A stretch of DNA of 64,000 nucleotides from Halovivax gelatinilyticus (lineage in GTDB: Archaea; Halobacteriota; Halobacteria; Halobacteriales; Natrialbaceae). The DNA lies in contig NZ_CP101322.1 in NCBI RefSeq assembly GCF_024300625.1, positions 571,992-635,991 on the forward strand, given 5' to 3'. Below, piece after piece: positions 1 to 64,000 of the stretch. Made by a program: the position numbers and the translations under genes. The notes under the pieces are model-generated. The model did not search any database, was not told where the DNA came from, and was given only the letters and a program-made list of their open reading frames with translations. Position 1 is the stretch's first letter, and each line of letters begins with the position of its first letter.

Positions 1-2
1 AC

Positions 3-158
3 GACGAAGACGCGACAACTGACGACGAAGACGACCACACTGACGACGAGAACGGCGTCGACGATGACGAGAACGGCGTCGGCGATGACGAGGACGTCGG
101 CGAGGACGACGAGGAGGCTGACGACGCCCAGCCCGCGACGACCCACTGCACCTGCTAA
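3..158 (+). CDS. C-terminal tail of an acidic protein (partial)
   Basis: Only the last 51 codons are inside the window; the gene starts upstream. The visible part is a low-complexity acidic tail of Asp, Glu and Thr in which a DDENGV-type unit occurs twice, followed by a short ending with two cysteines (HCTC). No domain can be recognised. Such tails occur on halophilic surface or secreted proteins, but that is inference. The reading frame is supported by codon third positions and by the T-run shortly after the stop. The true function lies in the missing part. Confidence 0.6.
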   Translation, partial: DEDATTDDEDDHTDDENGVDDDENGVGDDEDVGEDDEEADDAQPATTHCTC

Positions 159-178
159 GGGTCGCTGCAGTCGCGGTA

Positions 179-184
179 TTTTTT
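179..184 (+). terminator. T-run after the partial gene
   Basis: Six T residues about 20 nt after the stop codon, in an otherwise GC-rich spacer. Archaeal transcription terminates at oligo-T tracts, so this is a plausible terminator; no stem is needed. Confidence 0.35.
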
Positions 185-342
185 CGACGGACGACGGATT
201 CGATAGCGGCGGTACTGGCTCCGTAGGGAGTCGACACCGATCCCGTCGAGAGCGCCAGTGTCACGAACCTCGCGCCCACCATCGCTGTAGGCGCGGAATT
301 CGCGTCGTCCTTTGACGGTACTCCGCGGTGTATACGGGTTCT

Positions 343-1347
343 ATGCGCACACCGTACCTCGTACTCGGAACGATCGTTCTCGTCGCGACCGTCGTCGACA
401 TCCTCTGGACGACCCTCTGGGTCGACGGCGGCTCGGGTCCGCTCTCGGGTCGCCTGACGACCGGCGTCTGGCGTGGACTCAGATGGGCGAGCCGCGAGGA
501 GACGCGACTGTTGAGCGTCGCGGGGCCGCTGATCCTCGTCGCCACGCTGGTGATGTGGATCGCCGGCCTCTGGGTCGGCTGGAGCCTCCTGTTCGCCGGC
601 GACCGAACCGCCCTGCTGAGTACCCACACCGGCGAACCGGCCGACTGGACGGGTCGCGTTTACTACGTCGCCTACACGATGTTCACGAACGGAAACGGCG
701 ACTACACGCCGACGAGCGGCGGCTGGGAGATCGCCAGCGCGCTGACGACTGCCACCGGGATGGCCTTGGTCACCCTCGGCGTCTCCTACGTCCTGACGGT
801 CCTCTCTGCGGTCTCCGAAAAGCGGTCGTTCGCCAGCACCGTCACCGGCCTCGGCGAGCGAAGCGAGGCCTTCGTCCGGGCGGGGTACACCGAACGGGAC
901 GGATTCGACGGACTCGACCTCCCGCTCGAATCGCTCGCGAATCAGCTCAGCGTACTCGCTGACCAGCATCAGGCCTACCCGATTCTACACTACTATCACA
1001 GCGAGCAGTCGGGAAACGCGTCGGCCGTCGCCGTCGCGATCCTCGACGAGGGACTCACGCTCGCCCGTTACGGCGTGGCAGCGAACGTCCAGCCGAAGCC
1101 GACGCTCGTCCGGACGGCCCGCTCGAGTACGGACCAGTACCTGGACACCCTCGGGTCGGCGTTCATCGACCCCGCCGAGCGAACCCCGCCGCCGCCGAAC
1201 CTCGATCGCCTTCGCGAAGAGGGGATCGAGACCGTCTCCGACGAGCGATTCGCGGAGGTGCTCGACGCAAAACGAGAACGCCGACGGAAACTCCTCGGCG
1301 TGGTCGAGGGCGACGCCTGGGAGTGGCCGCCGGTCGAGGAGGGATGA
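343..1347 (+). CDS. Two-TM potassium-channel-like membrane protein
   Basis: 334 aa. Hydrophobic segments lie at about residues 5-25, 58-85 and 135-160. Between the last two is a pore-loop-like stretch with TNGNGDYTP (residues 115-123), which resembles the TVGYGD selectivity filter of K+ channels but is altered. The rest (160-334) is a soluble cytoplasmic domain without a recognisable RCK fold. The family is the Ion_trans_2 type; ion selectivity cannot be read from this filter. The ATG at 343 was chosen over an in-frame codon at 328 because the hydrophobic segment begins right after it. It opens a region rich in cation transporters. Confidence 0.7.
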   Translation: MRTPYLVLGTIVLVATVVDILWTTLWVDGGSGPLSGRLTTGVWRGLRWASREETRLLSVAGPLILVATLVMWIAGLWVGWSLLFAGDRTALLSTHTGEPADWTGRVYYVAYTMFTNGNGDYTPTSGGWEIASALTTATGMALVTLGVSYVLTVLSAVSEKRSFASTVTGLGERSEAFVRAGYTERDGFDGLDLPLESLANQLSVLADQHQAYPILHYYHSEQSGNASAVAVAILDEGLTLARYGVAANVQPKPTLVRTARSSTDQYLDTLGSAFIDPAERTPPPPNLDRLREEGIETVSDERFAEVLDAKRERRRKLLGVVEGDAWEWPPVEEG

Positions 1348-1577
1348 CCCTCTCCGACCAGTCCAGATTTGATTGGACCATCATCGACGAGTCGGTCGAC
1401 GGTTAGACCGGAACCGTCTTCAGTTCGCTTAGAATGATGAGGCGTCGTTCCCACTCAATTAGTGTGGGACCGCTCCGCCAGTTCGTCGGCTCGTCATGTC
1501 AGCCCACATTTCGTTCGATCAGGCTATTTCGGCACGCATCCGTATCATCTATCACGCGAGAATCCGTTCCGAGCCGT

Positions 1578-1802
1578 ATGACGTCCGAAGATCCGCCCAT
1601 GGAAACGACAGTCAGTGATCGGGGAATGGTAGCGATCCCGGCATCCCTTCGCCGACGACTGGACATCGAAGCCGGGGACAAGATCCGATGGGACGTCGAC
1701 GAGGACGGGACGCTCTCCGTCGAGGTCGTTCGCCAGCGCTACGGCGCGTTCGAAGACGACGACCTGAAGGCCGCGATGGGCGGCGACGGTCCCGAAACGT
1801 AG
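1578..1802 (+). CDS. AbrB/SpoVT-type DNA-binding protein
   Basis: 74 aa. The core reads TTVSDRGMVAIPASLRRRLDIEAGDKI, here split as TTVSDRG, VAIPASLRRRL and IEAGDKI, followed by an acidic strand. This is the swapped-hairpin AbrB/MazE fold that binds DNA as a dimer. The acidic C-terminal tail (FEDDDLKAAMG) is common in haloarchaeal antitoxin-like members. No VapC/PIN toxin gene lies on either side, so it is an orphan regulator or antitoxin. An alternative start is the ATG at 1599. Confidence 0.75.
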   Translation: MTSEDPPMETTVSDRGMVAIPASLRRRLDIEAGDKIRWDVDEDGTLSVEVVRQRYGAFEDDDLKAAMGGDGPET

Positions 1803-1820
1803 CTCGCTAGGGGTTCGCCG

Positions 1821-1829
1821 ATACGTATT
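1821..1829 (+). promoter_or_regulatory. TATA-like box of the MaoC gene
   Basis: The stretch atacgtatt lies 26 nt before the ATG at 1856, the spacing expected for a nearly leaderless haloarchaeal transcript. Confidence 0.35.
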
Positions 1830-1855
1830 CCCGCACGGTCGCCATACCGCAGACC

Positions 1856-2302
1856 ATGCCCGAGTACTACGAGGATATCTCGATCGGCGACACGAGAGAG
1901 TTCGGCGAGCGAACGGTCACCAAGGACGAGATCGTCGAGTTCGCGGAGAAGTACGATCCGCAGCCGATCCACGTCGACGAGTCGGCGGCCGAAGCGACCA
2001 TGTTCGGCGGGCTGATCGCCAGCGGTTGGCACACGGCCGCGATCTGTATGCGCCTGTTCGTCGATCACATGGCCGACGAGACGTGGGTCGGCGCCCGCGG
2101 CGTCGACGAGCTTCGGTGGATTCGGCCGGTCCGTCCCGGCGATACGCTCTCGCTCTCCGTCGAGGTCGTCGAGAAGCGACCCGACGAGTCGAATCCCGAG
2201 GTCGGGCGGGTCCACACCCGTTTGACGGCGACGAACCAGCGAGACGAAGCCGTCATCTCGTGGATCGGCCTCGGAATGGTGAGACGTCGAGAGTCGGCGT
2301 AG
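1856..2302 (+). CDS. MaoC-like dehydratase (hot-dog fold)
   Basis: 148 aa, normal length for a single hot-dog MaoC protein. Residues about 36-47 carry YDPQPIHVDE, containing the Asp and His of the (R)-specific enoyl-CoA hydratase site, followed by FGGLIASGWHTA, the usual MaoC helix. The family hydrates trans-2-enoyl-CoA to (R)-3-hydroxyacyl-CoA; in haloarchaea members serve polyhydroxyalkanoate or branched acyl-CoA metabolism. The neighbours do not indicate a pathway, so the substrate is unknown. It is a cytosolic protein and the gene appears to be monocistronic. Confidence 0.85.
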   Translation: MPEYYEDISIGDTREFGERTVTKDEIVEFAEKYDPQPIHVDESAAEATMFGGLIASGWHTAAICMRLFVDHMADETWVGARGVDELRWIRPVRPGDTLSLSVEVVEKRPDESNPEVGRVHTRLTATNQRDEAVISWIGLGMVRRRESA

Positions 2303-2403
2303 GTATAACCGGTCACGCACGGACCGAAACCACAAACTGGTGTGACCCTGTTGGATCCGTTCTGGGGTCGACTACCGTTGGGCCAGCGATGTGGAACACC
2401 AAC

Positions 2404-2409
2404 TTATAA
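2404..2409 (+). promoter_or_regulatory. TATA box of the first antiporter pair
   Basis: The hexamer ttataa lies 33 nt upstream of the ATG at 2443 in a GC-rich context, giving a predicted transcript start close to the gene. Confidence 0.45.
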
Positions 2410-2442
2410 CCGCGTATTCAGCTAATCCGTAGGCACTGGCCG

Positions 2443-4185
2443 ATGACCGAAATAGCCCTCGCCGCCGATTTTGCCATCATCGTCGTCGTGGCGACGGTCG
2501 TCGGCATTATTGCACGGCAGTTAAACCAGCCGACGATCATCGCCTACATCGCGACCGGCGTTATTCTGGGCCCGGTCGTCTTCGGCGTCGTCAGCCACGA
2601 CGATCCGCTGGTCGAGGTGATGGCCGAACTCGGACTGGGCTTTCTCCTGTTCTTGCTCGGGATGAAGATGCGGTTTTCGGACATTCAGGACATCCTTCGA
2701 CCAATCACGAACGTCGCGATCGGTCAGACCGTTCTCCAGACGGCACTCGCGTTCCTGGTCGCCTGGTGGTTGGGATTCGAACAGACCGAAGTGCTCGTGA
2801 TCGCGCTCGCGACCGTCTTCGGGGCGACGCCGGTGATCGTGAAGGTGCTTACCGACAAGGACGAGATTACCTCACTCCCGGGAAAGATCGACGTCGGCGT
2901 CCTCATCGTCCAGGACATCTACCTCGTGATCATCCTCGCGCTGTTCGCGGCGGACACGCTCGATGGCGGTGCCGAGATCGCGAGCACGCTCGGTGTCATC
3001 TTCGTCATGATGGCCTTTATCGCCATCTTCTCGATCGCCTCGTCTCGGTATATCCTCCCGCGGCTCTTTCGACAGATTGCGAACAACAAAGACGTCTTTC
3101 TGATCGTCGCCATCGCGTGGGCGTTCCTCTTTATCGCCATCGCCGAAGGGTTCGACCTCTCCGTCGAGGTCGGTGCGTTCCTCGCGGGTATCAGTCTCGC
3201 ACAGCTCCCATACAGCAAAGAGCTCGAAGATCGGGTCACCCCGATCACCGATTTCTTCATCCTGATCTTCTTCGCCAGCATCGGCCTCCAGATAGAGGGC
3301 GTTTCCAGCCTCTTCGCCTACTGGCAGGAGGCGCTCATCGCCTCGGCCGTGCTCATGGTCGGTAACTTCTGGATCATGTTTTACCTCATCGACCGCGAGG
3401 GCTTCGACGTCGAAACGTCGTTTCTCGGCTCGATCAACATGGTCCAGGTGAGCGAGTTCTCGCTCGTGGTCGGCGGGCTCGCGCTGGCGCAAGGGCACAT
3501 CGACGCCGACGTCCTCGGCTACCTCACGCTCATGGCCCTGTTGACGATGAGCATATCGACGTACATCATCACCTACAACCGGCGCATCTTCTCGATCGTC
3601 GAGCCGTGGTTCGATCGGTTCACGAGCGACGCGGCCGTCGACGCGGGAGTCGATGCGTACGAAGATCACGTGGTCGCGATCGGCTTCGACGAGGTAACCC
3701 AGTACGCACTCCCAGTACTCGAATCCGAGTACGACGAGGTTGTCGTCGTCGACCGTCGCAACGAAGCGGTCGAAGCGATCGAGGCCGCCGAACGCTACGA
3801 CTTCGTCTTCGGCGACGTCCGCCACACCGAAGTTCGAAAGGCAGTCAACCTCTCGGCCGCTCGCTTCGTCCTCAGTTCGACCGTCGAACCGGACGTCAAT
3901 CGAGCGATCCTCGACGAACTCGACGAAGAGACCGTCGCGTTCGTCGAGGCCGAGTACATCGATGACGCTCGCGACCTCTACGAGCGAGGCGCCGACTACG
4001 TGATAATGAGTACCTACCTCGCCGCCGAACAGCTCAGTTACTACCTCGAGACGTACGTCGACGATCGAGACGCGTTCGAGGAAGCGATCGAAGGCGATCT
4101 CCGACGGATCGAGCGCGGTGGGTCACCCGACGCGGCCGAGGATCGCGAACCGTTCATCGAAGACGGAGGTGCGGACGATGGCTGA
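2443..4185 (+). CDS. CPA2 cation:proton antiporter, A-type subunit (pair 1)
   Basis: 580 aa. Residues 1-390 form about 12 membrane segments of the KefB/KefC (CPA2) family with QPTIIAYIATGVILGP in the first helices and LGFLLFLLGM in the third. The ion-site helix reads VGVLIVQD, so the pair of acidic-site residues is Gln-Asp as in Kef-type K+/H+ exchangers. Residues 405-560 resemble a TrkA-N (RCK) domain, but its dinucleotide loop is degenerate: AIGFDEVTQ instead of GxGxxG. The stop overlaps the start of the next gene by 8 nt. With its neighbour it probably exchanges K+ or Na+ for protons across the cell membrane. Its paralogue is the gene at 6308. Confidence 0.9.
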   Translation: MTEIALAADFAIIVVVATVVGIIARQLNQPTIIAYIATGVILGPVVFGVVSHDDPLVEVMAELGLGFLLFLLGMKMRFSDIQDILRPITNVAIGQTVLQTALAFLVAWWLGFEQTEVLVIALATVFGATPVIVKVLTDKDEITSLPGKIDVGVLIVQDIYLVIILALFAADTLDGGAEIASTLGVIFVMMAFIAIFSIASSRYILPRLFRQIANNKDVFLIVAIAWAFLFIAIAEGFDLSVEVGAFLAGISLAQLPYSKELEDRVTPITDFFILIFFASIGLQIEGVSSLFAYWQEALIASAVLMVGNFWIMFYLIDREGFDVETSFLGSINMVQVSEFSLVVGGLALAQGHIDADVLGYLTLMALLTMSISTYIITYNRRIFSIVEPWFDRFTSDAAVDAGVDAYEDHVVAIGFDEVTQYALPVLESEYDEVVVVDRRNEAVEAIEAAERYDFVFGDVRHTEVRKAVNLSAARFVLSSTVEPDVNRAILDELDEETVAFVEAEYIDDARDLYERGADYVIMSTYLAAEQLSYYLETYVDDRDAFEEAIEGDLRRIERGGSPDAAEDREPFIEDGGADDG

Positions 4186-5932
4186 GGACGTCGTCGTCAC
4201 GCTCGCGATCGTGTTCGTGACGGCCGGCCTCCTCTCGCTGGTCGCGAACCACTTCGGCCTCCCGCCCATTCCCTTCTACGTCATCGCCGGGTTGCTGACC
4301 GGACGATTCGTCGACGACCCGGACGTTATACAACTCGCGCTCTGGGGCATCGCCTTCCTGGTGTTCGTCTTCGGCATCCGGGTCGATTTCGCGGCGATTC
4401 GATCCGTTCTCCGCGACGGCGAAGTAGCGGCGATCTCCCAGCTGCTCGTCGTGGGACCGCTCGCGTTCGTCATCGGCTACGGTCTCTCGATCGTGTTCGG
4501 CTTTAGCGAACCGGTGTTGAACGGCGTGTTCTTCGCCGTCGCGGCGACGCTTAGTTCGACCATCGTCGGCGGCGGCTTGCTCGAACGCGAGATACGTGAC
4601 AACCTCGTCCATGGCCGACTGGCATCCTCGATCCACTTCTTCGACGATCTCGTCGCCGTCGGCGTCCTGTTGATCCTCTCGGCCGACGCGTTCACCGCCG
4701 AGCTGGTGACGTCGAAGATCGGCTACGGCGTGGCCTTTCTCGTCGCCGCGTTACTCATCTACCGCCACGGCTTCCCGCTACTGCTTCGGCTCACCGGTGA
4801 CAGCGACGAACTCGTCTTGATGTCGAGTATCTCGATCCTAATCGCCTTCATCGCCGCGGCCGAGTTCGTCGGCATCTCGATCGTCGTCGGCGCGTTCGCC
4901 GCCGGAATCGCCGTCCGCGCCGACGACGCCCGAACGCTCGGCGTCCGGAACGGGATCGAATCGATCCGGGACTTCTTCGTCGCCATCTTCTTCGTCACGG
5001 TGGGGGCGCTGGTCTCGGTTCCGACAGTCGAGACGCTCGTCCTCTCCGGCATACTCTGCGTGCTCGTCCTCACGGTCAACCCGCTCGTGATGGTGCTCGC
5101 GTTTATCTACGAGGGCTACGACGCCAGGACGTCGTTCCTCACGGCGACGAGCCTGAACCAGGTGAGCGAACTCGCGCTCGTGGTCGCCATCCAGGCGATC
5201 GTCTTAGAACACCTCTCCATCGCGACGGCGATGTTCGACGCGATCATCCTCGCGGCGGCGGTGACGATGATCCTCACCGCGGTCACCCGCAAACACGAAC
5301 AGTGGCTCTACGCGACGATCGTCGAACGGCTCGCTCGATACCGTCGAACGACGAAGATCGACGACCGGAGCGAGGTCCGCGATGAACTCACAGATCACGT
5401 CGTCATCGTCGGCTACGGCCGACACGGCCGGCTGCTCGTCGACGCCTGCGAAGAACACGACGTCGGCTACGCGGTGATAGAGAACGATCCCGCCCGGTGG
5501 GACGAGCTGCGGACGGAGTGTCGAAACTACGTCCTCGGCGACGCGATGTCCGCGTACCCATGGGAGGTCGCCCGACTCGAAGACGCCGCGCTGGTGATCT
5601 CGACGGTGGATCACCGACCCGTCTCGGAGGCGGTTCTCGACGTCGTTCCCCACGGGAGCGGTGAAGGCGGAAAACACCTCGATCGGATCGCCGAACCGGG
5701 GCCAAGTACTGACGTGATCCTTCGAGCAGAGACCGCCGGCGAGGCGCGCGAGTTGCTCGAACAGGGAGCCACGTTCGTCAACGTGCCGAGCGTCCTCGCC
5801 GGCGATCAGCTCGTCGAGGTGATCGGCGTCATCCTCGCCGAGGAGACGGACCGAGAAACGATTCGGGAGGCCCACCAGGAGACGCTCACGACGCTCGAAC
5901 GCTACGGATTCGGGTCACGAATCGCGGAGTGA
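4178..5932 (+). CDS. CPA2 cation:proton antiporter, B-type subunit (pair 1)
   Basis: 584 aa from the ATG at 4178, which overlaps the stop of the preceding gene (ATGGCTGA). Residues 1-390 are a CPA2 membrane domain. Its ion-site helix reads IHFFDDLVAV, with two aspartates where the three related subunits here have Gln-Asp. The C-terminal third is a TrkA-N domain with an intact Rossmann loop VGYGRHGR and an acidic residue at the end of the second strand (VIENDP), so it can bind NAD(H) or a similar ligand. Known CPA2 exchangers with a DD pair tend to be electrogenic Na+/H+ antiporters; applying this here is inference. The tight coupling suggests it works with the A subunit. Confidence 0.9.
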   Translation: MAEDVVVTLAIVFVTAGLLSLVANHFGLPPIPFYVIAGLLTGRFVDDPDVIQLALWGIAFLVFVFGIRVDFAAIRSVLRDGEVAAISQLLVVGPLAFVIGYGLSIVFGFSEPVLNGVFFAVAATLSSTIVGGGLLEREIRDNLVHGRLASSIHFFDDLVAVGVLLILSADAFTAELVTSKIGYGVAFLVAALLIYRHGFPLLLRLTGDSDELVLMSSISILIAFIAAAEFVGISIVVGAFAAGIAVRADDARTLGVRNGIESIRDFFVAIFFVTVGALVSVPTVETLVLSGILCVLVLTVNPLVMVLAFIYEGYDARTSFLTATSLNQVSELALVVAIQAIVLEHLSIATAMFDAIILAAAVTMILTAVTRKHEQWLYATIVERLARYRRTTKIDDRSEVRDELTDHVVIVGYGRHGRLLVDACEEHDVGYAVIENDPARWDELRTECRNYVLGDAMSAYPWEVARLEDAALVISTVDHRPVSEAVLDVVPHGSGEGGKHLDRIAEPGPSTDVILRAETAGEARELLEQGATFVNVPSVLAGDQLVEVIGVILAEETDRETIREAHQETLTTLERYGFGSRIAE

Positions 5933-5963
5933 GAGACCACGCCGGTGTCCGTAGACGTCGTGC

Positions 5964-6158
5964 TCAGATGGGTCCGCCGAGTCGCTCGTGAACGAACAGG
6001 ACGATACCCAGTCCGACGACGAATAGTACCATCCCAACGGTGGCGGATAGCGCCACAGCGTCGACGATTCCCAGCGCGCCGGCCACCGCGACGGCGACCC
6101 CAACGAGATAGAGCCCGAGGGTACCCGCAACGGAGAGCGGTCCAGAACGGACGTTCAT
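5964..6158 (-). CDS. Small two-TM membrane protein
   Basis: 64 aa with two hydrophobic helices (about residues 10-30 and 36-56) joined by a short loop, and the C-terminal sequence HERLGGPI. It is not recognised as a named family. It lies on the opposite strand between the two antiporter pairs, so it may be a modulating subunit or an unrelated gene. ATG start at 6158. Codon use matches its neighbours. Confidence 0.6.
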   Translation of the reverse strand: MNVRSGPLSVAGTLGLYLVGVAVAVAGALGIVDAVALSATVGMVLFVVGLGIVLFVHERLGGPI

Positions 6159-6307
6159 GCCCGCTCGTTCGGAGTGCGTGGGGAAAAGTTCGATCCTCCG
6201 CCGTGGTGAAACACGTCTGTCGAGCGGCTACCGGAGATTTCGAGCGCCGAGATGGGAGAACGTCTTTCGACACCGTTAATTCGTCGCACCCGGACCACCC
6301 GAGATAG

Positions 6308-8062
6308 ATGGTTACCGACGCCGCACTCTCCGTCGATCTCGCTATCATCCTCCTGAGTGCGACGCTCGTCGGGTTCATCGCGAAGCAATCGGGGCAGCCG
6401 ACGATCATCGCCTACATCCTCACCGGCGTGCTGCTGGGGCCGGCCGTTCTGGGCATCGTCGGAGTGAGCGAACTCACCGAAACGATGTCCGAACTCGGTC
6501 TCGCGTTCTTGTTGTTCCTCCTCGGCATCAAGATGCGGCTGGACGAGATCCGCCACATTCTCGTTCCGATCGTCAAGATATCGATTCCGCAGATGGCGGC
6601 GGTTGCGATCGTCGGGATCGGCCTCTCGCTGGCGCTCGGGTTCGGGCTCACCGCGGCGATAATCATCGGGCTGGCGGTGATGTACAGCTCGACCGCGGTC
6701 GTCATCAAGATGCTCACCGACAAGGACGAGGCGACCGCGTTACACGGCAAGATAGACGTGGGGATCCTGCTGATGCAGGACATCGTCGTCGTCATCATCC
6801 TGGCCGTACTGGCTGCCGGTCAGCCGGACGATCTAACGGAGGTGGCGACGACGCTGGCGGTCGTCCTCGTCCTGGTCGCGGTGATCACCGTCGTGGCGAT
6901 CGCCGCCTCGCAGTACGTCTTACCTACCGTATTCCGCCGAATCGCGGACAACAAAGACGTGTTCTTCCTCGTGGCGATCTCCTGGGCATTTCTCTTCGTC
7001 CTCGTCTCCGATCAGATCAACGTCTTGCTCTCTCCGCTCGGAATCGAAGCGTACCTCTCGATCGAGATGGGGGCGTTCCTCGCCGGGCTGGCCATCGCCC
7101 AGCTTCCGTACAGTAAAGAGTTACAAGATCGCGTCAACCCGATAACCGACCTGTTCGTGATGATCTTCTTCGTCTCGGTGGCGCTCGATCTCGAGGCGAA
7201 CGAACTACTCGCCCACTGGGACAAGGCGATCATCGCGACGCTCGTGCTGATGCCCGCGAAGTTCCTCATCTTCTTCGCGCTCGTCCGGTGGCAGGGTTTC
7301 ACCGTCGAAACGACGTTCCTGAGCAGTATCGGGATGATCCAGATCAGCGAGTTCGGGATCATCGTCGGGGTGTCCGCGCTGGCGGGCGGGTTCATCGACG
7401 TCGAGGTGCTCGGCTTTCTGACGCTGCTCGCGCTGCTCACGATGGGGATCTCGGTCTACTTCATCGAATTCAACCACCGACTCTACGAGCGACTGGAACC
7501 GTCGCTCGCACGGTGGGACACCGGGAGTTCGTTCGCCGGGGCGAAACGAGAGTACGCCGATCACGCGGTCGTCATCGGCTACGACGGCGTGACCAGAAAC
7601 GCACTCGCCGTCCTCGCCGAACACTACGAGGACGTCGTGGTCGTCGATCGGACGGTCGAACACATCGACGCGCTCGAAGCCGAGGGATACGACGTTATAT
7701 ACGGCGATTTCAACAACGCCACGATCCGAAAGGACGCGGCGTTGAAGCGAGCGAATCTGGTCCTCTCGTCGTCCGTGCAAACGGAGGTCAACAAGGCCCT
7801 GTTGCGCGAGGTCACGGACGAGGCGACGGTCATCGTCGAGGCGGAGGGAACCGAGGCTGCGCGCGAACTGTACGCCCGTGGCGCCCACTGCGTCGTGACC
7901 AGCGCGGAGTTCGCCGGAGATCGACTCGCCGCGTACGTCGAGGCGTACCTCGAAGACGGGGAGACGTTCGAGCGCGCGATCGAAGCCGACCTCGAGTTGC
8001 TACGGTCGACGGATCCGTTCCCAGAAATTCCGGACGGGGTCCGAGGTGATCTCGATGACTGA
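6308..8062 (+). CDS. CPA2 cation:proton antiporter, A-type subunit (pair 2)
   Basis: 584 aa, clearly paralogous to the gene at 2443 along its whole length: QPTIIAYILTGVLLGP, LAFLLFLLGIKM, then VGILLMQD with the Gln-Asp ion pair, and TDKDEATALHGKIDVG matching the pair 1 copy. The C-terminal RCK-like domain again has a degenerate nucleotide loop (VIGYDGVTRNAL). An extra segment near residue 245 (PLGIEAYL) is absent from pair 1. The stop overlaps the next start by 8 nt, the same arrangement as in pair 1. Role inferred: monovalent cation/proton exchange as part of an A/B complex. Confidence 0.9.
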   Translation: MVTDAALSVDLAIILLSATLVGFIAKQSGQPTIIAYILTGVLLGPAVLGIVGVSELTETMSELGLAFLLFLLGIKMRLDEIRHILVPIVKISIPQMAAVAIVGIGLSLALGFGLTAAIIIGLAVMYSSTAVVIKMLTDKDEATALHGKIDVGILLMQDIVVVIILAVLAAGQPDDLTEVATTLAVVLVLVAVITVVAIAASQYVLPTVFRRIADNKDVFFLVAISWAFLFVLVSDQINVLLSPLGIEAYLSIEMGAFLAGLAIAQLPYSKELQDRVNPITDLFVMIFFVSVALDLEANELLAHWDKAIIATLVLMPAKFLIFFALVRWQGFTVETTFLSSIGMIQISEFGIIVGVSALAGGFIDVEVLGFLTLLALLTMGISVYFIEFNHRLYERLEPSLARWDTGSSFAGAKREYADHAVVIGYDGVTRNALAVLAEHYEDVVVVDRTVEHIDALEAEGYDVIYGDFNNATIRKDAALKRANLVLSSSVQTEVNKALLREVTDEATVIVEAEGTEAARELYARGAHCVVTSAEFAGDRLAAYVEAYLEDGETFERAIEADLELLRSTDPFPEIPDGVRGDLDD

Positions 8063-9731
8063 CCTGCTCACCGCCGTCGCGATCATCTTCATCATAGCTG
8101 GACCGTTCTTGCTCGTCGGAAACCGACTCGAACTGCCGACGATCCCGCTCCTGATCGTCGCTGGCATCATCGCTGGACTGTTCATCGACGTGCCCGAGTT
8201 GCTGGAACTCGCACAGTACGGGATCGCGTTGCTCGTGTTCACGTTCGGCGTTCGCATCCAGTTTTCGACCGTGCGAACGGTGCTCGCAGACAGCGAACTC
8301 GCCGCACTCGGGCAGGTTCTCGTCGTGGGCTCTCTTGGCGTCGGGTTCGGGATGGCGATCGGGGTTCCGGCTGAGGAGGCGCTCTATCTGGGCGTCGCTG
8401 GCGCACTCTCCTCGACGATCGTCGGCACCGCGCTGTTCGAACGTGAGATCAGACGCGGACTGGTTCGCGGCCGATTGGCCGAATCGATCCACCTGGTACA
8501 GGACCTTCTGGCGATCGGGTTCTTGCTCGTTCTCGGTGCCGGGACGCTCGAAGCCGATCCGATCGCCACCCAGCTGGGGTACGGCCTCACGATGCTCGTC
8601 GTCGCCGCGCTCATCAACCGCCACCTCTTCGATATGATGGGACGACTCGCCAGCGATTCGGACGAACTCATGATCGTCGGTGTCGTCTCGATGCTGGTGC
8701 TTTTCATCGGCGCCTCGGAGCTCGCCGGCATTCCGTTCGTCGTCGGGGCGTTCGCCGCAGGCCTCGCCGTCCGGCACGATCCGGTCGAGTACCTCGGCCT
8801 GTTCAACGGGCTACAGTCGATCAGGGACTTCTTCGTCGCCATCTTCTTCGTGACGATCGGGGCGCTCATCGCCCTCCCGGTCGTCGACATCACCTGGGCG
8901 GCGACCGGTGAGAAGCTCCTCATCGCAGCCGGACTGGTGTTTCTCACCGCGGTCGTGAAACCGGCGGTCACGATCGCCATCCTGCTGTACAAGGGCTACG
9001 AGCGACGGTCCGCGACGTTGGCCAGCCTCAGTCTGGACCAGGTGAGCGAGTTCGCGCTCATCATCGCGATCGAAGCGTTCCTGCTCGGCTATCTCACGGA
9101 CGCGTACTTCGACGCGATCATCTTCGCCGCAGCGGTGACGATGATCACCTCGAGTCTCACCCAGCGCTACGACGAACAACTCTATCGGTTCCTTCGGGAT
9201 CGCGGTCTGCTCAGTGAAGCCCACGGGAAGATTGACGAACTGAGTGACGTGCCGGCCGATCGGACCGACCACGTCGTCGTCGTTGGGTACGGTCGCCACG
9301 GACGTCGAGTGGTCGAAGCGTGCGAATCGGCGGATCAGCCCTACGTCGTCATCGAGAACGATCCGGTACGCTACGACGAGGTTCGAATGGAGTGTGAGGC
9401 CTACGTCTTCGGCGACGCGATGGAGCGCTACACCTGGACGAAGGCCAACGTCGCGGACGCGACCGTCATCGTCTCGACGGTGGACTCCGAACCGGTTTCG
9501 ATGCGACAGCTGCGACTGGACTTCGGCGGTGACGTGATCCTGCGCGCGAGGGATTCGGCAACCGCACTCGACCTGCTCGATGACGGCGCGCGCTACGTCA
9601 TCGTCTCCGATCTCCTCGCTGGCCGGCAGCTGGTCGAACAGTTAGACGCCCTGTTGACCGGAGAGGTGACACCGGAGGAATTCCGAACTCGCCAGATCGA
9701 TCAGCTCCGCCGAGCCCCTGTAGAATCGTAA
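8055..9731 (+). CDS. CPA2 cation:proton antiporter, B-type subunit (pair 2)
   Basis: 558 aa from the ATG at 8055 (overlap ATGACTGA with the upstream gene); a GTG at 8046 is an alternative. The membrane domain occupies residues 1-385 with the ion-site helix IHLVQDLLAI (Gln-Asp, unlike its paralogue at 4178). The TrkA-N domain at about 400-540 has an intact VGYGRHGR loop and VIENDP, so ligand binding is likely. It lacks the extra 25 residues that precede the last helices of the pair 1 Rossmann domain. It forms a translationally coupled pair with the preceding gene. Confidence 0.9.
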   Translation: MTDLLTAVAIIFIIAGPFLLVGNRLELPTIPLLIVAGIIAGLFIDVPELLELAQYGIALLVFTFGVRIQFSTVRTVLADSELAALGQVLVVGSLGVGFGMAIGVPAEEALYLGVAGALSSTIVGTALFEREIRRGLVRGRLAESIHLVQDLLAIGFLLVLGAGTLEADPIATQLGYGLTMLVVAALINRHLFDMMGRLASDSDELMIVGVVSMLVLFIGASELAGIPFVVGAFAAGLAVRHDPVEYLGLFNGLQSIRDFFVAIFFVTIGALIALPVVDITWAATGEKLLIAAGLVFLTAVVKPAVTIAILLYKGYERRSATLASLSLDQVSEFALIIAIEAFLLGYLTDAYFDAIIFAAAVTMITSSLTQRYDEQLYRFLRDRGLLSEAHGKIDELSDVPADRTDHVVVVGYGRHGRRVVEACESADQPYVVIENDPVRYDEVRMECEAYVFGDAMERYTWTKANVADATVIVSTVDSEPVSMRQLRLDFGGDVILRARDSATALDLLDDGARYVIVSDLLAGRQLVEQLDALLTGEVTPEEFRTRQIDQLRRAPVES

Positions 9732-10185
9732 ATTCTCGAGCGGTTTCGGCCCGGCGTCGACATCGAGTTGAGCGATTTCGCACCGTATAGCGTTGATTCG
9801 AGTGCTACAGAGTGAGCGACGGTTCCACACCACTCCGGTGACGGCCGACCAGCGAGGTGGCCGTTCCTCAGAACGCTTAAGGTGGCCGGATCACAGCGAT
9901 GGACCATGAACGCGGTCGAGGAAGACGCACGGAAGGATCACCGACGAGTATCGCCCGGACGTCGTCCGCGCAGCGAATTCACATGAACTCGACGATGGGA
10001 GAGAGTCGTTTCACGAGAGCGCTCTCTTCGAGTTCCCCGGTAATGATCGGCGGCGGTTGTAAACGAAGACACCGCAACCGCCGCGAGGCGAAGGCGGAAC
10101 GTCGCCGATCGGATCCGCCAGTCGGTGCTAGCTGGACGGGCCGTCACAGCGTTCCTCCCACCCACACCGTTCGAGGTGAAACATT
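9732..10185 (+). other. 454-nt spacer, no gene supported
   Basis: No reading frame here shows convincing protein character. A short open frame of 26 codons starts at 9906 (MNAVEEDARKDH) but leads nowhere. A TATA-like cgcttaag sits near 9875. The end of the spacer must hold the promoter of the permease gene at 10186. Confidence 0.4.
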
Positions 10186-12474
10186 GTGAGCGACGAAGAA
10201 CTCGCCAAGGACCTCGGACTGGTCTCGGCGCTGACGATCGGCATCGGGACGATGATCGGCGCCGGCATCTTCGTCCTGCCCGGCGTCGCCGCCCAGGAGG
10301 CCGGCCCGGTCGTGGTGATCTCGTTCGTCATCGGCGGACTGATCGCGATGGTGAACGCTCTGGCGGTGAGCGAACTCGGGACGGCGATGCCGAAGGCGGG
10401 CGGCGGCTATTACTACATCAATCGCGGACTCGGCCCCGCGGCTGGCTCGATCTCTGGGCTCGGCGACTGGATGGGGCTGGCATTCGCCTCTGCCTTTTAC
10501 TGTATCGGCTTCGGCGGCTACCTGACCGGCATGCTCGAGGGGACGATGTTCGCGTTTCCGACGCTGGACTTCGTCCTGTTTTCGGTGACCGACATCCAGA
10601 TCGGTGCGCTGATCGCCGGCATCCTCTTCGTCGGCGTCAACTACATCGGCGCGAAGGAAACCGGCGGCATCCAGACCGTCATCGTCACCCTGCTCCTGCT
10701 CATCTTGACCGTCTTCGCCGCCGCCGGGCTCTTCCAGTTCGAGTGGTCGACGCTCATGACGGACGGCCCGGCCCCGCTGGGATACGGCGAGATCCTCCCC
10801 GCGACGGCGCTGGTCTTCGTCTCCTTCCTCGGCTACGCGAAGATCGCGACCGTCGCCGAGGAACTCAAAAACCCCGGCCGCAACCTGCCGATCGCCGTCA
10901 TCGGCAGCGTCGCCATCGTGACGGTCATCTACGCCGTGCTCGTCGGCCTGATGGTCGGCATCGTCCCGTGGGACACGCTCTCGGACGAGACGCCGGTCTC
11001 GCAGGTCGCAGAGCATAGTTTCGCCGGCATTCCGGTTCTCGAAGTCGTGGGCGTCGGAACGATCTCGTTGGCCGCGCTGCTCGCGACGGCCTCATCGGCC
11101 AACGCGTCGATCCTCTCGTCGGCCCGGATCAACTTCGCGATGGGCCGGGACAAGCTCGTCAGCGACGAGTTAAACGAGATCCACCCGCGCTACGCGACGC
11201 CGTATCGCTCGATCGCGCTGACCGGCGCGCTCATCATCCTCTTCATCGTCGCGCTGGGACAGAGCTTAGAAATCCTCGCCTCCGCGGCGAGCGTCCTCCA
11301 CCTCATCGTCTACGCGCTGATGAACCTCGCACTGATCGCGTTTCGCGAGGCGGACGTGCCCGAGTACGATCCCGACTTCCACGTGCCGTTCTACCCGATC
11401 ACGCCCATCGTCGGCGCGACCCTCTCGCTCGGGTTGATCTACTTCATGGATTTCGAGGTGATCGCGCTCAGCTTCGCGTTCGTCGTCGGTTCGCTCGCCT
11501 GGTACTGGTTCTACGCGAGAGAGCACACGACCGTTCAGGGCGTCCTGAGCGAGCACGTCCTCGAACGCGCCGACGAGATGCCCGACGCAGCCGTCACCGC
11601 GGTCGAAAAGGCGAGTCCGGAAGTGGCTGGCCCGCACCGAGTGATGGTTCCGCTCTCGAACCCGCGGACGGAAGAGACGCTGATGGACGTCGCGGGGACG
11701 ATCGCCGCGGAACGCGACGGCATCGTCCACGCCGTCCACATCGTCCAGGTGCCCGACCAGACGCCGCTCAACCGCGCCGACGCCGTCACCGACCGCATCG
11801 GTGTCGAATCACAGAAGCTGCTCGATCGCGCCAGCGAACGGTTCGCGGACACCGACGTGGAGGTGGAGACGACGACCGTCGTCTCCCACCGCGCGTTCGA
11901 GGAGATCTTCGACGCCGCGCGCCGCTACGACGCCGACACCGTCGTCATGGGCTGGGGCGAGGACCGACCGTGGGCCGCGGGCCGCGCCGAGCGACCGATC
12001 GACGAACTCACCCACGACCTGCCGTGTGACTTCCTCGTGTTGAACGAACGCGACTTCGACGCCTCGCGCATCCTGCTGCCGACCGCAGGCGGCCCCGATT
12101 CGGATCTCAGCGCGGAAGTCGCCCGGACGTTCGCGGACGCGACCGGCGCGGATGTCGAGGTACTACACGTCGTCGACGACGACTCCGAGCGCGAGTCGGG
12201 CGAGGAATTCCTTGCATCTTGGGCGGCCGATCACGACCTCTCAGATGCGGACCTGGTAGTCGACACCTCGGGCGACGTCGAAGATGCGATCGCCCGGGCG
12301 GCGACCGATCGGTCGCTGTTGCTCATCGGCGCGACCGAACGCGGACTGCTCTCGCGGCTGGTCGAACGCTCGCTCGTCTTCAACGTGGTCGACGAGGTCG
12401 AGTGTTCCGTGCTACTGGCCGAACGACCGACCAAGCGGACGCTCCGCGAGCGGCTGTTCGGCCTCGAGAAGTAG
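10186..12474 (+). CDS. APC-family amino-acid permease fused to two UspA domains
   Basis: 762 aa with a GTG start. Residues 1-430 are an APC-superfamily transporter: the first helix carries TIGIGTMIGAGIFVLPG, the unwound substrate-binding helix of the fold, followed by about 11 more helices. Residues 480-615 and 620-750 are two UspA-like domains; the second has the nucleotide-loop-like GATERGLLSRL. In haloarchaea this architecture is common for cationic or neutral amino-acid permeases with cytosolic regulatory domains. The substrate is unknown. A near-identical 33-nt piece of the second UspA domain recurs at 17959. Confidence 0.88.
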   Translation: MSDEELAKDLGLVSALTIGIGTMIGAGIFVLPGVAAQEAGPVVVISFVIGGLIAMVNALAVSELGTAMPKAGGGYYYINRGLGPAAGSISGLGDWMGLAFASAFYCIGFGGYLTGMLEGTMFAFPTLDFVLFSVTDIQIGALIAGILFVGVNYIGAKETGGIQTVIVTLLLLILTVFAAAGLFQFEWSTLMTDGPAPLGYGEILPATALVFVSFLGYAKIATVAEELKNPGRNLPIAVIGSVAIVTVIYAVLVGLMVGIVPWDTLSDETPVSQVAEHSFAGIPVLEVVGVGTISLAALLATASSANASILSSARINFAMGRDKLVSDELNEIHPRYATPYRSIALTGALIILFIVALGQSLEILASAASVLHLIVYALMNLALIAFREADVPEYDPDFHVPFYPITPIVGATLSLGLIYFMDFEVIALSFAFVVGSLAWYWFYAREHTTVQGVLSEHVLERADEMPDAAVTAVEKASPEVAGPHRVMVPLSNPRTEETLMDVAGTIAAERDGIVHAVHIVQVPDQTPLNRADAVTDRIGVESQKLLDRASERFADTDVEVETTTVVSHRAFEEIFDAARRYDADTVVMGWGEDRPWAAGRAERPIDELTHDLPCDFLVLNERDFDASRILLPTAGGPDSDLSAEVARTFADATGADVEVLHVVDDDSERESGEEFLASWAADHDLSDADLVVDTSGDVEDAIARAATDRSLLLIGATERGLLSRLVERSLVFNVVDEVECSVLLAERPTKRTLRERLFGLEK

Positions 12475-12513
12475 CCAGCTATCCACACCTTGAAGCGTTC
12501 GTCGGACTCGTTC

Positions 12514-12936
12514 TCACCGCTGTGGGTTCGGCAGCGAGATCACCGGAACTCGCGGATCGGTCACGAGGTTCGTCGAGACGTCGCCGGCGAGCAGCCTGGC
12601 GATTCGACTGCCGCCGCGGGCGCGAAAGGCGATCGCGTCGGCGCCGGTCTCTTCGGCCGCGTCGAAGAGCGTTTCGACGGTGTCGGTCCCGAAGTAGGCG
12701 TCCGTCTCGACCGCGACGCGATCGCCGATTTTCTCGTCGACGATCGAGAGGAAGGCGGCCGCATCCGCCCTTCGCTTGTCCATCGGCGCCTTGTCGATGC
12801 CGCCGCCCGCCTTCTCGATGACGTGGACGGCCGTGATTCGTCTGATATCGTCGAGGTGCGGCGAGAGCGCCGCACTGGTCGCTCGCGCGTCTTCCTCGGA
12901 GGCGACCGGGACTAACAGGTGGGGAAAGAGCGCCAT
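12514..12936 (-). CDS. UspA universal stress family protein
   Basis: 140 aa, one UspA domain: strand LFPHLLVPVA at the N-terminus, then HVIEKAG, and a C-terminal loop ARGGSRIARLLAGDVSTNLV, which is a variant of the ATP-binding GxxGxxxxxxGS segment. It is adjacent to trkH and divergent from nothing; both genes run leftward, so it may bind nucleotide and modulate the Trk channel, as UspA partners do elsewhere. This is inference from context. A T-rich box 25 nt ahead suggests its own leaderless promoter. Confidence 0.82.
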   Translation of the reverse strand: MALFPHLLVPVASEEDARATSAALSPHLDDIRRITAVHVIEKAGGGIDKAPMDKRRADAAAFLSIVDEKIGDRVAVETDAYFGTDTVETLFDAAEETGADAIAFRARGGSRIARLLAGDVSTNLVTDPRVPVISLPNPQR

Positions 12937-12960
12937 CTACCGGTACGTTCGGTCGAACGG

Positions 12961-12969
12961 ACCAAAAAG
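12961..12969 (-). promoter_or_regulatory. T-rich promoter box of the UspA gene
   Basis: Reading leftward, cctttttgg lies 24-32 nt before the ATG at 12936. T-rich boxes at this distance recur before several genes in this window (for example 57086 and 60146). Confidence 0.35.
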
Positions 12970-13002
12970 GATTGGTGCCGGCCCGGATGAACGGGGCTGT
13001 AG

Positions 13003-14580
13003 TCAGGACTTCCAGAACGCCGGTACCAGCAACACGAGCACCGGGATGATCTCGATGCGGCCGACCCACATCATAATCACCATGACGAACCGGGTCGTCG
13101 TCGGGAATCCGGCGTAATTGTCCATCGGACCGGCCATGCCGAACGCCGGACCGATGTTGAGGAAGATCGACGCCGACGCGGCGAGGGCCTCGAACTCCGA
13201 GACGACGGTTCCCGACCGCGAAGCGTCCGCGACCACGAAGACCGTGAGCAGGAAGAAGATAACTATCGCGAGGAGGACGTACGAGAAGATCTGGTTGATC
13301 GTGTCCTCGTCGACGACGGCGTCGCCGAGTCGAACGGGGCGAACGGCCCGCGGGTGGGCCGACGTGAACAGGTTCCGGTACAGCCCCTTGCCGATGACCA
13401 GCCAGCGCAGCGACTTGATCGAACACGTCGTCGAGCCGGCCATCCCGCCGACGAACATGCACAGAAAGAGCACGTGTTTCGCGCCCGGCCCCCAGGCGTC
13501 GAAGTCCATCGAGGCGTAGCCCGTCGTCGTGAGGATCGAGACGACGTTGAACAGGCCGTGTCTGACCGTCTCCTCGACCGACGTCGTGACCTCGCCGTCG
13601 ATCCACAGGATGGCGATCACCAGCGTCGCGGCGACGGCGATCGTCCCGAGGAAAAATCGAAGCTCCTCGGATCGCTTCGGGCGCTCGAAGTCGCCCTGGA
13701 CGAGGTACCACAGCAGGACGAAGTTGATCGCCCCGAGGAGCATGAACGGCAGCATCGACCACTGGGCGATCGGGCTGAACGCGCCGGCGCTCTCCGGTTC
13801 GGGCGAGAAGCCGGCCGTCGCGACGCTCGTCAGCGCGTGCGATATCGCGTTGAAGAGATCCATGTTCGGTGCCAGCCCCAGCAGGTGAAGCCCGTAGAAC
13901 GTCGCGGCCGCCGCGACCGTGATCCCCACGTAGAGTCCCCAGATGATCCGCGCCGTCTTCTCGATCTCCGGCGTGAGCTTCCGGACGTCGCGGGTCTGGG
14001 ATTCGGTTTCCATCAACTGCGCGCCACCGACCATCAGGTTCGAGAGGAGTCCGATCGCGACGACGAGGATGCCGAGCCCGCCGAGCCACTGGATGAGCTG
14101 GCGCCAGAGCATGATCGCCGCCGACTGGTTCTCGAAGTCCCAGCCGGTCATGATCGTCGCGCCCGTCGTCGTCAGTCCGCTCGTGGACTCGAACAGCGAA
14201 TCGACGAGCGCCCCGAGGACGACCGGGCCGGCAGACGGCTCGCCCGCAAAGACGAGCTCGGTAAGCGGGTTGTAGAACGACGACTCGGGATCGGCGTCGA
14301 GGCCGGCAAGGAAGAACGGGATCGCGCCGACGACCGCGACGCCGAGCCAGGTGATCGCGACCATCAAGAACGCCTCGCGGTGGCCCAGCTCGCGCTCGTC
14401 GGAAAGTCGCTCCATCGAGAGTCCGACGACGACCGTGACGGCGATCGCGACGGCGAACGGACCCGCCGCTTCGCCCTCGATCGCGGCCAACACGAGCGGC
14501 ACGGCCAGCGGGACGGCGAGCCACTTCAGGACCGTCCCGGTCAGGCTGGCACTCGATCGCCAGTCGACGCGGACACTCAT
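13003..14580 (-). CDS. trkH: TrkH potassium uptake channel subunit
   Basis: 525 aa with about 12 helices in four M1-P-M2 repeats. The four pore loops read TTTGAT, ATAGFS, TTTGYA and NIGPAFG, each keeping the single glycine of the SKT-family K+ filter. The conserved segment FVGGMAGSTTCSIKSLR in the third repeat is typical of TrkH. The ATG at 14580 fits a TATA-like box 27 nt upstream. It is the membrane channel that imports K+ together with the cytosolic TrkA encoded divergently at 14795. Length and motifs are normal. Confidence 0.93.
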   Translation of the reverse strand: MSVRVDWRSSASLTGTVLKWLAVPLAVPLVLAAIEGEAAGPFAVAIAVTVVVGLSMERLSDERELGHREAFLMVAITWLGVAVVGAIPFFLAGLDADPESSFYNPLTELVFAGEPSAGPVVLGALVDSLFESTSGLTTTGATIMTGWDFENQSAAIMLWRQLIQWLGGLGILVVAIGLLSNLMVGGAQLMETESQTRDVRKLTPEIEKTARIIWGLYVGITVAAAATFYGLHLLGLAPNMDLFNAISHALTSVATAGFSPEPESAGAFSPIAQWSMLPFMLLGAINFVLLWYLVQGDFERPKRSEELRFFLGTIAVAATLVIAILWIDGEVTTSVEETVRHGLFNVVSILTTTGYASMDFDAWGPGAKHVLFLCMFVGGMAGSTTCSIKSLRWLVIGKGLYRNLFTSAHPRAVRPVRLGDAVVDEDTINQIFSYVLLAIVIFFLLTVFVVADASRSGTVVSEFEALAASASIFLNIGPAFGMAGPMDNYAGFPTTTRFVMVIMMWVGRIEIIPVLVLLVPAFWKS

Positions 14581-14607
14581 CGCGTGCCCAGTGTGTCGCG
14601 TCCGAGG

Positions 14608-14614
14608 AAATAAT
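14608..14614 (-). promoter_or_regulatory. TATA box of trkH
   Basis: Leftward attattt, 27 nt ahead of the trkH ATG, in the divergent trkH-trkA spacer. It is the only AT-rich stretch near the gene. Confidence 0.45.
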
Positions 14615-14794
14615 GGATTCGGTCCGGCCGCCCCAATTCCGACGGCGTTCGGATCGATGGCCGACCGAACCGACGGTCGTACGGCCCGGAGGCGAGCGAG
14701 CGGGTCGTCGGACGGGTAGCGGGCGGATCCCGACGACACAACGTATTTGGCGGTGGATAGGAAACGGCCAGTCAATGAGCCACGGAGGCGGGCC

Positions 14795-16129
14795 GTGCGG
14801 GTCGTGATCGTCGGGGCGGGTGCCGTCGGTCGAGCCATCGCCGAAAACCTAGAAGACGGCCACGACGTCGTGGTCGTCGACCGGGAGGAAGACGTCGTCG
14901 AGGAGCTCACGTACGAGCTCGACGTGCTCGCGATCGCGGGCGACGGGACCGAAATATCGACGCTCGAACGCGCTGGCGTCGACGAGGCGGATATCGTCAT
15001 CGCCTGTACCGACTCGGACGAGACGAACGTCGTGATCTGCGGGGCGAGCAAAACCGCGAGCGACGCGTTCACCATCGCCCGGGTCCGTCGGCGCACCCTC
15101 CTCGAGACCTGGAAGGGGTCGGAGGGCGCCTTCGGCGTCGACTTCATGGTGTGTACGGACCTGCTGACCGCCGAAGCGATCTTTCGCATCACGGGGCTAC
15201 CCGGCGCCCGGGACGTCGACTCGTTCGCCGGCGGACTCGTCCGCATGGCGGAGTTCGAGATCGACGAGGAGAGCGCCGTCGCCGGCCAGACCGTCGAGGA
15301 GGCCGACCGCTACGACTCGCTCACCTTCGCGGCCGTCTTCCGGGACGACGAGATGTTCGTCGCGACCGGCGAGACGGTGATGTGTGCCGGCGACCGAGTC
15401 GTCGTCATCGGGAGCCCGGAATCGGTCTCGCACTTCGCCGGTGAAATCTCTGAGACGGAGTCGGGCGGGTCGAAGGAGGTCGTGATCGTCGGCGCGAGCG
15501 AGATCGGCTTTCAGGCCGCTCGCGAGTTCGAAGAGCACGGCCACCGCCCGCGGCTGATCGAACAGGACCCCGTCCGAGCGCGCGAGGTCGCAGAGAAGTT
15601 ACCGAACACGCTCGTCTTGGAGAGCGACGCGACCGACGTCGACTTTCTCGCCGCAGAGCACGTCGACGAGGCCGACATCCTCATCGCCGCGCTCGACAGC
15701 GACGAGAAGAACCTCCTGGAGGCGCTGTTGGCCCACCGGGTCGGCGTCGATCGTACCGTCGCCGTCATCGAGAACGTCGAGTACGCGACGCTGTTCGAGA
15801 CCGTCGGCGTCGACGTCGTGATCAATCCGCGCGAGGAGACCGCAGAGGAGATCGTCCGCTTTACGCGGACCGACAACACGGAGAAAGTCGTCATGTTAGA
15901 ACACGACCGCGCGGAGGTGATCGAGATCGAAGTCGGGCCGAACAGCAAACTCGTCGGCCGAACGATCGCCGACGCGACGGCCGATCTTCCCGACGGCGTC
16001 GTCATCGGCGCAATCTCGCGACGCGGGAAGCTGATCACGCCCCGCGGGACCACCTCGGTCCAGCTGGGCGACCACATCGTCGTCTTCGTCGACGCCGCCG
16101 TACTCGACCAAGTCGTGGACCTGATCTGA
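14795..16129 (+). CDS. trkA: TrkA potassium uptake regulatory protein
   Basis: 444 aa with two RCK_N/RCK_C units. The first Rossmann loop is VGAGAVGR (residues about 5-12), followed by VVDRE and the acidic ribose-binding position; the second unit begins near residue 228 with VGASEIGFQA. TrkA_C domains follow each unit. It binds NAD(H) or ATP and gates TrkH at the cytosolic face. The GTG at 14795 was chosen because a GGAGG ribosome site lies 6 nt upstream (14784-14788) and because the Rossmann strand normally starts the protein; an upstream in-frame ATG at 14747 would add 16 unusual residues. Confidence 0.93.
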   Translation: MRVVIVGAGAVGRAIAENLEDGHDVVVVDREEDVVEELTYELDVLAIAGDGTEISTLERAGVDEADIVIACTDSDETNVVICGASKTASDAFTIARVRRRTLLETWKGSEGAFGVDFMVCTDLLTAEAIFRITGLPGARDVDSFAGGLVRMAEFEIDEESAVAGQTVEEADRYDSLTFAAVFRDDEMFVATGETVMCAGDRVVVIGSPESVSHFAGEISETESGGSKEVVIVGASEIGFQAAREFEEHGHRPRLIEQDPVRAREVAEKLPNTLVLESDATDVDFLAAEHVDEADILIAALDSDEKNLLEALLAHRVGVDRTVAVIENVEYATLFETVGVDVVINPREETAEEIVRFTRTDNTEKVVMLEHDRAEVIEIEVGPNSKLVGRTIADATADLPDGVVIGAISRRGKLITPRGTTSVQLGDHIVVFVDAAVLDQVVDLI

Positions 16130-16175
16130 GTACCGGCTCGGCGAACGCGGCCGGTCGACGATCCGCCTGCGACAG

Positions 16176-16185
16176 AAACCTTCAA
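16176..16185 (+). promoter_or_regulatory. AAACCTTCAA promoter box
   Basis: This decamer ends 26 nt before the ATG at 16212. The identical decamer precedes the gene at 33811 and tRNA-Val at 46134, which supports a promoter role. Confidence 0.45.
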
Positions 16186-16211
16186 CCCGCTGGGCACGTA
16201 GGTCGACTCGA

Positions 16212-16874
16212 ATGATTCGCGCGGTCGTCTTCGATCTCGACGAAACGCTCGCCGTCCCGGATCGGGACCGCGAGACCCTGCTCAGCGAGGCGGCCGAGGC
16301 GGTCGGCGAACCGCCGCTCTCGCGCTCGGCCTACGTCGAAGCCCACCGTCGCAACCTGACGAGCGAGACGCGTGAGCCCATATTCGACGAGTTGCTCGAT
16401 GCGCGCGAGAGTGAGACCGATCCCGAGGCGCTCACGACGGCCTACCGGGAGTCGGTGACGGCCGCGCTCTCGCCGCTCCCCGGCGTCGAGTCGATGCTCG
16501 CCGAGCTTCGCGAACGCTACCACGTGGGGCTGCTCACCAACGGGCCCGTACGGGCCCAGCGCGCGAAACTCGAAGCGCTCGGCTGGGAGTCGGCGTTCGA
16601 CGCGGCGCTGATCACCGGCGAACTCGAGGCTGGCAAACCGGACCCGCGAGCGTTCGAGGCGATCCTGGCGGAACTGGGGGTTCGCGCCGAGGAGACGGTC
16701 TACGTCGGCGACGACGTCGACGCGGACGTCAGCGGGGCGACCGACGCCGGGTTGACCGCCGTGCAGGTGCTTCGGGCGGACGACGAACGCGACCCGCGCG
16801 CCGCGGCGGGGGTCGCCCAGGACGCGCTCGCCGCGGAGTTGCCGGCTATTCTCGACGAACTCGACGGTACGTGA
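16212..16874 (+). CDS. HAD-superfamily hydrolase
   Basis: 220 aa. Motif I is FDLDETLAV near residue 7, with the nucleophile Asp and the acid Asp two residues on. Motif II is LLTNGP, motif III is the Lys in AGKPDPRAF, and motif IV is VGDDVDADV. A helical cap lies between motifs I and II. This is the class of small-molecule phosphatases related to phosphoglycolate phosphatase and YjjG. The substrate cannot be assigned. A single cytosolic gene with its own promoter box. Confidence 0.85.
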   Translation: MIRAVVFDLDETLAVPDRDRETLLSEAAEAVGEPPLSRSAYVEAHRRNLTSETREPIFDELLDARESETDPEALTTAYRESVTAALSPLPGVESMLAELRERYHVGLLTNGPVRAQRAKLEALGWESAFDAALITGELEAGKPDPRAFEAILAELGVRAEETVYVGDDVDADVSGATDAGLTAVQVLRADDERDPRAAAGVAQDALAAELPAILDELDGT

Positions 16875-16889
16875 ACGCAGAAATCGTTC

Positions 16890-17366
16890 TTACTCGCTGA
16901 CCGAGTGTCGCCGTCCGCCACCGTCGGTCTCCCCCTTCGCGACGGCTTCGAGCACCTCGGTCGCCCGCTTGACCTCGGCACCGGATTCGACGAACACCAG
17001 CGTCTGGGGCGGTTTCGTCGCCTTGGGTCGCGTTCGGAGACCGACCGTCGAGGCCGCCTCGTGGGCGAGGTCGGGCGAGTTCCGAATCGCGACGTGGGCC
17101 CGGTCCGGGTGGACGAAGACCGACGCGATCCGATCTCCGTCCCGATCGAGGTCGAACGCGCGTTCTCCGTTCACCGTCGGTTCGACGTCGGGGTCCGGAT
17201 TCGTCACCGAAAGCGGTCCCAGCGGCCCGTCCGTTCGACCGTCTACCTCCGAGGAGAGCAGTTCGGCGATCCGAACGCCGTCGGTTATCCGTTCGTCGAC
17301 CATACGCACACGTTCTGTGGCCTTCGGGTAAGCGGCTTCGATCGATGCCCAGAACTGTGCAGACAT
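16890..17366 (-). CDS. Uncharacterised haloarchaeal protein
   Basis: 158 aa, soluble and acidic, with no catalytic motif that I recognise. It has an N-terminal helical part (AYPKATERVRMVDERITDG) and alternating strands in the middle (FVHPDRAHVAIRNSPD). It sits 12 nt downstream of the DUF2240-like gene on the same strand, so the two are probably co-transcribed. An internal ATG at 17303 is an alternative start. Codon use matches neighbouring genes. Confidence 0.65.
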   Translation of the reverse strand: MSAQFWASIEAAYPKATERVRMVDERITDGVRIAELLSSEVDGRTDGPLGPLSVTNPDPDVEPTVNGERAFDLDRDGDRIASVFVHPDRAHVAIRNSPDLAHEAASTVGLRTRPKATKPPQTLVFVESGAEVKRATEVLEAVAKGETDGGGRRHSVSE

Positions 17367-17378
17367 CTGGCCTGTCTC

Positions 17379-17837
17379 TCACGCCGAGTCTTCGCCGGTG
17401 ACGGCCGCCCTGGCCGACTCGACGTGGTCGTCGACGTCGACGCCGAGCCGTCGGGCGTGGACGATCGCCGCGACCTCGATCGCGACGGCGAGTTCCTGCT
17501 GGCAGGCGTTGATCGCGCCGACGACTTCGTGTTTCGGGTGACCGTCGGCGACGAGCGCGTCGAGGACGCGTTCGAACGTCGAGCGCTCGCGAAGGATGTC
17601 CTCGTCGGGAACGAAGTCTTCGGGTATCGTCACGCTCTGTGCGTCGAACGTGAGCGCGAGGTCGGAGCCGTCCCGCTCTAGGAGCCCCTCCTCGGTCGCG
17701 ACGTCGGCCAGTCGCTTCGCCTGGTCGGGCGAGAACCAGTCGCGATCCATCGACAGGGCGACGACGAACTCGTTTTCCCGTAACGTCCGGGTACCCTCCT
17801 GACTGAACGGCGCGGCGACGGCGACCTGCAGGCTCAT
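17379..17837 (-). CDS. DUF2240-like winged-helix protein
   Basis: 152 aa. The N-terminal half looks like a small HTH (SPDQAKRLADVATEEGLLERDGSDL); the central SVTIPEDFVPDEDIL and the C-terminal helical part match what I recall of the archaeal DUF2240 family. Its function is unknown, possibly nucleic-acid binding. It is the first gene of a likely two-gene unit with the protein encoded at 16890. ATG start at 17837. Confidence 0.65.
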   Translation of the reverse strand: MSLQVAVAAPFSQEGTRTLRENEFVVALSMDRDWFSPDQAKRLADVATEEGLLERDGSDLALTFDAQSVTIPEDFVPDEDILRERSTFERVLDALVADGHPKHEVVGAINACQQELAVAIEVAAIVHARRLGVDVDDHVESARAAVTGEDSA

Positions 17838-17958
17838 CGACGCGCACTTTCACCAGTGAGAGATTAATCCTGACGGTTCACCGATCCGGCGATCGTCGGT
17901 ACGGACCGACCGGAGATCTCCACTACCCACCGATACGACGGTCGTCGGAGTCACGGAT

Positions 17959-17992
17959 CGAGAGCAGCCCGCGTTCGGTCGCGCCGATGAGA
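17959..17992 (-). pseudogene. Remnant of a UspA domain
   Basis: Reading leftward, the encoded piece is LIGATERGLLS, the ligand loop of a UspA domain. Of 33 nt, 32 match positions 12322-12354 in the permease-UspA gene. The surrounding frame runs YRWFDD before it and IRDSDDRRIGG then a stop after it, with no UspA character left. It appears to be the decayed end of a duplicated or once-resident UspA gene. Confidence 0.55.
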
Positions 17993-18084
17993 CCGTCGTC
18001 GAACCACCGGTACAATGCTCGTCAGTGACTTGCGGCTCGAGCGGTCCCACAGATCGATCAGGCGAAACGGACGGGATCGAGCCC

Positions 18085-18090
18085 TATAAG
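18085..18090 (+). promoter_or_regulatory. TATA box of rps8e
   Basis: The box tataag lies 24 nt before the ATG at 18115, so the S8e transcript is predicted to be leaderless or to have a leader of a few nucleotides. Confidence 0.5.
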
Positions 18091-18114
18091 TATCGTCCGG
18101 CAGTTTCCCCCTGT

Positions 18115-18486
18115 ATGCACGATCACGGCCGCTCGACGCGAAAGCGTACCGGGGGACGACTCAAGCACGCGCGCAACCACCGAAAGGACGAACTCGGCCG
18201 CGAACCGACCGAGACGCAGGTCGGCGAGCCGCGGTTCAAGACGGTCACGGTCCGCGGAAACAACTCGAAGACCCGCGCCCTCGCGACCGACACCGCCCAC
18301 GTCAACACCGGCGAGCAGACGCTCACCGCCGACATCGAGAACGTCGTCGAAAACGACGCCAACCCCAACTACGTGCGCCGGAACATCATCACGAAAGGCG
18401 CCGTCATCGACACCTCCGAGGGAACCGCGCGCGTCACCTCCCGTCCCGGCCAGACCGGCCAGGTCAACGCCGTCCTGCTCGAGTAA
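18115..18486 (+). CDS. rps8e: 30S ribosomal protein S8e
   Basis: 123 aa, the standard archaeal length. It begins with basic RSTRKRTGGRLKHARNHRKDE, shown here as RSTRKRTGGRL and HARNHRKDELG, has GNNSKTRAL in the middle and ends with TSRPGQTGQVNAVLLE. It is a component of the small ribosomal subunit. The ATG at 18115 gives the canonical N-terminus; longer in-frame starts add unrelated residues. It is monocistronic with its own TATA box and converges with the PhoU-like gene. Confidence 0.96.
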   Translation: MHDHGRSTRKRTGGRLKHARNHRKDELGREPTETQVGEPRFKTVTVRGNNSKTRALATDTAHVNTGEQTLTADIENVVENDANPNYVRRNIITKGAVIDTSEGTARVTSRPGQTGQVNAVLLE

Positions 18487-18511
18487 CCGCCGGATTTTCG
18501 ATCCGAGTGAG

Positions 18512-19507
18512 TTACGGACGCGGCGCCGCCTTCTGTAACGCCGTCTCCGCGACGTTCCCGCCGTAGTCGGCACACCGCGACAGCGAGTCGACGATCAGTC
18601 CGAGCGACTGCGCTTCGACGGGATCGAGGTCGCGTAACCGGTCGTCGATCCGCCGGGTGTGCTCGTCGATTTCGAGAACGGCCTGCCTCGCGTCGTGACC
18701 GAGTTCGTTCGCCCGCTCTGGCTCCTCGGCGTCGAGCGCGTTCATCGACTTCTCCAGGACCTCGTCGACGTCCTCGTAGAGGGCGACCAGCGCGTCGGCC
18801 ACCTCCGACGGAATGTCTTCGAGTTTGAGCGCGAGCTGGCTGATCTTGACCGCGTGGTCGGCCACGCGTTCGAGTTGGCGAGCGCTCGAGTGGTAGTCGA
18901 AGCAATCCTCGCGAGAGACGCCGAGTTCCTCCGCGGCTGCGGGCGATCGGAGCGTGGCTCTGAAGATGCGAGAGACGACGAGAAAGAGCCGATCGACGTC
19001 GTCGTCGCGCTGGATCACGTCGGCCGCCATGTCGTCGTCGTTCTCGACGAGGGCGGAGAGTGCGTCTTCGAGCATCGACTCGGCGATCAGCCGCATCCGC
19101 GAGACGGCGTTGACGATCGACAGCTCCGCCGAGTCGAGCAAGTCCTGGATGACGACGCTGTCGGTCGTCTCCGAGAGCACCTCGACGCCGACGAGGCTCT
19201 GGGTAGCGTCGCGGATCGCCCGGCGCTGTTCGGTCGAGATGCGGTCTGCCGTCAGGCGAATGATGTCGAACCCGCTTACGTACATCGTCATCACCGCGCG
19301 GGTCAGCTGGTTGCCGGCGAGATCGGACACGTCGAGCGTCCCCTCCTGGTGTTCGCCCTCCCGACGGGGTGTCAGCAATAGGGCGTCGTCCTCGGGGTAG
19401 AACTCGACGGTGCTTCCGGCCTCGACGCCGTTTTCCGTCGCCCACTCCTTCGGCAGCGAGACCGTATACGTAGCGCCCCCGGTCACCTGAACTTTACGGG
19501 TCTCCAT
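18512..19507 (-). CDS. AbrB-PhoU phosphate-signalling regulator
   Basis: 331 aa. Residues 1-45 form an AbrB/SpoVT DNA-binding domain (TRKVQVTGGATYTVSLPKEW in the first part). The rest contains two PhoU-type helical repeats with the acidic metal-binding signatures (QRDDDVDRL and QLERVADHAVKI). This DNA-binding/PhoU fusion is typical of haloarchaea and probably represses or tunes phosphate transport. It is divergent from pstSCAB and shares a 204-nt regulatory spacer with it. The ATG at 19507 fits a TATA box 24 nt upstream, making the transcript leaderless. Confidence 0.9.
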   Translation of the reverse strand: METRKVQVTGGATYTVSLPKEWATENGVEAGSTVEFYPEDDALLLTPRREGEHQEGTLDVSDLAGNQLTRAVMTMYVSGFDIIRLTADRISTEQRRAIRDATQSLVGVEVLSETTDSVVIQDLLDSAELSIVNAVSRMRLIAESMLEDALSALVENDDDMAADVIQRDDDVDRLFLVVSRIFRATLRSPAAAEELGVSREDCFDYHSSARQLERVADHAVKISQLALKLEDIPSEVADALVALYEDVDEVLEKSMNALDAEEPERANELGHDARQAVLEIDEHTRRIDDRLRDLDPVEAQSLGLIVDSLSRCADYGGNVAETALQKAAPRP

Positions 19508-19530
19508 ACCCCCCGTTTTGGCCGGAGCAA

Positions 19531-19536
19531 TATATA
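19531..19536 (-). promoter_or_regulatory. TATA box of the AbrB-PhoU gene
   Basis: tatata centred 26 nt ahead of the ATG at 19507 on the leftward strand. Confidence 0.5.
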
Positions 19537-19650
19537 CGCACGGTCGTCTATTGCTCGACCACCGTATGCGCCAGACAGACCGATACCCCACATTCACGGG
19601 TATTTAACGGATCAGCGTCCGAGATTCTCACCCTGAGTACCGTTCACGAA

Positions 19651-19687
19651 TATAGACCTATATAGACCACATAGTAGCGTATTTAGA
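19651..19687 (+). promoter_or_regulatory. pst control region: tandem TATAGACC repeats plus TATA box
   Basis: TATAGACC occurs at 19651-19658 and again at 19661-19668, exactly one helical turn apart. A TATA-like tatttaga follows at 19680-19687, 24 nt before the pstS ATG. The repeat position just upstream of the TATA box is where an activator or TFB-recruiting factor acts in haloarchaea. A second TATA-like tatttaa at 19601-19607 could be another promoter. The phosphate-response role is inferred from position. Confidence 0.5.
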
Positions 19688-19711
19688 AGCCTCGTCCCCT
19701 CATCACGCACA

Positions 19712-20767
19712 ATGGGAACGCCGCGAGCGTCCGGCCACGATTCTCGCCCCGGTGGTGGGCTCACCCGTCGCGGGTTGCTCGCCGGAACCGGGGCGGCAAT
19801 GGCCGCGCTCGCTGGGTGTCTGTCACACGGCGAGGACAGCGGTCTCTCCGGAGAGATCGTCATCGACGGCTCGAACACGCTCTTTCCGAACACGGCGCTC
19901 GTCGCCGAACGCTTCTGGTGGGAAAACAACCAGGTCGACATCTCCGCGCGCAAGTCCGGAACCGGCGCCGGCTTCCAGCAGTTCGCCCGGGGGGAGACCG
20001 ACCTCCAGAACGCGAGTCGCGAGATTTCCGACGACGAACGCGACCGATGTGTCGAACACGGCGTCGAGTGGATTGAACTCGAGGTCGTCACCGACGGGCT
20101 CGCGATCATGAAACACCCCGCGAACGACTGGTGTCACTGTCTCACGCCCGACGCACTACGGGCGCTCTGGGAACGTCGCTCGACCGTCGAAACCTGGCGC
20201 GATCTGGCAGAACAGACCGACGCCGTCGAGACGTCCAACGCGCTCGCCGACGAGCGAGACGACCTCGAACCGACCGACGTCGACGACTGGCCCGACGAGA
20301 ATGTTTCGCTGTACGGTCGCGATACGGCCTCCGGCACGTTCGATTACTTTACGGAGACGATCAACGGCGCCGTCGGGAACATCCGCAACGATTACAGCGG
20401 AACCCCGGACACGAACGCGATCGTTCGCGGCGTCAGAGGGAACGCGAATGCCGTCGGATTCGGCGGCGCCGGCTACTACGAAGAGAACGACGACGACCTC
20501 GATCTGATCGCCGTCCACAACGGCGAACGCTGTGTCTACCCGGAGCCCGATAGCATCGAATCGGGCGAGTACTCGCCGCTCTCTCGGCCGATGTACCTCT
20601 ACGTGCGCGTCGACGCCCTCGAACGCGAGGCCGTCCGCGAGTTTCTCTATTATTACCTCGACAACACGCAAGAGACCGCCCGCGAGGTCGGATTCTACGC
20701 CGTTCCGGACGAGACGATCGACGACCAGCGCATGAAACTCGACGAGCACGCCGGAGGGCGTCCATGA
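19712..20767 (+). CDS. pstS: Phosphate ABC transporter, substrate-binding lipoprotein PstS
   Basis: 351 aa. A twin-arginine signal (LTRRGLLAG, residues 17-25) is followed by the lipobox LAGC with Cys36, so it is exported by Tat and lipid-anchored outside the membrane. The mature part is a PBP-like fold: DGSNTLFP near the start is the phosphate-binding SGS/T-type loop, and RDTASGTFDYF is the second binding segment of PstS/SphX proteins. It captures phosphate for the PstCAB importer. Its stop overlaps the pstC start (ATGA). Confidence 0.92.
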   Translation: MGTPRASGHDSRPGGGLTRRGLLAGTGAAMAALAGCLSHGEDSGLSGEIVIDGSNTLFPNTALVAERFWWENNQVDISARKSGTGAGFQQFARGETDLQNASREISDDERDRCVEHGVEWIELEVVTDGLAIMKHPANDWCHCLTPDALRALWERRSTVETWRDLAEQTDAVETSNALADERDDLEPTDVDDWPDENVSLYGRDTASGTFDYFTETINGAVGNIRNDYSGTPDTNAIVRGVRGNANAVGFGGAGYYEENDDDLDLIAVHNGERCVYPEPDSIESGEYSPLSRPMYLYVRVDALEREAVREFLYYYLDNTQETAREVGFYAVPDETIDDQRMKLDEHAGGRP

Positions 20768-21687
20768 GCACCGAACCGATCGATCTCAGCCGCGAGTCGA
20801 ACGACGTCGGCGGCCTGTTAGACCGCGGCGCGAAGTGGATCTTCTTCGCGTGTGCGCTCGTTACCGTTCTGACGACGCTCGCGATCATCGTCGTCCTCGT
20901 CGAGGGAGCAGCCGACTTCTTCTCACAGGTCTCCGTACTCGAGTACTTGACCGGCACAGAGTGGGCGCCCCGCGCCTCCGACGACCCGAGCTTTGGCGTC
21001 CTCCCGCTGGTGTGGGGGACGCTCGTCATCACGGTCGGCTCGGCGCTTATTGCGATCCCGGTGGGCACCCTGACGGCGATTTACCTCTCGGAGTACGCCG
21101 ACGACCGCGTCCGTCGGACCGTCAAGCCGACGCTCGAAGTGCTCGCCGGGATCCCGACGATCGTCTACGGCTTTTTCGCCCTCTCCTTTATCACGCCCAT
21201 CATCCAGTACTTCTACCCCGAGGTCGGAACGTTCAACGCCCTCTCCGGCGCGATCGTCGTCGGTATCATGATCATCCCGATGGTCTCGTCGATCTCTGAA
21301 GACGCGATGAGTTCGGTTCCGGACTCGCTTCGCAACGCCGCCTACGGTCTCGGCGCGACGAAATTCGAGGTCTCGACGCAGGTCGTCCTCCCCGCGTCGC
21401 TGTCGGGCATTCTCGCGGCGTACATCCTCGCGATCTCGCGAGCGATCGGCGAGACGATGGCCGTCACGCTCGCCGTCGGGATGCTTCCCCAGATCACGAC
21501 GAGTCCGTTCGCCGAGATGCAGACGATGACGGCGTACATGGTCGAGATCGGGACCGGCGACGCGTCGGTCGGCTCGATCGGCTACATGAGCCTGTTCGCG
21601 ATCGGCCTGACGCTGTTCGTGATGACCTTCTTGATGAACGTCGGTAGCATGTGGGTTCGCTCGCGCTACCGGGAGGAGTACGAATGA
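20764..21687 (+). CDS. pstC: Phosphate ABC transporter permease PstC
   Basis: 307 aa with six membrane segments. The EAA-type cytoplasmic loop reads [20 protein letters not shown] at about residues 190-210, which contacts PstB. The segment [13 protein letters not shown] is characteristic of phosphate permeases. It overlaps pstS by 4 nt and pstA by 4 nt, showing one operon. Length and motifs are normal. Confidence 0.95.
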
Positions 21688-22619
21688 GTACCGAAACCGG
21701 CACGGACGTACTCGACGCGAGCGAGAAGTCGATTCGCCGAATGCGTCGTTTCGGCCGGATCTTCCTCGGACTCTGTCTCGTCGCGACGTCGATCGGAATC
21801 ATCGCGCTCGTCGCGCTCGTCGCGGACGTCGTGAACGAAGCGTGGGGCTGGCTCACCTGGGAGTTTCTGACCCATCCGCCGTCGTTCCAGGTCGAGAACT
21901 ACGTCCCCGAAAACTATGACGACCTCGCGACGGGGCCGGGCGGGATCTACCCAGCCCTGATCGGGTCGATCTACCTGATCGCGCTCACGGCCGTCTTCAC
22001 GCTCGTCCTCGGCGTGGGCGCGGCGATCTACCTAGAAGAGTACGCCCGAGAGTCGTATCTCACGCGGTTCATCGAGGCGAACATCGCCAACCTCGCGGGG
22101 GTGCCCTCGATCGTCTACGGGCTGCTCGGTCTGGCCGTCTTCGTCCGGGCGATGGGCGCCGGCGCCAGCCTGATCGCCGCCGCGCTCACGCTGACGCTGC
22201 TCATCCTGCCCATCGTCATCGTCCAGACCCAGGAGGCGCTTCGTGCCGTCCCGGACTCGATGCGAAAGGCCTCCTACGGGGCGGGCGCGACGAAGTGGCA
22301 GACCATCCGCAACGTCGTCCTCCCCGAGGCGATCCCCGGCATCATGACGGGCATCATCCTCTCGCTGTCGCGGGCCATCGGCGAGACGGCGCCGATCATC
22401 ATGGTCGGCGCGGCCACGACGATGTTCGGTCCGCCGGACCTGACCGACCCCACCGGGTCGTTCGCGGCGATGCCCATGCAGATCTTCGCCTGGGCGATGG
22501 AGCCCCACGCCGGCTTCCAGCACGTCGCCGCCGCCGGCATCATCGTCTTGCTGTCGGTGCTGCTGGCGATGAACGCGACGGCGATCTACATCCGGAACCG
22601 CTACGACCGAAGAGCCTGA
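21684..22619 (+). CDS. pstA: Phosphate ABC transporter permease PstA
   Basis: 311 aa with six membrane segments; [13 protein letters not shown] and the EAA loop [20 protein letters not shown] mirror PstC. A 45-residue extracytoplasmic insertion ([17 protein letters not shown]) follows the first helix. The ATG at 21684 overlaps the pstC stop and was preferred to an earlier in-frame codon. Second permease of the PstSCAB phosphate importer. Confidence 0.95.
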
Positions 22620-22625
22620 CCTACC

Positions 22626-23612
22626 ATGACCGACGAATCCACCCGATCGACCCTGCTCGCTCGCCTTCGAACCGGCCTGACGGACGCCGTCCCGACCGTC
22701 GGCCGACCGGAGACCGAAAACGCTACCACGACCCCGGTCGACGGTCAATCCAGTCAGATGACGGCCGACGGAAGCGCCGCCGAGAGAGCGACGAGCGGCG
22801 AGCGCTCGGTCACCGACCGCGTCAGCTGGGACGAACGCGTCCAACCGGCGGCCGACGCCGAACACGCCATCATCGAAGCCCGAGACGTCGACGTCTACTA
22901 CGGCGACACGCAGGCGTTAGACGGGATCACGATGGACATTCCGGAGACGCAGGTCACCGCGCTCATCGGCCCGTCGGGCTGTGGGAAGTCCACATTCCTC
23001 CGGTCGATCAACCGGATGAACGACCTGATCGACGTCGCACGCGTCGAAGGCGACCTCAGGTTCCGCGGCAAGAACGTCTACGACGACGACGTCGATCCCG
23101 TCGCGCTGCGCCGGAAGATCGGCATGGTCTTTCAGAAACCCAACCCCTTCCCGAAGAGCATCTTCGACAACGTCGCCTACGGCCTCCGCGTACAGAACAA
23201 AGACGACGACCTCGAAGCGAAGGTTCGACAGGCGCTCGAACGCGCCGCGCTCTTAGACGAGGTCGAAGACAAACTCGATTCGTCCGGCCTGGACCTCTCC
23301 GGCGGCCAGCAACAGCGTCTCTGTATCGCCCGCGCCATCGCCACCGACCCCGAAGTCCTCCTGATGGACGAACCCGCGAGCGCCCTAGATCCCGTCGCGA
23401 CCTCCCAGATCGAAGATCTCGTCGAAGAACTCGCCGAGCAGTACACCGTCGTGATCGTCACCCACAGCATGCAACAGGCCGCACGGATCTCCGATAAGAC
23501 GGCCGTCTTTCTCACCGGCGGCGAACTCGTCGAATACGGCGAGACCAACAAGATCTTCAACAACCCCGAACACCAGCGCGTCGAAGACTACATCACCGGG
23601 AAGTTCGGCTGA
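22626..23612 (+). CDS. pstB: Phosphate ABC transporter ATPase PstB
   Basis: 328 aa. Walker [10 protein letters not shown] (115-123), Q-loop FQKPNPFP, signature LSGGQQQR, Walker B VLLMDEP and the H-loop THSM are all present, and FQKPNPFP is specific to PstB. About 80 N-terminal residues (Thr/Asp-rich, no motif) precede the ATPase fold and are longer than in bacterial PstB; in-frame codons near residue 45 could shorten it. Six nucleotides separate it from pstA. It energises phosphate import. No phoU follows directly; phoU is at 27100. Confidence 0.95.
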
Positions 23613-23729
23613 CAACCGTTTGTGCTGTCGTTCGAGACAGTTCCGCGCTCTCGTGGCTGCGCGTCGAAGATTCCCGAGGTCTGTGAGACCCCGGCCGACT
23701 CCGTCGCCGGTCTGATACAGCGGCAACCA

Positions 23730-23737
23730 AAATTTAT
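23730..23737 (+). promoter_or_regulatory. TATA box of the FilR1-type regulator
   Basis: aaatttat lies 24 nt before the ATG at 23762; the transcript should be leaderless. Confidence 0.5.
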
Positions 23738-23761
23738 CCCCCTCGTGTGTGTACCACTACC

Positions 23762-24583
23762 ATGGACAGGGATGGTGTGAGCGTCGACGATACCGGAGCC
23801 ATCGGTGACGTCGCCTACCTCGCGCGATCCGACCATCGCGTCCCGACGCTGGTCGCGCTGACCGAACGGCCCCGGAGTCGGTCGGAACTCTGCGAGCTGA
23901 CCGGCGTCTCGTCGTCGACGATTCGCCGAACCATAACCGAGTTCGAAACACGCTCGTGGATTCGTAAGGAGGGATACCGATACGAGGCGACGCGGCTGGG
24001 AGAGGCCGTCTCGTCGGGGATGGTCGACCTGTTAGAGCGTGTCGAAACGGAACGGAAACTACGCGACGTCTGGAACGTACTACCGGACGAGGCGGCTGGA
24101 CTGGTGGTCGACGCGTGGACGGACGTCACCGTCACCCTCGCCGTCCCGAATTTTCCGTACCGGCCGGTGAATCGATTCGAGTCGCTGCTCCGGTGGGCGA
24201 ACGAGGTTCGATTCCTCCGACCCGAGATTGCCCTCATGGAGCCCTGTCTGGACACGCTGCATCGCCGGATCGACGAGGGCGGAGAGATAACGCTGGTCGC
24301 GCGGCCGAGCTGTCACGAGTACTTCTTTTCTTCGTACCCGGAGCGAAGTTCGGAGATGGTAGCGCAGGAGACGTTTTCGGTTCTAGAGTGCGACGATCTC
24401 CCGCCGTACGGCATCGCACTCCTCGACGACGTGGTCGCACTCTGCTGTTACGATGGAGACCGCGGGACGGTCCAGGCGCTGGTCGAGACCGACGTCTCGA
24501 CGGTCCGCGAGTGGGCCGAATCGACGTACGAGCAGGTCCACAGAGAGGCACGGGCGCTCGACCCGAACGCCGCGCCGGTGTGA
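23762..24583 (+). CDS. Winged-helix transcription regulator with FilR1-like domain
   Basis: 273 aa. Residues 15-85 are a MarR/ArsR-like winged helix (PRSRSELCELTGVSSSTIRR is the recognition part). Residues 130-260 look like the FilR1 (formerly DUF1724) sensor domain: FPYRPVNRF, an LxRPSCHEYF-type strand and GIALLDDVVALCCYD. Haloarchaea have many such one-component regulators with mostly unknown ligands. Lying after pstB on the same strand but with its own promoter, it may regulate the phosphate or OsmC genes; that is inference. Confidence 0.82.
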   Translation: MDRDGVSVDDTGAIGDVAYLARSDHRVPTLVALTERPRSRSELCELTGVSSSTIRRTITEFETRSWIRKEGYRYEATRLGEAVSSGMVDLLERVETERKLRDVWNVLPDEAAGLVVDAWTDVTVTLAVPNFPYRPVNRFESLLRWANEVRFLRPEIALMEPCLDTLHRRIDEGGEITLVARPSCHEYFFSSYPERSSEMVAQETFSVLECDDLPPYGIALLDDVVALCCYDGDRGTVQALVETDVSTVREWAESTYEQVHREARALDPNAAPV

Positions 24584-24722
24584 CTCGCGACGGTGTGGGC
24601 GGTGCTCGTCCCCGAGCGGTGACACCTGTGCAAGGGCTGAAAACCGGTCAGCACCTGACGAAATGCCACGAAATAGCTACAACAGCCCCCGAAACGTAGC
24701 GGTCGCCGGAGCGTGATAAGAC

Positions 24723-25328
24723 ATGACCGACCACCACCAGATCGCACACGGCGTCGACCTCGAAACGCTCTCAGGGTTCGCCGAACACGCGAAGGACGAC
24801 CCCGAGGCGGTACAGCTCGGGCTCGGTGCGTCCGCGACCTACGAAGGGACGGCCGCCCACAGCCTCGCGACGATCGACAGTTACGAGCTCGGCGGCGAAA
24901 CGATCACTCGCGAGACGCGCGAGTACACCGTCCCGTACGGCGGCTGGAAGGAGGTGCTTTCAGCTGCCGGGTGGGTCGGCGCCACCGACCGAATCGAACC
25001 GATCGAAGCGGCACTGTCGGCACTCGCCGCCTGTCTCAACGTCGGCGTCACGATCAACGCCGTCGCGAACGGCGTCGACGTCGACCATCTAGAGACGCGC
25101 GTCGAAGCTGACTTCGATCCGGCGGTGCTCTTCGGGCTCGCAGAACTCGCCGAGGCCGACTCGGTCTTCGAGAACGTGAGCGCAGAGATCGACATCGACG
25201 GCGAGGATGTTGACCCGGACCTGATCGACGAGTGGGCCAGACGCGCGCCCGTCTACACGCTCGTGTCGCTCGCCCAGGACGTCGAGCTGAACGTAAACAC
25301 ACCCGCTCAGGTGGCGGGAGACGACTGA
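24723..25328 (+). CDS. OsmC-family protein
   Basis: 201 aa. The fold signature is in the central helix: EAALSALAACLNVGVTINA, with the reactive Cys of OsmC/Ohr proteins (residue about 104). The second conserved cysteine of Ohr peroxidases is not evident in the C-terminal half (SLAQDVELNV), so peroxidase activity is uncertain. It is 11 nt upstream of the methyltransferase gene and probably co-transcribed with it. A role in sulfur or redox chemistry of that enzyme is possible but unproven. Confidence 0.8.
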   Translation: MTDHHQIAHGVDLETLSGFAEHAKDDPEAVQLGLGASATYEGTAAHSLATIDSYELGGETITRETREYTVPYGGWKEVLSAAGWVGATDRIEPIEAALSALAACLNVGVTINAVANGVDVDHLETRVEADFDPAVLFGLAELAEADSVFENVSAEIDIDGEDVDPDLIDEWARRAPVYTLVSLAQDVELNVNTPAQVAGDD

Positions 25329-25339
25329 TCGACGATACC

Positions 25340-26113
25340 ATGAGTGAATCACTCGACACGGAAAAACTCGAACGCGACGTAAAAACGATGTACGCCGACG
25401 TGGCTACGTCGACCGACGGGGAGTTTCACTTCGAGACGGGGAAGGAGCTCGCCGAACGCCTCGGATACGATCTCGACACCTTACGCTACGTCCCCGACGG
25501 CGCGATCGACTCGTTCGCCGGCGTCGGCTACTTCTTCGACATGGCGACGCTCGATCCGCGCGAAGACGTCCTCGATCTCGGCAGCGGATCGGGGATGGAT
25601 GCCTTCTACGCCGGATTGTCCGTCACCGAGACCGGATCCGTAACCGGCGTCGATATGACTCGCGAGCAAGTCGAGAAGGCGCGTCGCCTGGCGGATGCGG
25701 AGGGCTTTCACAACGTCGACTTCCGCCGCGGATACATCGAGGAGTTACCGTTCGCCGACGAGTCGTTCGACGCGGTGATCTCGAACGGCGTCGTCAACCT
25801 CTCTGCGGAGAAAGATCGCGTCTTCGAGGAGGCGTTCCGGGTGTTGCGCCCGGGCGGTCAGCTCGCAATCGCCGACATCGTCAGCGATGGACAGCTTCCA
25901 GACAGCATCAAAACCGACGCGGATCTCTGGGCGGCCTGTATCGGCGGCGCCGAACAGGTCGACAGGTATACGGACCTGATCGAGGCACCCGGCTTCGAGG
26001 AGATCGAAGTCAGGGCGAATCCCGAGTACGAGTTCGTCTCCGAGCAGGCGGCGAACGCGTGTCAGAAGTACGGCGTAAAGAGTATCTCGCTTACCGCACG
26101 CAAACGCGGGTGA
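25340..26113 (+). CDS. SAM methyltransferase, arsenite-methyltransferase-like
   Basis: 257 aa. The SAM loop is DLGSGSGMDAF (79-89), followed by VTGVDMT, a LPFADESFDAVISNGVVNL core and RVLRPGGQL. Two cysteines fit those that hold arsenic in ArsM enzymes: Cys200 in ACIGGA and Cys241 in NACQKYG. I see no cysteine matching the third ArsM site near the N-terminus. ArsM methylates As(III) to volatile or less toxic forms. The nearby pst system, which can admit arsenate, fits such a role. A related UbiE/ArsM-type enzyme with another substrate remains possible. Confidence 0.7.
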   Translation: MSESLDTEKLERDVKTMYADVATSTDGEFHFETGKELAERLGYDLDTLRYVPDGAIDSFAGVGYFFDMATLDPREDVLDLGSGSGMDAFYAGLSVTETGSVTGVDMTREQVEKARRLADAEGFHNVDFRRGYIEELPFADESFDAVISNGVVNLSAEKDRVFEEAFRVLRPGGQLAIADIVSDGQLPDSIKTDADLWAACIGGAEQVDRYTDLIEAPGFEEIEVRANPEYEFVSEQAANACQKYGVKSISLTARKRG

Positions 26114-26128
26114 GAAGATACCCGACGG

Positions 26129-26908
26129 TCACATCGCACCGAGCGCGAAGAACAACAGCAGGTAGCCGAAGACGACGACCGTCGTCCAGCGGGCGACGCG
26201 ACTGTTCGCGACGAATCGAAGCGGCGTGTCGTCGATTACTCGCTCGCGTCGGGTCCGCGGCGCCCGTCGAATCGCGACCGGTTCCTCCGCGAAGAGGCTC
26301 GGACGAACGGAGACTTCGCCACTCCTGGCGGTCAGTTCGTGAACGGAGGGGCGGGTCGTACTTTCGAGCTGTTCGGGACGACACGCTGAATGGCGTTCGA
26401 AGACGAGTCCCCCACACGGGTTGCAGAGGACGAACGTCTCGGTCACGGTTCCGTCGATGCCGGTCGGATCACGAGTTCGGTGCCAGGCGACGAGGTCCGC
26501 CGGGTCGGCCCGCTCGCTCCCGCAGCGGTCACAGACCCGATCGTCGGGCGTTTTCATCCGCGCCACGGGGCCAGGGGCGTCGGGACGCGGAAAGAGCGAC
26601 GCCTCGTCCCGGACGTCGTCGAAGCTCCCGTTTCCGGGGTGCATCACGCCGTGACAGGGCCGACAGAGCGTCACGAGGTTCGACGGGTGGTCGGGGCCGC
26701 CGGCGCGTCGCGGGACGACGTGGTGCGCCTGCAGCGTTCGATCGTCGGCGCCACAGCGCTGGCAGGTGTGGCCGTCTCGTTGCCAGACCCGCTCGCGCAC
26801 CTCGATCCAGTCCTCGCCGTAGGGGTGTGTCTTCTCCGCTCCGTCGGGCGCGTCCGGACCGAGGTCCGGATCAGCGTCGATCGCATCCGCTGTCGCGTCG
26901 TCCGCCAT
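26129..26908 (-). CDS. HNH endonuclease-domain protein with zinc knuckles and C-terminal membrane helix
   Basis: 259 aa. Residues about 30-95 contain an HNH nuclease core: CQRCGADDRTLQAHHVVPR, NLVTLCRPCHG, with the AHH metal/catalytic pair and four zinc cysteines. A second zinc site is formed by CDRCGSE and CNPCGG (about 130-180). The last 22 residues (WTTVVVFGYLLLFF) form a hydrophobic helix, so the protein is probably membrane-anchored with the nuclease inside. The ATG at 26908 was chosen because the domain follows directly. Substrate DNA is unknown; no restriction partner is nearby. Confidence 0.8.
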   Translation of the reverse strand: MADDATADAIDADPDLGPDAPDGAEKTHPYGEDWIEVRERVWQRDGHTCQRCGADDRTLQAHHVVPRRAGGPDHPSNLVTLCRPCHGVMHPGNGSFDDVRDEASLFPRPDAPGPVARMKTPDDRVCDRCGSERADPADLVAWHRTRDPTGIDGTVTETFVLCNPCGGLVFERHSACRPEQLESTTRPSVHELTARSGEVSVRPSLFAEEPVAIRRAPRTRRERVIDDTPLRFVANSRVARWTTVVVFGYLLLFFALGAM

Positions 26909-27099
26909 TGGTACTACTCGGGATCGCATCCGGCAAAGTCCCATCGGCGACCCGGACAGCGAGTCGCGTTTCGATCGACCCTCGCGAACGTCGGCGATCT
27001 ACGGACCATCACTCGAACCGCGTCGAAAACCGACCGGATCGCCAACCGAACTGCAACGAGGCGCAAGGTACATCAACGCTCGTCGTGGATTTTCCACCA

Positions 27100-27771
27100 A
27101 TGGCCAGAACGTCCTACCAGGAGCAACTGACCCAGCTCCGCGAGGAAGTCTGCTACATGGGCGAGGTCGTCATGGAGCGATTTCGCATGGGGCTCGACGC
27201 GCTCGACCGCAAGGACGAGCGCCTCGCTCGCGAGGTGATCGAGGGCGACTACGAGGTAAACCAAATGTACCTCGACTTAGAACAGGAGTGCATCGACTTA
27301 CTGGCGCTCCAGCAACCCGTCGCGAGCGACCTGCGCTTTATCGCCGCCTCGTTCAAGATCATCACGGACCTAGAACGCATCGCCGACCTCGCCGTCAACT
27401 TAGGCGAGTACACCATCGACGCCGAGCGGGACCGCTTTCCCGACGTCGACATCCAGGAGATGGGCGCGGCAACGCTCCAGATGGTCGACGACGCGGTCCA
27501 GGCCTACGACACCGAAGACGTCGATGCCTGTCGCGAACTCGCCTCGCGCGACGATGACGTCGACCACTTCGCCGAGCGCGCGAGCGAGATCGTCGTCCGC
27601 GATCTGATCGAGCGCGAACTCGACTCTCCCGATGAGGTCGAAGTCCTCCTCCAGGACGTCTCCCGACTCCTGCTCACGATCCGCGATCTGGAGCGCGTCG
27701 GCGACCACGCCGTCAACATCGCCGCTCGCACCCTCTACATGGTCGAGAACGACGACGAACTGATCTACTGA
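27100..27771 (+). CDS. phoU: PhoU phosphate-transport regulator
   Basis: 223 aa, standard single-PhoU length with two three-helix repeats. Metal-binding acidic signatures are DLERIADLAVNL in the first repeat and DLERVGDHAVNI in the second. It inhibits Pst transport or signals phosphate status in the cytosol. It is 3.5 kb from pstB on the same strand and separately transcribed. The ATG at 27100 gives the canonical N-terminus (ARTSYQEQL); the open frame extends far upstream but without PhoU character. Confidence 0.93.
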   Translation: MARTSYQEQLTQLREEVCYMGEVVMERFRMGLDALDRKDERLAREVIEGDYEVNQMYLDLEQECIDLLALQQPVASDLRFIAASFKIITDLERIADLAVNLGEYTIDAERDRFPDVDIQEMGAATLQMVDDAVQAYDTEDVDACRELASRDDDVDHFAERASEIVVRDLIERELDSPDEVEVLLQDVSRLLLTIRDLERVGDHAVNIAARTLYMVENDDELIY

Positions 27772-28068
27772 CCGCTTTTCTGACCGATCCGTCTGACTCG
27801 CCTCGAAATCGGTTACGCCACAGCGTCGCCCGCAGGACCTGGTGGCTCATACGTGTTCACTCGACGGCGAACCCAGTAGCCCCGTCCCCGGCTGGGAGCG
27901 GATACCTATCCGTGGCCGTCGAACTTGCTCAGCCAGCTGGCGACCGACCGCATGAACCAACGGAATCGGACGACAACAGTCGATCGGCAGTACGCGAATC
28001 GGTACCTTCCTCGTCTGAATAGTATTCGATTCAACACATATACGTGACTGTGAGCGACAGTGACAGAC
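27772..28068. other. Intergenic spacer, nothing recognised
   Basis: About 300 nt with no convincing frame. An AT-richer end (28010-28045, with gaatagtattcgattc) may hold the promoter of the ABC exporter genes. Confidence 0.4.
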
Positions 28069-29034
28069 ATGACCGCAATCGAGACCGAACGATTGACGAA
28101 GCGATTCGGCGACACGGTCGCGCTCGACGGACTCGACCTCGCCGTCGAAGAGGGCGAGATCTTCGGCTTTCTGGGTCCGAACGGGGCGGGGAAGTCGACG
28201 ACCATAAACTTGCTTCTGGACTTTATGCGGCCGACGGAAGGCCGGGCGTCCGTTCTCGGAATGGACGCCCACCGGGAGAGCCGAGCGATCCGATCGCGCG
28301 TCGGCGTTCTCGCCGAGGGAATCGACCTCTACGGTCGACTCACCGGTCGGCGCCACCTCGAACTGGCGATCGAGTGGTCCGGCGGCGACGAAACGCCGGC
28401 GGAACTCATAGACCGGGTCGAGCTATCGATCGACGACGCAAATCGCACGGTCGGCGGCTATTCGAAGGGCATGAAACAACGGCTGGCGATCGGAATGGTA
28501 CTCGCTGGCTCACCCGACCTGCTGATCTTCGACGAACCCTCGTCCGGACTCGATCCGAACGGGATCCGAACCATGCGCGAACTCGTCCGCGAGGAGGCAG
28601 ACCGCGGCGCGACCGTCTTCTTCTCGAGTCACGACCTCGGGCAGGTCGAGTCCGTCTGCGACCGCGTGGGAATTCTGAACGACGGCGAGTTGGTGACAGT
28701 CGACACGGTTGACGGGTTGCGAGAGGCGATCGGCGCCCGGGCAGAGCTCTACTTGCGCCTCCGTGACGAACCGACCGTCGACCTTCAGTCGGTCGAGGGT
28801 GTCGCAGACGTCTCATTCGACGACGGTCGACTCCGCGTGACGTGCGACGATCCGCGAGCGAAGGCTCGAGCGATCGGCCGGCTCCTCGACGCCGGAGTCG
28901 AGGTGCTCGACGTCGACGCCTCGTCGGTCTCGCTCGAAGACGTCTTCGCAGCCTACACGAACGACGAGATCGAACTGGTCCACGAAGACGAACCAGGCGA
29001 CACCGGCGGTCGGCTCTCGGGGGTGTTCGGATGA
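28069..29034 (+). CDS. ABC-type exporter ATPase
   Basis: 321 aa. Walker A GPNGAGKST (about 38-46), signature GGYSKGMKQRL, Walker B LLIFDEPSSGLDP and an H-loop SSHDLGQ. The signature GYSKGMKQR is that of the CcmA/NatA/DrrA class of ABC-2 exporters. A 90-residue C-terminal domain follows, as in DrrA-type proteins. The ATG at 28069 is preferred to a GTG at 28060. It overlaps the permease gene by 4 nt (ATGA), so the pair forms one transporter; the substrate is unknown. Confidence 0.9.
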   Translation: MTAIETERLTKRFGDTVALDGLDLAVEEGEIFGFLGPNGAGKSTTINLLLDFMRPTEGRASVLGMDAHRESRAIRSRVGVLAEGIDLYGRLTGRRHLELAIEWSGGDETPAELIDRVELSIDDANRTVGGYSKGMKQRLAIGMVLAGSPDLLIFDEPSSGLDPNGIRTMRELVREEADRGATVFFSSHDLGQVESVCDRVGILNDGELVTVDTVDGLREAIGARAELYLRLRDEPTVDLQSVEGVADVSFDDGRLRVTCDDPRAKARAIGRLLDAGVEVLDVDASSVSLEDVFAAYTNDEIELVHEDEPGDTGGRLSGVFG

Positions 29035-29927
29035 GTCTTACGTGGCGCGACGTCGCACGGAAGGACTTCGAAAACGTCGTCCGATCGAAGCTGCTGTGGG
29101 CGCTCACCGCCGGGTTCGTCGGCCTGCTCGCGTTCTTCCTCGTCGTCGGCTACGTCTCGGGCGACGCCGACGAGGGATCGATGACCGAGATCCTCGCCGG
29201 GATGGGTCAGTTCTCGATCTTTTTCATCCCGCTGATCGCCCTGATCGCCGGCTACATGGCCGTCGTCGGCGAGCGTCAGTCCGGCAGCCTTCGCGTCCTT
29301 CTTAGCTACCCGTTCTCGCGCTCGGACGTGCTCGTTGGCAAGGTCGTCGGCCGGAGCGTCGTCGTCGCGGCGGCCATCCTGGCCGGCTTCCTCGTCGTGA
29401 CCGCCCTCGGCGTTCCGCTGGCCGGAGACTTCCCCGCGCTGACCCTCGCGCTCGTCACCCTCCTCACCGTCCTGCTGGGCGTGACGTTCACCGCCGTCGC
29501 CGTCGGCGTCTCCGCCGCGACGAAGACGCGGGGCACCGCGCTGGCCTGGGTCGTCGGCATTTTCTTCCTGCTCCTCGTAATGTGGGAGGCCGTCGCGGTC
29601 GGACTGTACTACCTCGTCCACGGCACCCGCCCGGGCCTGCAGGCCGAACCCTGGTACTTCCTGCTTCAGCAGGCGAACCCGCTCGAGGCGTTCCGCATCG
29701 CGCTCGGCGAGATCACCGACAGCTACGTCTGGCCGATGGTTCAACTCGGACTCGAGGACGTTCCGATGGGCGAGATCGATCCGGAGGCGCTCCAGACGGA
29801 ATCGCGGGTCGAGGGCTCGCTCCCGTTCTACCTCCAGCCGTGGTTCTCCGTGCTGTCGTTTCTCGTCTGGATGGCTGTTCCACTCCTGATCGGCTATCGG
29901 CGGTTCCGCGCTGCAGATCTGGAGTGA
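29031..29927 (+). CDS. ABC-2 type transporter permease
   Basis: 298 aa with six or seven membrane segments. The block FIPLIALIAGYMAVVGERQSG near residue 65, shown here as FIPLIALIAGYMAV and GERQSGSLR, is the hallmark of NosY-like ABC-2 permeases. The long loop before the last helix carries EPWYFLLQQANPLEAFR, which is also conserved in this group. Translationally coupled to the preceding ATPase. Substrate unknown. Confidence 0.88.
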   Translation: MSLTWRDVARKDFENVVRSKLLWALTAGFVGLLAFFLVVGYVSGDADEGSMTEILAGMGQFSIFFIPLIALIAGYMAVVGERQSGSLRVLLSYPFSRSDVLVGKVVGRSVVVAAAILAGFLVVTALGVPLAGDFPALTLALVTLLTVLLGVTFTAVAVGVSAATKTRGTALAWVVGIFFLLLVMWEAVAVGLYYLVHGTRPGLQAEPWYFLLQQANPLEAFRIALGEITDSYVWPMVQLGLEDVPMGEIDPEALQTESRVEGSLPFYLQPWFSVLSFLVWMAVPLLIGYRRFRAADLE

Positions 29928-29935
29928 ATCGGCTT

Positions 29936-30355
29936 TCAGCTATCGACACCCGCCTGAACCCAGATCAGCTGCTCGCGATCCGGGTCGAAATAGATTTCCG
30001 CTTTAACCGCTGGAATCTCTGCTCCCTCACGCGCTACGGGCCATGGAGACATCCGGTCGTAGTCATCATCAACCGTGATCGAGAGACTGGAGGGAATACC
30101 GTCGAACGGGATCGTCTCGTCGGCTGTCTGTGCGTCGAGTTCGACCGTCTCAGTGTGAAATTCTCTCCCCGGGGTATCCTCTATCGCGACGCGGAACGTT
30201 CGTGAGTCATCGGAGTAATTGTACACACCGATGGCATATTCTCGTTCCTCATCCCCCCCAAAACTGGATCGAAACTCGGAGCAGCCCGCGATGAAAGTCG
30301 TAAACAACAGCCCAGAATATGCGATAATTACGCGCCGATTCATGATATTAGACAT
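29936..30355 (-). CDS. Small secreted lipoprotein
   Basis: 139 aa. The signal peptide is hydrophobic (residues 9-22) and ends in the lipobox FIAGC with Cys25, so the protein is lipid-anchored outside the cell. The mature part looks like a small beta-sandwich (YAIGVYNYSDDSRTFRVAIED). No family is recognised. Base composition falls below that of neighbours toward its start, the edge of an AT-rich island. It is 39 nt downstream of the Tat-protein gene and probably in one transcript. A second in-frame ATG at 30343 is possible. Confidence 0.65.
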   Translation of the reverse strand: MSNIMNRRVIIAYSGLLFTTFIAGCSEFRSSFGGDEEREYAIGVYNYSDDSRTFRVAIEDTPGREFHTETVELDAQTADETIPFDGIPSSLSITVDDDYDRMSPWPVAREGAEIPAVKAEIYFDPDREQLIWVQAGVDS

Positions 30356-30394
30356 ACACTCTATGTGTATATTTCTTATGCTGGTGTGTTTTGA

Positions 30395-31312
30395 CTAGCA
30401 ACAGGAAAATACCTCGTCCTGAGAGATTGATAAGAAGGTATCTCCATCCGATTCAGTTTGAGTTTCCTGTTGTTCGACTTCTGAACTAGGAGAAATTGAA
30501 ACGCCGATTGACCCCGGATAACTGACACTCACGCTCGTGTTGGAGGTTGAAGACTCCCAAGCATGAGTCAATCGAGCTCGTACTTCCCGGTCACTTGGGT
30601 CATGGCTTCCTGCTGGAATTAATTGTACTCCACACCGACCAATCGTAACATATTCTTCAAACGTTCCTCCCCCATTACAATTATCAACTACATCATCTAT
30701 CCAGTTTCGGTGGACCGTCGCATCATCTAACTCGAAACCGATAGCTCCGCTGGGTTTGTAAGTCCCATCATCGAATTCTGCTTCACCTGACGTATATACG
30801 AAAGAAGAAACAGAGCTATCATCAACAGGATCCCAGTAAACATCTTGATCCGTATTCCAATGTAACATAGCTCCGTCATTAGGATCCGTTCCATAAGAGT
30901 TACTAACCCCCATGTAACAGCTGGCATCATACAAGACACTGAAAAAATAATCCACTCCAAATGACATTGAATAGTGTCCGAGAGACGTGTTATAGAATCC
31001 AGCCATACTCCCATCGATCCCTGATCCTTCAACATCACCAACCTTTTCTATAGATGGTTCACCTCCTTCATTGAATCCAAGGGTTGAATTCTTTGAGGCC
31101 GCAGCGTATCCCTTATCTCTCATGAAATCCACCATCGCATTGGTGTCCTCACGAAGTTCGATTTCGAGTGCCTGTTCGACATGAGCATTGAATCGTTGTG
31201 CATCTCGATAACTCGCTGTTGCTGAGCCCACTATAAGGCCTGACGCCCCCACAGCTGCAGCACCTAGTTTAAGGACATTACGCCTCGTATTCGAGGAATT
31301 AGTATCCCTCAT
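30395..31312 (-). CDS. Tat-exported protein of unknown function, AT-rich
   Basis: 305 aa. A twin-arginine signal (NTRRNVLKLG, residues 8-17) and a cleavage site near ATASY (about 33) show export in folded form. The mature protein is Asp/Ser/Gly-rich with few lysines, has cysteines in CYMG, DNCNGGG and IGRCG, and ends in FSCC. I recognise no domain. Its codons are far more AT-rich than the rest of the window, indicating recent acquisition. It could be a secreted toxin, enzyme or surface protein. The ATG at 31312 was chosen over a TTG at 31321. Confidence 0.7.
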   Translation of the reverse strand: MRDTNSSNTRRNVLKLGAAAVGASGLIVGSATASYRDAQRFNAHVEQALEIELREDTNAMVDFMRDKGYAAASKNSTLGFNEGGEPSIEKVGDVEGSGIDGSMAGFYNTSLGHYSMSFGVDYFFSVLYDASCYMGVSNSYGTDPNDGAMLHWNTDQDVYWDPVDDSSVSSFVYTSGEAEFDDGTYKPSGAIGFELDDATVHRNWIDDVVDNCNGGGTFEEYVTIGRCGVQLIPAGSHDPSDREVRARLTHAWESSTSNTSVSVSYPGSIGVSISPSSEVEQQETQTESDGDTFLSISQDEVFSCC

Positions 31313-31817
31313 ACAAACCAATAATAGTTCTAAACACTAATAACTTTTGGACGGAATTATCTAGTTTAAATTTTATATTTTTCATTATATAGTTAAAATT
31401 TGATGAGATTTGTTAGGTTCGGGCCTTTAATATGGTTTCACTTTTCGTGTGTAGTGATTGAGTGTCTGGATCTGTAGTCGGGTTATTGTAATCGACGAGT
31501 CGTTCAGGCCTACAGGTCGTACTTGACCAGCTACCAGCCTAACTCGGATGAGGCAGTAAATATCAACTACAGCGTCAGAAACCGCGCTTCGATCAGGTTA
31601 TTGGCTTCGCTGGTGAAAATAACCGCTCAGGTGTAGTCGGGAACAGGCACCCGAAGCCATCGATCGGAGACTTTACCTTTGAAACATCTAAGTGTTGGAA
31701 TGGACTCTTAGAGAACGTGGCACCTAAATTTCGTTCACGACGACCACCACTACGAAAACCCCAAGTTCACTCCTTCCGTCACACTTAGTCATCACCACTG
31801 TAGCAAGTGAGAAGTAA
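31313..31817. other. AT-rich non-coding stretch of the island
   Basis: 505 nt. The first 110 nt are very AT-rich and must hold the promoter of the leftward Tat-protein gene. The rest has no open frame with protein character; short frames are interrupted by stops, and I could not recognise a transposase in them. It may be decayed mobile-element DNA. Confidence 0.4.
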
Positions 31818-31838
31818 GCCCTGGGAGGGCTCCGAACC
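31818..31838 (-). repeat. Copy of the tRNA-Met 3' end
   Basis: 21 nt matching 31992-32012 of tRNA-Met at 20 positions, in the same orientation. It covers the acceptor 3' arm and most of the T arm. It lies 174 nt beyond the genuine tRNA end and closes the hairpin module described below. Confidence 0.75.
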
Positions 31839-31990
31839 ACGGGAAGACGGTCGCCTCACTCCGTTCGGGGTTGCGACTTCCCTGCCTCGCGTTCACTTCG
31901 TTCACGCGAGACCACCGGGTTCTACGCTTCTGCCGGGCACTGTTGTCCGGACTCGTCGCTCACTTCGTTCGTTCCTCGTCGTGGCAAAAG
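31839..31990 (-). other. Hairpin module between tRNA-Met and its 3'-end copy
   Basis: Two hairpins are clear. One pairs gggaag (31841-31846) with cttccc (31877-31882), nested on tcgc/gcga; the other pairs ctcgcg (31886-31891) with cgcgag (31905-31910). Read in the tRNA direction, each loop carries a GAACGNAGTGA motif; a third motif copy lies at 31960-31970. No open frame. Architecture and the first loop match a module downstream of tRNA-Val. Confidence 0.6.
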
Positions 31991-32134
31991 TGCCCGGGGA
32001 GGGCTCCGAACCCTCGATCTCCGCATGTCCCAGGTTCGAGGCTCGGCAGTCCTCGTGGGACACGGACTCGCTGTGCCGCACCGAATCTCTGAACCCTATG
32101 AGTGCGGCGCTATGTCCAGCTAAGCCACCCGGGC
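31991..32134 (-). tRNA. tRNA-Met (CAT), elongator, with intron
   Basis: The acceptor stem pairs GCCCGGG with CCCGGGC plus A73; no CCA is encoded. The anticodon stem CCGCA/TGCGG closes loop CTCATAA with anticodon CAT. The 5' exon is 32097-32134 and the 3' exon 31991-32026. The 70-nt intron (32027-32096) sits after position 37, the canonical archaeal site cut by the bulge-helix-bulge endonuclease. Haloarchaeal elongator tRNA-Met is known to carry an intron. The T arm has GGTTCGGAGCC. Confidence 0.93.
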
Positions 32135-32236
32135 TCGTTCGAAAGTTGTGGAGATGGTTTCTTTACCCTTCCGATTCGGACCGGGCGCGGGGTCGCCACC
32201 CACGGATTTATCATACAATGCTTCTAACGTCGGTGC

Positions 32237-33301
32237 ATGAGCGTACCCGCTATCGTGGAGTCGTCGCTCGGCGGGGCGGAACTCGTCGAACAGGTCCCGC
32301 TCGGTGGCGACGACGAACTGTTCGTCTCCTCCGAGAGCACGCTTCTCTACCGGGCTGACGGGCTGTTGAGCGACGAGTCCGTCGAGGAGTTCCCCCACGA
32401 CGCCAGTCGACTCTCGGTCTCGGAAGGCCGACGGAAGGCGCGCATCGAACTCGAGTACTCGATCGACGGCACCAGGGAGTTCAAGGTCCCCGCCGGAAGC
32501 GTCGACACCGTCGTCCACCCCGTCGTCGCCGGCGTCCTCGCCGGAAACGGCATAACGAACTCCGGCGAGCGCGTCATCCAGACGTTTCGCTTTAGCGAAC
32601 TCACCGTCATCGTCACCAGCGAGCGCCTGGTCAAGCACATCGGCAGCGCCGTCTGGGACGAAGACTACGAGGAGTTCCCCTACGAGGACGCCACCGGCCT
32701 CACCTTCGAATCGGGCAGCGTCGCCACGCAGGTCGTCGTCGAAGTGAACGGCCGCCAACAGCGGATCAAGGCGCCGAACGAGCAGGCGGCCGTGTTGAGA
32801 GAGCGCTTAGAACAGGCCGTCTTCGCCTACCACGACGTCGACTCGCTCGACGCGCTCTACGAGAAGGTCGGCATCGATGACGACGAGGAAACCGGCTCCC
32901 CGACCGTCGACTTCGGCGAGGGCGTCGATCCCCTGACGACGAACGCCGGATCGGACGAGGCGGCCGAAACCGAAGACGCCGGAGCGGTACCCGACGTCGC
33001 CGTCGAACCGACCGAGGCGACGACGACCGAGTCGCGCGCTACCGACGGTCACGCAACCCCCAATCGCGATTCGACTACCGAGGCGCGAACGGACGAGCCT
33101 GAACCGACGACGGAAGCGTCGACGGAGTCGGCTCGAAGCTTCGAGGGCAGCGGGTTCGAACCGGCGACGGCGGACGCCGACGCGGACGTCCTCGAACGAC
33201 TCGACGCGCTGGAGACGACGATCGAACGACAGACGGCGATCTTAGAACGCCAGCAGAACACGATCGAACAGCTGATCGAAGAACTCCGTCGCGGTCGATA
33301 G
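32237..33301 (+). CDS. Haloarchaeal protein with two PH-like domains and a coiled coil
   Basis: 354 aa. Residues 1-85 and 90-185 look like two similar beta-rich domains (TLLYRADGLLSDESVEEFPHD and RLVKHIGSAVWDEDYEEFPYED, each given here in part as LLYRADGLL and VKHIGSAVW). This pattern resembles bacterial PH-like DUF families. Residues 210-310 are a Thr/Glu/Asp linker without structure. Residues 312-354 are a coiled coil (LDALETTIERQTAILERQQN). The function is unknown; it may be a scaffold or membrane-associated protein. It starts just downstream of tRNA-Met on the other strand. Confidence 0.75.
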   Translation: MSVPAIVESSLGGAELVEQVPLGGDDELFVSSESTLLYRADGLLSDESVEEFPHDASRLSVSEGRRKARIELEYSIDGTREFKVPAGSVDTVVHPVVAGVLAGNGITNSGERVIQTFRFSELTVIVTSERLVKHIGSAVWDEDYEEFPYEDATGLTFESGSVATQVVVEVNGRQQRIKAPNEQAAVLRERLEQAVFAYHDVDSLDALYEKVGIDDDEETGSPTVDFGEGVDPLTTNAGSDEAAETEDAGAVPDVAVEPTEATTTESRATDGHATPNRDSTTEARTDEPEPTTEASTESARSFEGSGFEPATADADADVLERLDALETTIERQTAILERQQNTIEQLIEELRRGR

Positions 33302-33320
33302 ATCCTCGCCGAACGCCACG

Positions 33321-33674
33321 TCACTCTCGTCCGGTTACCTTCCTGATGCAGGTCGAACCGTACGGTCCGATCTCCCCGGCCTCCAGGTTCATGAAGTAGC
33401 CCGTCGACAGCGACGAGCCACAGCGCGCACACGAGAACTCACCCTCTTTCGCGATCACGTCCTGGCCGAATCGGAGGTACTGACTGCTCTTGGGCCGGAC
33501 GGTGGCGTCGTCCCGTTCGATGATCCCGCGCGTCTCTGCCGTGTCGAGCGTCGTTCGAATCACGGCCGGATCCGTCGAGATCGCTTCGAGTCGATCGATG
33601 ACGCGCGCGAGATCGAGCGACTCGTGTTCGAGTCGAGCGAGTAACGCCAGTCCGCGTTCGACCCGTTCGTCCAT
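33321..33674 (-). CDS. Small HTH plus zinc-ribbon protein (DUF5830-like)
   Basis: 117 aa. The N-terminal helices (LARVIDRLEAISTDPAVIRT) resemble a winged-helix start. The C-terminal half has CARCGSSLSTGYFMNLEAGE followed by GPYGSTCIRKVTGRE; the CxxC and the later Cys suggest a zinc site. It matches my recollection of the haloarchaeal family DUF5830, of unknown function. The ATG at 33674 begins the conserved part. It is convergent with the preceding gene, 19 nt apart. Confidence 0.65.
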   Translation of the reverse strand: MDERVERGLALLARLEHESLDLARVIDRLEAISTDPAVIRTTLDTAETRGIIERDDATVRPKSSQYLRFGQDVIAKEGEFSCARCGSSLSTGYFMNLEAGEIGPYGSTCIRKVTGRE

Positions 33675-33777
33675 CGTCTCCGGCTGGGCAGGCGACCCCG
33701 ATAAGGGTTGTGCCCCACCCGAGCCGAAGTCTCCCTCGAACCGGATAGCCCGTACCGGCTCACGCCGACGAGACACA

Positions 33778-33787
33778 AAACCTTCAA
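33778..33787 (+). promoter_or_regulatory. AAACCTTCAA promoter box
   Basis: Ends 23 nt before the ATG at 33811; identical to the boxes at 16176 and 46078. Confidence 0.45.
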
Positions 33788-33810
33788 CAGCCCCGTCCGA
33801 ACGTGGATCG

Positions 33811-34512
33811 ATGAGAGAAACGGGGCTCCGTCGGGTCCACCTCGGTTTCGCCGTCGCCATCGTGGCGGTCGCCGCCGGACTCCTGCTCTCGCCGGCCGCG
33901 ACGACCTCCGTCTTCGCCGCGATCGGCGACGATCCGACGCTGTTCGGACTCGCCGTCGCGCTGTGTTATCTCCTTCGCCCGCTGTTCGCGTGGCCGACGA
34001 CGCCGCTCGCCGTCATCGTCGGCTACGGATTCGGCCTTACCGCCGGCGTTCCGATCGCGATGGTCGGCGTCCTCGTCACCGTCATCCCGCCGTTTCTCGT
34101 CGCGCGGTGGATCGCCGACGGTACGACGACGGCGGAGGTAGAACGACTCCCGTTCGGCTCGGTCGTCACGCGGGCCGGTGATGTCGTCGACCGGTACTTC
34201 GACGCCACCGGCCCGATGCGGGGGGTCGTAATCTCGCGGCTCGCACCCGTTCCCTCCGATATCGCGACCTGCGCGGCCGCGGTGAGCGGCGTCTCGATGG
34301 CCCGGTTTCTCGCGGGGACGGCGATCGGCGAACTCCCGTGGACGATCGCGGCCGTCTTCGTCGGCGCCTCCGCGGCGGCGATGACGACCGACGGCATCGG
34401 CTCGGTGGGGCCGCTGGTCGTCGTCGCCTGTCTGTTCGGCGCGATCGTGTTACTCTCCGGACCGCTCTACCAGGTGATCACTGACGCAGATCGTTACCGG
34501 ACGTCGCACTAA
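33811..34512 (+). CDS. VTT-domain (TVP38/DedA-like) membrane protein
   Basis: 233 aa with six hydrophobic segments. The VTT signature is present: WPTTPLAVIVGYGFG followed by a re-entrant helix, and RLAPVPSDIATCAAAVSGV, where bacterial relatives have a conserved Arg and Pro. The family includes lipid scramblase-like and TMEM64/TVP38 proteins. The exact activity in archaea is unknown. The gene end overlaps the convergent response-regulator gene by 4 nt. Confidence 0.82.
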   Translation: MRETGLRRVHLGFAVAIVAVAAGLLLSPAATTSVFAAIGDDPTLFGLAVALCYLLRPLFAWPTTPLAVIVGYGFGLTAGVPIAMVGVLVTVIPPFLVARWIADGTTTAEVERLPFGSVVTRAGDVVDRYFDATGPMRGVVISRLAPVPSDIATCAAAVSGVSMARFLAGTAIGELPWTIAAVFVGASAAAMTTDGIGSVGPLVVVACLFGAIVLLSGPLYQVITDADRYRTSH

Positions 34513-35036
34513 CGTTCATCTTCGGCCACGTCGACGAGCGAATCGCTCAACTTCTTCATGTCGGCTTCGAGTTCGCGGTAGGCGTCGGTCTCCTCAACGT
34601 CGGTGATCTGGCTCTCGTCTTCGAGCGTCTCCATCTTGTTCGAGATGGACGTGAGTCGACGACGCCCAGTATCGGTGTATCGAGATTGCACCCGCAAGTT
34701 CTCGACGATCCGAATCAACGTCGACCGGGTCACCGGTTTCGTCACGTAGTCGTCGATCTCGAGTTCGACGATATCCAGGCCCGGATCGACGGCCGTGATC
34801 ATGATCACCCAGCAATCGAGCCCGCGAGCCCTGATCTGTGAGAGGACTTCGTCGCCGCTCCGGTCGGGCATCTGGCGGTCCAACAAGAGTACGTCGACGT
34901 CCTCGTCCGCCTGATCCAGTGCGCTCTGGCCGTTATACGCCGTTCTGACGGCGTACTCGTCGGCAACCCAGGTCGCGTACAGATCGGCCAGGTCGCGCTC
35001 GTCGTCGACGACCAGAATCGTCGGTTTCGCTTCCAT
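34509..35036 (-). CDS. Response regulator with HalX domain
   Basis: 175 aa. The receiver domain has the acidic pair DD (11-12), phospho-acceptor Asp53 in LLLDRQMPD, the conserved Thr in MITAVD and Lys in YVTKPV. After residue 115 comes the HalX helical domain (RLTSISNKMETLEDE) and a coiled C-terminus, a haloarchaea-specific arrangement without a DNA-binding domain. It is likely phosphorylated by a histidine kinase encoded elsewhere; none is in the window. Confidence 0.92.
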   Translation of the reverse strand: MEAKPTILVVDDERDLADLYATWVADEYAVRTAYNGQSALDQADEDVDVLLLDRQMPDRSGDEVLSQIRARGLDCWVIMITAVDPGLDIVELEIDDYVTKPVTRSTLIRIVENLRVQSRYTDTGRRRLTSISNKMETLEDESQITDVEETDAYRELEADMKKLSDSLVDVAEDER

Positions 35037-35117
35037 GCACTCGGTCGACCGTAACAGCGCGGGACGGCCACCTATTGGTGTCGCCAGACTCGGCGCTCGA
35101 ATCGAACGCTGAGTCGA

Positions 35118-35267
35118 TCACCGGAAGGGGTCAGAACAGTCGTAGACGACGCCGTGCTGGGGACAGACGTACTTACAGTGGCGTTTTTCCATCCCCGCCT
35201 CGCAGAACGGACAGGGCGGGCCGCTCACCTCGACGTGGCGTTCGGTCGGCTCTGCCCGTTCACCCAT
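35118..35267 (-). CDS. 49-aa zinc-ribbon micro-protein
   Basis: A small protein with two metal-binding pairs: CPFC in PPCPFCEAGM, and HCKYVCPQHG, followed by a last Cys in YDCSDP. The knuckle arrangement resembles the haloarchaeal CPxCG-type one-domain zinc-finger proteins. ATG at 35267, stop at 35118. The next gene upstream is the small membrane protein at 35307. The role is unknown; such proteins influence swarming and biofilm formation in Haloferax, which need not apply here. Confidence 0.72.
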   Translation of the reverse strand: MGERAEPTERHVEVSGPPCPFCEAGMEKRHCKYVCPQHGVVYDCSDPFR

Positions 35268-35306
35268 CGAGTGTACAACCGCTCGGTCGGACCTTGAGTC
35301 TTCGGC

Positions 35307-35453
35307 TCAGAGCAACAGTGAGATGACGGCGAGGACGAGGAACAACAGGACCAGCCACTTCGCGATGGCCATGGTCATCCCCGCGATCCCGCCGGCGCCG
35401 AGGGCCGCAGCGATCAGTGCAATGACGAAGAACAGGATTGCCAGTTCGAGCAT
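35307..35453 (-). CDS. 48-aa DUF1328-like membrane protein
   Basis: Two hydrophobic helices with a glycine-rich turn: [19 protein letters not shown] then [17 protein letters not shown]. This is the DUF1328/YtjA family pattern found in many bacteria and haloarchaea, usually as a small membrane protein of unknown role. ATG at 35453. Confidence 0.75.
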
Positions 35454-35579
35454 GACGCGACCGACGAACCCACGAGGGAAAGGCGTGCGGCCTGAATTCG
35501 CCGTTACGGTCGGCCTACGTGAGAGACAACGAAGATGTGACCGCGGCTCAAACGAGCGGACTGATCGGTGATAGCACGC

Positions 35580-38500
35580 TCAACACTCGCTCCAGCCGCA
35601 GGACTCGCAGGTCTTACAGCCTTCCGAGTAGTAAAGCGAGAGCGTTCCACAGTCCGGACACTCCGGCGACTCGCCGGCGTCGATCAGATCCTGCGTGGCG
35701 TCCTGGGTGGCCGCGCCGCCGTCGGTCTCCGGCCCCTCGTGGTCGACCGCCACGGGTTCGGTGACAGCGTCGTCAGCCGACTCCTCTAGCGTCTGCTGTT
35801 TCGGGTACGGCTTGTCGATCTCGTTGTCGAGGTAGCGACGCATCGCCGTGCCGATCGCGTCCGGGATCGACTGGATCTGCTCGCCCTTGTCCCAGGCGAC
35901 CTTCGGCGAACGGGTCCCGCAAAGTTCGTCGACGATCTCGTCCGGATCCACGCCGCTTCGAAGCGCCGTCGAGATGACCTTCGCGAGCGCCTCGGTGAAG
36001 GAGTTGGTGAAGCCGCCGGAGTGACCGATGTTCGCGAAGAGTTCGAACGGCTGGCCGGTTTCGGGGTCCTCGTTGATCGTCACGTAGACCTTCCCGTAGC
36101 CGGTGTCGATGCGCTGGCTGACACCCTGAAGCGCGTCGGGTCGATCGCGCTTTTCGGTGTAATCGATCGTCCCGCCGAGCAGTGAAGAGAGTTCGTCCTC
36201 GGCGACCGTCGCGACGTCGTCGCTCTCGAAGAACGCCTCTAGGCTGCCGAAGACATCGCGAATCTGTTCGACGATAACCTCGGCCGCTTCGTCCTCGTCG
36301 GCGAACTCGGCGTTGTCCGCGCGCGTCGTCAGCACCTGCTTCGATCGGGTGCCGTCCCGGTAGTAGGTGACGCCCTTGCCGCCGTGGTCGTAGACCCACT
36401 CGAAGACCTCCTTCGCGTCCGCCAGACTGGAGTCGTTCGGTGCGTTGACCGTCTTCGAGATGGCGCTGTCGACGCCCTCCTGACAGGCACACTGCACCGC
36501 AGCGTGGTCTTTCGCCGTGAGGTCTGCGGTGATGACGAACAGTTCCCCGATGGCGTCCGGAACCGTGTCTAGCCCTTCGACGCCGTCGAACTCGTTGTTC
36601 GCCATCTGTTGTTGAGCCTCGCGCTTTGCCGCCTCGACGTCGACGTCGTTCGCCTCCAGCGTGCGCAGGAAGTAGTCGTCGAACTCGACGAGCATCTCGT
36701 CGCCCTGGACGTCGTCGGTAACGTTCTTGTAGTAGGCGACGTTGTAGATCGGCTCACAGCCGCCGGTGGTGTTGCCGACCATCGACGTGGTTCCCGTCGG
36801 GGCGATCGTCGTCACGTTGTGGTTGCGAATCGGGAAGCCGTCGGGGAAGCGCTCGGCGTCGAGGCCCGTCTGGTGTTCGAACCACTCGCGATACTCGGTC
36901 GGGTTCGCGTACTTCGAATCGTCCCAGTCGTTGAACGAGCCGCGTTCCTTCGCGAGTTCGTGGCTCGTCCACTTCGCCTCGTGGTTGATGTGAGTCATCA
37001 GCTGGCGGGCGATCTCGTTGCCAGCGTCGGAGCCGTAGCGAACCCCGAGCTGGATGTACAGCTGGGCGAGGCCCATGATGCCCAGCCCGATCTTGCGCAT
37101 ATCCCGGACCGTCCGTTCGATCTCCTCGACCGGGAAGTCCGACATGGTGACGACGTTTTCGAGAAAGCGCGTGCCGTACTCGATGCGCTCGTCGAACTCC
37201 TCGAAGTCGATCGACTCCTCGAGGAAGGCCGCGACGGCCTCCTCGTGCGTCGCGTGCTCGTCGGCGTGTCGATCCGCCCAGACGCGCCAGTCGGGCGAAT
37301 CCATGGCCGCGAGGGTGCTCAGGTTGATGTGGCCGAGGTTACAGGCCTCGAATTCTTCGAGCGGCTGTTCACCGCAGGGGTTTGTCGCTTTGATCGCATG
37401 TTCTGGGTGCTTCTCGACGTCGAAGGAGTGTTCTTTGTTCACCCGTTCGAGGTAGATCACGCCGGGTTCGCCGTTCTCGTGGGCGCCCTCGACGATGCGC
37501 TCCCAGACGACCTCGGCGGGGATCGAGAGCGGTTCGCCGACCTCGACGTACTCGCCGAGGCCGTACCGGCCGTACATCTCCTCGGTCTCTTCGGTCGCGA
37601 CGTGCGGTTCTTCTGTCCGGGGGTTGGTAAACGTAAACTCCTCGCCGTTTTGCAGCGCCTCCATGAATCCGTCGGTGACGCCGACCGAGATGTTGAAATT
37701 AGAGAGGTGGCCCTCGACGGCGTTGCGAAGGTGTTTGGGGACGCGGCCCTCCTCGTCGATGAGGCTTCGCGCTTCCTCTAGCGCTTCGGAAAAGGAGGTG
37801 TACGTGTAGTCGTCGGGGTCGTTCAGTCGGAGCGTGTGTGCGAGCGAGACGTCCTTGTTCTTCGCGTGGATGAACTCGATGACGTCCGGGTGGCTGACGC
37901 GCATGATTCCCATCTGCGCGCCGCGACGCGTTCCGCCCTGAGCGATCGTCTCACAGAGCTGGTCGTAGGTACGCATGAACGTAATCGGTCCCGACGCGAT
38001 GCCGCCCGTCGAGCCGACCGAGTCGCCGTACGGACGCAGCTGCCAGAAGCCGTAGCCGACCCCGCCGCCCGACTGGAAAACCTCGGCGGCTTTCTTGGCC
38101 GTCTCGTGGATGTCCGAGAGGTCGTCGTCAGGGCTCATAACGAAACACGCCGACAGCTGCTGGAGTTCGTCGCCGGCGTTCATCAGCGTCGGCGAGTTCG
38201 GCATGAACGAGAGGCTCGACATGCCCTCGATGAACGTCTCGGTGACGTCCTCGACGTGCTCGCGGACCGACGACGGAAGGTCCGGAACGATCGTATCGTA
38301 GGCGAACTTGTTGACGTTGTGTTCGGTGAGCGTCGTCTCCGCTTCGTCCGTGACCGTCGTTCCCGGACCGAACACCTCCGCGGCCAGCTCGTCCCGTCGG
38401 GGGTGGTTCGGTTTGAGCTGCTCGGGGGTCACGGTGATCTCGACGTCCTGGTTTTCGGCTTCGTAGACGGCTTCCGCGAGGGCGATGTTCTTGCCCACGC

Positions 38501-38675
38501 GTTCGAAGAGGTCCTCCTGGGTCTCGGTGAGTTCGCCGTTTGCGTCCTTTCGAAGGTACCGAGCCGGGAGGATGTTGTGATAGGCGTTCGCCGTCATGCG
38601 TTCTTCGAGGGTCTCGCCCTCGGTCCGCTTTACCGGCAACGTGATCTCGTCTACCGCGCGCTCTGACTCACTCAT
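35580..38675 (-). CDS. nrdJ: Adenosylcobalamin-dependent (class II) ribonucleotide reductase
   Basis: 1031 aa. It converts ribonucleotides to deoxyribonucleotides using a B12-generated radical. Key blocks include SACFVMSPDDDL with the first active-site Cys, NPCGEQPLEEFEACNLGHINL with the radical Cys and conserved Asn/Glu, and APTGTTSMVGNTTGGCEPIYN with the phosphate-binding loop. A C-terminal TSCPAL-like region is replaced by CGTRSPKVAW. The tail has a zinc ribbon CPDCG and CKTCESCGWSEC, typical of NrdJ. It lacks inteins. Leftward single gene; the upstream spacer shows no recognisable cobalamin riboswitch. Confidence 0.95.
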   Translation of the reverse strand: MSESERAVDEITLPVKRTEGETLEERMTANAYHNILPARYLRKDANGELTETQEDLFERVGKNIALAEAVYEAENQDVEITVTPEQLKPNHPRRDELAAEVFGPGTTVTDEAETTLTEHNVNKFAYDTIVPDLPSSVREHVEDVTETFIEGMSSLSFMPNSPTLMNAGDELQQLSACFVMSPDDDLSDIHETAKKAAEVFQSGGGVGYGFWQLRPYGDSVGSTGGIASGPITFMRTYDQLCETIAQGGTRRGAQMGIMRVSHPDVIEFIHAKNKDVSLAHTLRLNDPDDYTYTSFSEALEEARSLIDEEGRVPKHLRNAVEGHLSNFNISVGVTDGFMEALQNGEEFTFTNPRTEEPHVATEETEEMYGRYGLGEYVEVGEPLSIPAEVVWERIVEGAHENGEPGVIYLERVNKEHSFDVEKHPEHAIKATNPCGEQPLEEFEACNLGHINLSTLAAMDSPDWRVWADRHADEHATHEEAVAAFLEESIDFEEFDERIEYGTRFLENVVTMSDFPVEEIERTVRDMRKIGLGIMGLAQLYIQLGVRYGSDAGNEIARQLMTHINHEAKWTSHELAKERGSFNDWDDSKYANPTEYREWFEHQTGLDAERFPDGFPIRNHNVTTIAPTGTTSMVGNTTGGCEPIYNVAYYKNVTDDVQGDEMLVEFDDYFLRTLEANDVDVEAAKREAQQQMANNEFDGVEGLDTVPDAIGELFVITADLTAKDHAAVQCACQEGVDSAISKTVNAPNDSSLADAKEVFEWVYDHGGKGVTYYRDGTRSKQVLTTRADNAEFADEDEAAEVIVEQIRDVFGSLEAFFESDDVATVAEDELSSLLGGTIDYTEKRDRPDALQGVSQRIDTGYGKVYVTINEDPETGQPFELFANIGHSGGFTNSFTEALAKVISTALRSGVDPDEIVDELCGTRSPKVAWDKGEQIQSIPDAIGTAMRRYLDNEIDKPYPKQQTLEESADDAVTEPVAVDHEGPETDGGAATQDATQDLIDAGESPECPDCGTLSLYYSEGCKTCESCGWSEC

Positions 38676-39149
38676 GCGCGCATCCCTCCAGCGCGGCCCC
38701 GGCGGCCAAATTCGTGTTGAGACCGGTTACTCGCTTGCATCGTTGATAACGCCCATTCCGTATTGGGGAAGACACATATACATTACTGATTTTCACAGAT
38801 GTATGATTGTCCACCCATATACCGCAGGAGTTCACAATCCCATCCTTTATGGTGAATAGTCGGCCCTCAAACGTAATAACGCTCCGCCTACCAGGACAGG
38901 CGTAGTATTTTTCGGATGAAAATCGTATTTGGTTACTGAAAGTCTAATTGCGTTGTATCGATACCTCTGGTCGGTCAGAACGAGTTTCACGGCCGTCCCT
39001 GCGGCCGATTTCCTTGCCGGCAACAGCTACGGACCCATCACCCTTAACGGTAGGCAGACCGGAGTGAAAGTGAAGGAGTGGACGGACTCGCAGCCCTTCA
39101 GGTTCGCGGTTTTCTCTTACAACACTCCGAATCTCGATACGATATAAAC
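38676..39149. other. 474-nt spacer upstream of nrdJ
   Basis: Lower GC than its surroundings. On the leftward strand a TATA-like tgtatatgtgt near 38775 may serve nrdJ, with a leader of about 80 nt. A 72-codon open frame at 38929-39147 has no protein character that I trust. Nothing else recognised. Confidence 0.35.
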
Positions 39150-40031
39150 TTACGACAAGCCGAAGAAGTCCTCGGCGTTCTCCCAGAGAATCTTTCGCTG
39201 GACGTCCTCGGGGAGATCCAGTTCCGCGAACTGCGAGAGCCACGGTTCGGGTTCTAACATCGGGTAGTCGGTGCCGAACATGACCTTGTCTTTCAACAGA
39301 CTCTTCGCGTAGTGGATCACCTGCTCGTCGATGTAGCGGGGCATCCACCCCGAGAGGTCCATGTAGACGTTGCCCTTCTGCTGGCAGATGGCGAGTTGCT
39401 CACGTTCCCAGGGGAAGGCGGGGTGAGCGATTAGTATCTGCAAGTCGGGGTGGTCGGCCGCCACGTCGTCGATCAGCATCGGATTGCCGTACTTGATCTT
39501 GAGGCCGCGACCGCCGGCCGAACACGCACCGAGCGTCGAGTTACCCCCGTGGAAGACGACGGGGACGCCGAGGTCCGCGATCGTCGCCCACAGCTCCTCG
39601 TGTTCTGGGTCCGACGGATCGAAGCCCTGGGCGATCTGCTGGAACTTGAAGCCGACGAGATCGAGGTCCTCGACGCACCGAATCGCCTCCTCGACGCAGT
39701 CGTCTTTCAGGGGGTCGACGGAGCCAAAGCCGATGAAGAAGTCCTCGTGGTCGTCGCGGACCTCCGCGACGTAGTCGTTCGGAACCGGCGGGTTGCCGGT
39801 GTTGGTTTCTGCGTCCCACCCGAGCAACACCGCGCGACCGACGCCAGCCTCGCGGTACTCCGCGATCATGTTCTCGTAGGTGTCCGTCTCGAGATCGGCG
39901 CCGAACCGATCGGCGGCGTCGCGCATCATCTCGCCGCCCGCGTCGTGTAAAAACTCGCTCGTCGGCTGGTGTGCGTGCGTGTCGATCGCCCGCGGCCCGT
40001 CCGCGTCTTCGAGCACCGTCGGCAGTGTCAT
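39150..40031 (-). CDS. Amidohydrolase-family (TIM-barrel) hydrolase
   Basis: 293 aa. Metal-ligand motifs fit amidohydrolase_2: DTHAHQ at the N-terminus, GFKFQQ on a later strand, VVFHGGN, LIAHPAF and GTDYPM near the end. The family covers decarboxylases such as ACMSD and various lactonases. No pathway genes surround it, so the substrate is unknown. The ATG at 40031 was preferred over longer starts because DTHAHQ should lie within the first 20 residues. It overlaps nothing and is cytosolic. Confidence 0.85.
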   Translation of the reverse strand: MTLPTVLEDADGPRAIDTHAHQPTSEFLHDAGGEMMRDAADRFGADLETDTYENMIAEYREAGVGRAVLLGWDAETNTGNPPVPNDYVAEVRDDHEDFFIGFGSVDPLKDDCVEEAIRCVEDLDLVGFKFQQIAQGFDPSDPEHEELWATIADLGVPVVFHGGNSTLGACSAGGRGLKIKYGNPMLIDDVAADHPDLQILIAHPAFPWEREQLAICQQKGNVYMDLSGWMPRYIDEQVIHYAKSLLKDKVMFGTDYPMLEPEPWLSQFAELDLPEDVQRKILWENAEDFFGLS

Positions 40032-40146
40032 GCCGACCACTTTGCGTCCACGCAGGTAAATCGCCCCGATTTCGACTCGCGCCCGACCCCCAACGCTGGT
40101 CGACCCCACCGAAATGATTACAGTGCTATCGTTCACTGGTAGGGCC

Positions 40147-40347
40147 ATGTTCGAACCCGCTCCGCTGCTCGTCGACTCGGTCCAGACACTCGCCTCGGAC
40201 TCGCCGGTCGTACTCGGGGCGATCGCGATCGTCGCCGCGCTCGTCGCGATCACGGTCGTGAAGTTCGTCGTCGGACTCGTCGTTCGGGTCGCGCTCATCG
40301 GCGCCGTCGTGCTGGGCGCGCTCGTCGCCGTCGGCTACCTTGGGTGA
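40147..40347 (+). CDS. Small two-TM hydrophobic protein
   Basis: 66 aa. Two long Ala/Val-rich helices cover residues 22-62. No family recognised. The ATG at 40147 is preferred over an in-frame ATG at 40114. Convergent or divergent neighbours give no hint of a role. Confidence 0.5.
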   Translation: MFEPAPLLVDSVQTLASDSPVVLGAIAIVAALVAITVVKFVVGLVVRVALIGAVVLGALVAVGYLG

Positions 40348-40473
40348 GAGTCGGCTACGGACGAATCGTCGCCGGGAGTTGAGTACCGGTCAGCTGGGTA
40401 GTTGGATAGGAGACTCAAATAATTCTTGTAGTGTGGGTGAGTATTAACCGGATGAGTTGCTGTGTCTATAGTA

Positions 40474-41850
40474 ATGTCGAAACCCATTTCCCGGCGACGA
40501 ATTCTCGCCAGCACGTCGGTTGGGTTTCTCGTGACACTCGTAGGGTGTACAGGCTGGTCACCGGGGTCGGATGGGTCCGATTCGACCACAACGGATCGTA
40601 GCGGCCCAGCAAACGAGTCAGACATGGATAAGGAGGACCACGCCGAGAGACTGGAATCGTGGCAGGAACTGGAGCTTGCGGGAGAGATCTACGGTACTGA
40701 GACTGGAGATTGGCGTATGCTCGGCCACAATACCGGTAACACGTTTGTCAATCCCGAGGCCCAGGGACCGTCAGACTCGCCGTCCGTGCAGTGGCAATAC
40801 GACAAGGACTCTCTGGGAATCATGGTGGGCCATCGGCATCACCGTCCGTTGCTCGTCGACGGAACCGTCTACACGACGGTCCAGGTATCCGACAACCCAG
40901 AAACCGAATCGGATGAGGAGGAGCGGTCCGAGTGGAAGGTCGTTGCGATCGACCCGGCAACGGGTGAGGCTGAAACCCTGCTTACTGAAGCGACGCGGAC
41001 GCGGATTTGGCGTCCGACGATCGTTGACGAGACGCTCTACGTCGCCGTCGACGGTCGCGTTAGAGCCTATGATTTGATCAGCGGCGAAATGCGGTGGCAG
41101 TCAACTCCTATTTTGCGAAAAGCATCTGCGATCAGGCCAGTAAATGACATTGTTTTAGCGACGGATAACGTTGTACGGACAGTGCTGATACCGGTGAGCC
41201 GGTCCCGCAGCTGTACGCCCTCGACGCGGACTCCGGAGAGATCCGTTGGGAAGGCGTACGGGAGTGGATCAATCGGTCTCGAAGAACCCCTGCTCCCGGT
41301 CGTCGCCGACGACGTCGTCTGCTTTCCGCACGCCGAACATGTTTGGGACCTCCACAGCGGTGACGTGGTTGGTGACCTGCCCCGAGAGTTCAGATATCCG
41401 GTCCTGTTCGAAGGGGAGCTCTACGGGCTATCGGACGGAGCGGACGGCACGGTCCTGGTTTCCTACGAGTGGGAGACTATGGAGCAACGCTGGATCTACG
41501 AACCCGAAGAGCGCGTCAGCGCCGGGTGGCCCGTCGTCATCGACGATGTCGTGGTCGTCAACGGACAACCGGAGGGAATGCTCGGTATCGATCGCGAAAC
41601 GGGAGACAAACTGTGGCGAACCCGCCCGTGGGACGACTATCTCGGATCGTTGACCCGAGTGGCGACGAACGGCGTCGTCTACGTCGTCCACGAGGGCGGT
41701 GCCGTGACGGCACTCGATCCGACGGACGGGTCGATCGAGTGGCAACTCCGAACCGACGAGATGGAGTGGACGGCGATATCGGGCTGCGCGCTGGCTGATG
41801 ACCTCCTCGTTTCGGTCGGGAGCGGCGGCACGCTGTTTGGCATCTCGTAA
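40474..41850 (+). CDS. PQQ-type beta-propeller lipoprotein with a local frameshift pair
   Basis: 458 aa. A Tat signal SRRRILAST (6-14) and lipobox LVGC (Cys25) predict a surface lipoprotein. Propeller repeats contain LISGEMRWQS, DRETGDKLWRTRP and DPTDGSIEWQLR. Between about 41184 and 41250 the main frame reads as nonsense (LIPVSRSRSCTPSTRT), while the next frame encodes a perfect repeat, DTGEPVPQLYALDADSGEIR. A 1-nt loss and a compensating 1-nt gain (or two sequence errors) explain it. The product may still fold because the frame is restored. The ligand is unknown. Confidence 0.82.
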   Translation: MSKPISRRRILASTSVGFLVTLVGCTGWSPGSDGSDSTTTDRSGPANESDMDKEDHAERLESWQELELAGEIYGTETGDWRMLGHNTGNTFVNPEAQGPSDSPSVQWQYDKDSLGIMVGHRHHRPLLVDGTVYTTVQVSDNPETESDEEERSEWKVVAIDPATGEAETLLTEATRTRIWRPTIVDETLYVAVDGRVRAYDLISGEMRWQSTPILRKASAIRPVNDIVLATDNVVRTVLIPVSRSRSCTPSTRTPERSVGKAYGSGSIGLEEPLLPVVADDVVCFPHAEHVWDLHSGDVVGDLPREFRYPVLFEGELYGLSDGADGTVLVSYEWETMEQRWIYEPEERVSAGWPVVIDDVVVVNGQPEGMLGIDRETGDKLWRTRPWDDYLGSLTRVATNGVVYVVHEGGAVTALDPTDGSIEWQLRTDEMEWTAISGCALADDLLVSVGSGGTLFGIS

Positions 41851-41882
41851 CCGGCGTTCGGTTCGATCCAGCGCTCGAGTCG

Positions 41883-42487
<605 letters not shown>

Positions 42488-42491
<4 letters not shown>

Positions 42492-44248
42492 CGACTCACC
42501 TCCGGAGCCGTGTCGCACGCGTCGGTCTCCTCGCGCTCAGGTCTCTCCGCGTCGCCCTCGATGCGCTCCAGCGCGGCCAGCACGCCGTCCATCTTCTTCT
42601 CGGTCTCCTCGTACTCCGCGGTCGGATCGCTGTCGGCGACCAGGCCAGCGCCCGCGCGGACGGTGATCCGGTCCGAACCCTCCGGGAGCCGCTCTACCGT
42701 CGCCGTCCGAATGACGATGGCGAAATCGGTGTCGCCGGTCCAGGAGAAGTAACCCACGCCGCCGCCGTAGAGTCCCCGCGGCGTCGTCTCGAGTTCGTCG
42801 ATAAGCTCCATCGCGCGGATCTTCGGCGCGCCGGCGAGCGTCCCGGCCGGGAACGCCGCCCGCGTGGCGTCGAACGCATCGTACGACTCCGCCGTACCGT
42901 CCACTAAACGCGGTTCGGAGCCGTCGGCGTCCGCGGCCAGCCGGCCGGTAACGGTCGACTCGATGTGCTGGACGTGGCTGTACTTCAGGACGTTCATGAA
43001 CTCCTCGACGCGCACCGAACCCGGCTCCGAGACCCGGCGGACGTCGTTACGCGCGAGGTCGACCAGCATGGTGTGTTCGGCGCGCTCCTTGTCGTCGGCG
43101 AGCATCTCCCCGGCCAGCCGGCGATCCTCGACGGGACCCGACCCGCGCGGGCAGGTTCCCGCGATCGGATTCGCCACGACCTCGCGACCCTGCACGGAGA
43201 CGAGCGTTTCGGGGCTCGCACCGACCACGGTCAGGTCGTCGTGGGCGAGCAGGTACATGTACGGGGAGGGGTTGACCTCACGCAGGGATTCGTAGAGTGC
43301 GAGCGAATCCACCTCGCCCCGGAGCTCGCGCGACCGCGAGATCACGCCCTGATAAATATCGCCCGCCAGGACGTGCTCCTTGAGACGGTCCACGATATTC
43401 TCGTACGCTTCCCGCGATCCGGCCGTCTCGCCCCGTCGAACGAAGCCGCCGGTCTCGGGCATCTCGGCGACGCGAAGCGTTTCGTGGACCCGGTCGGCTT
43501 CCGCACAGAGCCCATCGTACACCCCGCCAGGATCATCACCGTCCCGGACGATCGGCGTACATACGAGCGAGACCGTCCCTTCGCGTTCGTCGAACGCGAG
43601 CGTCTTCGTGGTCAGAAGGAACTGCGCGTCGGGGAATTGCGAAGGCGGCCGCTCTACGCCCACCTTTTCGAGCCACAGGTCGTAGACGGCCTCGTAAGCC
43701 AGAAACCCGACCAGCCCGCCGTCCAAGTGCTGGCGGTCGCGGTCTGGCACGTTGGCGAGATGGACGTCTGGCAAGGCGGCCCGGAGTGCGCCGACCGTGT
43801 CGCGTTCGGGATCGGTATCGATGAGGTCCACCGGTGCGTCAGCAGACAGCGGTTCGACCGTCGTTCCCGTTGGCTCGACTGTAATCACGGCCTCGGGGTC
43901 GTACCCGACGTAGGAAAACCTCGCGTGGCGCTCGGCCCGCGCCGAATTCGGCCGGAACGCTCCGTCCGGATCGCTGGAGGGGGTTTTCTCGGCACTCTCG
44001 AGTAAGAACGCGTACCGGGCGGGTTCGTCCGACGGGGTCGACGAGTCGGACGCGTCCGGTTCGTCGTGAACCGACGAGTCAGTGATCGTATCTGACGGCG
44101 TCCGTCCCGTGAGCGCCGCGTACGCGACGAGCGGCGTCGTCTCGACGGGAAGCGAACATTCCGTTCTGACCGCGACGAGCCGATCGTCCGCGTCGCCCGC
44201 GAGCGCGACGAATTCGTCCCTGTCGAGATCGGGCGTCGGGCTCGTCAT
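42488..44248 (-). CDS. trpE: Anthranilate synthase component I
   Basis: 586 aa, somewhat longer than usual because of an acidic low-complexity insertion near residues 55-80. The tryptophan-feedback motif LLES is at about residue 83. The catalytic half has IAGTCPRG, DLARNDVRRVSEPGSV and FPAGTLAGAPKIRAME. It converts chorismate and ammonia into anthranilate. It lies 4 nt downstream of trpF and overlaps trpG. Confidence 0.95.
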
Positions 44249-44252
44249 CGGA

Positions 44253-44909
44253 TCAGGCCTCCACGCGATCGCGTGTCAAGCGTTCAGCTCGCGCCCGCTC
44301 GACGAACGACCGGACGGCGTCGGGGTCCTTCTCGCCACCCGCCGATTCGACGCCGGTCGAAACGTCGACCCCGTAGGGTTCGACCGCTCGCACCGCCGCC
44401 CCGACGTTTCCCGGCGCGAGGCCGCCGGCCAGGACGATCGGGATCGAGAGCGTCGAGGCGGCCGTCCGCGTCCGTTCCCAGTCGTGCGTCTCGCCAGTCC
44501 CGCCCGCACCGGCGTCGTCGACGGAGTCGACTACGAGCGCGTCGACGAGATCTTCGAATTGAGCGACGGACGGAACCCGGTCGACGCCGGTGGCGAGGAC
44601 GACGCTCGCGTCCACCGCCGACCGGAGGTACGCGAGGTCGCCGGCGGCGTACTCGGCGTGGATTTGGACCACGTCGGGTTCGGCGATGTCGACCAGATCG
44701 ATCGCGCGCTCGACGTCGGTCATCGTGACGAGGACGGTGGTGACGAACGGCGGCGTCGCCGCGATCAGTTCACACACCCGTTCGATCGAGCACGCTCTGG
44801 GCGTCTCCACCGGCACCTCGCAGACGAAGCCAACCGCGTCGGCACCGGCTTCGACGGCCGCGGCGAGATCGGTCTCGCGAGTGATGCCACAGATCTTGAC
44901 TCGCGTCAT
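44253..44909 (-). CDS. trpF: Phosphoribosylanthranilate isomerase
   Basis: 218 aa TIM barrel. The N-terminal RVKICGITRETD contains the catalytic Cys7; the catalytic Asp of the family fits in ALVVDSVDDAG; VLAGGLAPGNVG is the phosphate-binding strand and GVDVSTGVES the final one. It catalyses the Amadori rearrangement to CdRP. It overlaps trpD by 4 nt (ATGA). Confidence 0.95.
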   Translation of the reverse strand: MTRVKICGITRETDLAAAVEAGADAVGFVCEVPVETPRACSIERVCELIAATPPFVTTVLVTMTDVERAIDLVDIAEPDVVQIHAEYAAGDLAYLRSAVDASVVLATGVDRVPSVAQFEDLVDALVVDSVDDAGAGGTGETHDWERTRTAASTLSIPIVLAGGLAPGNVGAAVRAVEPYGVDVSTGVESAGGEKDPDAVRSFVERARAERLTRDRVEA

Positions 44910-45919
44910 CCGACCGTCCTCGCCGCCTGTCCGCTGAGTCGGTCGAGCGTCGCCGCCGCGTTACCGTCGTCGATGACCGCGCGGGCGCGCTCGACCCCCT
45001 CGGTAAGCGAATCGGCGCCGCCGCCGACGTAGATGGCCGCGCCCGCGTTCGCCAGGACGACGTCGCGTTTCGGACCCGTCAACGTTCCCCGGACGATTCC
45101 TTCGAGGTCGGCCGCGTTCTCGGCGGGCGTGCCGCCGGAAATCGCTTCGATGCGGTGGCGATCGAGCCCGAGATCCGACGGCGAGAGCGTGTAGGTGACG
45201 ACCGTTTCGCCGGTCACCTCCGCGACGCGCGTGGGGCCGTGGATGGCGATCTCGTCGGTGCCGGCGCCGTGGACGACGAGTGCACGCTCTACGGGCATTC
45301 GGGTGAGCGCGTTCGCGAGCACGGAGACGAGTTCGGGATCGTAGACGCCGATCACCTGCGCGGTGGCCCCGGCGGGATTCGTCAGCGGACCGAGGACGTT
45401 GAAGATCGTCCGCATCGCGAGTTCCGATCGCGGGCCGCTTACGGCTTTCATCGCCGGGTGAAACGCCGGCGCGTGGAGGTAGCCGATGCCGTCGCGTTCG
45501 ATCGTCGCTTCGACCGCGGCCGGGTCGGTTTCGAGGTCGACACCGAGCGCGCTGAGAACGTCCGAACTTCCAGACGAAGACGAGACGGCGGCGTTGCCGT
45601 GTTTGGCGACCGGAATTTCCGCCCCCGCGGTGACGATCGCACTCGTCGTCGAGACGTTGATCGTGTCGTGCTCGTCGCCGCCGGTGCCACAGGTGTCGAC
45701 CAGCGGTTCGCAGTCCGGATCGATGGTGTTCGCCGCCTCGCGCATGCCCTCGGCGAAGCCAGCGATTTCAGCTTCCGTCTCGCCCTTGGCTTTGAGTCCG
45801 GCGAGCAGGGCGCCGATCTGGGCGTCCGTAGCGCCGCCAAACACCTCGGAGACGGCCTGCTTCGCCTGGGACTGATCGAGGTCGACCCCTCTCGTTACGC
45901 GTTCGACGTGTGCCTTCAT
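44906..45919 (-). CDS. trpD: Anthranilate phosphoribosyltransferase
   Basis: 337 aa. The PRPP-binding signature is DTCGTGGDEHDTINVST (near residue 83) and the glycine-rich HGNAAVSSSSGSSDVLSALG follows. HPAMKAVSGPRSELAMRTIFN contains the conserved anthranilate-site residues. First gene of the leftward trpDFEG operon known from Haloferax; the trpCBA half is not in this window. It transfers phosphoribose to anthranilate. Confidence 0.95.
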   Translation of the reverse strand: MKAHVERVTRGVDLDQSQAKQAVSEVFGGATDAQIGALLAGLKAKGETEAEIAGFAEGMREAANTIDPDCEPLVDTCGTGGDEHDTINVSTTSAIVTAGAEIPVAKHGNAAVSSSSGSSDVLSALGVDLETDPAAVEATIERDGIGYLHAPAFHPAMKAVSGPRSELAMRTIFNVLGPLTNPAGATAQVIGVYDPELVSVLANALTRMPVERALVVHGAGTDEIAIHGPTRVAEVTGETVVTYTLSPSDLGLDRHRIEAISGGTPAENAADLEGIVRGTLTGPKRDVVLANAGAAIYVGGGADSLTEGVERARAVIDDGNAAATLDRLSGQAARTVG

Positions 45920-45972
45920 ACAAGATCACTATTGGACCTGATTGTTCTACAATGCCCAAATCTGTACACCAA

Positions 45973-45978
45973 CTTAAG
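45973..45978 (-). promoter_or_regulatory. Probable promoter box of trpDFEG
   Basis: cttaag, an AT-rich hexamer typical of haloarchaeal TATA variants, lies 53 nt before the trpD ATG, predicting a leader of about 25-30 nt. Confidence 0.35.
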
Positions 45979-46077
45979 CGTATCGGTCAGTCGAGCGCTG
46001 CCGGATCGGGCGAGTGGAGAGTAGACGGTTCGGCTCAGCGAACGAATACGGCGCCCGTCCCGGCGTCGACTAATTCG

Positions 46078-46087
46078 AAACCTTCAA
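46078..46087 (+). promoter_or_regulatory. AAACCTTCAA box upstream of tRNA-Val
   Basis: Identical decamer to those at 16176 and 33778; here 46 nt before the mature tRNA 5' end, leaving room for a short 5' leader to be removed by RNase P. Confidence 0.45.
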
Positions 46088-46133
46088 TTACGGTGGCGGG
46101 CAACGATTGGATGCAGACGAACGCAAGCCGGAC

Positions 46134-46208
46134 GGGTTGGTGGTCTAGTCTGGTTATGACACCTCCTTGACATGGAGGAGGCCGGCAGTTCAAATCTGCC
46201 CCAACCCA
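46134..46208 (+). tRNA. tRNA-Val (GAC)
   Basis: 75 nt. Acceptor stem GGGTTGG/CCAACCC with A73, anticodon stem CCTCC/GGAGG closing loop TTGACAT, anticodon GAC. The T arm has GGCAGTTCAAATCTGCC. No CCA encoded and no intron. It is followed by TTTT and by two modules that end in copies of its own 3' end. Confidence 0.95.
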
Positions 46209-46212
46209 TTTT
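46188..46212 (+). repeat. tRNA-Val 3'-end repeat, copy 1 (within the tRNA)
   Basis: The 25-nt stretch from the T loop through the acceptor end and the TTTT that follows. Copies 2 and 3 differ from it by one base in the T arm (AACT for AAAT). Confidence 0.85.
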
Positions 46213-46321
46213 CCCGACGCAACAACGACGAGCGAAGCGAGGAGTCCGCGTCGGGAAATTGATTGAACACAGATTTGAACTACGCAAGTCACGCGCAGCG
46301 AAGCGAGCATGTCTTGCAGCA
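46213..46321 (+). other. Hairpin module 1 downstream of tRNA-Val
   Basis: A perfect 10-bp stem pairs ttcccgacgc (46211-46220) with gcgtcgggaa (46248-46257); its loop carries GAGCGAAGCGAG (46230-46241). Then ggaaattgat and cagatttgaact (46270-46281), a 12-nt inverted copy of the tRNA T arm. A second hairpin (gcaag/cttgc) holds CAGCGAAGCGAG (46296-46307). It contains no credible open frame. Confidence 0.6.
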
Positions 46322-46346
46322 GTTCAACTCTGCCCCAACCCATTTT
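46322..46346 (+). repeat. tRNA-Val 3'-end repeat, copy 2
   Basis: 25 nt, 24 identical to copy 1, starting 134 nt after it. The next 8 nt (cgagcgac) begin the stem of module 2 and recur after copy 3. Confidence 0.85.
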
Positions 46347-46463
46347 CGAGCGACAAATTACGACGAGCCCAGCGAGTCGCACGTCGCTCGGAAATTGATA
46401 CGGGAGATTTGAACGAGACGAGTCGCAGCGCCCGAACGGAGTGAGGGCGACCGTCTCGGCGTC
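46347..46463 (+). other. Hairpin module 2 downstream of tRNA-Val
   Basis: Same plan as module 1 with different stem letters: cgagcgac (46347-46354) pairs with gtcgctcg (46383-46390); loop motif GAGCCCAGCGAG (46365-46376); shared ggaaattgat (46390-46399); inverted T-arm piece agatttgaac (46405-46414). The second hairpin cgagacg/cgtctcg (46414-46420 with 46452-46458) has inner stem gtcgc/gcgac and loop GAACGGAGTGAG (46434-46445). Confidence 0.6.
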
Positions 46464-46488
46464 GTTCAACTCTGCCCCAACCCATTTT
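46464..46488 (+). repeat. tRNA-Val 3'-end repeat, copy 3
   Basis: 25 nt identical to copy 2, starting 142 nt after it, again followed by cgagcgac (to 46496). Confidence 0.85.
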
Positions 46489-46500
46489 CGAGCGACCCTA

Positions 46501-46505
46501 TTTTT
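46501..46505 (+). terminator. T-run after the tRNA-Val repeat array
   Basis: Five T residues right after the last repeat copy, a likely end point for a transcript running from tRNA-Val through both modules. TTTT also follows each repeat copy and could cause partial termination there. Confidence 0.4.
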
Positions 46506-46590
46506 CCAACCTAGCCACTTCTGACGGGCCGACGAGGGCTAGGGTGAGTCAAACACTCGTCCTGTAGCCGCCCCCGAATCGGCAAAAGCG

Positions 46591-46597
46591 CTTATAG
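46591..46597 (+). promoter_or_regulatory. TATA box of the membrane-protein gene at 46621
   Basis: cttatag, 23 nt before the GTG at 46621, supports a leaderless transcript starting at that GTG and argues against the earlier codon at 46597. Confidence 0.5.
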
Positions 46598-46620
46598 TGA
46601 GCGACCCCCTTCCTTGTGTC

Positions 46621-47904
46621 GTGAATGTCAGGAACGGCGTAACGTTGGGCGTCCTCGTGTTGGTACTCTTCGTGGCGATCCTCTCTGCGAACGTGCTGGT
46701 GGCCGCCGATCGTACGGTCCTGGATGCCGAGTACGCCGCCGATACGGCCGAAGAGGCCGAGTTGTACGACGAGATAACGGCCGAGCTACACGCGGAGTTG
46801 CGCGGCGAGGCGGACGTCGGCGGGTCCGGCATGCCGACCGACGCCGCTGCAGAAGAGATACTCGAGAGCGCGATATCGAGCGAGTACGTGCAGGGCGAGG
46901 TGACTGCGGCCATCGAGCAGGTCTACGCCTACCTCCACGGCGAGACGGACGAGCTTCGAATCATTGTCGACACCGAGCCGGTGAAAGCGGGAGTACTAGA
47001 AGCACTCGAAGCAGAGTTCGAGACGCTCGGCCCGGCGGACGTCGGCGAGGAGCTCTCGACCGCAGTTCCGTCGGACCTGGGCGAAGAGAACCCGGGCGTC
47101 GCGATCGAGGAGATGGCCGAGAGCGAATCTCGCTTCGTCGAACACCGCGAGGCGTTCGAAGAACGAGCGAAAGAACGGATCCAGGAGGAAACGCCGTATC
47201 CGATGACCGACGAGCAACTCGACGCCGCCTACGAGGACGAGCGCGAGGAGATCAGAGCCGAACTCGTCTCCGAACAAGACGAGTTGATCGATCGGGCGGT
47301 CGCCGACGGAGCGCTCGATGGCGCGTACGAAGCCCCGGTTCGCCAGATCTCGCAGGCCCGGATCGACGCGGTCACGGGCGAGATCGGCTACGACGAATAC
47401 GTCGATCGCGTCGAGAGCGCAACGGCCGACGTGAGAGCGGTGGCGCTCGAGGAAGCCGCCGCCGAGCTGGACGCGGAATTTCCCGAGACGGTCGACCTCT
47501 CCGACGAGTTCGGCGCGGACGAAGCGAGTTCGATGGAGACCGCACAGACCGCGACGTCGACCGCGTCGACGCTCGCGTTCGTCCTGCCGCTTCTCGGGCT
47601 CGCGCTCGTGGGGGCCGTCGCGTACCTCTGGCCGGCGTCGACCACGGCCATCGCGGTCGGAGCCGTCTCGGCCGTCGCGGGACTCGTCGGCGTCGTGGCG
47701 TCGCGGGTCACCGGGAGCGTTCTCGACGACGCGATAGGATCCGCCAGCGGTCCCGACGCCGCCGAGCGGTTCGTCGAGTTACTCCTCGGCGGGATGCTGG
47801 ATCTTCTCACCTGGCAATCGGGCGGGTTGCTGATCGTCGGGGTCGGCCTGGTCGGACTCGGCATCGCCATCCGACGCGGGCTGGTCCTCCCCGATCTGGA
47901 GTGA
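46621..47904 (+). CDS. Membrane protein with large extracytoplasmic helical domain
   Basis: 427 aa from a GTG at 46621, chosen from the TATA box position. One N-terminal helix (LGVLVLVLFVAILSANVLVAA) is followed by about 290 residues, very Glu/Ala-rich and mostly helical, outside the membrane, and then three or four helices (residues about 320-420). I do not recognise the family. The plan resembles a membrane-tethered sensor or channel-like protein. Codon use is normal for the window. Confidence 0.7.
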   Translation: MNVRNGVTLGVLVLVLFVAILSANVLVAADRTVLDAEYAADTAEEAELYDEITAELHAELRGEADVGGSGMPTDAAAEEILESAISSEYVQGEVTAAIEQVYAYLHGETDELRIIVDTEPVKAGVLEALEAEFETLGPADVGEELSTAVPSDLGEENPGVAIEEMAESESRFVEHREAFEERAKERIQEETPYPMTDEQLDAAYEDEREEIRAELVSEQDELIDRAVADGALDGAYEAPVRQISQARIDAVTGEIGYDEYVDRVESATADVRAVALEEAAAELDAEFPETVDLSDEFGADEASSMETAQTATSTASTLAFVLPLLGLALVGAVAYLWPASTTAIAVGAVSAVAGLVGVVASRVTGSVLDDAIGSASGPDAAERFVELLLGGMLDLLTWQSGGLLIVGVGLVGLGIAIRRGLVLPDLE

Positions 47905-47962
47905 GTACGGGGCGACTTGGGTTCGAGAATTCGATAGCTCCTCTGGAAGCGGCCGTTCGAGC

Positions 47963-48895
47963 CTACTGCGCTAGATAGGCGATGCCGTCCGGATGGATCC
48001 CCGTGTCGTACCGGTCGATCTCCGCGAACGCGTCGACGTCGATAACGGAGACGTCGTTCGTCTTGTTGTTCGCGACGAACGCGCGAGTGCCGTCCGGGGC
48101 GAAGACGGTCCCGCCGGGCCAGATCCCGACCGGGATACGCGCGATCTCCCAGGGCCGGCGCTCGCCGTCGCGGACGTGCTCGGTGTCGATCACCGAGACG
48201 CTGTCGGATTCGCGGTTGGGGACGAGGGCGTACCGACCGTCGGGGGCGAGCATCACTCTGATCGGCGTCTCGCCGAGGAGCGCTCGGTTCGTCTCCTCGA
48301 AGGTTTCGGGATCGAGCACGGAGAGCATCCCGTCGTCCTGGTTCGCGACGAGCACCTCGCCGGTGTCCGGATCGACGCCGATCCCCTCCGGACTCTCGCC
48401 GACCGGCGGATCGGCGACGACGCGGCGCTCATCGCAGTCGACCACCGTCACGTTGTCGCTGCCGATGTTGGCGACGTAGGCCGTCTCCTCGTCGGGCGAG
48501 AGCGCGACCATGTGCGACTTATCCTGGTAGGTGGGGAACGTCTCCAGTAACGCCATCGTCTCGACGTCGAAGACGAAGAGCTGGCTGCTGTAGGTCGACG
48601 CGAGCCAGAGTTCGCCGGCCGACTCGCGGACGGCGAGCCCGTGCGGGAAGTCGAACAGCTCGTGTTCGAACCGGTCGACGACCGTCCGATCGTCGGTGTC
48701 GATCGCGAGCAACGAGCCGCCGAGCGAGCAGGTGACGTACGCCCGCGAGCCGTCGGGCGAGATGGCAACCTCGTGCGGGTTGAAGTCGGTCTCGACCACG
48801 TCGGTCGTCTCGCCCGTCTCGACGTCGACGAACGAGACGGTATCTTCGTCCTTGTTGAGCACGACGAGCTGGTCGTCTCCGTCTGTGTCGGTCAT
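47963..48895 (-). CDS. YVTN/lactonase-type beta-propeller protein
   Basis: 310 aa with about seven repeats of the type VAISPDGSRAYVTC, ALSPDEETAYVANIGSDNVTVVD and FAPDGTRAFVANNKTNDVSVID, shown in parts. No signal peptide is visible with the ATG at 48895; the protein begins directly with the first blade, so it may be cytosolic. Such propellers bind ligands or other proteins; enzymatic activity cannot be claimed. Confidence 0.85.
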   Translation of the reverse strand: MTDTDGDDQLVVLNKDEDTVSFVDVETGETTDVVETDFNPHEVAISPDGSRAYVTCSLGGSLLAIDTDDRTVVDRFEHELFDFPHGLAVRESAGELWLASTYSSQLFVFDVETMALLETFPTYQDKSHMVALSPDEETAYVANIGSDNVTVVDCDERRVVADPPVGESPEGIGVDPDTGEVLVANQDDGMLSVLDPETFEETNRALLGETPIRVMLAPDGRYALVPNRESDSVSVIDTEHVRDGERRPWEIARIPVGIWPGGTVFAPDGTRAFVANNKTNDVSVIDVDAFAEIDRYDTGIHPDGIAYLAQ

Positions 48896-48974
48896 GGTCG
48901 ACCGATCGTGAGACAGCGCCATAATTGTCCGTGTTGGGGATAAACACGAAGCGGGAACCGAACGACACCGCCCG

Positions 48975-49793
48975 TTACTCGGATCCGGCGCTTGCCCGCT
49001 CGACCGACCCGTCGTCGGTCACGACCACCTCCTCGGCCCGAACGACGTTGACCACCGCCCCGAAGAGGATGACGATCCCGGCCAGGTAGAGCCAGGTAAC
49101 CAACAACAGGACCCCGCCGACGGCGCCGTACGCCTCGTACTGGCCGGCGTTCGCCGCGTAGATCTGAAAGCCGACCTGGAGGAGCGTCCAGCCGACCGCG
49201 GCGAAGACGGCCCCCGGAACGACCGCGCCGACCGAGACGTCGACCGGCGGCATCACGTAGTAGATGGGCAAGAAGACCAGCGTGAGTCCGACCAGTAACC
49301 CGATCCACCCGAGGATCCAGGCGAACGGCACCCGGCCGGCCGTCACGCCGAGGAAGTACCCGATGGCGACCATCAGGACGAGGCCGCCGGCGACCGCGAC
49401 GAGCGTGACCAGGCCGTCGACGAGGTGACCGACGAACGACTTCTCGGCGGCCGTCCCGTAGATTCGGTCGAACGCGACCGAGAGACCGCGAAAGACTTTC
49501 AACGCACCCCAGGCGGCGACCGCGAGCGCGACGACCGTCGCCTGGGCGCGGCCGGCCTCGGTCGTCAGGGCCGCTTCGAGCAGCTCCTCGCCCGCCTCGG
49601 GCATCGCGTCGCCGGCGACCATCACCAGCCGCGCGGCGACGTCCTCGCCGCCGACGATCGAGCTGATCACGAGCGCGAGCAGCACCATCGGGATGATCGA
49701 GACGAAGGCGTAGTAGGCGAACGCCGCGGCCAGCAGCGTCACCTCTCGCTCCGTGGCGATTCGATAGACGGCCTTTCCCGTCTCCGCGACCAT
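48975..49793 (-). CDS. YihY/BrkB-family membrane protein
   Basis: 272 aa with six membrane segments. FAYYAFVSIIPMVLLALVI near the start and AWGALKVFRGLSVAFDRIYGT in the middle are family signatures; WTLLQVGFQIYAANAGQYEAYGAVGGVLLLVTWLYL near the end, shown in part as ANAGQYEAYGAVGGV, is also typical. The family was once called ribonuclease BN in error; its real role is unknown. The ATG at 49793 gives the standard start. Confidence 0.88.
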   Translation of the reverse strand: MVAETGKAVYRIATEREVTLLAAAFAYYAFVSIIPMVLLALVISSIVGGEDVAARLVMVAGDAMPEAGEELLEAALTTEAGRAQATVVALAVAAWGALKVFRGLSVAFDRIYGTAAEKSFVGHLVDGLVTLVAVAGGLVLMVAIGYFLGVTAGRVPFAWILGWIGLLVGLTLVFLPIYYVMPPVDVSVGAVVPGAVFAAVGWTLLQVGFQIYAANAGQYEAYGAVGGVLLLVTWLYLAGIVILFGAVVNVVRAEEVVVTDDGSVERASAGSE

Positions 49794-49897
49794 GTGCTCA
49801 CTTCGGCGCCCAGCGACATGAGTGTGAGCCGACGCTGCACGTCGCGAGTCGAGCCGTCTACGGCGGACGGTCGACGGACCGCTACACGAGCGGCGAA

Positions 49898-50617
49898 TCA
49901 CCACTCCGTACAGAAGTTTTGCGTCGCAAAGACCATACCGTCGTCCGTGAGGTAAACGCCGACGCCCGCGCGGTCCCACTCGTCGTTCAAGATTGCCTCG
50001 CGGTGTGGCGGCGAGTTCATCCACTGATCGACGAGCCCCTCTGCAGCTTCCTCGGGGGTAGTATACTCGACGACGCCTCCATCGCCGGATTCGACGGCTC
50101 GGTCGACCCAGCTCTGGGCGATGTTCTCGCCGTAGCGCTGGCAGTAGTCGCCCGTCGTCTGGAAGCGATCCATCGGACTCTCGCCCTCCGGGTTGTCGTG
50201 AGCGAAGTACTCGCGCTGGGCCATGTCGGCGCTGTGGCCGCGCGAGACGGACGCGATCGTCGCGTCCCAGACGAGCGGGTCGAGCCCGTGTTCGGCGCGG
50301 ACGTCGTTTATTTCGTGGTGGACGAAGTCTTCGACGTGGTCGCTTCGTATCTCGACGTCGCCTTCGTACGACGACTGTACAGGATCGGCCGCGTGTCTGA
50401 CCTCGGGCGTTCGATCGCCGGCGGCCGGGGGCGTTTCGGTCTCGATCGGCGTGTGCTCGTAGAGCAGATCGTCGACGAGGTCTGGAACGAACAGGACGAA
50501 TCCGGCGGCGAGCGCCACGACGATCGAGAAGGCGATCAGCGCCCTGAATACCCCGAGCAGTCCACGATCCGTAGGCGGCGTTCCATCCGATGCGGGATCC
50601 GGTCTCGAGGCCACCAT
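49898..50617 (-). CDS. CAP-domain (SCP/PR1) membrane-anchored protein
   Basis: 239 aa. A membrane helix (about 25-47) precedes a Pro/Thr-rich linker and the CAP domain (95-239). The domain keeps VHHEINDVRAEHGLDPLVWD, SADMAQREYFAHDNPEG, GENIAQSW and HREAILNDEWDRAGVGVY, shown in parts as EINDVRAEHGL, REYFAHDNPEG and HREAILN. It is extracytoplasmic and similar to bacterial YkwD-type secreted CAP proteins, of unclear biochemical role. A GTG directly before the ATG is an alternative start. Confidence 0.88.
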   Translation of the reverse strand: MVASRPDPASDGTPPTDRGLLGVFRALIAFSIVVALAAGFVLFVPDLVDDLLYEHTPIETETPPAAGDRTPEVRHAADPVQSSYEGDVEIRSDHVEDFVHHEINDVRAEHGLDPLVWDATIASVSRGHSADMAQREYFAHDNPEGESPMDRFQTTGDYCQRYGENIAQSWVDRAVESGDGGVVEYTTPEEAAEGLVDQWMNSPPHREAILNDEWDRAGVGVYLTDDGMVFATQNFCTEW

Positions 50618-50730
50618 CACACCCGGATATCTGACGGGGCTATATTGACCTGTGGGTTATCATTCGTCCCTAGAGCCTGTAACGCGGGCCTTCCGACGGG
50701 TTCGCCGGCATACTTCCGAAGAGTAGTGAC

Positions 50731-51048
50731 TCACTTCGACGACCCCGATCGGATCGACTCGAGCGTCTCGTGGACGCCGAGGACGAGCCCCGGAACGACG
50801 ATCGCGAACAGGTGCTCTTCGATCGGAATGCCCGCGACCTCGACGCCCGTCCGCAGGTCGATGCTGAAGACGCCCACGGCGAGCGTGTAGCGGTCCCAGA
50901 CGTACGCGATCGGGTACAGCGTGACGATCGTGACCGCGGCGCGTTCCAACGCGTTCGCCCGTCTGAGCAGGACGAACGCGACCGCCCCCCAGAACAGTTC
51001 CGTCGCGAGATAGGTGTAGCGCCCGAAGACGCTGATGTCGAGTCCCAT
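50731..51048 (-). CDS. Lycopene-cyclase-domain-like membrane protein
   Basis: 105 aa with three membrane helices. The repeat signature of CrtYcd/CruF-type lycopene cyclase domains is visible: YLATELFWGAVAFVLL, WDRYTLAVGVFSID and GIPIEEHLFAIVVPGLV, with the PIEE acidic pair in the last helix. Full cyclases have two such repeats (about 230 aa); this protein has one. It may act as a homodimer or with another half, or have lost activity. No carotenoid genes lie nearby. Confidence 0.75.
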   Translation of the reverse strand: MGLDISVFGRYTYLATELFWGAVAFVLLRRANALERAAVTIVTLYPIAYVWDRYTLAVGVFSIDLRTGVEVAGIPIEEHLFAIVVPGLVLGVHETLESIRSGSSK

Positions 51049-51223
51049 ACCGACCCGAAGCGGACGACGGTCGAAACTATTGACCGCGTACGGGGCTGTC
51101 GTCGTTCGCGAGCACCAACTCACAAATTGGGGCTACCCCGTCTGTTATCCAGTGTGATAAAAGTTACCAAACATCACGGACAATATGTTGATTACGGTCC
51201 GGACAGAAGTGGGAAACGGACCG

Positions 51224-52378
51224 ATGAATATTGCTGATATCGCGACTCGAGAGTATCTCGAAGTGGACGTCGGGACGCGCATGGGGAAAGTTCGCTCGTC
51301 GTTCGAAAACGGAAACCCCAAAGGAATCATCGTCACCGACGACGGCGCGTACGAGGGGGTCATCAGCGAACGGAAGGTGCTCCAGAGTCACGTCGAAGAC
51401 GACGCGAAGGTCGCTGCGCTTATCAAACCGTCCAGAGCGGCGCCGGCGCCGACGGTCGATCGCGACGAGGGCGTCCGAGAGACCGCCCGCATCCTCATCG
51501 AGGGGAACACGAAGATCGCGCCCGTCTTCGAACACGACGACCTCTGGGGCGTGATCACCGACGACGCCATTCTGGAGGCCGTCATCGACAACCTCGACGC
51601 GATCGACGTCGCCGACGTCTACACCGAGGAGCCGATCACGCTCGCCGAGGACGACGGCATCGGCAAGGCGATCAATCACCTCCGCGAACACGGCATCTCT
51701 CGGCTGCCCGTCCTGAACGAAAACGGCTACCTGACGGGCATGGTGACGACCCACGACATCGCCGACTTCGCCATCCGCGAAAACGAGCGGATGACCCAGG
51801 GCGACCGCGTCGGCGACAACGAGCGGATGCTCGACGTCCCCGTCTACGACATCATGAACAGTCCGGTCGAGACGACCTCCCTCGAGACGAGCGTCCGAGG
51901 GGCGATCGAGACGATGCTCGAGTTCGACTACGCCGGCCTCGCAGTCACCGGCGACGACGACCGCACGGTCGTCGGCGTGATTACCAAAACGGACGTCCTC
52001 CGGGCGCTCACCTACACGGAAGAAGAGCAGATGGACGTCCAGATCACGAACATCTCCCAGCTCGGGACGCTGAGTCGGGCCGACATCGTCGAGCGAATCG
52101 AGTCGGTCGCCGACAAGTACGCGAAGATGCAGGTACACCACGCCCACGTCAGGTTCCACGAACACAAGGAGAAACTCCGCGGCCAACCGCTGATCCGCTG
52201 TCAAATTCGGCTCCGAACGAACAAAGGACAGGTGGCGGGCTCCGGCGAGGGCTACGGTGCCGACAGCGCCTTCCGTATCGCGCTGGATAAACTGGAGCGT
52301 AACGTCCTCGAATTGAAAGGCATCCAGAGCGACGAGGAGTACCGCGGACAGCTGCTCAGAAAGTTAAACGAACTGTAA
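51224..52378 (+). CDS. Four-CBS-domain protein with HPF/RaiA-like C-terminus
   Basis: 384 aa. Four CBS motifs span residues 1-265 (NPKGIIVTDDGAYEGVIS, APVFEHDDLWGVITDD, RLPVLNENGYLTGMVTTHDI, GLAVTGDDDRTVVGVITKTD), so it likely senses adenine nucleotides. Residues about 270-384 resemble a ribosome-hibernation factor fold (strand-helix-three strands-helix): QITNIS, KYAKMQVHH, then GSGEGYGADSAFRIALDKLE, close to the EGxDxYxAIDxxxDKL pattern of HPF. A nucleotide-controlled ribosome-binding protein is inferred. An alternative leaderless start exists at 51185, 28 nt after a gataaaag box. Confidence 0.82.
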   Translation: MNIADIATREYLEVDVGTRMGKVRSSFENGNPKGIIVTDDGAYEGVISERKVLQSHVEDDAKVAALIKPSRAAPAPTVDRDEGVRETARILIEGNTKIAPVFEHDDLWGVITDDAILEAVIDNLDAIDVADVYTEEPITLAEDDGIGKAINHLREHGISRLPVLNENGYLTGMVTTHDIADFAIRENERMTQGDRVGDNERMLDVPVYDIMNSPVETTSLETSVRGAIETMLEFDYAGLAVTGDDDRTVVGVITKTDVLRALTYTEEEQMDVQITNISQLGTLSRADIVERIESVADKYAKMQVHHAHVRFHEHKEKLRGQPLIRCQIRLRTNKGQVAGSGEGYGADSAFRIALDKLERNVLELKGIQSDEEYRGQLLRKLNEL

Positions 52379-52430
52379 CGGGTCCGGCGACCGATCCATC
52401 ACCGATCGGCGGGCGTGTCGTCGAGCCGGC

Positions 52431-53282
52431 TCACCAGTCGACGTCGGTCACGGTCGCCTCGACGACCACGACGTTCTCCACGACGCGAATCTCGTGAATC
52501 TCGCCGGCCTCGTCGACGAACTCGTCTTCGGCTTCCTGCTCGGCTTCGTCTTTCTCCGCGCGAGCGGTTTCTGCGTCCGCGTAGTGAACGAAAATCTCGA
52601 GCGCCAGCTCCTCACCATCGGCAGAGAGCGAAATCGCCAGTCGCTCGTAGGACTCGTCGGGATCGACGATTACGCCGGCCAGTTCCGCGCCGCCGACGCC
52701 GCTGGCCGCTCGGCGCCAGCCCTCGTCGACGTCGGTGAGACGATCGCCGTCGCCGCGGTCGGCGTCGACGAACGACTCGTAGCGGTCGCTCATCACGATC
52801 GTCTCGTCACTGATCGCGATCCCGTCGAAAAGAACCGCGTACTCGCCGTAGGTTTCCGGCGTTTCGACCGTCCCCTGAGCGAACGTGTCGACGAGTCGAT
52901 CCCGATCGAACGAGCCGGTGACGACCATGGCCGAGTCGATCGCGTCGTCGTCCGCTTCGACGACGATCAGCTCGTCGATCGCGTCCTCGTCGAGTCGGAG
53001 ATCGGTACCGAGTTGCTCGAGCTGGAGCGTCTCGATCGCCGTCTCCGGCCACCGGTCGAGGATTGCCGGCACGTCCATGTAGATCGCACCGCCAGAATCG
53101 ATCTCGCCGACGACGTCGGCGGCGAGCCACGATTCGAAGCCCACTTCGCCGGACCCATCGAATTGCTGCGTCGCTTCTTCACCCGGTCCGTCGGCGTCGT
53201 CACCGTCGGAACAGCCGGCCAGTCCGACCGCAGTCCCAGTCGCGACCGCTCCGAGAACGCGCCGTCTCGAAAGAGTTGCCAT
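52431..53282 (-). CDS. Tat-exported lipoprotein of unknown function
   Basis: 283 aa. SRRRVLGAV (5-13) and lipobox LAGC (Cys24) predict a Tat lipoprotein. The mature part is acidic and has two similar alpha/beta halves (AIYMDVPAIL, VVTGSFDRDRLVDTF and SMVV-type strands), reminiscent of surface lipoproteins in haloarchaea but not matched to a named family. A Glu/Ala-rich helix near residue 250 precedes a last strand. The next gene, leftward, is not coupled. Confidence 0.75.
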   Translation of the reverse strand: MATLSRRRVLGAVATGTAVGLAGCSDGDDADGPGEEATQQFDGSGEVGFESWLAADVVGEIDSGGAIYMDVPAILDRWPETAIETLQLEQLGTDLRLDEDAIDELIVVEADDDAIDSAMVVTGSFDRDRLVDTFAQGTVETPETYGEYAVLFDGIAISDETIVMSDRYESFVDADRGDGDRLTDVDEGWRRAASGVGGAELAGVIVDPDESYERLAISLSADGEELALEIFVHYADAETARAEKDEAEQEAEDEFVDEAGEIHEIRVVENVVVVEATVTDVDW

Positions 53283-53392
53283 GGCGAGAGACTGCGTGCA
53301 GCATCAGTAAGGGTTCTGGCCGGAGGCCGTCGGGACGACCCCCGATCGCTCGTCGAAGACGATCCGGACGGGCCACTACACGGGAACAGTTC

Positions 53393-54115
53393 CTACGGGT
53401 ACGGCTGGGAATCGCTTCCCCGCAGACCCTCGTTCGTGATCTGAAACTGGACGGAGTCGCCGGCCGGTTTCGCCCGATGTTTCTCGAGCGTCGCACGCCG
53501 GTTCCCGCCGCGGAACCGATCGATTCGGACGATCGTTCCGGTCCAGTGTTCGAGCGTGTTCCCGCCGAGCGCCCGCGTCCGATCCGAATCAGGGTCGGCG
53601 AACACCTGGTTGGTGACGACGACGGCCAGGTCGTGCTTGCGAGCGAGCGAGAGGAGGTGCGTGACCTGGCGAGTGACCTGGCGCAGCGCGTCGCCGGCCT
53701 GCTCGTCGCCGCCGCGTTCGAGCCGGTAGAAGCCGGTCGCGCTGTCCAGGACGATGAGATCCGCTCGCTCGGCGAACTCTTCTGCGTCACGGACGGCTTC
53801 TGCCTGATCGGCGAAGTCGAGCGCCTCCTCGATGATGATCTGTGAGGCGATCGACTCGGCGTTGGCGAGATCGTCGGCGTCGCCCTCGACGCGGGCGGAG
53901 AGGAGCTGTTCGAATCGATCGATCGAGAGTCCCTCCGTGTCGATGTAGACGGCCGTTCCCCCGGCAGCGGCCACCTCGACCGCGGCCGAGAGGGCGAGAT
54001 TCGTCTTTCCAGCGGCTGGCGGGCCGTACAACTGAGTCACCGTGCCGCGCTCGAACCCGTCGCCGAGCAACTCGTCGACCGGCGGACAGCCGGACGATAT
54101 GGCCGCACCGTTCAC
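53393..54115 (-). CDS. radB: DNA repair and recombination protein RadB
   Basis: 240 aa. A short RecA-fold protein with Walker A GPPAAGKT (31-38), Walker B LIVLDSATG and a late RALGGNTLEHW, as in archaeal RadB. It lacks the N-terminal HhH domain of RadA. It assists RadA-driven homologous recombination. The start is a GTG at 54115, giving NGAAISSGCPPVDELL, the usual RadB N-terminus; longer frames upstream are unrelated. Confidence 0.94.
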   Translation of the reverse strand: MNGAAISSGCPPVDELLGDGFERGTVTQLYGPPAAGKTNLALSAAVEVAAAGGTAVYIDTEGLSIDRFEQLLSARVEGDADDLANAESIASQIIIEEALDFADQAEAVRDAEEFAERADLIVLDSATGFYRLERGGDEQAGDALRQVTRQVTHLLSLARKHDLAVVVTNQVFADPDSDRTRALGGNTLEHWTGTIVRIDRFRGGNRRATLEKHRAKPAGDSVQFQITNEGLRGSDSQPYP

Positions 54116-54212
54116 GACGCCTCTTTCGCGTCGGATGGCAAAAAGGCCCCGGAAACCCGCCTCGGAGAACCGATAGTCCAGGTTCGCCCGAATCGATGTC
54201 GGCGGTCGTTGC

Positions 54213-55613
54213 TCAGTACGGCGGCGAGGTGCCGATTTCCGCGTCGACGTCCTCCAGCGGCCGGACGCCGATCCCGTGGAAGTCGGGGATCGACGGGGCG
54301 CCGTCCTCCTCGTTACGCGCCGCTTCGATGTCGGCGTCGTCGTAGGCGTCGATCGGATCCGGTTCGACGACGGTGACGATCTCTTTCGTCTCCGTATCGA
54401 GGATCGAAAAGCCGGGCGTGACACCCGTCGCGGCGTGAGGGTCGCCCGACAGCGGAGCGGGACCGCGAAGGGTGACGAGCATGTACGCGCCGTCCGGCGT
54501 CGCCCACATGATGTCGGGCGCGTCGCGTTCGGCCGGCTCGTCCCCGGTTGCCGGGCCGAACGCCTCGATTTCGCTCTGGGGCTGATCCCAGTCTGGATTC
54601 CAGACGATACCGTCGTTCGTCTCCCGGTTTAGCACCCAGAGTTCCTCGCCGTCGGGCGTGAACCAGAACCCGTGAGCGTCGATGCCGCCCGTCGATTTCG
54701 GGCCGAGTCGAAGCTCGTCTTCGGCCGTATCGTAGATGTACAGGTCGCCCACGCCCTCCTCGCCGCTGTCGGGATCCGACGGCAACCCGGCCGTGAGGTA
54801 GAATTTCTCCTCAGTCGGATGAGGCATTGTGCCGCAGTTCGTCGGATACTCGTCGTGACCGTAGGCGCGCTCGACCGAAAACGACTCGTGGTCTACGATC
54901 ACGAGCGCGCCGTCGTGATAGCTCGGTCCGAGGGTGTGTAGCGACCGGCCGTCTGGCGCGTACTGATGACAGATCGGCGCACCCCCCTCGATACCTGCGT
55001 CCTGGACCGTCTCGTCTTCGTGGATCGCGAGTTCGTCGACGATCTCGAACGATTCGGCGTCGAGATCGACGTCGACGCGAACGATGGCCTCCTCGCCGAT
55101 GGCGTCGACGTGGACGTACTCGTCGTCCGGCGAGAACGCCGCCATGTGCGATCCCGCGCCCGTTTCCAGGTCGGCGACGAGTTCGTGATCCTCGGTCCGG
55201 AATATCAGCGTCCGCGCCCCGGCCGTGCAGGCGATCGCCGCGTACGCGTAGTCACCGCTGTAATCGATCATGTGCGGGACGATCGGTCCGTCGTCGTCGA
55301 GTAGGTCGTTCAGATCGATCGTCTCCGCGTGGTCGTACGGATCGGAGCCGTCGAGATAGCCCTCCTCGGTCGGCTCGTACAGGTAGATGGTGTCCGTTCC
55401 CTGATCCAGCGCCCACACCTCGTGGGCCACGCGCTCCGGCCCGTCGGAGGAGCCGGTTCCATCGTCGGCGTCGTCTCCGCTCGGTTGATCCGTCGCGCCG
55501 TCGTCTGAATCCGATGGATCGTCGTCGCTTCCTCCGGTGCACCCGGCGAGCGCCAGTGCGCCGGCTGCCGTCGTCCCTGCGAGAAACGTCCGCCTAGTTT
55601 TCACCTTTCTCAT
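54213..55613 (-). CDS. Tat-exported beta-propeller lipoprotein
   Basis: 466 aa. Tat signal KTRRTFLAG (5-13) and lipobox LAGC (Cys25), then a Ser/Asp-rich linker. The mature part has propeller repeats (AAFSPDDEYVHVDA, HQYAPDGRSLHTLG, WFTPDGEELWVLN, MWATPDGAYMLVTLRG) like cytochrome-cd1 or YncE-type proteins. His and Cys residues (HMID, CTAG, ICHQY) could bind a metal. Surface location; the binding partner is unknown. Confidence 0.85.
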   Translation of the reverse strand: MRKVKTRRTFLAGTTAAGALALAGCTGGSDDDPSDSDDGATDQPSGDDADDGTGSSDGPERVAHEVWALDQGTDTIYLYEPTEEGYLDGSDPYDHAETIDLNDLLDDDGPIVPHMIDYSGDYAYAAIACTAGARTLIFRTEDHELVADLETGAGSHMAAFSPDDEYVHVDAIGEEAIVRVDVDLDAESFEIVDELAIHEDETVQDAGIEGGAPICHQYAPDGRSLHTLGPSYHDGALVIVDHESFSVERAYGHDEYPTNCGTMPHPTEEKFYLTAGLPSDPDSGEEGVGDLYIYDTAEDELRLGPKSTGGIDAHGFWFTPDGEELWVLNRETNDGIVWNPDWDQPQSEIEAFGPATGDEPAERDAPDIMWATPDGAYMLVTLRGPAPLSGDPHAATGVTPGFSILDTETKEIVTVVEPDPIDAYDDADIEAARNEEDGAPSIPDFHGIGVRPLEDVDAEIGTSPPY

Positions 55614-55991
55614 ACAAGATGGTCGAATTCCCAGATACTAAAATACACGGTTTTCAGGCCCTCTACCCGGAGAATTTGGGTCAGAGGTCGTAGGCAGTGG
55701 CAAAACCTACCTATAGTTTGAGAGAGCGTTCTCGTGGCTGATAGACCACCCGTATCGTGCCGGCCAACCAGCCACTCAGGATCGGACGCGTAGAACACCC
55801 TGCCGAGGGTGAACCGATCGGGTCCCGTGAAGTCGACGAGCGCGTATCGCGAGAGAGACAGAGAGAAGCGGCATATATTGCCACCAGCTGTGAGAAACGC
55901 GAAGCGATGGCGTCGATACTGGCAGAGATTCGGATACTGGCCGGGACTCGAACCGACGGCATCGGCGTCGTCGCGCCGGGCTTTCTCGGCG
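55614..55991. other. 378-nt spacer
   Basis: No credible gene. The right part contains an 18-nt T-arm-like sequence on the leftward strand (55937-55954), discussed in the findings. The part next to 55614 must hold the promoter of the leftward lipoprotein gene. Confidence 0.4.
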
Positions 55992-56798
55992 TCACTCCTC
56001 GACCCAGGGGCCCGTTCGCTCGCCCGGGATTCCGACGAGCGAGACGAACTCGCGTCGCGACAGCGCACACCGGTATGCCGGTTTGTACGCCATGCTCTCG
56101 CCGCCCTCGACCACCCGAAGACGGTCGGCGACCGACGAACGGAGGTAGTAACTCGGTCGCTGATTGCCTGGCTTAGTCGTGTACTCGCTGAGCCGGATCG
56201 GGTGCCGACAGAAGAGTCCGCCCGGCTCGCGTCCGTCGATCAGGACGACGGCCTTCTCGTCGCGGTACAGTCGGCCCTCGCGTGCGCGCTTCGTATGCGC
56301 GTTGTCCGGATGCCGGTCGAGTATCCGCGCACACTCGACCGGATCGGCGTCGGGCGTGACGACGTCGACCGTTTCGACGGTCATGTAGCCGATGAGGTAT
56401 CGGTGGGCCCGCTCGCCCCCGGGCCGGCGGAGGCCGGCGTAAAAGCCGACAACGTCGCCGGGTTCGAGCGCCCCGAGGCGGGTGGCGTAGCCGCTCGTCC
56501 GGTGCTCGCCGTAGGTCAACGATCGGAAGTTCGGGTCGTGGTGAAGCGGCCACGTCTCAAGGGTCTCGCCCGTCACGACGAACTCCGGATCGGCGACCGG
56601 GCGCGGACGGATGCGCGTCGCCAGGTCCGCGGCCGATCGCCCGTCGGGCAGCGACCAGCTCCCGAGAGTCTCGCGTTCGCTCGTTCGCTCGGTCTTTTCC
56701 GGAATGGGTACGTAGGCGAACGTCCCGTCGTCGTACAACGGGCCGAGCGCGCCGAGATTGGTCGTATCCGCACCGATGCCGCAGCAGACGACGCTCAC
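55992..56798 (-). CDS. Nucleotide-modification-associated domain (Nmad3-like) protein
   Basis: 268 aa. The N-terminus reads VVCCGIGADTTNLGALGPLYDDGTFAYVPIPE, here given as CCGIGADTTN and YDDGTFAYVPIPE, a pattern I recall from the Nmad3 family proposed from gene neighbourhoods of modified-base phage and defence systems. The later EPGDVVGFYAGLR, LIGYMTVE and a basic C-terminal part fit a nucleic-acid-handling domain. No modification partner is nearby. ATG at 56798, 6 nt from the small gene at 56805, so the two are probably co-transcribed. Confidence 0.6.
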   Translation of the reverse strand: MSVVCCGIGADTTNLGALGPLYDDGTFAYVPIPEKTERTSERETLGSWSLPDGRSAADLATRIRPRPVADPEFVVTGETLETWPLHHDPNFRSLTYGEHRTSGYATRLGALEPGDVVGFYAGLRRPGGERAHRYLIGYMTVETVDVVTPDADPVECARILDRHPDNAHTKRAREGRLYRDEKAVVLIDGREPGGLFCRHPIRLSEYTTKPGNQRPSYYLRSSVADRLRVVEGGESMAYKPAYRCALSRREFVSLVGIPGERTGPWVEE

Positions 56799-56804
56799 GG
56801 CCGC

Positions 56805-57008
56805 TCACCGGAGGTTGACGCCGCGCGTCGAGAGGAACTCGGAGACGTCTTTGATGACGACCGGCGAACCGATGATCCGACACGTCGAGTCCGTCTCCTC
56901 GACGATGGTTACCATAAATCGCTCGTCGAGTCGCGCCTCTAGCTCGTCGATCGTCGTCCGCGGGACGATGATCTGGGTGCTGTCACGCAACATCGACGCA
57001 TCGGGCAT
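56805..57008 (-). CDS. Small haloarchaeal protein (VNG_1110C-like)
   Basis: 67 aa: RDSTQIIVPRTTIDELEARL, then FMVTIVEET and CRIIGSPVVIKDVSEFL. It matches my recollection of a short conserved haloarchaeal family of unknown function. First gene of a likely two-gene leftward unit with the Nmad3-like protein, divergent from the GTPase at 57118. ATG at 57008. Confidence 0.65.
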   Translation of the reverse strand: MPDASMLRDSTQIIVPRTTIDELEARLDERFMVTIVEETDSTCRIIGSPVVIKDVSEFLSTRGVNLR

Positions 57009-57117
57009 GTGTAGTACTTTTCGAACGACTCGTTTATACGTACCGAAAGTCGTTTCCAACGGTACTCCGGACGCGCATGGAAAGGGTTTTTCGACGCGAC
57101 CGGCTCCGTATCGGTAT

Positions 57118-58227
57118 ATGGGGCTCGAGGAGGAGATTCGCGAGATCGAAGAAGAAATCGCCAGCACGCCCTACAACAAGTCGACCGAGGCCCACATCGG
57201 TCGCCTGAAGTCGAAGCTCGCGGAGAAAAAAGAGAAACTCGAGAACCAGTCTTCGGCGGGCGGCGGCGACGGCTACGCCGTCGAGAAGACCGGCGACGCG
57301 ACGGTCGCCCTGGTGGGATTTCCGAGCGTCGGCAAGTCCTCGCTGCTCAACTCGCTCACCAACGCCGAGTCAGAAACGGGCGCCTACGAGTTCACGACGC
57401 TCGACGTCAATCCGGGCATGTGCAAACACCGCGGAGCGAACATCCAGATCCTGGACGTGCCCGGCCTCATCGAGGGCGCCGCCCACGGCAAGGGTGACGG
57501 AAAACAGGTACTTGCCGTCGTGCGTAACGCCGACCTGATCGTCTTCGTCCTCTCGGTCTTCGAGATCGAACAGTACGACCGGCTTCAGCGGGAGCTATAC
57601 GACATCAAGATCCGCGTCGACGAGCAACCGCCGCGAGTGACGGTCAGGCGAAAGCACAAAGACGGCATCAAGATCACCTCGAGCGTCGAACAGGATCTAG
57701 ACGAGGCGACGATCGGCGAGGTCTGTCGCGAACACGGCTTCGTCAACGCGGACGTAAACCTCCAGGAGCAGGTCACGATCGACCGGCTCATCGACGGCCT
57801 CCAGGATAACAGAGAGTACATCCCCTCGATCACCTGCGTCAACAAGGTCGATCTGATCAACCCGGAGTACAAGGAGACGGTCGACGAACAGCTTCGCGAA
57901 CGCGACCTCGATCCCGAGGCGGTGACGTTCATCAGCGCCGAAGCGGAGCGAGGACTCGAAGCGCTCAAAGACCGCATCTGGGAGAATCTCGGGCTGATCC
58001 GCGTCTACATGGACAAACCCGGCCGGGGAATCGACTGGGAGGAACCGCTCATCGTCGAGGAGGGGGCGACGATCCGCGAGGCCGTCGAGAAACTGGGCGG
58101 GGACTTCGAGGAGCGATTTCGATTCGCACGCGTCTCCGGCCCCAGCGCGACCCACGACCAACAGCAAGTCGGGACCGAACACGTCCTCGAAGACGAAGAC
58201 GTGTTGAAGCTGATCCTCCGACGATAG
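57118..58227 (+). CDS. Drg/Obg-type GTPase with TGS domain
   Basis: 369 aa. G1 is GFPSVGKSS (67-75), G3 DVPGLIEGAAHGKG and G4 NKVD; the protein starts with a helical Drg-type region (EEEIREIEEEIAS). The insert GVSVFEIEQYDRL-like region and the C-terminal TGS domain (RVYMDKPGRGIDWEEPLIVEEGATIREAVEKL, in part) match archaeal Drg/Rbg proteins, which act on translation. The ATG at 57118 follows a T-rich box gggtttttcg 28 nt upstream. Confidence 0.93.
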   Translation: MGLEEEIREIEEEIASTPYNKSTEAHIGRLKSKLAEKKEKLENQSSAGGGDGYAVEKTGDATVALVGFPSVGKSSLLNSLTNAESETGAYEFTTLDVNPGMCKHRGANIQILDVPGLIEGAAHGKGDGKQVLAVVRNADLIVFVLSVFEIEQYDRLQRELYDIKIRVDEQPPRVTVRRKHKDGIKITSSVEQDLDEATIGEVCREHGFVNADVNLQEQVTIDRLIDGLQDNREYIPSITCVNKVDLINPEYKETVDEQLRERDLDPEAVTFISAEAERGLEALKDRIWENLGLIRVYMDKPGRGIDWEEPLIVEEGATIREAVEKLGGDFEERFRFARVSGPSATHDQQQVGTEHVLEDEDVLKLILRR

Positions 58228-58343
58228 CTCGGATCCGGATCGACGATACAGGCGACGCACCGAGAGTATCGCACCACACCCCGGCTGGAATTTGTCCGAA
58301 CGATCACGTAATGTTATGAGCGTCGACGGTGTCAGCATCCACC

Positions 58344-60101
58344 ATGTCAGAATTTGGCATGCTATCAGTGATCCCACCGTTACTGGCGATCGTCCTCGCG
58401 ATCGTCACGAGAAAGGCGGTCCTTTCGCTGTTTCTCGGCATCTGGTCCGGTGCGATCATTTACGCCGGCGGGCCGGATCCGCTCGGCGATCCCATAGGCT
58501 GGATCGAGGGGGTCCTCGCCGACGGCTTTGGCTTTTTCACGACGTTCGACTGGATCGTCGAGGCCATCTCCGATCCGTTTCACACCCAGATCCTGATATT
58601 CACCCTCCTGCTCGGTTCAGGAGTCGCGATGATCTGGCAGCTCGGCGGGGCGTACGCCGTTCGCGATTGGGCGCTCCAGCGCCTCGATACGCAGCGCAAA
58701 GGCATGATCGCGACCTGGGTACTCGGCATGGTGATGTTCTTCGACGACTACGCCAACACGGCCATCGTCGGCTCGTCGATGAAGGACGTCTCCGACCAGC
58801 TCCAGATCTCGCGCGAGAAGCTCTCCTACGTCGTCGACTCGACGGCCGCGCCGGTCGCGACGATCATGCTCTCTTCGTGGGTCGCGTTCCAGATATCACT
58901 CATCGGGGACGCGTACGAAGAACTCGGTCTCGACGGCGCGGGCGACCCCAGCGAAGTCGAGATCTTCATCCAGTCGATCCCGTTCAACATGTACGCCATC
59001 CTGGCGATCGTCATGGTCGGCATCATCGTCATCTCGAGGCGCGATTACGGCGAGATGCTAGACGCCGAACACAGATCCTGGGGAACCGGGAAGGTCTATC
59101 GCGAAGACGCCCAGCCGATGCAGGACGTCGAGGCGGACCTGGGCGAACCGTACGCCGACAATCCCCGCCTCGGGAGCTTCTTCTACCCCGTGATCGTCCT
59201 CATCGCCGTCACGGTCATCACGGCACTCTGGACGGGTTACTACGAGGCCGGCTCCCCACCGCTTGCCGAACTCGCCAGCTGGAGCGAGATGGTCCAGAAC
59301 GCCGATTACGCGGCCGCGCTGATCTACGGTTCGTTCGCGATGGTCGTCACCGGATTCGTCCTCGGGTCGGTCTACGACATCTTCGACTTCCGCGAGGCGA
59401 CCGACACCACCATCAGCGGCTTTGGCATCATGCTCACCGCCGTGACGATCCTCGTCCTCGCGTGGGGCATCGGTTCGACGGTCGGCGCGCTCGAGACCGG
59501 CGAGTACGTCTCCGGTGCCATCGGTGACGACCTTCCCACCGCATTGTTGCCGGTGATCGTGCTGGGAACCGCCGCGTTCATCGCCTTCTCGACCGGCACC
59601 TCCTGGGGAACGATGGGGATCCTGACGCCGATCGTCATCCCCATCTCCTGGGCCATGACCGGCGATCACACCATGACCGCGGCCGTCGTCGGCATGATCT
59701 TCTCCGGGGCGATCTTCGGCGATCACAGCTCGCCCATCTCGGACACGTCCGTGCTCTCCTCGACGTTCACCGGCGCGGACCTCATCGACCACGTCCGCAC
59801 GCAATTGTACTACGCCGTCACCGTCGCGCTCGTCGCGGCCCTGCTGATAACGATCTGGGGAGTCACCGAAATTTCGCCGTTCATCCTGCTGCCGATCGGC
59901 GCGCTCATCCTGATCGGGCTGGTCTACGGCCTCTCGGAACTCGACGCCAGACGAAAGGGCGTCGACCCGATCGCCGTCAACGGCGGCCGACATCGCGGCG
60001 ATCCGGTGAAACCGGCCACGGAGGCAGACCGTACCGAACCGACCACCGACGTCGACGATCGATCGGACTCCGAGACGCGACCGCCCTCCGACGAGGACTG
60101 A
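58344..60101 (+). CDS. NhaC-type Na+/H+ antiporter
   Basis: 585 aa with 11-12 membrane segments and an acidic Thr/Asp-rich tail of about 50 residues. NhaC signatures include VMFFDDYANTAIVGSSMKDV in the first half and STGTSWGTMGILTPIVIPI followed by FGDHSSPISDTSVLSSTFT in the second. It exchanges Na+ for protons (or related organic ions) across the cell membrane. The ATG at 58344 fits the first helix better than the codon at 58329. Not coupled to neighbours. Confidence 0.9.
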   Translation: MSEFGMLSVIPPLLAIVLAIVTRKAVLSLFLGIWSGAIIYAGGPDPLGDPIGWIEGVLADGFGFFTTFDWIVEAISDPFHTQILIFTLLLGSGVAMIWQLGGAYAVRDWALQRLDTQRKGMIATWVLGMVMFFDDYANTAIVGSSMKDVSDQLQISREKLSYVVDSTAAPVATIMLSSWVAFQISLIGDAYEELGLDGAGDPSEVEIFIQSIPFNMYAILAIVMVGIIVISRRDYGEMLDAEHRSWGTGKVYREDAQPMQDVEADLGEPYADNPRLGSFFYPVIVLIAVTVITALWTGYYEAGSPPLAELASWSEMVQNADYAAALIYGSFAMVVTGFVLGSVYDIFDFREATDTTISGFGIMLTAVTILVLAWGIGSTVGALETGEYVSGAIGDDLPTALLPVIVLGTAAFIAFSTGTSWGTMGILTPIVIPISWAMTGDHTMTAAVVGMIFSGAIFGDHSSPISDTSVLSSTFTGADLIDHVRTQLYYAVTVALVAALLITIWGVTEISPFILLPIGALILIGLVYGLSELDARRKGVDPIAVNGGRHRGDPVKPATEADRTEPTTDVDDRSDSETRPPSDED

Positions 60102-60177
60102 TCGAGTCGATTCCGGACCGACCCACTGACTCTCCGCGTTCCACACGTTTTTGCGACGAGAGCGCGTGTATCCGCGC

Positions 60178-60975
60178 ATGGACGGAACCGTCGATCACAC
60201 CATGATCCGCGTCGCGGACCTGGACGAATCGCTCGCGTGGTACCAGACGCACCTCGACTACGAGGAGAAAGATCGCTTCGAGGGCGACGACTTCACCATC
60301 GTCTACCTCGGGCCGGAAGAGATGCACGAGGAGGGGGCAATGCTCGAACTCACCCACAACCACGGCACCGACGAGGTCGAGATCGGCGACGCGTGGGGCC
60401 ACATCGCCGTTCGCGTTCCCGAGGGTGAACTCGAATCGGCCTACGAACAGCTGATGGACGAAGGCGTCGCGGACTACCGCGATCCCGAATCCTGTGGCGG
60501 CCGCTACGCGTTCGTCAAAGACCCCGACGGCCACGAGATCGAAATCGTCCAGCGCGATCCCGACCAGGGGGCGCGCTGGTCCATCGATCACACTATGATC
60601 CGCGTCGAGGATGCCGACGCCGCGCTCGGCTTCTGGACCCGAAAGTTCGAGTACGACGAGATCGGTCGCTGGGAAGCCGACAGCTTCGCGAACTACTTCC
60701 TCGAGCCGACCGACGCCGCCGACGAGGCGATGGCCGTCGAACTCACCTACAACTACGACGGCCGATCCTACACGCACGGCGACGGCTGGGGCCACCTCTG
60801 CGTGCGCGTCGACGACCTCCACGACGACTGGGAGCAGCTCATGACCAGAGAGGCCGAGGACTACCGCGACCCCGAGAGTTGCGATGAGATGTACGCGTTC
60901 ACGCGCGATCCCGACGGCCACGAGATCGAACTACTCGAACGCGACCTGGACGCCGACTCGCTGTTCCCGTTCTGA
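60178..60975 (+). CDS. Tandem VOC/glyoxalase-fold protein
   Basis: 265 aa made of two similar VOC modules (1-132 and 133-265). Each keeps DHTMIRV at the start, a central ELT(H/Y)N strand, GWGHL/GHIAVRV and a final DPDGHEIE with the metal-binding Glu; His7 and the central Glu complete a glyoxalase-I-type site in each half. The function is probably lactoylglutathione-lyase-like or a related dioxygenase/isomerase; haloarchaea lack glutathione, so the thiol would be another, such as gamma-glutamylcysteine. Promoter box gtttttgcg lies 25 nt upstream. Confidence 0.85.
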   Translation: MDGTVDHTMIRVADLDESLAWYQTHLDYEEKDRFEGDDFTIVYLGPEEMHEEGAMLELTHNHGTDEVEIGDAWGHIAVRVPEGELESAYEQLMDEGVADYRDPESCGGRYAFVKDPDGHEIEIVQRDPDQGARWSIDHTMIRVEDADAALGFWTRKFEYDEIGRWEADSFANYFLEPTDAADEAMAVELTYNYDGRSYTHGDGWGHLCVRVDDLHDDWEQLMTREAEDYRDPESCDEMYAFTRDPDGHEIELLERDLDADSLFPF

Positions 60976-61001
60976 GGGGACCCGACTAGGGCCGTTCTAG
61001 G

Positions 61002-62120
61002 CTACGAATCGACGATCGACTCGGCCACCTCGATGAGGGTCTCCTCGGTGACGTCACCGGAGACGATGTACCGGAGATCTCCGTCGGACCACTGGACCGA
61101 GCGGTAGTCGACGCCTTCCATCGACGTGAGCGTCGCCTCACTGTCGCCGATCTGGACCGTCTCGCCCCCGATCGGGTCCTCGTGGGGGCCGTCCGCGACG
61201 CTCACGCTCAACGTGTTACCCGTCTCGTTCTCGTAGCCGAGCGAGGCCGACCAGCCCTGCAGGTTCTCGGAGACGTACGCCGAGTCGAACGCGAACGACT
61301 CCGACGGTTCTGGCTCCGGCAGCGCGAACGGAACGGTCGCGTTGGCCGACTCCGCGTCGTCGAACTCCTCGTTCGTGAGGTCGTCAAAGTCGATTATCTC
61401 GACGCCGTCGGGCGCTTCGAAGACGAAGCGCTCGTCGTCGATCTCGACGTTCGGGGAGAACTCCTCGAACTCTATCGTGGTCGTCATCTCCGAGCCCAGG
61501 AGATCGGTGACGGCCACCTGTTTCAGCGGGTAGTAGGTCTCGTCGTCGATCCAGAGCGTCATCGACTCGTACATCGAGTCCCCGCCGTCGGCCGTCAGTT
61601 CGACGATCGTGACGTCCCGATCGGCGATCGTGTCCGTGCCGGCTCGCTCGGCCGTCATGTTCTCGTACAACTGGGCCGAGAGGTCGTCAGTAAATTCGTC
61701 CATCGCCTCGCCGGCCTCGCCGAAGTCGAATCCGAGGTCCATCCGCATCGCCTGGTTCGTCTCGCCGTCGTACGTCCACGTCGTCGAGCCGTTCATCACC
61801 ATAATCTCCGGGTCTCCCAATCCGTCGTCCAGCTCGACGGCTTCCATCCGCGTCTCCGACGGTGAGCGGTGCCAGATCTCGAAGGTCGCCGACTCGACGC
61901 CGTCAGCGTCGTCGATCGTCGTCGTCTGGACGCCGTGGATCGACTCGATCTCGGCCTCGGCTTCGTGGGCCTTCTCGACCAGCTCGTCCGCGGAGAGAGC
62001 GTCCGTCTCGTCCGGACCGTCGTCGGCGTCGTCACCGTTCAATCCAAGCGGCCCGAGACAGCCGGCGGTCAACAGCAGTACGGCAATCGATAGTACAGCA
62101 GTGGTTCGTCGGAGGGACAT
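61002..62120 (-). CDS. LolA-like surface lipoprotein
   Basis: 372 aa. A signal peptide with lipobox LTAGC (Cys21) predicts lipid anchoring. Residues 45-240 have the LolA/LppX-like pattern: TFEIWHRSPSETRMEAV, WTYDGETNQAMRMDL, VELTADGG and a final FVFEAPDGVEIIDF. Residues 265-372 form a second small domain. Haloarchaeal lipoproteins of this type are frequent and of unknown role. ATG at 62120. Confidence 0.8.
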   Translation of the reverse strand: MSLRRTTAVLSIAVLLLTAGCLGPLGLNGDDADDGPDETDALSADELVEKAHEAEAEIESIHGVQTTTIDDADGVESATFEIWHRSPSETRMEAVELDDGLGDPEIMVMNGSTTWTYDGETNQAMRMDLGFDFGEAGEAMDEFTDDLSAQLYENMTAERAGTDTIADRDVTIVELTADGGDSMYESMTLWIDDETYYPLKQVAVTDLLGSEMTTTIEFEEFSPNVEIDDERFVFEAPDGVEIIDFDDLTNEEFDDAESANATVPFALPEPEPSESFAFDSAYVSENLQGWSASLGYENETGNTLSVSVADGPHEDPIGGETVQIGDSEATLTSMEGVDYRSVQWSDGDLRYIVSGDVTEETLIEVAESIVDS

Positions 62121-62271
62121 CTCTCGTCAAGTTTCGAGTACGTCAACCGTTAGTAAAGAAGGTTGTTGTTGGGTATGAGTGACAGGCTGACAGACGGTAA
62201 ACGAGACTGGGCTCGATTACGCGGTCAGGAGACTGGGCCCTATTCCACGGCCGCTACGGCCGCACACGTTC

Positions 62272-63600
62272 TCAGTCGTCCGCGGCGGCGGCTTCGGCCT
62301 CCGATTCGGCGGGAGCCTCCCGATCTATCTCGTCTAAGTACTCGTCGGCGTCGAGGGCGGCTTTCGAGCCCATCCCGGCCGCCGTGACGGCTTGCTGGTA
62401 GTGAAAGTCGACCACGTCGCCCGCCCCGAAGATGCCGGGAACGTCCGTTTCGGTCTGGCCGCCGCCCTCGCCCCCGCGAGTCTTCAGGTAGCCCTCGTCG
62501 TCCATCTCGACGCCGGTGGCCTCGAGGTAGTCCGTGTTCGGCGTGTGGCCGATCGCGAGAAAGACCGCGCCGACGTCGAAGTCGAACCGTTCGGTCTCGG
62601 GATCGTCGAGCTTGTCCGTCGGGTGACCATCCGGATGGCTGGCGAGCGTGACGTGATCGACACCGTCCGCCGGCGAGCCGTGTACTTCGAGCAACTCGGT
62701 GTTGCGCATGATCTCGATGTCGCCCGCCTCGACCTGCTCTTCGACGCGGTCGATCCAGTACTGCTCTGCGCGAAACTCCTCGCGGCGGTGGGCGATGTAG
62801 ACGGTGTCTGCGAACTTCGTGAGAAACGACGCTTCCTCCATCGCGGCGTCGCCACCGCCGACGACCAGCATGTCCTCGTCGCGGAAGAACGCCCCGTCGC
62901 AGGTCGCACACGTCGAGAGCCCGTAGCCCATCAGTTCGTCCTCGCCGGGAACGCCGAGCGTGCGAGCGCTCGCACCCGAGGCGGCGATCACGACGTCGGC
63001 GGTGTAGACGTCGCCGTTGGTGAGCGTGACGCGGAACGGCCGGTCGCTCGCGTCGACGGAATCGACGATCCCGTTTTTCGTCTCGGCACCGAACCGGCGA
63101 GCCTGTTCTTTCATGTTGTTCACCAGTTCGGGACCGCTGATTCCCTCTGGGAAGCCGGGATAGTTCGCGACATCGGTCGTCAGGGTCAGCTGACCGCCCG
63201 GCTCGTCGCCCTCGATGACGAGCGGGTCGTTGTTCGCACGAGCGGCGTAGATCGCCGCGGTGAGCCCGGCGATACCGGTTCCGGCGATGATGACACGGTG
63301 GTGGGCGACGACGTCGTCGGCCGCCGTGGCGTCGTCCAGTCCGAGCAACTCGTCGAGTTCGCCCGTTTCCTCGAGCGCGCTGGTCTCGTCCCAGCCGCCG
63401 AGCAGTTCGTCGTCGACGAACACCTCAGGGGCGGTCTTTCGGCCGTCGGCCCGCTCGACCATCTCGGAGAACAGCGCCTCGTCGCCGCTTACGTTGTACG
63501 TCTCGTACTCGATTCCCTTCGCGTCGAAGAGATCTTTCGCGTTTTCACAGTAGGGACACTCGTCCTTCGTGTAGATCTCGACGCGCGCCTGCTCGCTCAT
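62272..63600 (-). CDS. Glutaredoxin-thioredoxin reductase fusion
   Basis: 442 aa. Residues 1-85 are a glutaredoxin domain with CPYC (15-18) and the cis-Pro segment KTAPEVFVD. Residues 100-425 are a thioredoxin reductase: FAD loop GTGIAG (107-112), catalytic CATC (231-234), NAD(P) loop GGGDAAMEEA and a final GDVVDF. The Glu/Ala-rich C-terminal tail is disordered. It reduces disulfides, possibly passing electrons directly to its own glutaredoxin module. The ATG at 63600 begins the CPYC domain cleanly. Confidence 0.93.
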   Translation of the reverse strand: MSEQARVEIYTKDECPYCENAKDLFDAKGIEYETYNVSGDEALFSEMVERADGRKTAPEVFVDDELLGGWDETSALEETGELDELLGLDDATAADDVVAHHRVIIAGTGIAGLTAAIYAARANNDPLVIEGDEPGGQLTLTTDVANYPGFPEGISGPELVNNMKEQARRFGAETKNGIVDSVDASDRPFRVTLTNGDVYTADVVIAASGASARTLGVPGEDELMGYGLSTCATCDGAFFRDEDMLVVGGGDAAMEEASFLTKFADTVYIAHRREEFRAEQYWIDRVEEQVEAGDIEIMRNTELLEVHGSPADGVDHVTLASHPDGHPTDKLDDPETERFDFDVGAVFLAIGHTPNTDYLEATGVEMDDEGYLKTRGGEGGGQTETDVPGIFGAGDVVDFHYQQAVTAAGMGSKAALDADEYLDEIDREAPAESEAEAAAADD

Positions 63601-63735
63601 ACCAACGCGTACGAAAACGGCTCCTATACGCCTTGCGTTCTCAGCGACCCGTCCGTGACGAGGCGACGATTCGACGCGAGACAGGCGGTCCACCGAGTCG
63701 ACGGGCTTAGCAGGGGGCAGAACGCACTGACATGT

Positions 63736-64000
63736 ATGCCCGCCGAACTCGCCGAGAAGACAGACCGGTACGAGAATTTGCTGGCCGACGCGGTTGCAGA
63801 GGCGGAGATCGCCGCCCAGCCGGGGACGCCGCTCGCCGACGCCGCCGAAGAGTGCTTCGAGATGGCGACGTCCTACCTCGAAGATGGCCGCCACTTTCGC
63901 GAAGAGGACGATCTCGTCAACGCGCTGGCGTCGTTCTCCTACGGTCACGCCTGGCTCGACGCCGGTGCACGTGTCGGATTGTTCTCGGTCCCAACTGAGG
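63736..64000 (+). CDS. DUF357-like protein (partial, 5' end only)
   Basis: 88 codons are visible before the window ends. The sequence has an N-terminal helix (ELAEKTDRYENLLADAVAEA), then SYLEDGRHFREEDDLVNALASFSYGHAWLDAG, cited here in part as SYLEDGRHF and ALASFSYGHAWLDAG. This matches the archaeal DUF357 helical family, of unknown function. ATG at 63736; divergent from the thioredoxin reductase fusion. Confidence 0.75.
   Translation, partial: MPAELAEKTDRYENLLADAVAEAEIAAQPGTPLADAAEECFEMATSYLEDGRHFREEDDLVNALASFSYGHAWLDAGARVGLFSVPTE

Follow-up and report, generated by a model that had tools for sequence, protein, structure and literature searches.

Repeats that carry a copy of a neighbouring tRNA's own 3′ end are known from Escherichia coli, where the 178-nt rtT repeats of tyrT/tyrV lie behind the tRNA and on its strand. 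To our knowledge, they have been a single-locus curiosity for decades and their role is unclear. In the K-12 sequence (1286000–1288500), we found that the copied tRNA-Tyr tail ATCCTTCCCC of each repeat has its reverse complement in an arm, GGGGAAGGAT, which stands 80 nt upstream of the tail copy, around a hairpin. The E. coli record annotates rttR as an ncRNA. Two further kinds of element resemble the haloarchaeal units described here. Integron attC arrays are also tandem arrays of small units with an imperfect hairpin end, fixed mismatches, one favoured strand and additions near a fixed end, and REP elements and the PATEs (palindrome-associated transposable elements) of Haloquadratum (PMC3119063) are likewise short, palindromic and without a transposase. 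In Haloquadratum, prophages are also known to partially duplicate tRNA 3′ ends (PMC3119063).

The window, by which we mean the whole 64,000-nt stretch of Halovivax gelatinilyticus DNA that was analysed, holds an array of such units behind tRNA-Val(GAC) (Table 1). The preliminary description of this DNA had reported three copies of the tRNA's 3′ end, two intervening modules with paired stems, an inverted piece of the T arm in each module and a closing T run, and all of these are present, with the three copies at the coordinates that it gave. Tail copies 2 and 3 are identical to each other and a single base apart from the tRNA. Each module is in fact two hairpins, A and B, because the inverted piece of the T arm forms a stem with the following tail copy, whose acceptor strand stays unpaired at the end of the unit. 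The stem of hairpin A has 11 bp without a mismatch in unit 1, and in unit 2 it has 8 perfect bp and one T.G wobble, then TTT/AAA. With R1, a covariance model of hairpin B built from 18 distinct hairpins, hairpin B scores 73.1 bits on the plus strand and 20.8 on the minus strand in unit 1 (which belongs to the model's own 18 training sequences), and 44.8 and 16.8 bits, respectively, in unit 2. The RNA fold of 46209–46505 (297 nt) reaches −111.6 kcal/mol, compared with −88.3 (sd 5.25) for 200 dinucleotide shuffles, none of which attained the native energy (z −4.4). An Rfam scan of the array returned only the tRNA and chance microRNA matches.

Table 1. Features of the two tRNA loci of the window, in positions of the window
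Feature	Position	Strand	Basis or remark
tRNA-Val(GAC), without encoded CCA	46134–46208	+	ARAGORN; Rfam tRNA 64.7 bits
Copied 21-nt tail, tRNA positions 53–73	46188–46208	+	
Unit 1, hairpin A	46209–46258	+	arms 46210–46220 and 46248–46258
Unit 1, hairpin B	46268–46334	+	anti-T arm 46271–46280, core, T-arm part of tail copy
Tail copy 2	46322–46342	+	20/21 vs tRNA
Unit 2, hairpin A	46343–46394	+	arms 46343–46354 and 46383–46394
Unit 2, hairpin B	46402–46476	+	anti-T arm 46405–46414; core with CGAACGGAGTGAG at 46433–46445
Tail copy 3	46464–46484	+	20/21 vs tRNA
Second occurrence of 5′ arm of unit 2 hairpin A, without 3′ arm	46485–46496	+	behind last tail copy
T run closing the array	46500–46504	+	sequence
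Intron-containing tRNA, CAT anticodon	31991–32134	−	overlooked by ARAGORN
Hairpin B of the CAT-anticodon tRNA's unit	31825–31894	−	R1 16.5 bits, E 0.24, weak
Tail copy of the CAT-anticodon tRNA	31817–31837	−	GTTCGGAGCCCTCCCAGGGCT vs GTTCGGAGCCCTCCCCGGGCA, 19/21

A likeness to the tyrT repeats, with unrelated sequence, had also been proposed, and both halves of the proposal hold. Two of the features by which we would recognize an RtT-like layout, a repeat of the tRNA's own tail and a complementary upstream arm enclosing a hairpin, are found here, the inverted arm being common to both systems. Membership of the RtT RNA family itself was rejected: Rfam RF00391 had no match in 45900–46700 at E up to 5, while the same model gave four matches of 133–138 bits on E. 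coli as a positive control. The two systems also differ in detail, since the E. coli copy has CCA and an arm of about positions 58–67, whereas the haloarchaeal arm covers 57–65, and unit lengths are not the same. Above all, rtT sits at one locus, unlike the units here, which accompany about half of the tRNA genes. The window itself contains a second member of the family at 31817–32134 on the minus strand, made up of a tRNA, a hairpin B and a copy of that tRNA's own tail.

Units of this kind measure ~80–160 nt and lie 3′ of a tRNA on the same strand, with hairpin A followed by hairpin B. The 5′ arm of hairpin B is antisense to the T loop and the 3′ T-stem strand (tRNA positions 57–65), its core has a fixed internal-loop pattern, and its 3′ arm consists of the tRNA's own positions 53–73. 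Unit boundaries fall at the same positions, 53 and 73, in all tRNAs: identity between copy and tRNA is at least 0.95 from position 53, ~0.3 just upstream and 0.58 past position 73, while position 52 alone stands at 0.75, compared with 0.65 at random. The anti-T arm is tRNA-specific only at 57–65, and its end is the border between T stem and acceptor. Among the 274 units parsed in the wider set, the tail is perfect (21/21) in 179, and the T arm of the unit's own tRNA is a better fit than those of other tRNAs in 233. The left arm also tracks the T-loop variant. The loop GTTCAAATC is accompanied by GATTTGAA (137 units, vs 4 with GATTCGAA), GTTCGAATC goes with GATTCGAA (11 vs 1), and GTTCAATTC goes with GAATTGAA in 4/4. 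In several genomes, tail copies with GTTCACAATC instead of GTTCAAATC turn up repeatedly, in units of Lys, Pro, Thr, Phe and Val tRNAs, and there the left arm remains GATTTGAA.

The preliminary description had rested on the two modules behind tRNA-Val, and while these are real, the true basis of the pattern is a family of cassettes, each specific to its tRNA. In the window's genome, the layout is found behind Ala, Gly, Ile, Lys, Val, Arg, Ser, Tyr, Asn, Glu, Met, Pro, Thr, Leu and Cys tRNAs, each time with the tail of that tRNA, and relatives of the tRNA-Val array stand behind tRNA-Val in many genera of Natrialbaceae. Three complete genomes of the same genus have own-tail units at 17/39, 23/39 and 21/39 tRNA genes (23, 41 and 31 units, 1–5 per tRNA gene); these counts depend on the tail threshold of 16/21 and on the tRNAs that ARAGORN detects. 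R1 matches were found in 237 of 242 haloarchaeal genomes (98%) and in 71/73 genera. A draw of 148 genomes from the phylum gave matches in 23/24 of the order and in none of the 124 same-phylum genomes outside it. The matches are also strongly tied to tRNA genes: in three genomes, 91/98 lie 36–539 nt 3′ of a tRNA on the same strand (0.4% by chance), and the remaining seven, at six places, are each preceded by a stray tail of their tRNA, 13–21 nt long. Scanning named genomes for the pattern added 88 own-tail cases, nearly all from haloarchaea, ranging from Halorubrum and Haloferax to Haloarcula and Halobacterium. No unit was seen at the Ala-TGC, Leu-CAG, Ser-GCT and His tRNAs, where conserved sequence adjoins downstream. 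Phage records had no match to the units, viral contigs had pattern matches of which none lies beside a tRNA with its own tail, and plasmids have units clearly only beside tRNA genes. On the 828-kb plasmid of Natronorubrum bangense, for example, tRNA-Val(CAC) has a unit, so that units accompany a tRNA gene onto secondary replicons. Separately, some intergenic clusters that are rich in hairpins but away from tRNAs also contain the hairpin motif CGAACGNAGTGAG (one at ~368.8 kb of genome G000), and two plasmids have a B-like core flanked by CTGAAAGGGCGAG and GAGGGCTTTC; these are possibly another haloarchaeal hairpin element with the core in common. The haloarchaeal units look like an overlooked family. 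We found no description of them in the literature, which was searched without subscription journals or preprints, and their novelty is provisional.

Pairing-preserving changes between the two modules had been read as selection on a fold, with covariation across homologues as the proposed check, and the homologues bear this out. Among the 18 distinct hairpins behind R1, all of one length, 17 of the 26 pairs of hairpin B have two-sided changes with pairing kept, compared with 4–7 pairs in versions slid by 1–3 columns and 9.6 ± 1.5 in column shuffles, of which 0/500 came near 17. Relatedness is only partly controlled, via the slid versions, and the significance is not fully corrected for kinship. 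RNAalifold independently recovers the same helix. Compensatory changes beyond the controls, as would be demanded of a structured RNA, are present. Hairpin A forms perfect 9-bp helices in 70 units, compared with 11 after shuffling, and does so with 55 different arms; its sequence therefore turns over while its pairing stays. The fold also has a direction. The predicted fold is better for the tRNA-sense strand than for the complementary one in 77/97 units, with a mean difference of 4.7 kcal/mol, and the motif CGA-NC-GNA-GN-GAG, which we take to fold as tandem sheared G.A pairs with a GNA loop, is on the tRNA strand in 205/258 units and on the opposite strand in 7. Its inner pair alternates between A-T, G-C and C-G (AC/GT, GC/GC, CC/GG). 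Motif orientation and fold energies are useful strand tests. Counts of G.T and A.C mismatches over all 1×1 loops did not differ significantly (52 to 44, p 0.48), because the core's fixed C.A mismatches outweigh the rest. The strand bias is equally compatible with a hairpin of single-stranded DNA, and these tests leave the choice between RNA and single-stranded DNA undecided.

The number of units differs among relatives. Orthologous tRNAs vary in unit number (tRNA-Gly-TCC has 2, 5 and 0 units in three genomes of the same genus), and Leu-CAA, Ala-CGC and Arg-TCG are followed by a unit in one species but not in another, the absent piece being exactly the whole unit with one 21-nt tail. Extra units tend to adjoin the tRNA (Val-TAC, Ile, Glu, Cys), and the last copies of arrays are more worn (36/72 perfect vs 68/89, p 8e-4), mostly at the acceptor end. 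Hairpin A and the core of hairpin B are shared by tRNAs of different identity within a genome. The tail and anti-T arm are particular to their locus and look as though they were copied from the tRNA when the unit arose, or through conversion. Exact presence or absence, addition next to the tRNA, worn last copies and shared A hairpins and cores are all points in favour of DNA cassettes that move as folded single strands, in an integron-like or REP-like manner, and the favoured strand and the fixed mismatches, which resemble those of attC sites and REPs, point the same way. Under such a scheme, the T loop would be the docking site, hairpin B would be a folded recombination site imitating the double-stranded T-loop site, the copied tail would restore the tRNA at each insertion, and RNA folding would be a by-product. 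We regard this as the main rival to the reading that we prefer, although only as a tentative one. No linked recombinase was found, the only integrases being beside displaced units (see below), and the units lack the genes that integrons carry; no gene-carrying cassette was seen. The search for an IntI-type enzyme found no integrase within ~1.5 kb of the arrays, with one query family, and does not exclude a gene acting from a distance. Absence from phage records and restriction on plasmids to the neighbourhood of tRNA genes also count against movement of this kind, and a tail and anti-T arm rewritten for each tRNA are unlike simple cassette movement. Unlike PATEs, which are dispersed and have no target duplication (PMC3119063), the units occur only beside tRNA genes and with a 21-nt direct repeat.

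Other array-forming systems were considered and rejected. A CRISPR array does not fit interspersed parts that are conserved hairpins common to several loci, and a CRISPR- or casposon-like insertion with a 21-nt target duplication would fit the additions near the tRNA but leaves the inverted arm unexplained. There was no evidence for a tRNA intron of the bulge-helix-bulge type. A further proposal, beyond single-stranded movement as such, is that the units form a new class of tRNA-addressed cassettes, docking at the T loop through the anti-T/T-arm hairpin, renewing the tRNA end and fitted to each tRNA. Taken jointly with addition near the tRNA, ageing outward, near-universal occurrence in haloarchaea and counterparts in Woesearchaeota and rtT, it is a possibility that we would hold equally loosely.

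Similar layouts do occur in unrelated organisms. One Woesearchaeota (DPANN) genome has own-tail anti-T hairpins behind tRNA-Ser, tRNA-Ile and tRNA-Val, and a second genome has one, all with unrelated cores. In a marine assembly labelled bacterial, an own-tail anti-T hairpin lies behind tRNA-Asp, between two terminator-like hairpins, with a repeat that extends 7 nt beyond the tRNA. Such recurrence may suggest that the units are neutral by-products, without function, in which slippage or recombination at short homologies duplicated the tRNA 3′ end in tandem, while ectopic conversion between T-loop sequences and quasi-palindrome correction held the arms complementary. The T arm is itself a quasi-palindrome, the 21-nt tails would be good recombination partners, and the decay of the last copies at the acceptor end is in keeping with this idea. 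So is the behaviour of the left arm, which, where the copy is mutated in the T loop, still matches the tRNA rather than the copy (28 to 6); pairing with the copy is therefore not strictly compensated within loci. Correction of palindromes, however, should erase mismatches and affect both strands equally, whereas the tandem G.A pairs, the GNA loops and the internal mismatches persist on a single strand, at the ratio of 205 to 7 given above, and the R1 score is 52 bits higher on the plus strand. With the occurrence in 98% of haloarchaeal genomes, this makes a purely neutral origin unlikely.

The preliminary description had named plain integrase att-site scars as the finding that would refute it. 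Integrases do use these tRNA ends, where copies of 13–21 nt mark integration, and the Haloquadratum prophages set a precedent, so it might be supposed that the units are attR scars of prophages or plasmids that were later lost. At six loci, however, elements have integrated into the tRNA end and displaced an older unit away from the tRNA, and their new junctions show only a bare tail of 13–21 nt, with no hairpin B. Two of these junctions have ORFs that Pfam assigns to Phage_integrase and its SAM-like domain. Another junction has a similar integrase ORF, one more has a partial match, and one integrase-bearing element probably begins at a tRNA-Arg(TCT) ~19 kb upstream. Related integrases in our data set occur solely beside displaced units and never at an intact array. 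Plain att scars are unsupported because the elements that did integrate at these tRNAs leave no hairpin B, and neither of the marks that scars should bear, a flanking integrase and the same structure left by known elements, was observed. The att sites of SSV-type and pNOB8-type integrases differ in the same way, true elements leaving 13–21 nt without hairpin B and with an integrase that the units do not have. Uniform boundaries at 53 and 73, and a conserved fold instead of a random residue, also speak against scars, which we consider very unlikely. In Bifidobacterium genomes and prophage contigs, a perfect inverted repeat of the tRNA-Met T arm and adjacent sequence precedes a tRNA-Met tail, and this is probably an attachment site.

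We also considered that the unit might act in cis on its own tRNA. As a switch, the anti-T arm would spoil the T arm of the tRNA until the later tail copy sequesters it, so that only transcripts of whole units yield a good tRNA. Predicted T-stem pairing is indeed higher with the whole unit (0.53) than with a unit cut in its core, which leaves the anti-T arm free (0.12; 60 units, p 3e-9), and an arm that keeps matching the tRNA after the copy has mutated, and that ends at the T-stem border, would be expected of such a device. Against it, the tRNA folds before the arm is made, an order that equilibrium folding ignores, and with a shuffled left arm, the T stem is predicted to form as well or better (0.64), so that the folding assigns the arm no benefit. 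We find this the least credible of the readings weighed here. Folding of tRNA and unit together was not decisive either, as acceptor pairing is ambiguous and depends on multiloop parameters.

The explanation that we prefer, at a probability of about 0.5, is that the units are structured trailers of tRNAs, probably transcribed, and that they multiply as cassettes; both transcription and function are only inferred, from sequence. A trailer of RNA is favoured because of the position and strand of the units, the conserved sense-strand fold, the anti-T arm ending at a domain border and the precedent of rtT. The units would be co-transcribed with the tRNA as a long trailer, and tRNase Z would cut after position 73, freeing RNAs with a tRNA-like tail that may be compared with the E. 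coli RttR RNA. Hairpin B would then replace the T arm on the freed tail and mask the copied T-loop strand from the tRNA. Arrays would grow next to the tRNA and shrink through recombination between 21-nt tails. It speaks against a trailer that hairpin A frequently opens with TTTT immediately 3′ of the tRNA, which may stop transcription. T runs are sparser than A runs inside units (0.5 vs 2.0 per kb), although we discount this as evidence because hairpin A pairs the first T run with a later A run. The units are not needed for making the tRNA, since about half of the tRNAs have none. Finally, transcribed trailers and cassettes of single-stranded DNA could be compatible with each other.

With these units, the single-locus curiosity of rtT becomes a family with thousands of natural examples, and the role of such tails is therefore testable. 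As the tail and the anti-T arm are rewritten for each tRNA, there must be a mechanism by which tRNA sequence is copied or fitted into the units, and its discovery would reveal new biology of tRNA genes, whether in 3′-end processing or in DNA recombination. For archaeal genomes more generally, repeats of tRNA 3′ ends do not by themselves prove integrated elements.
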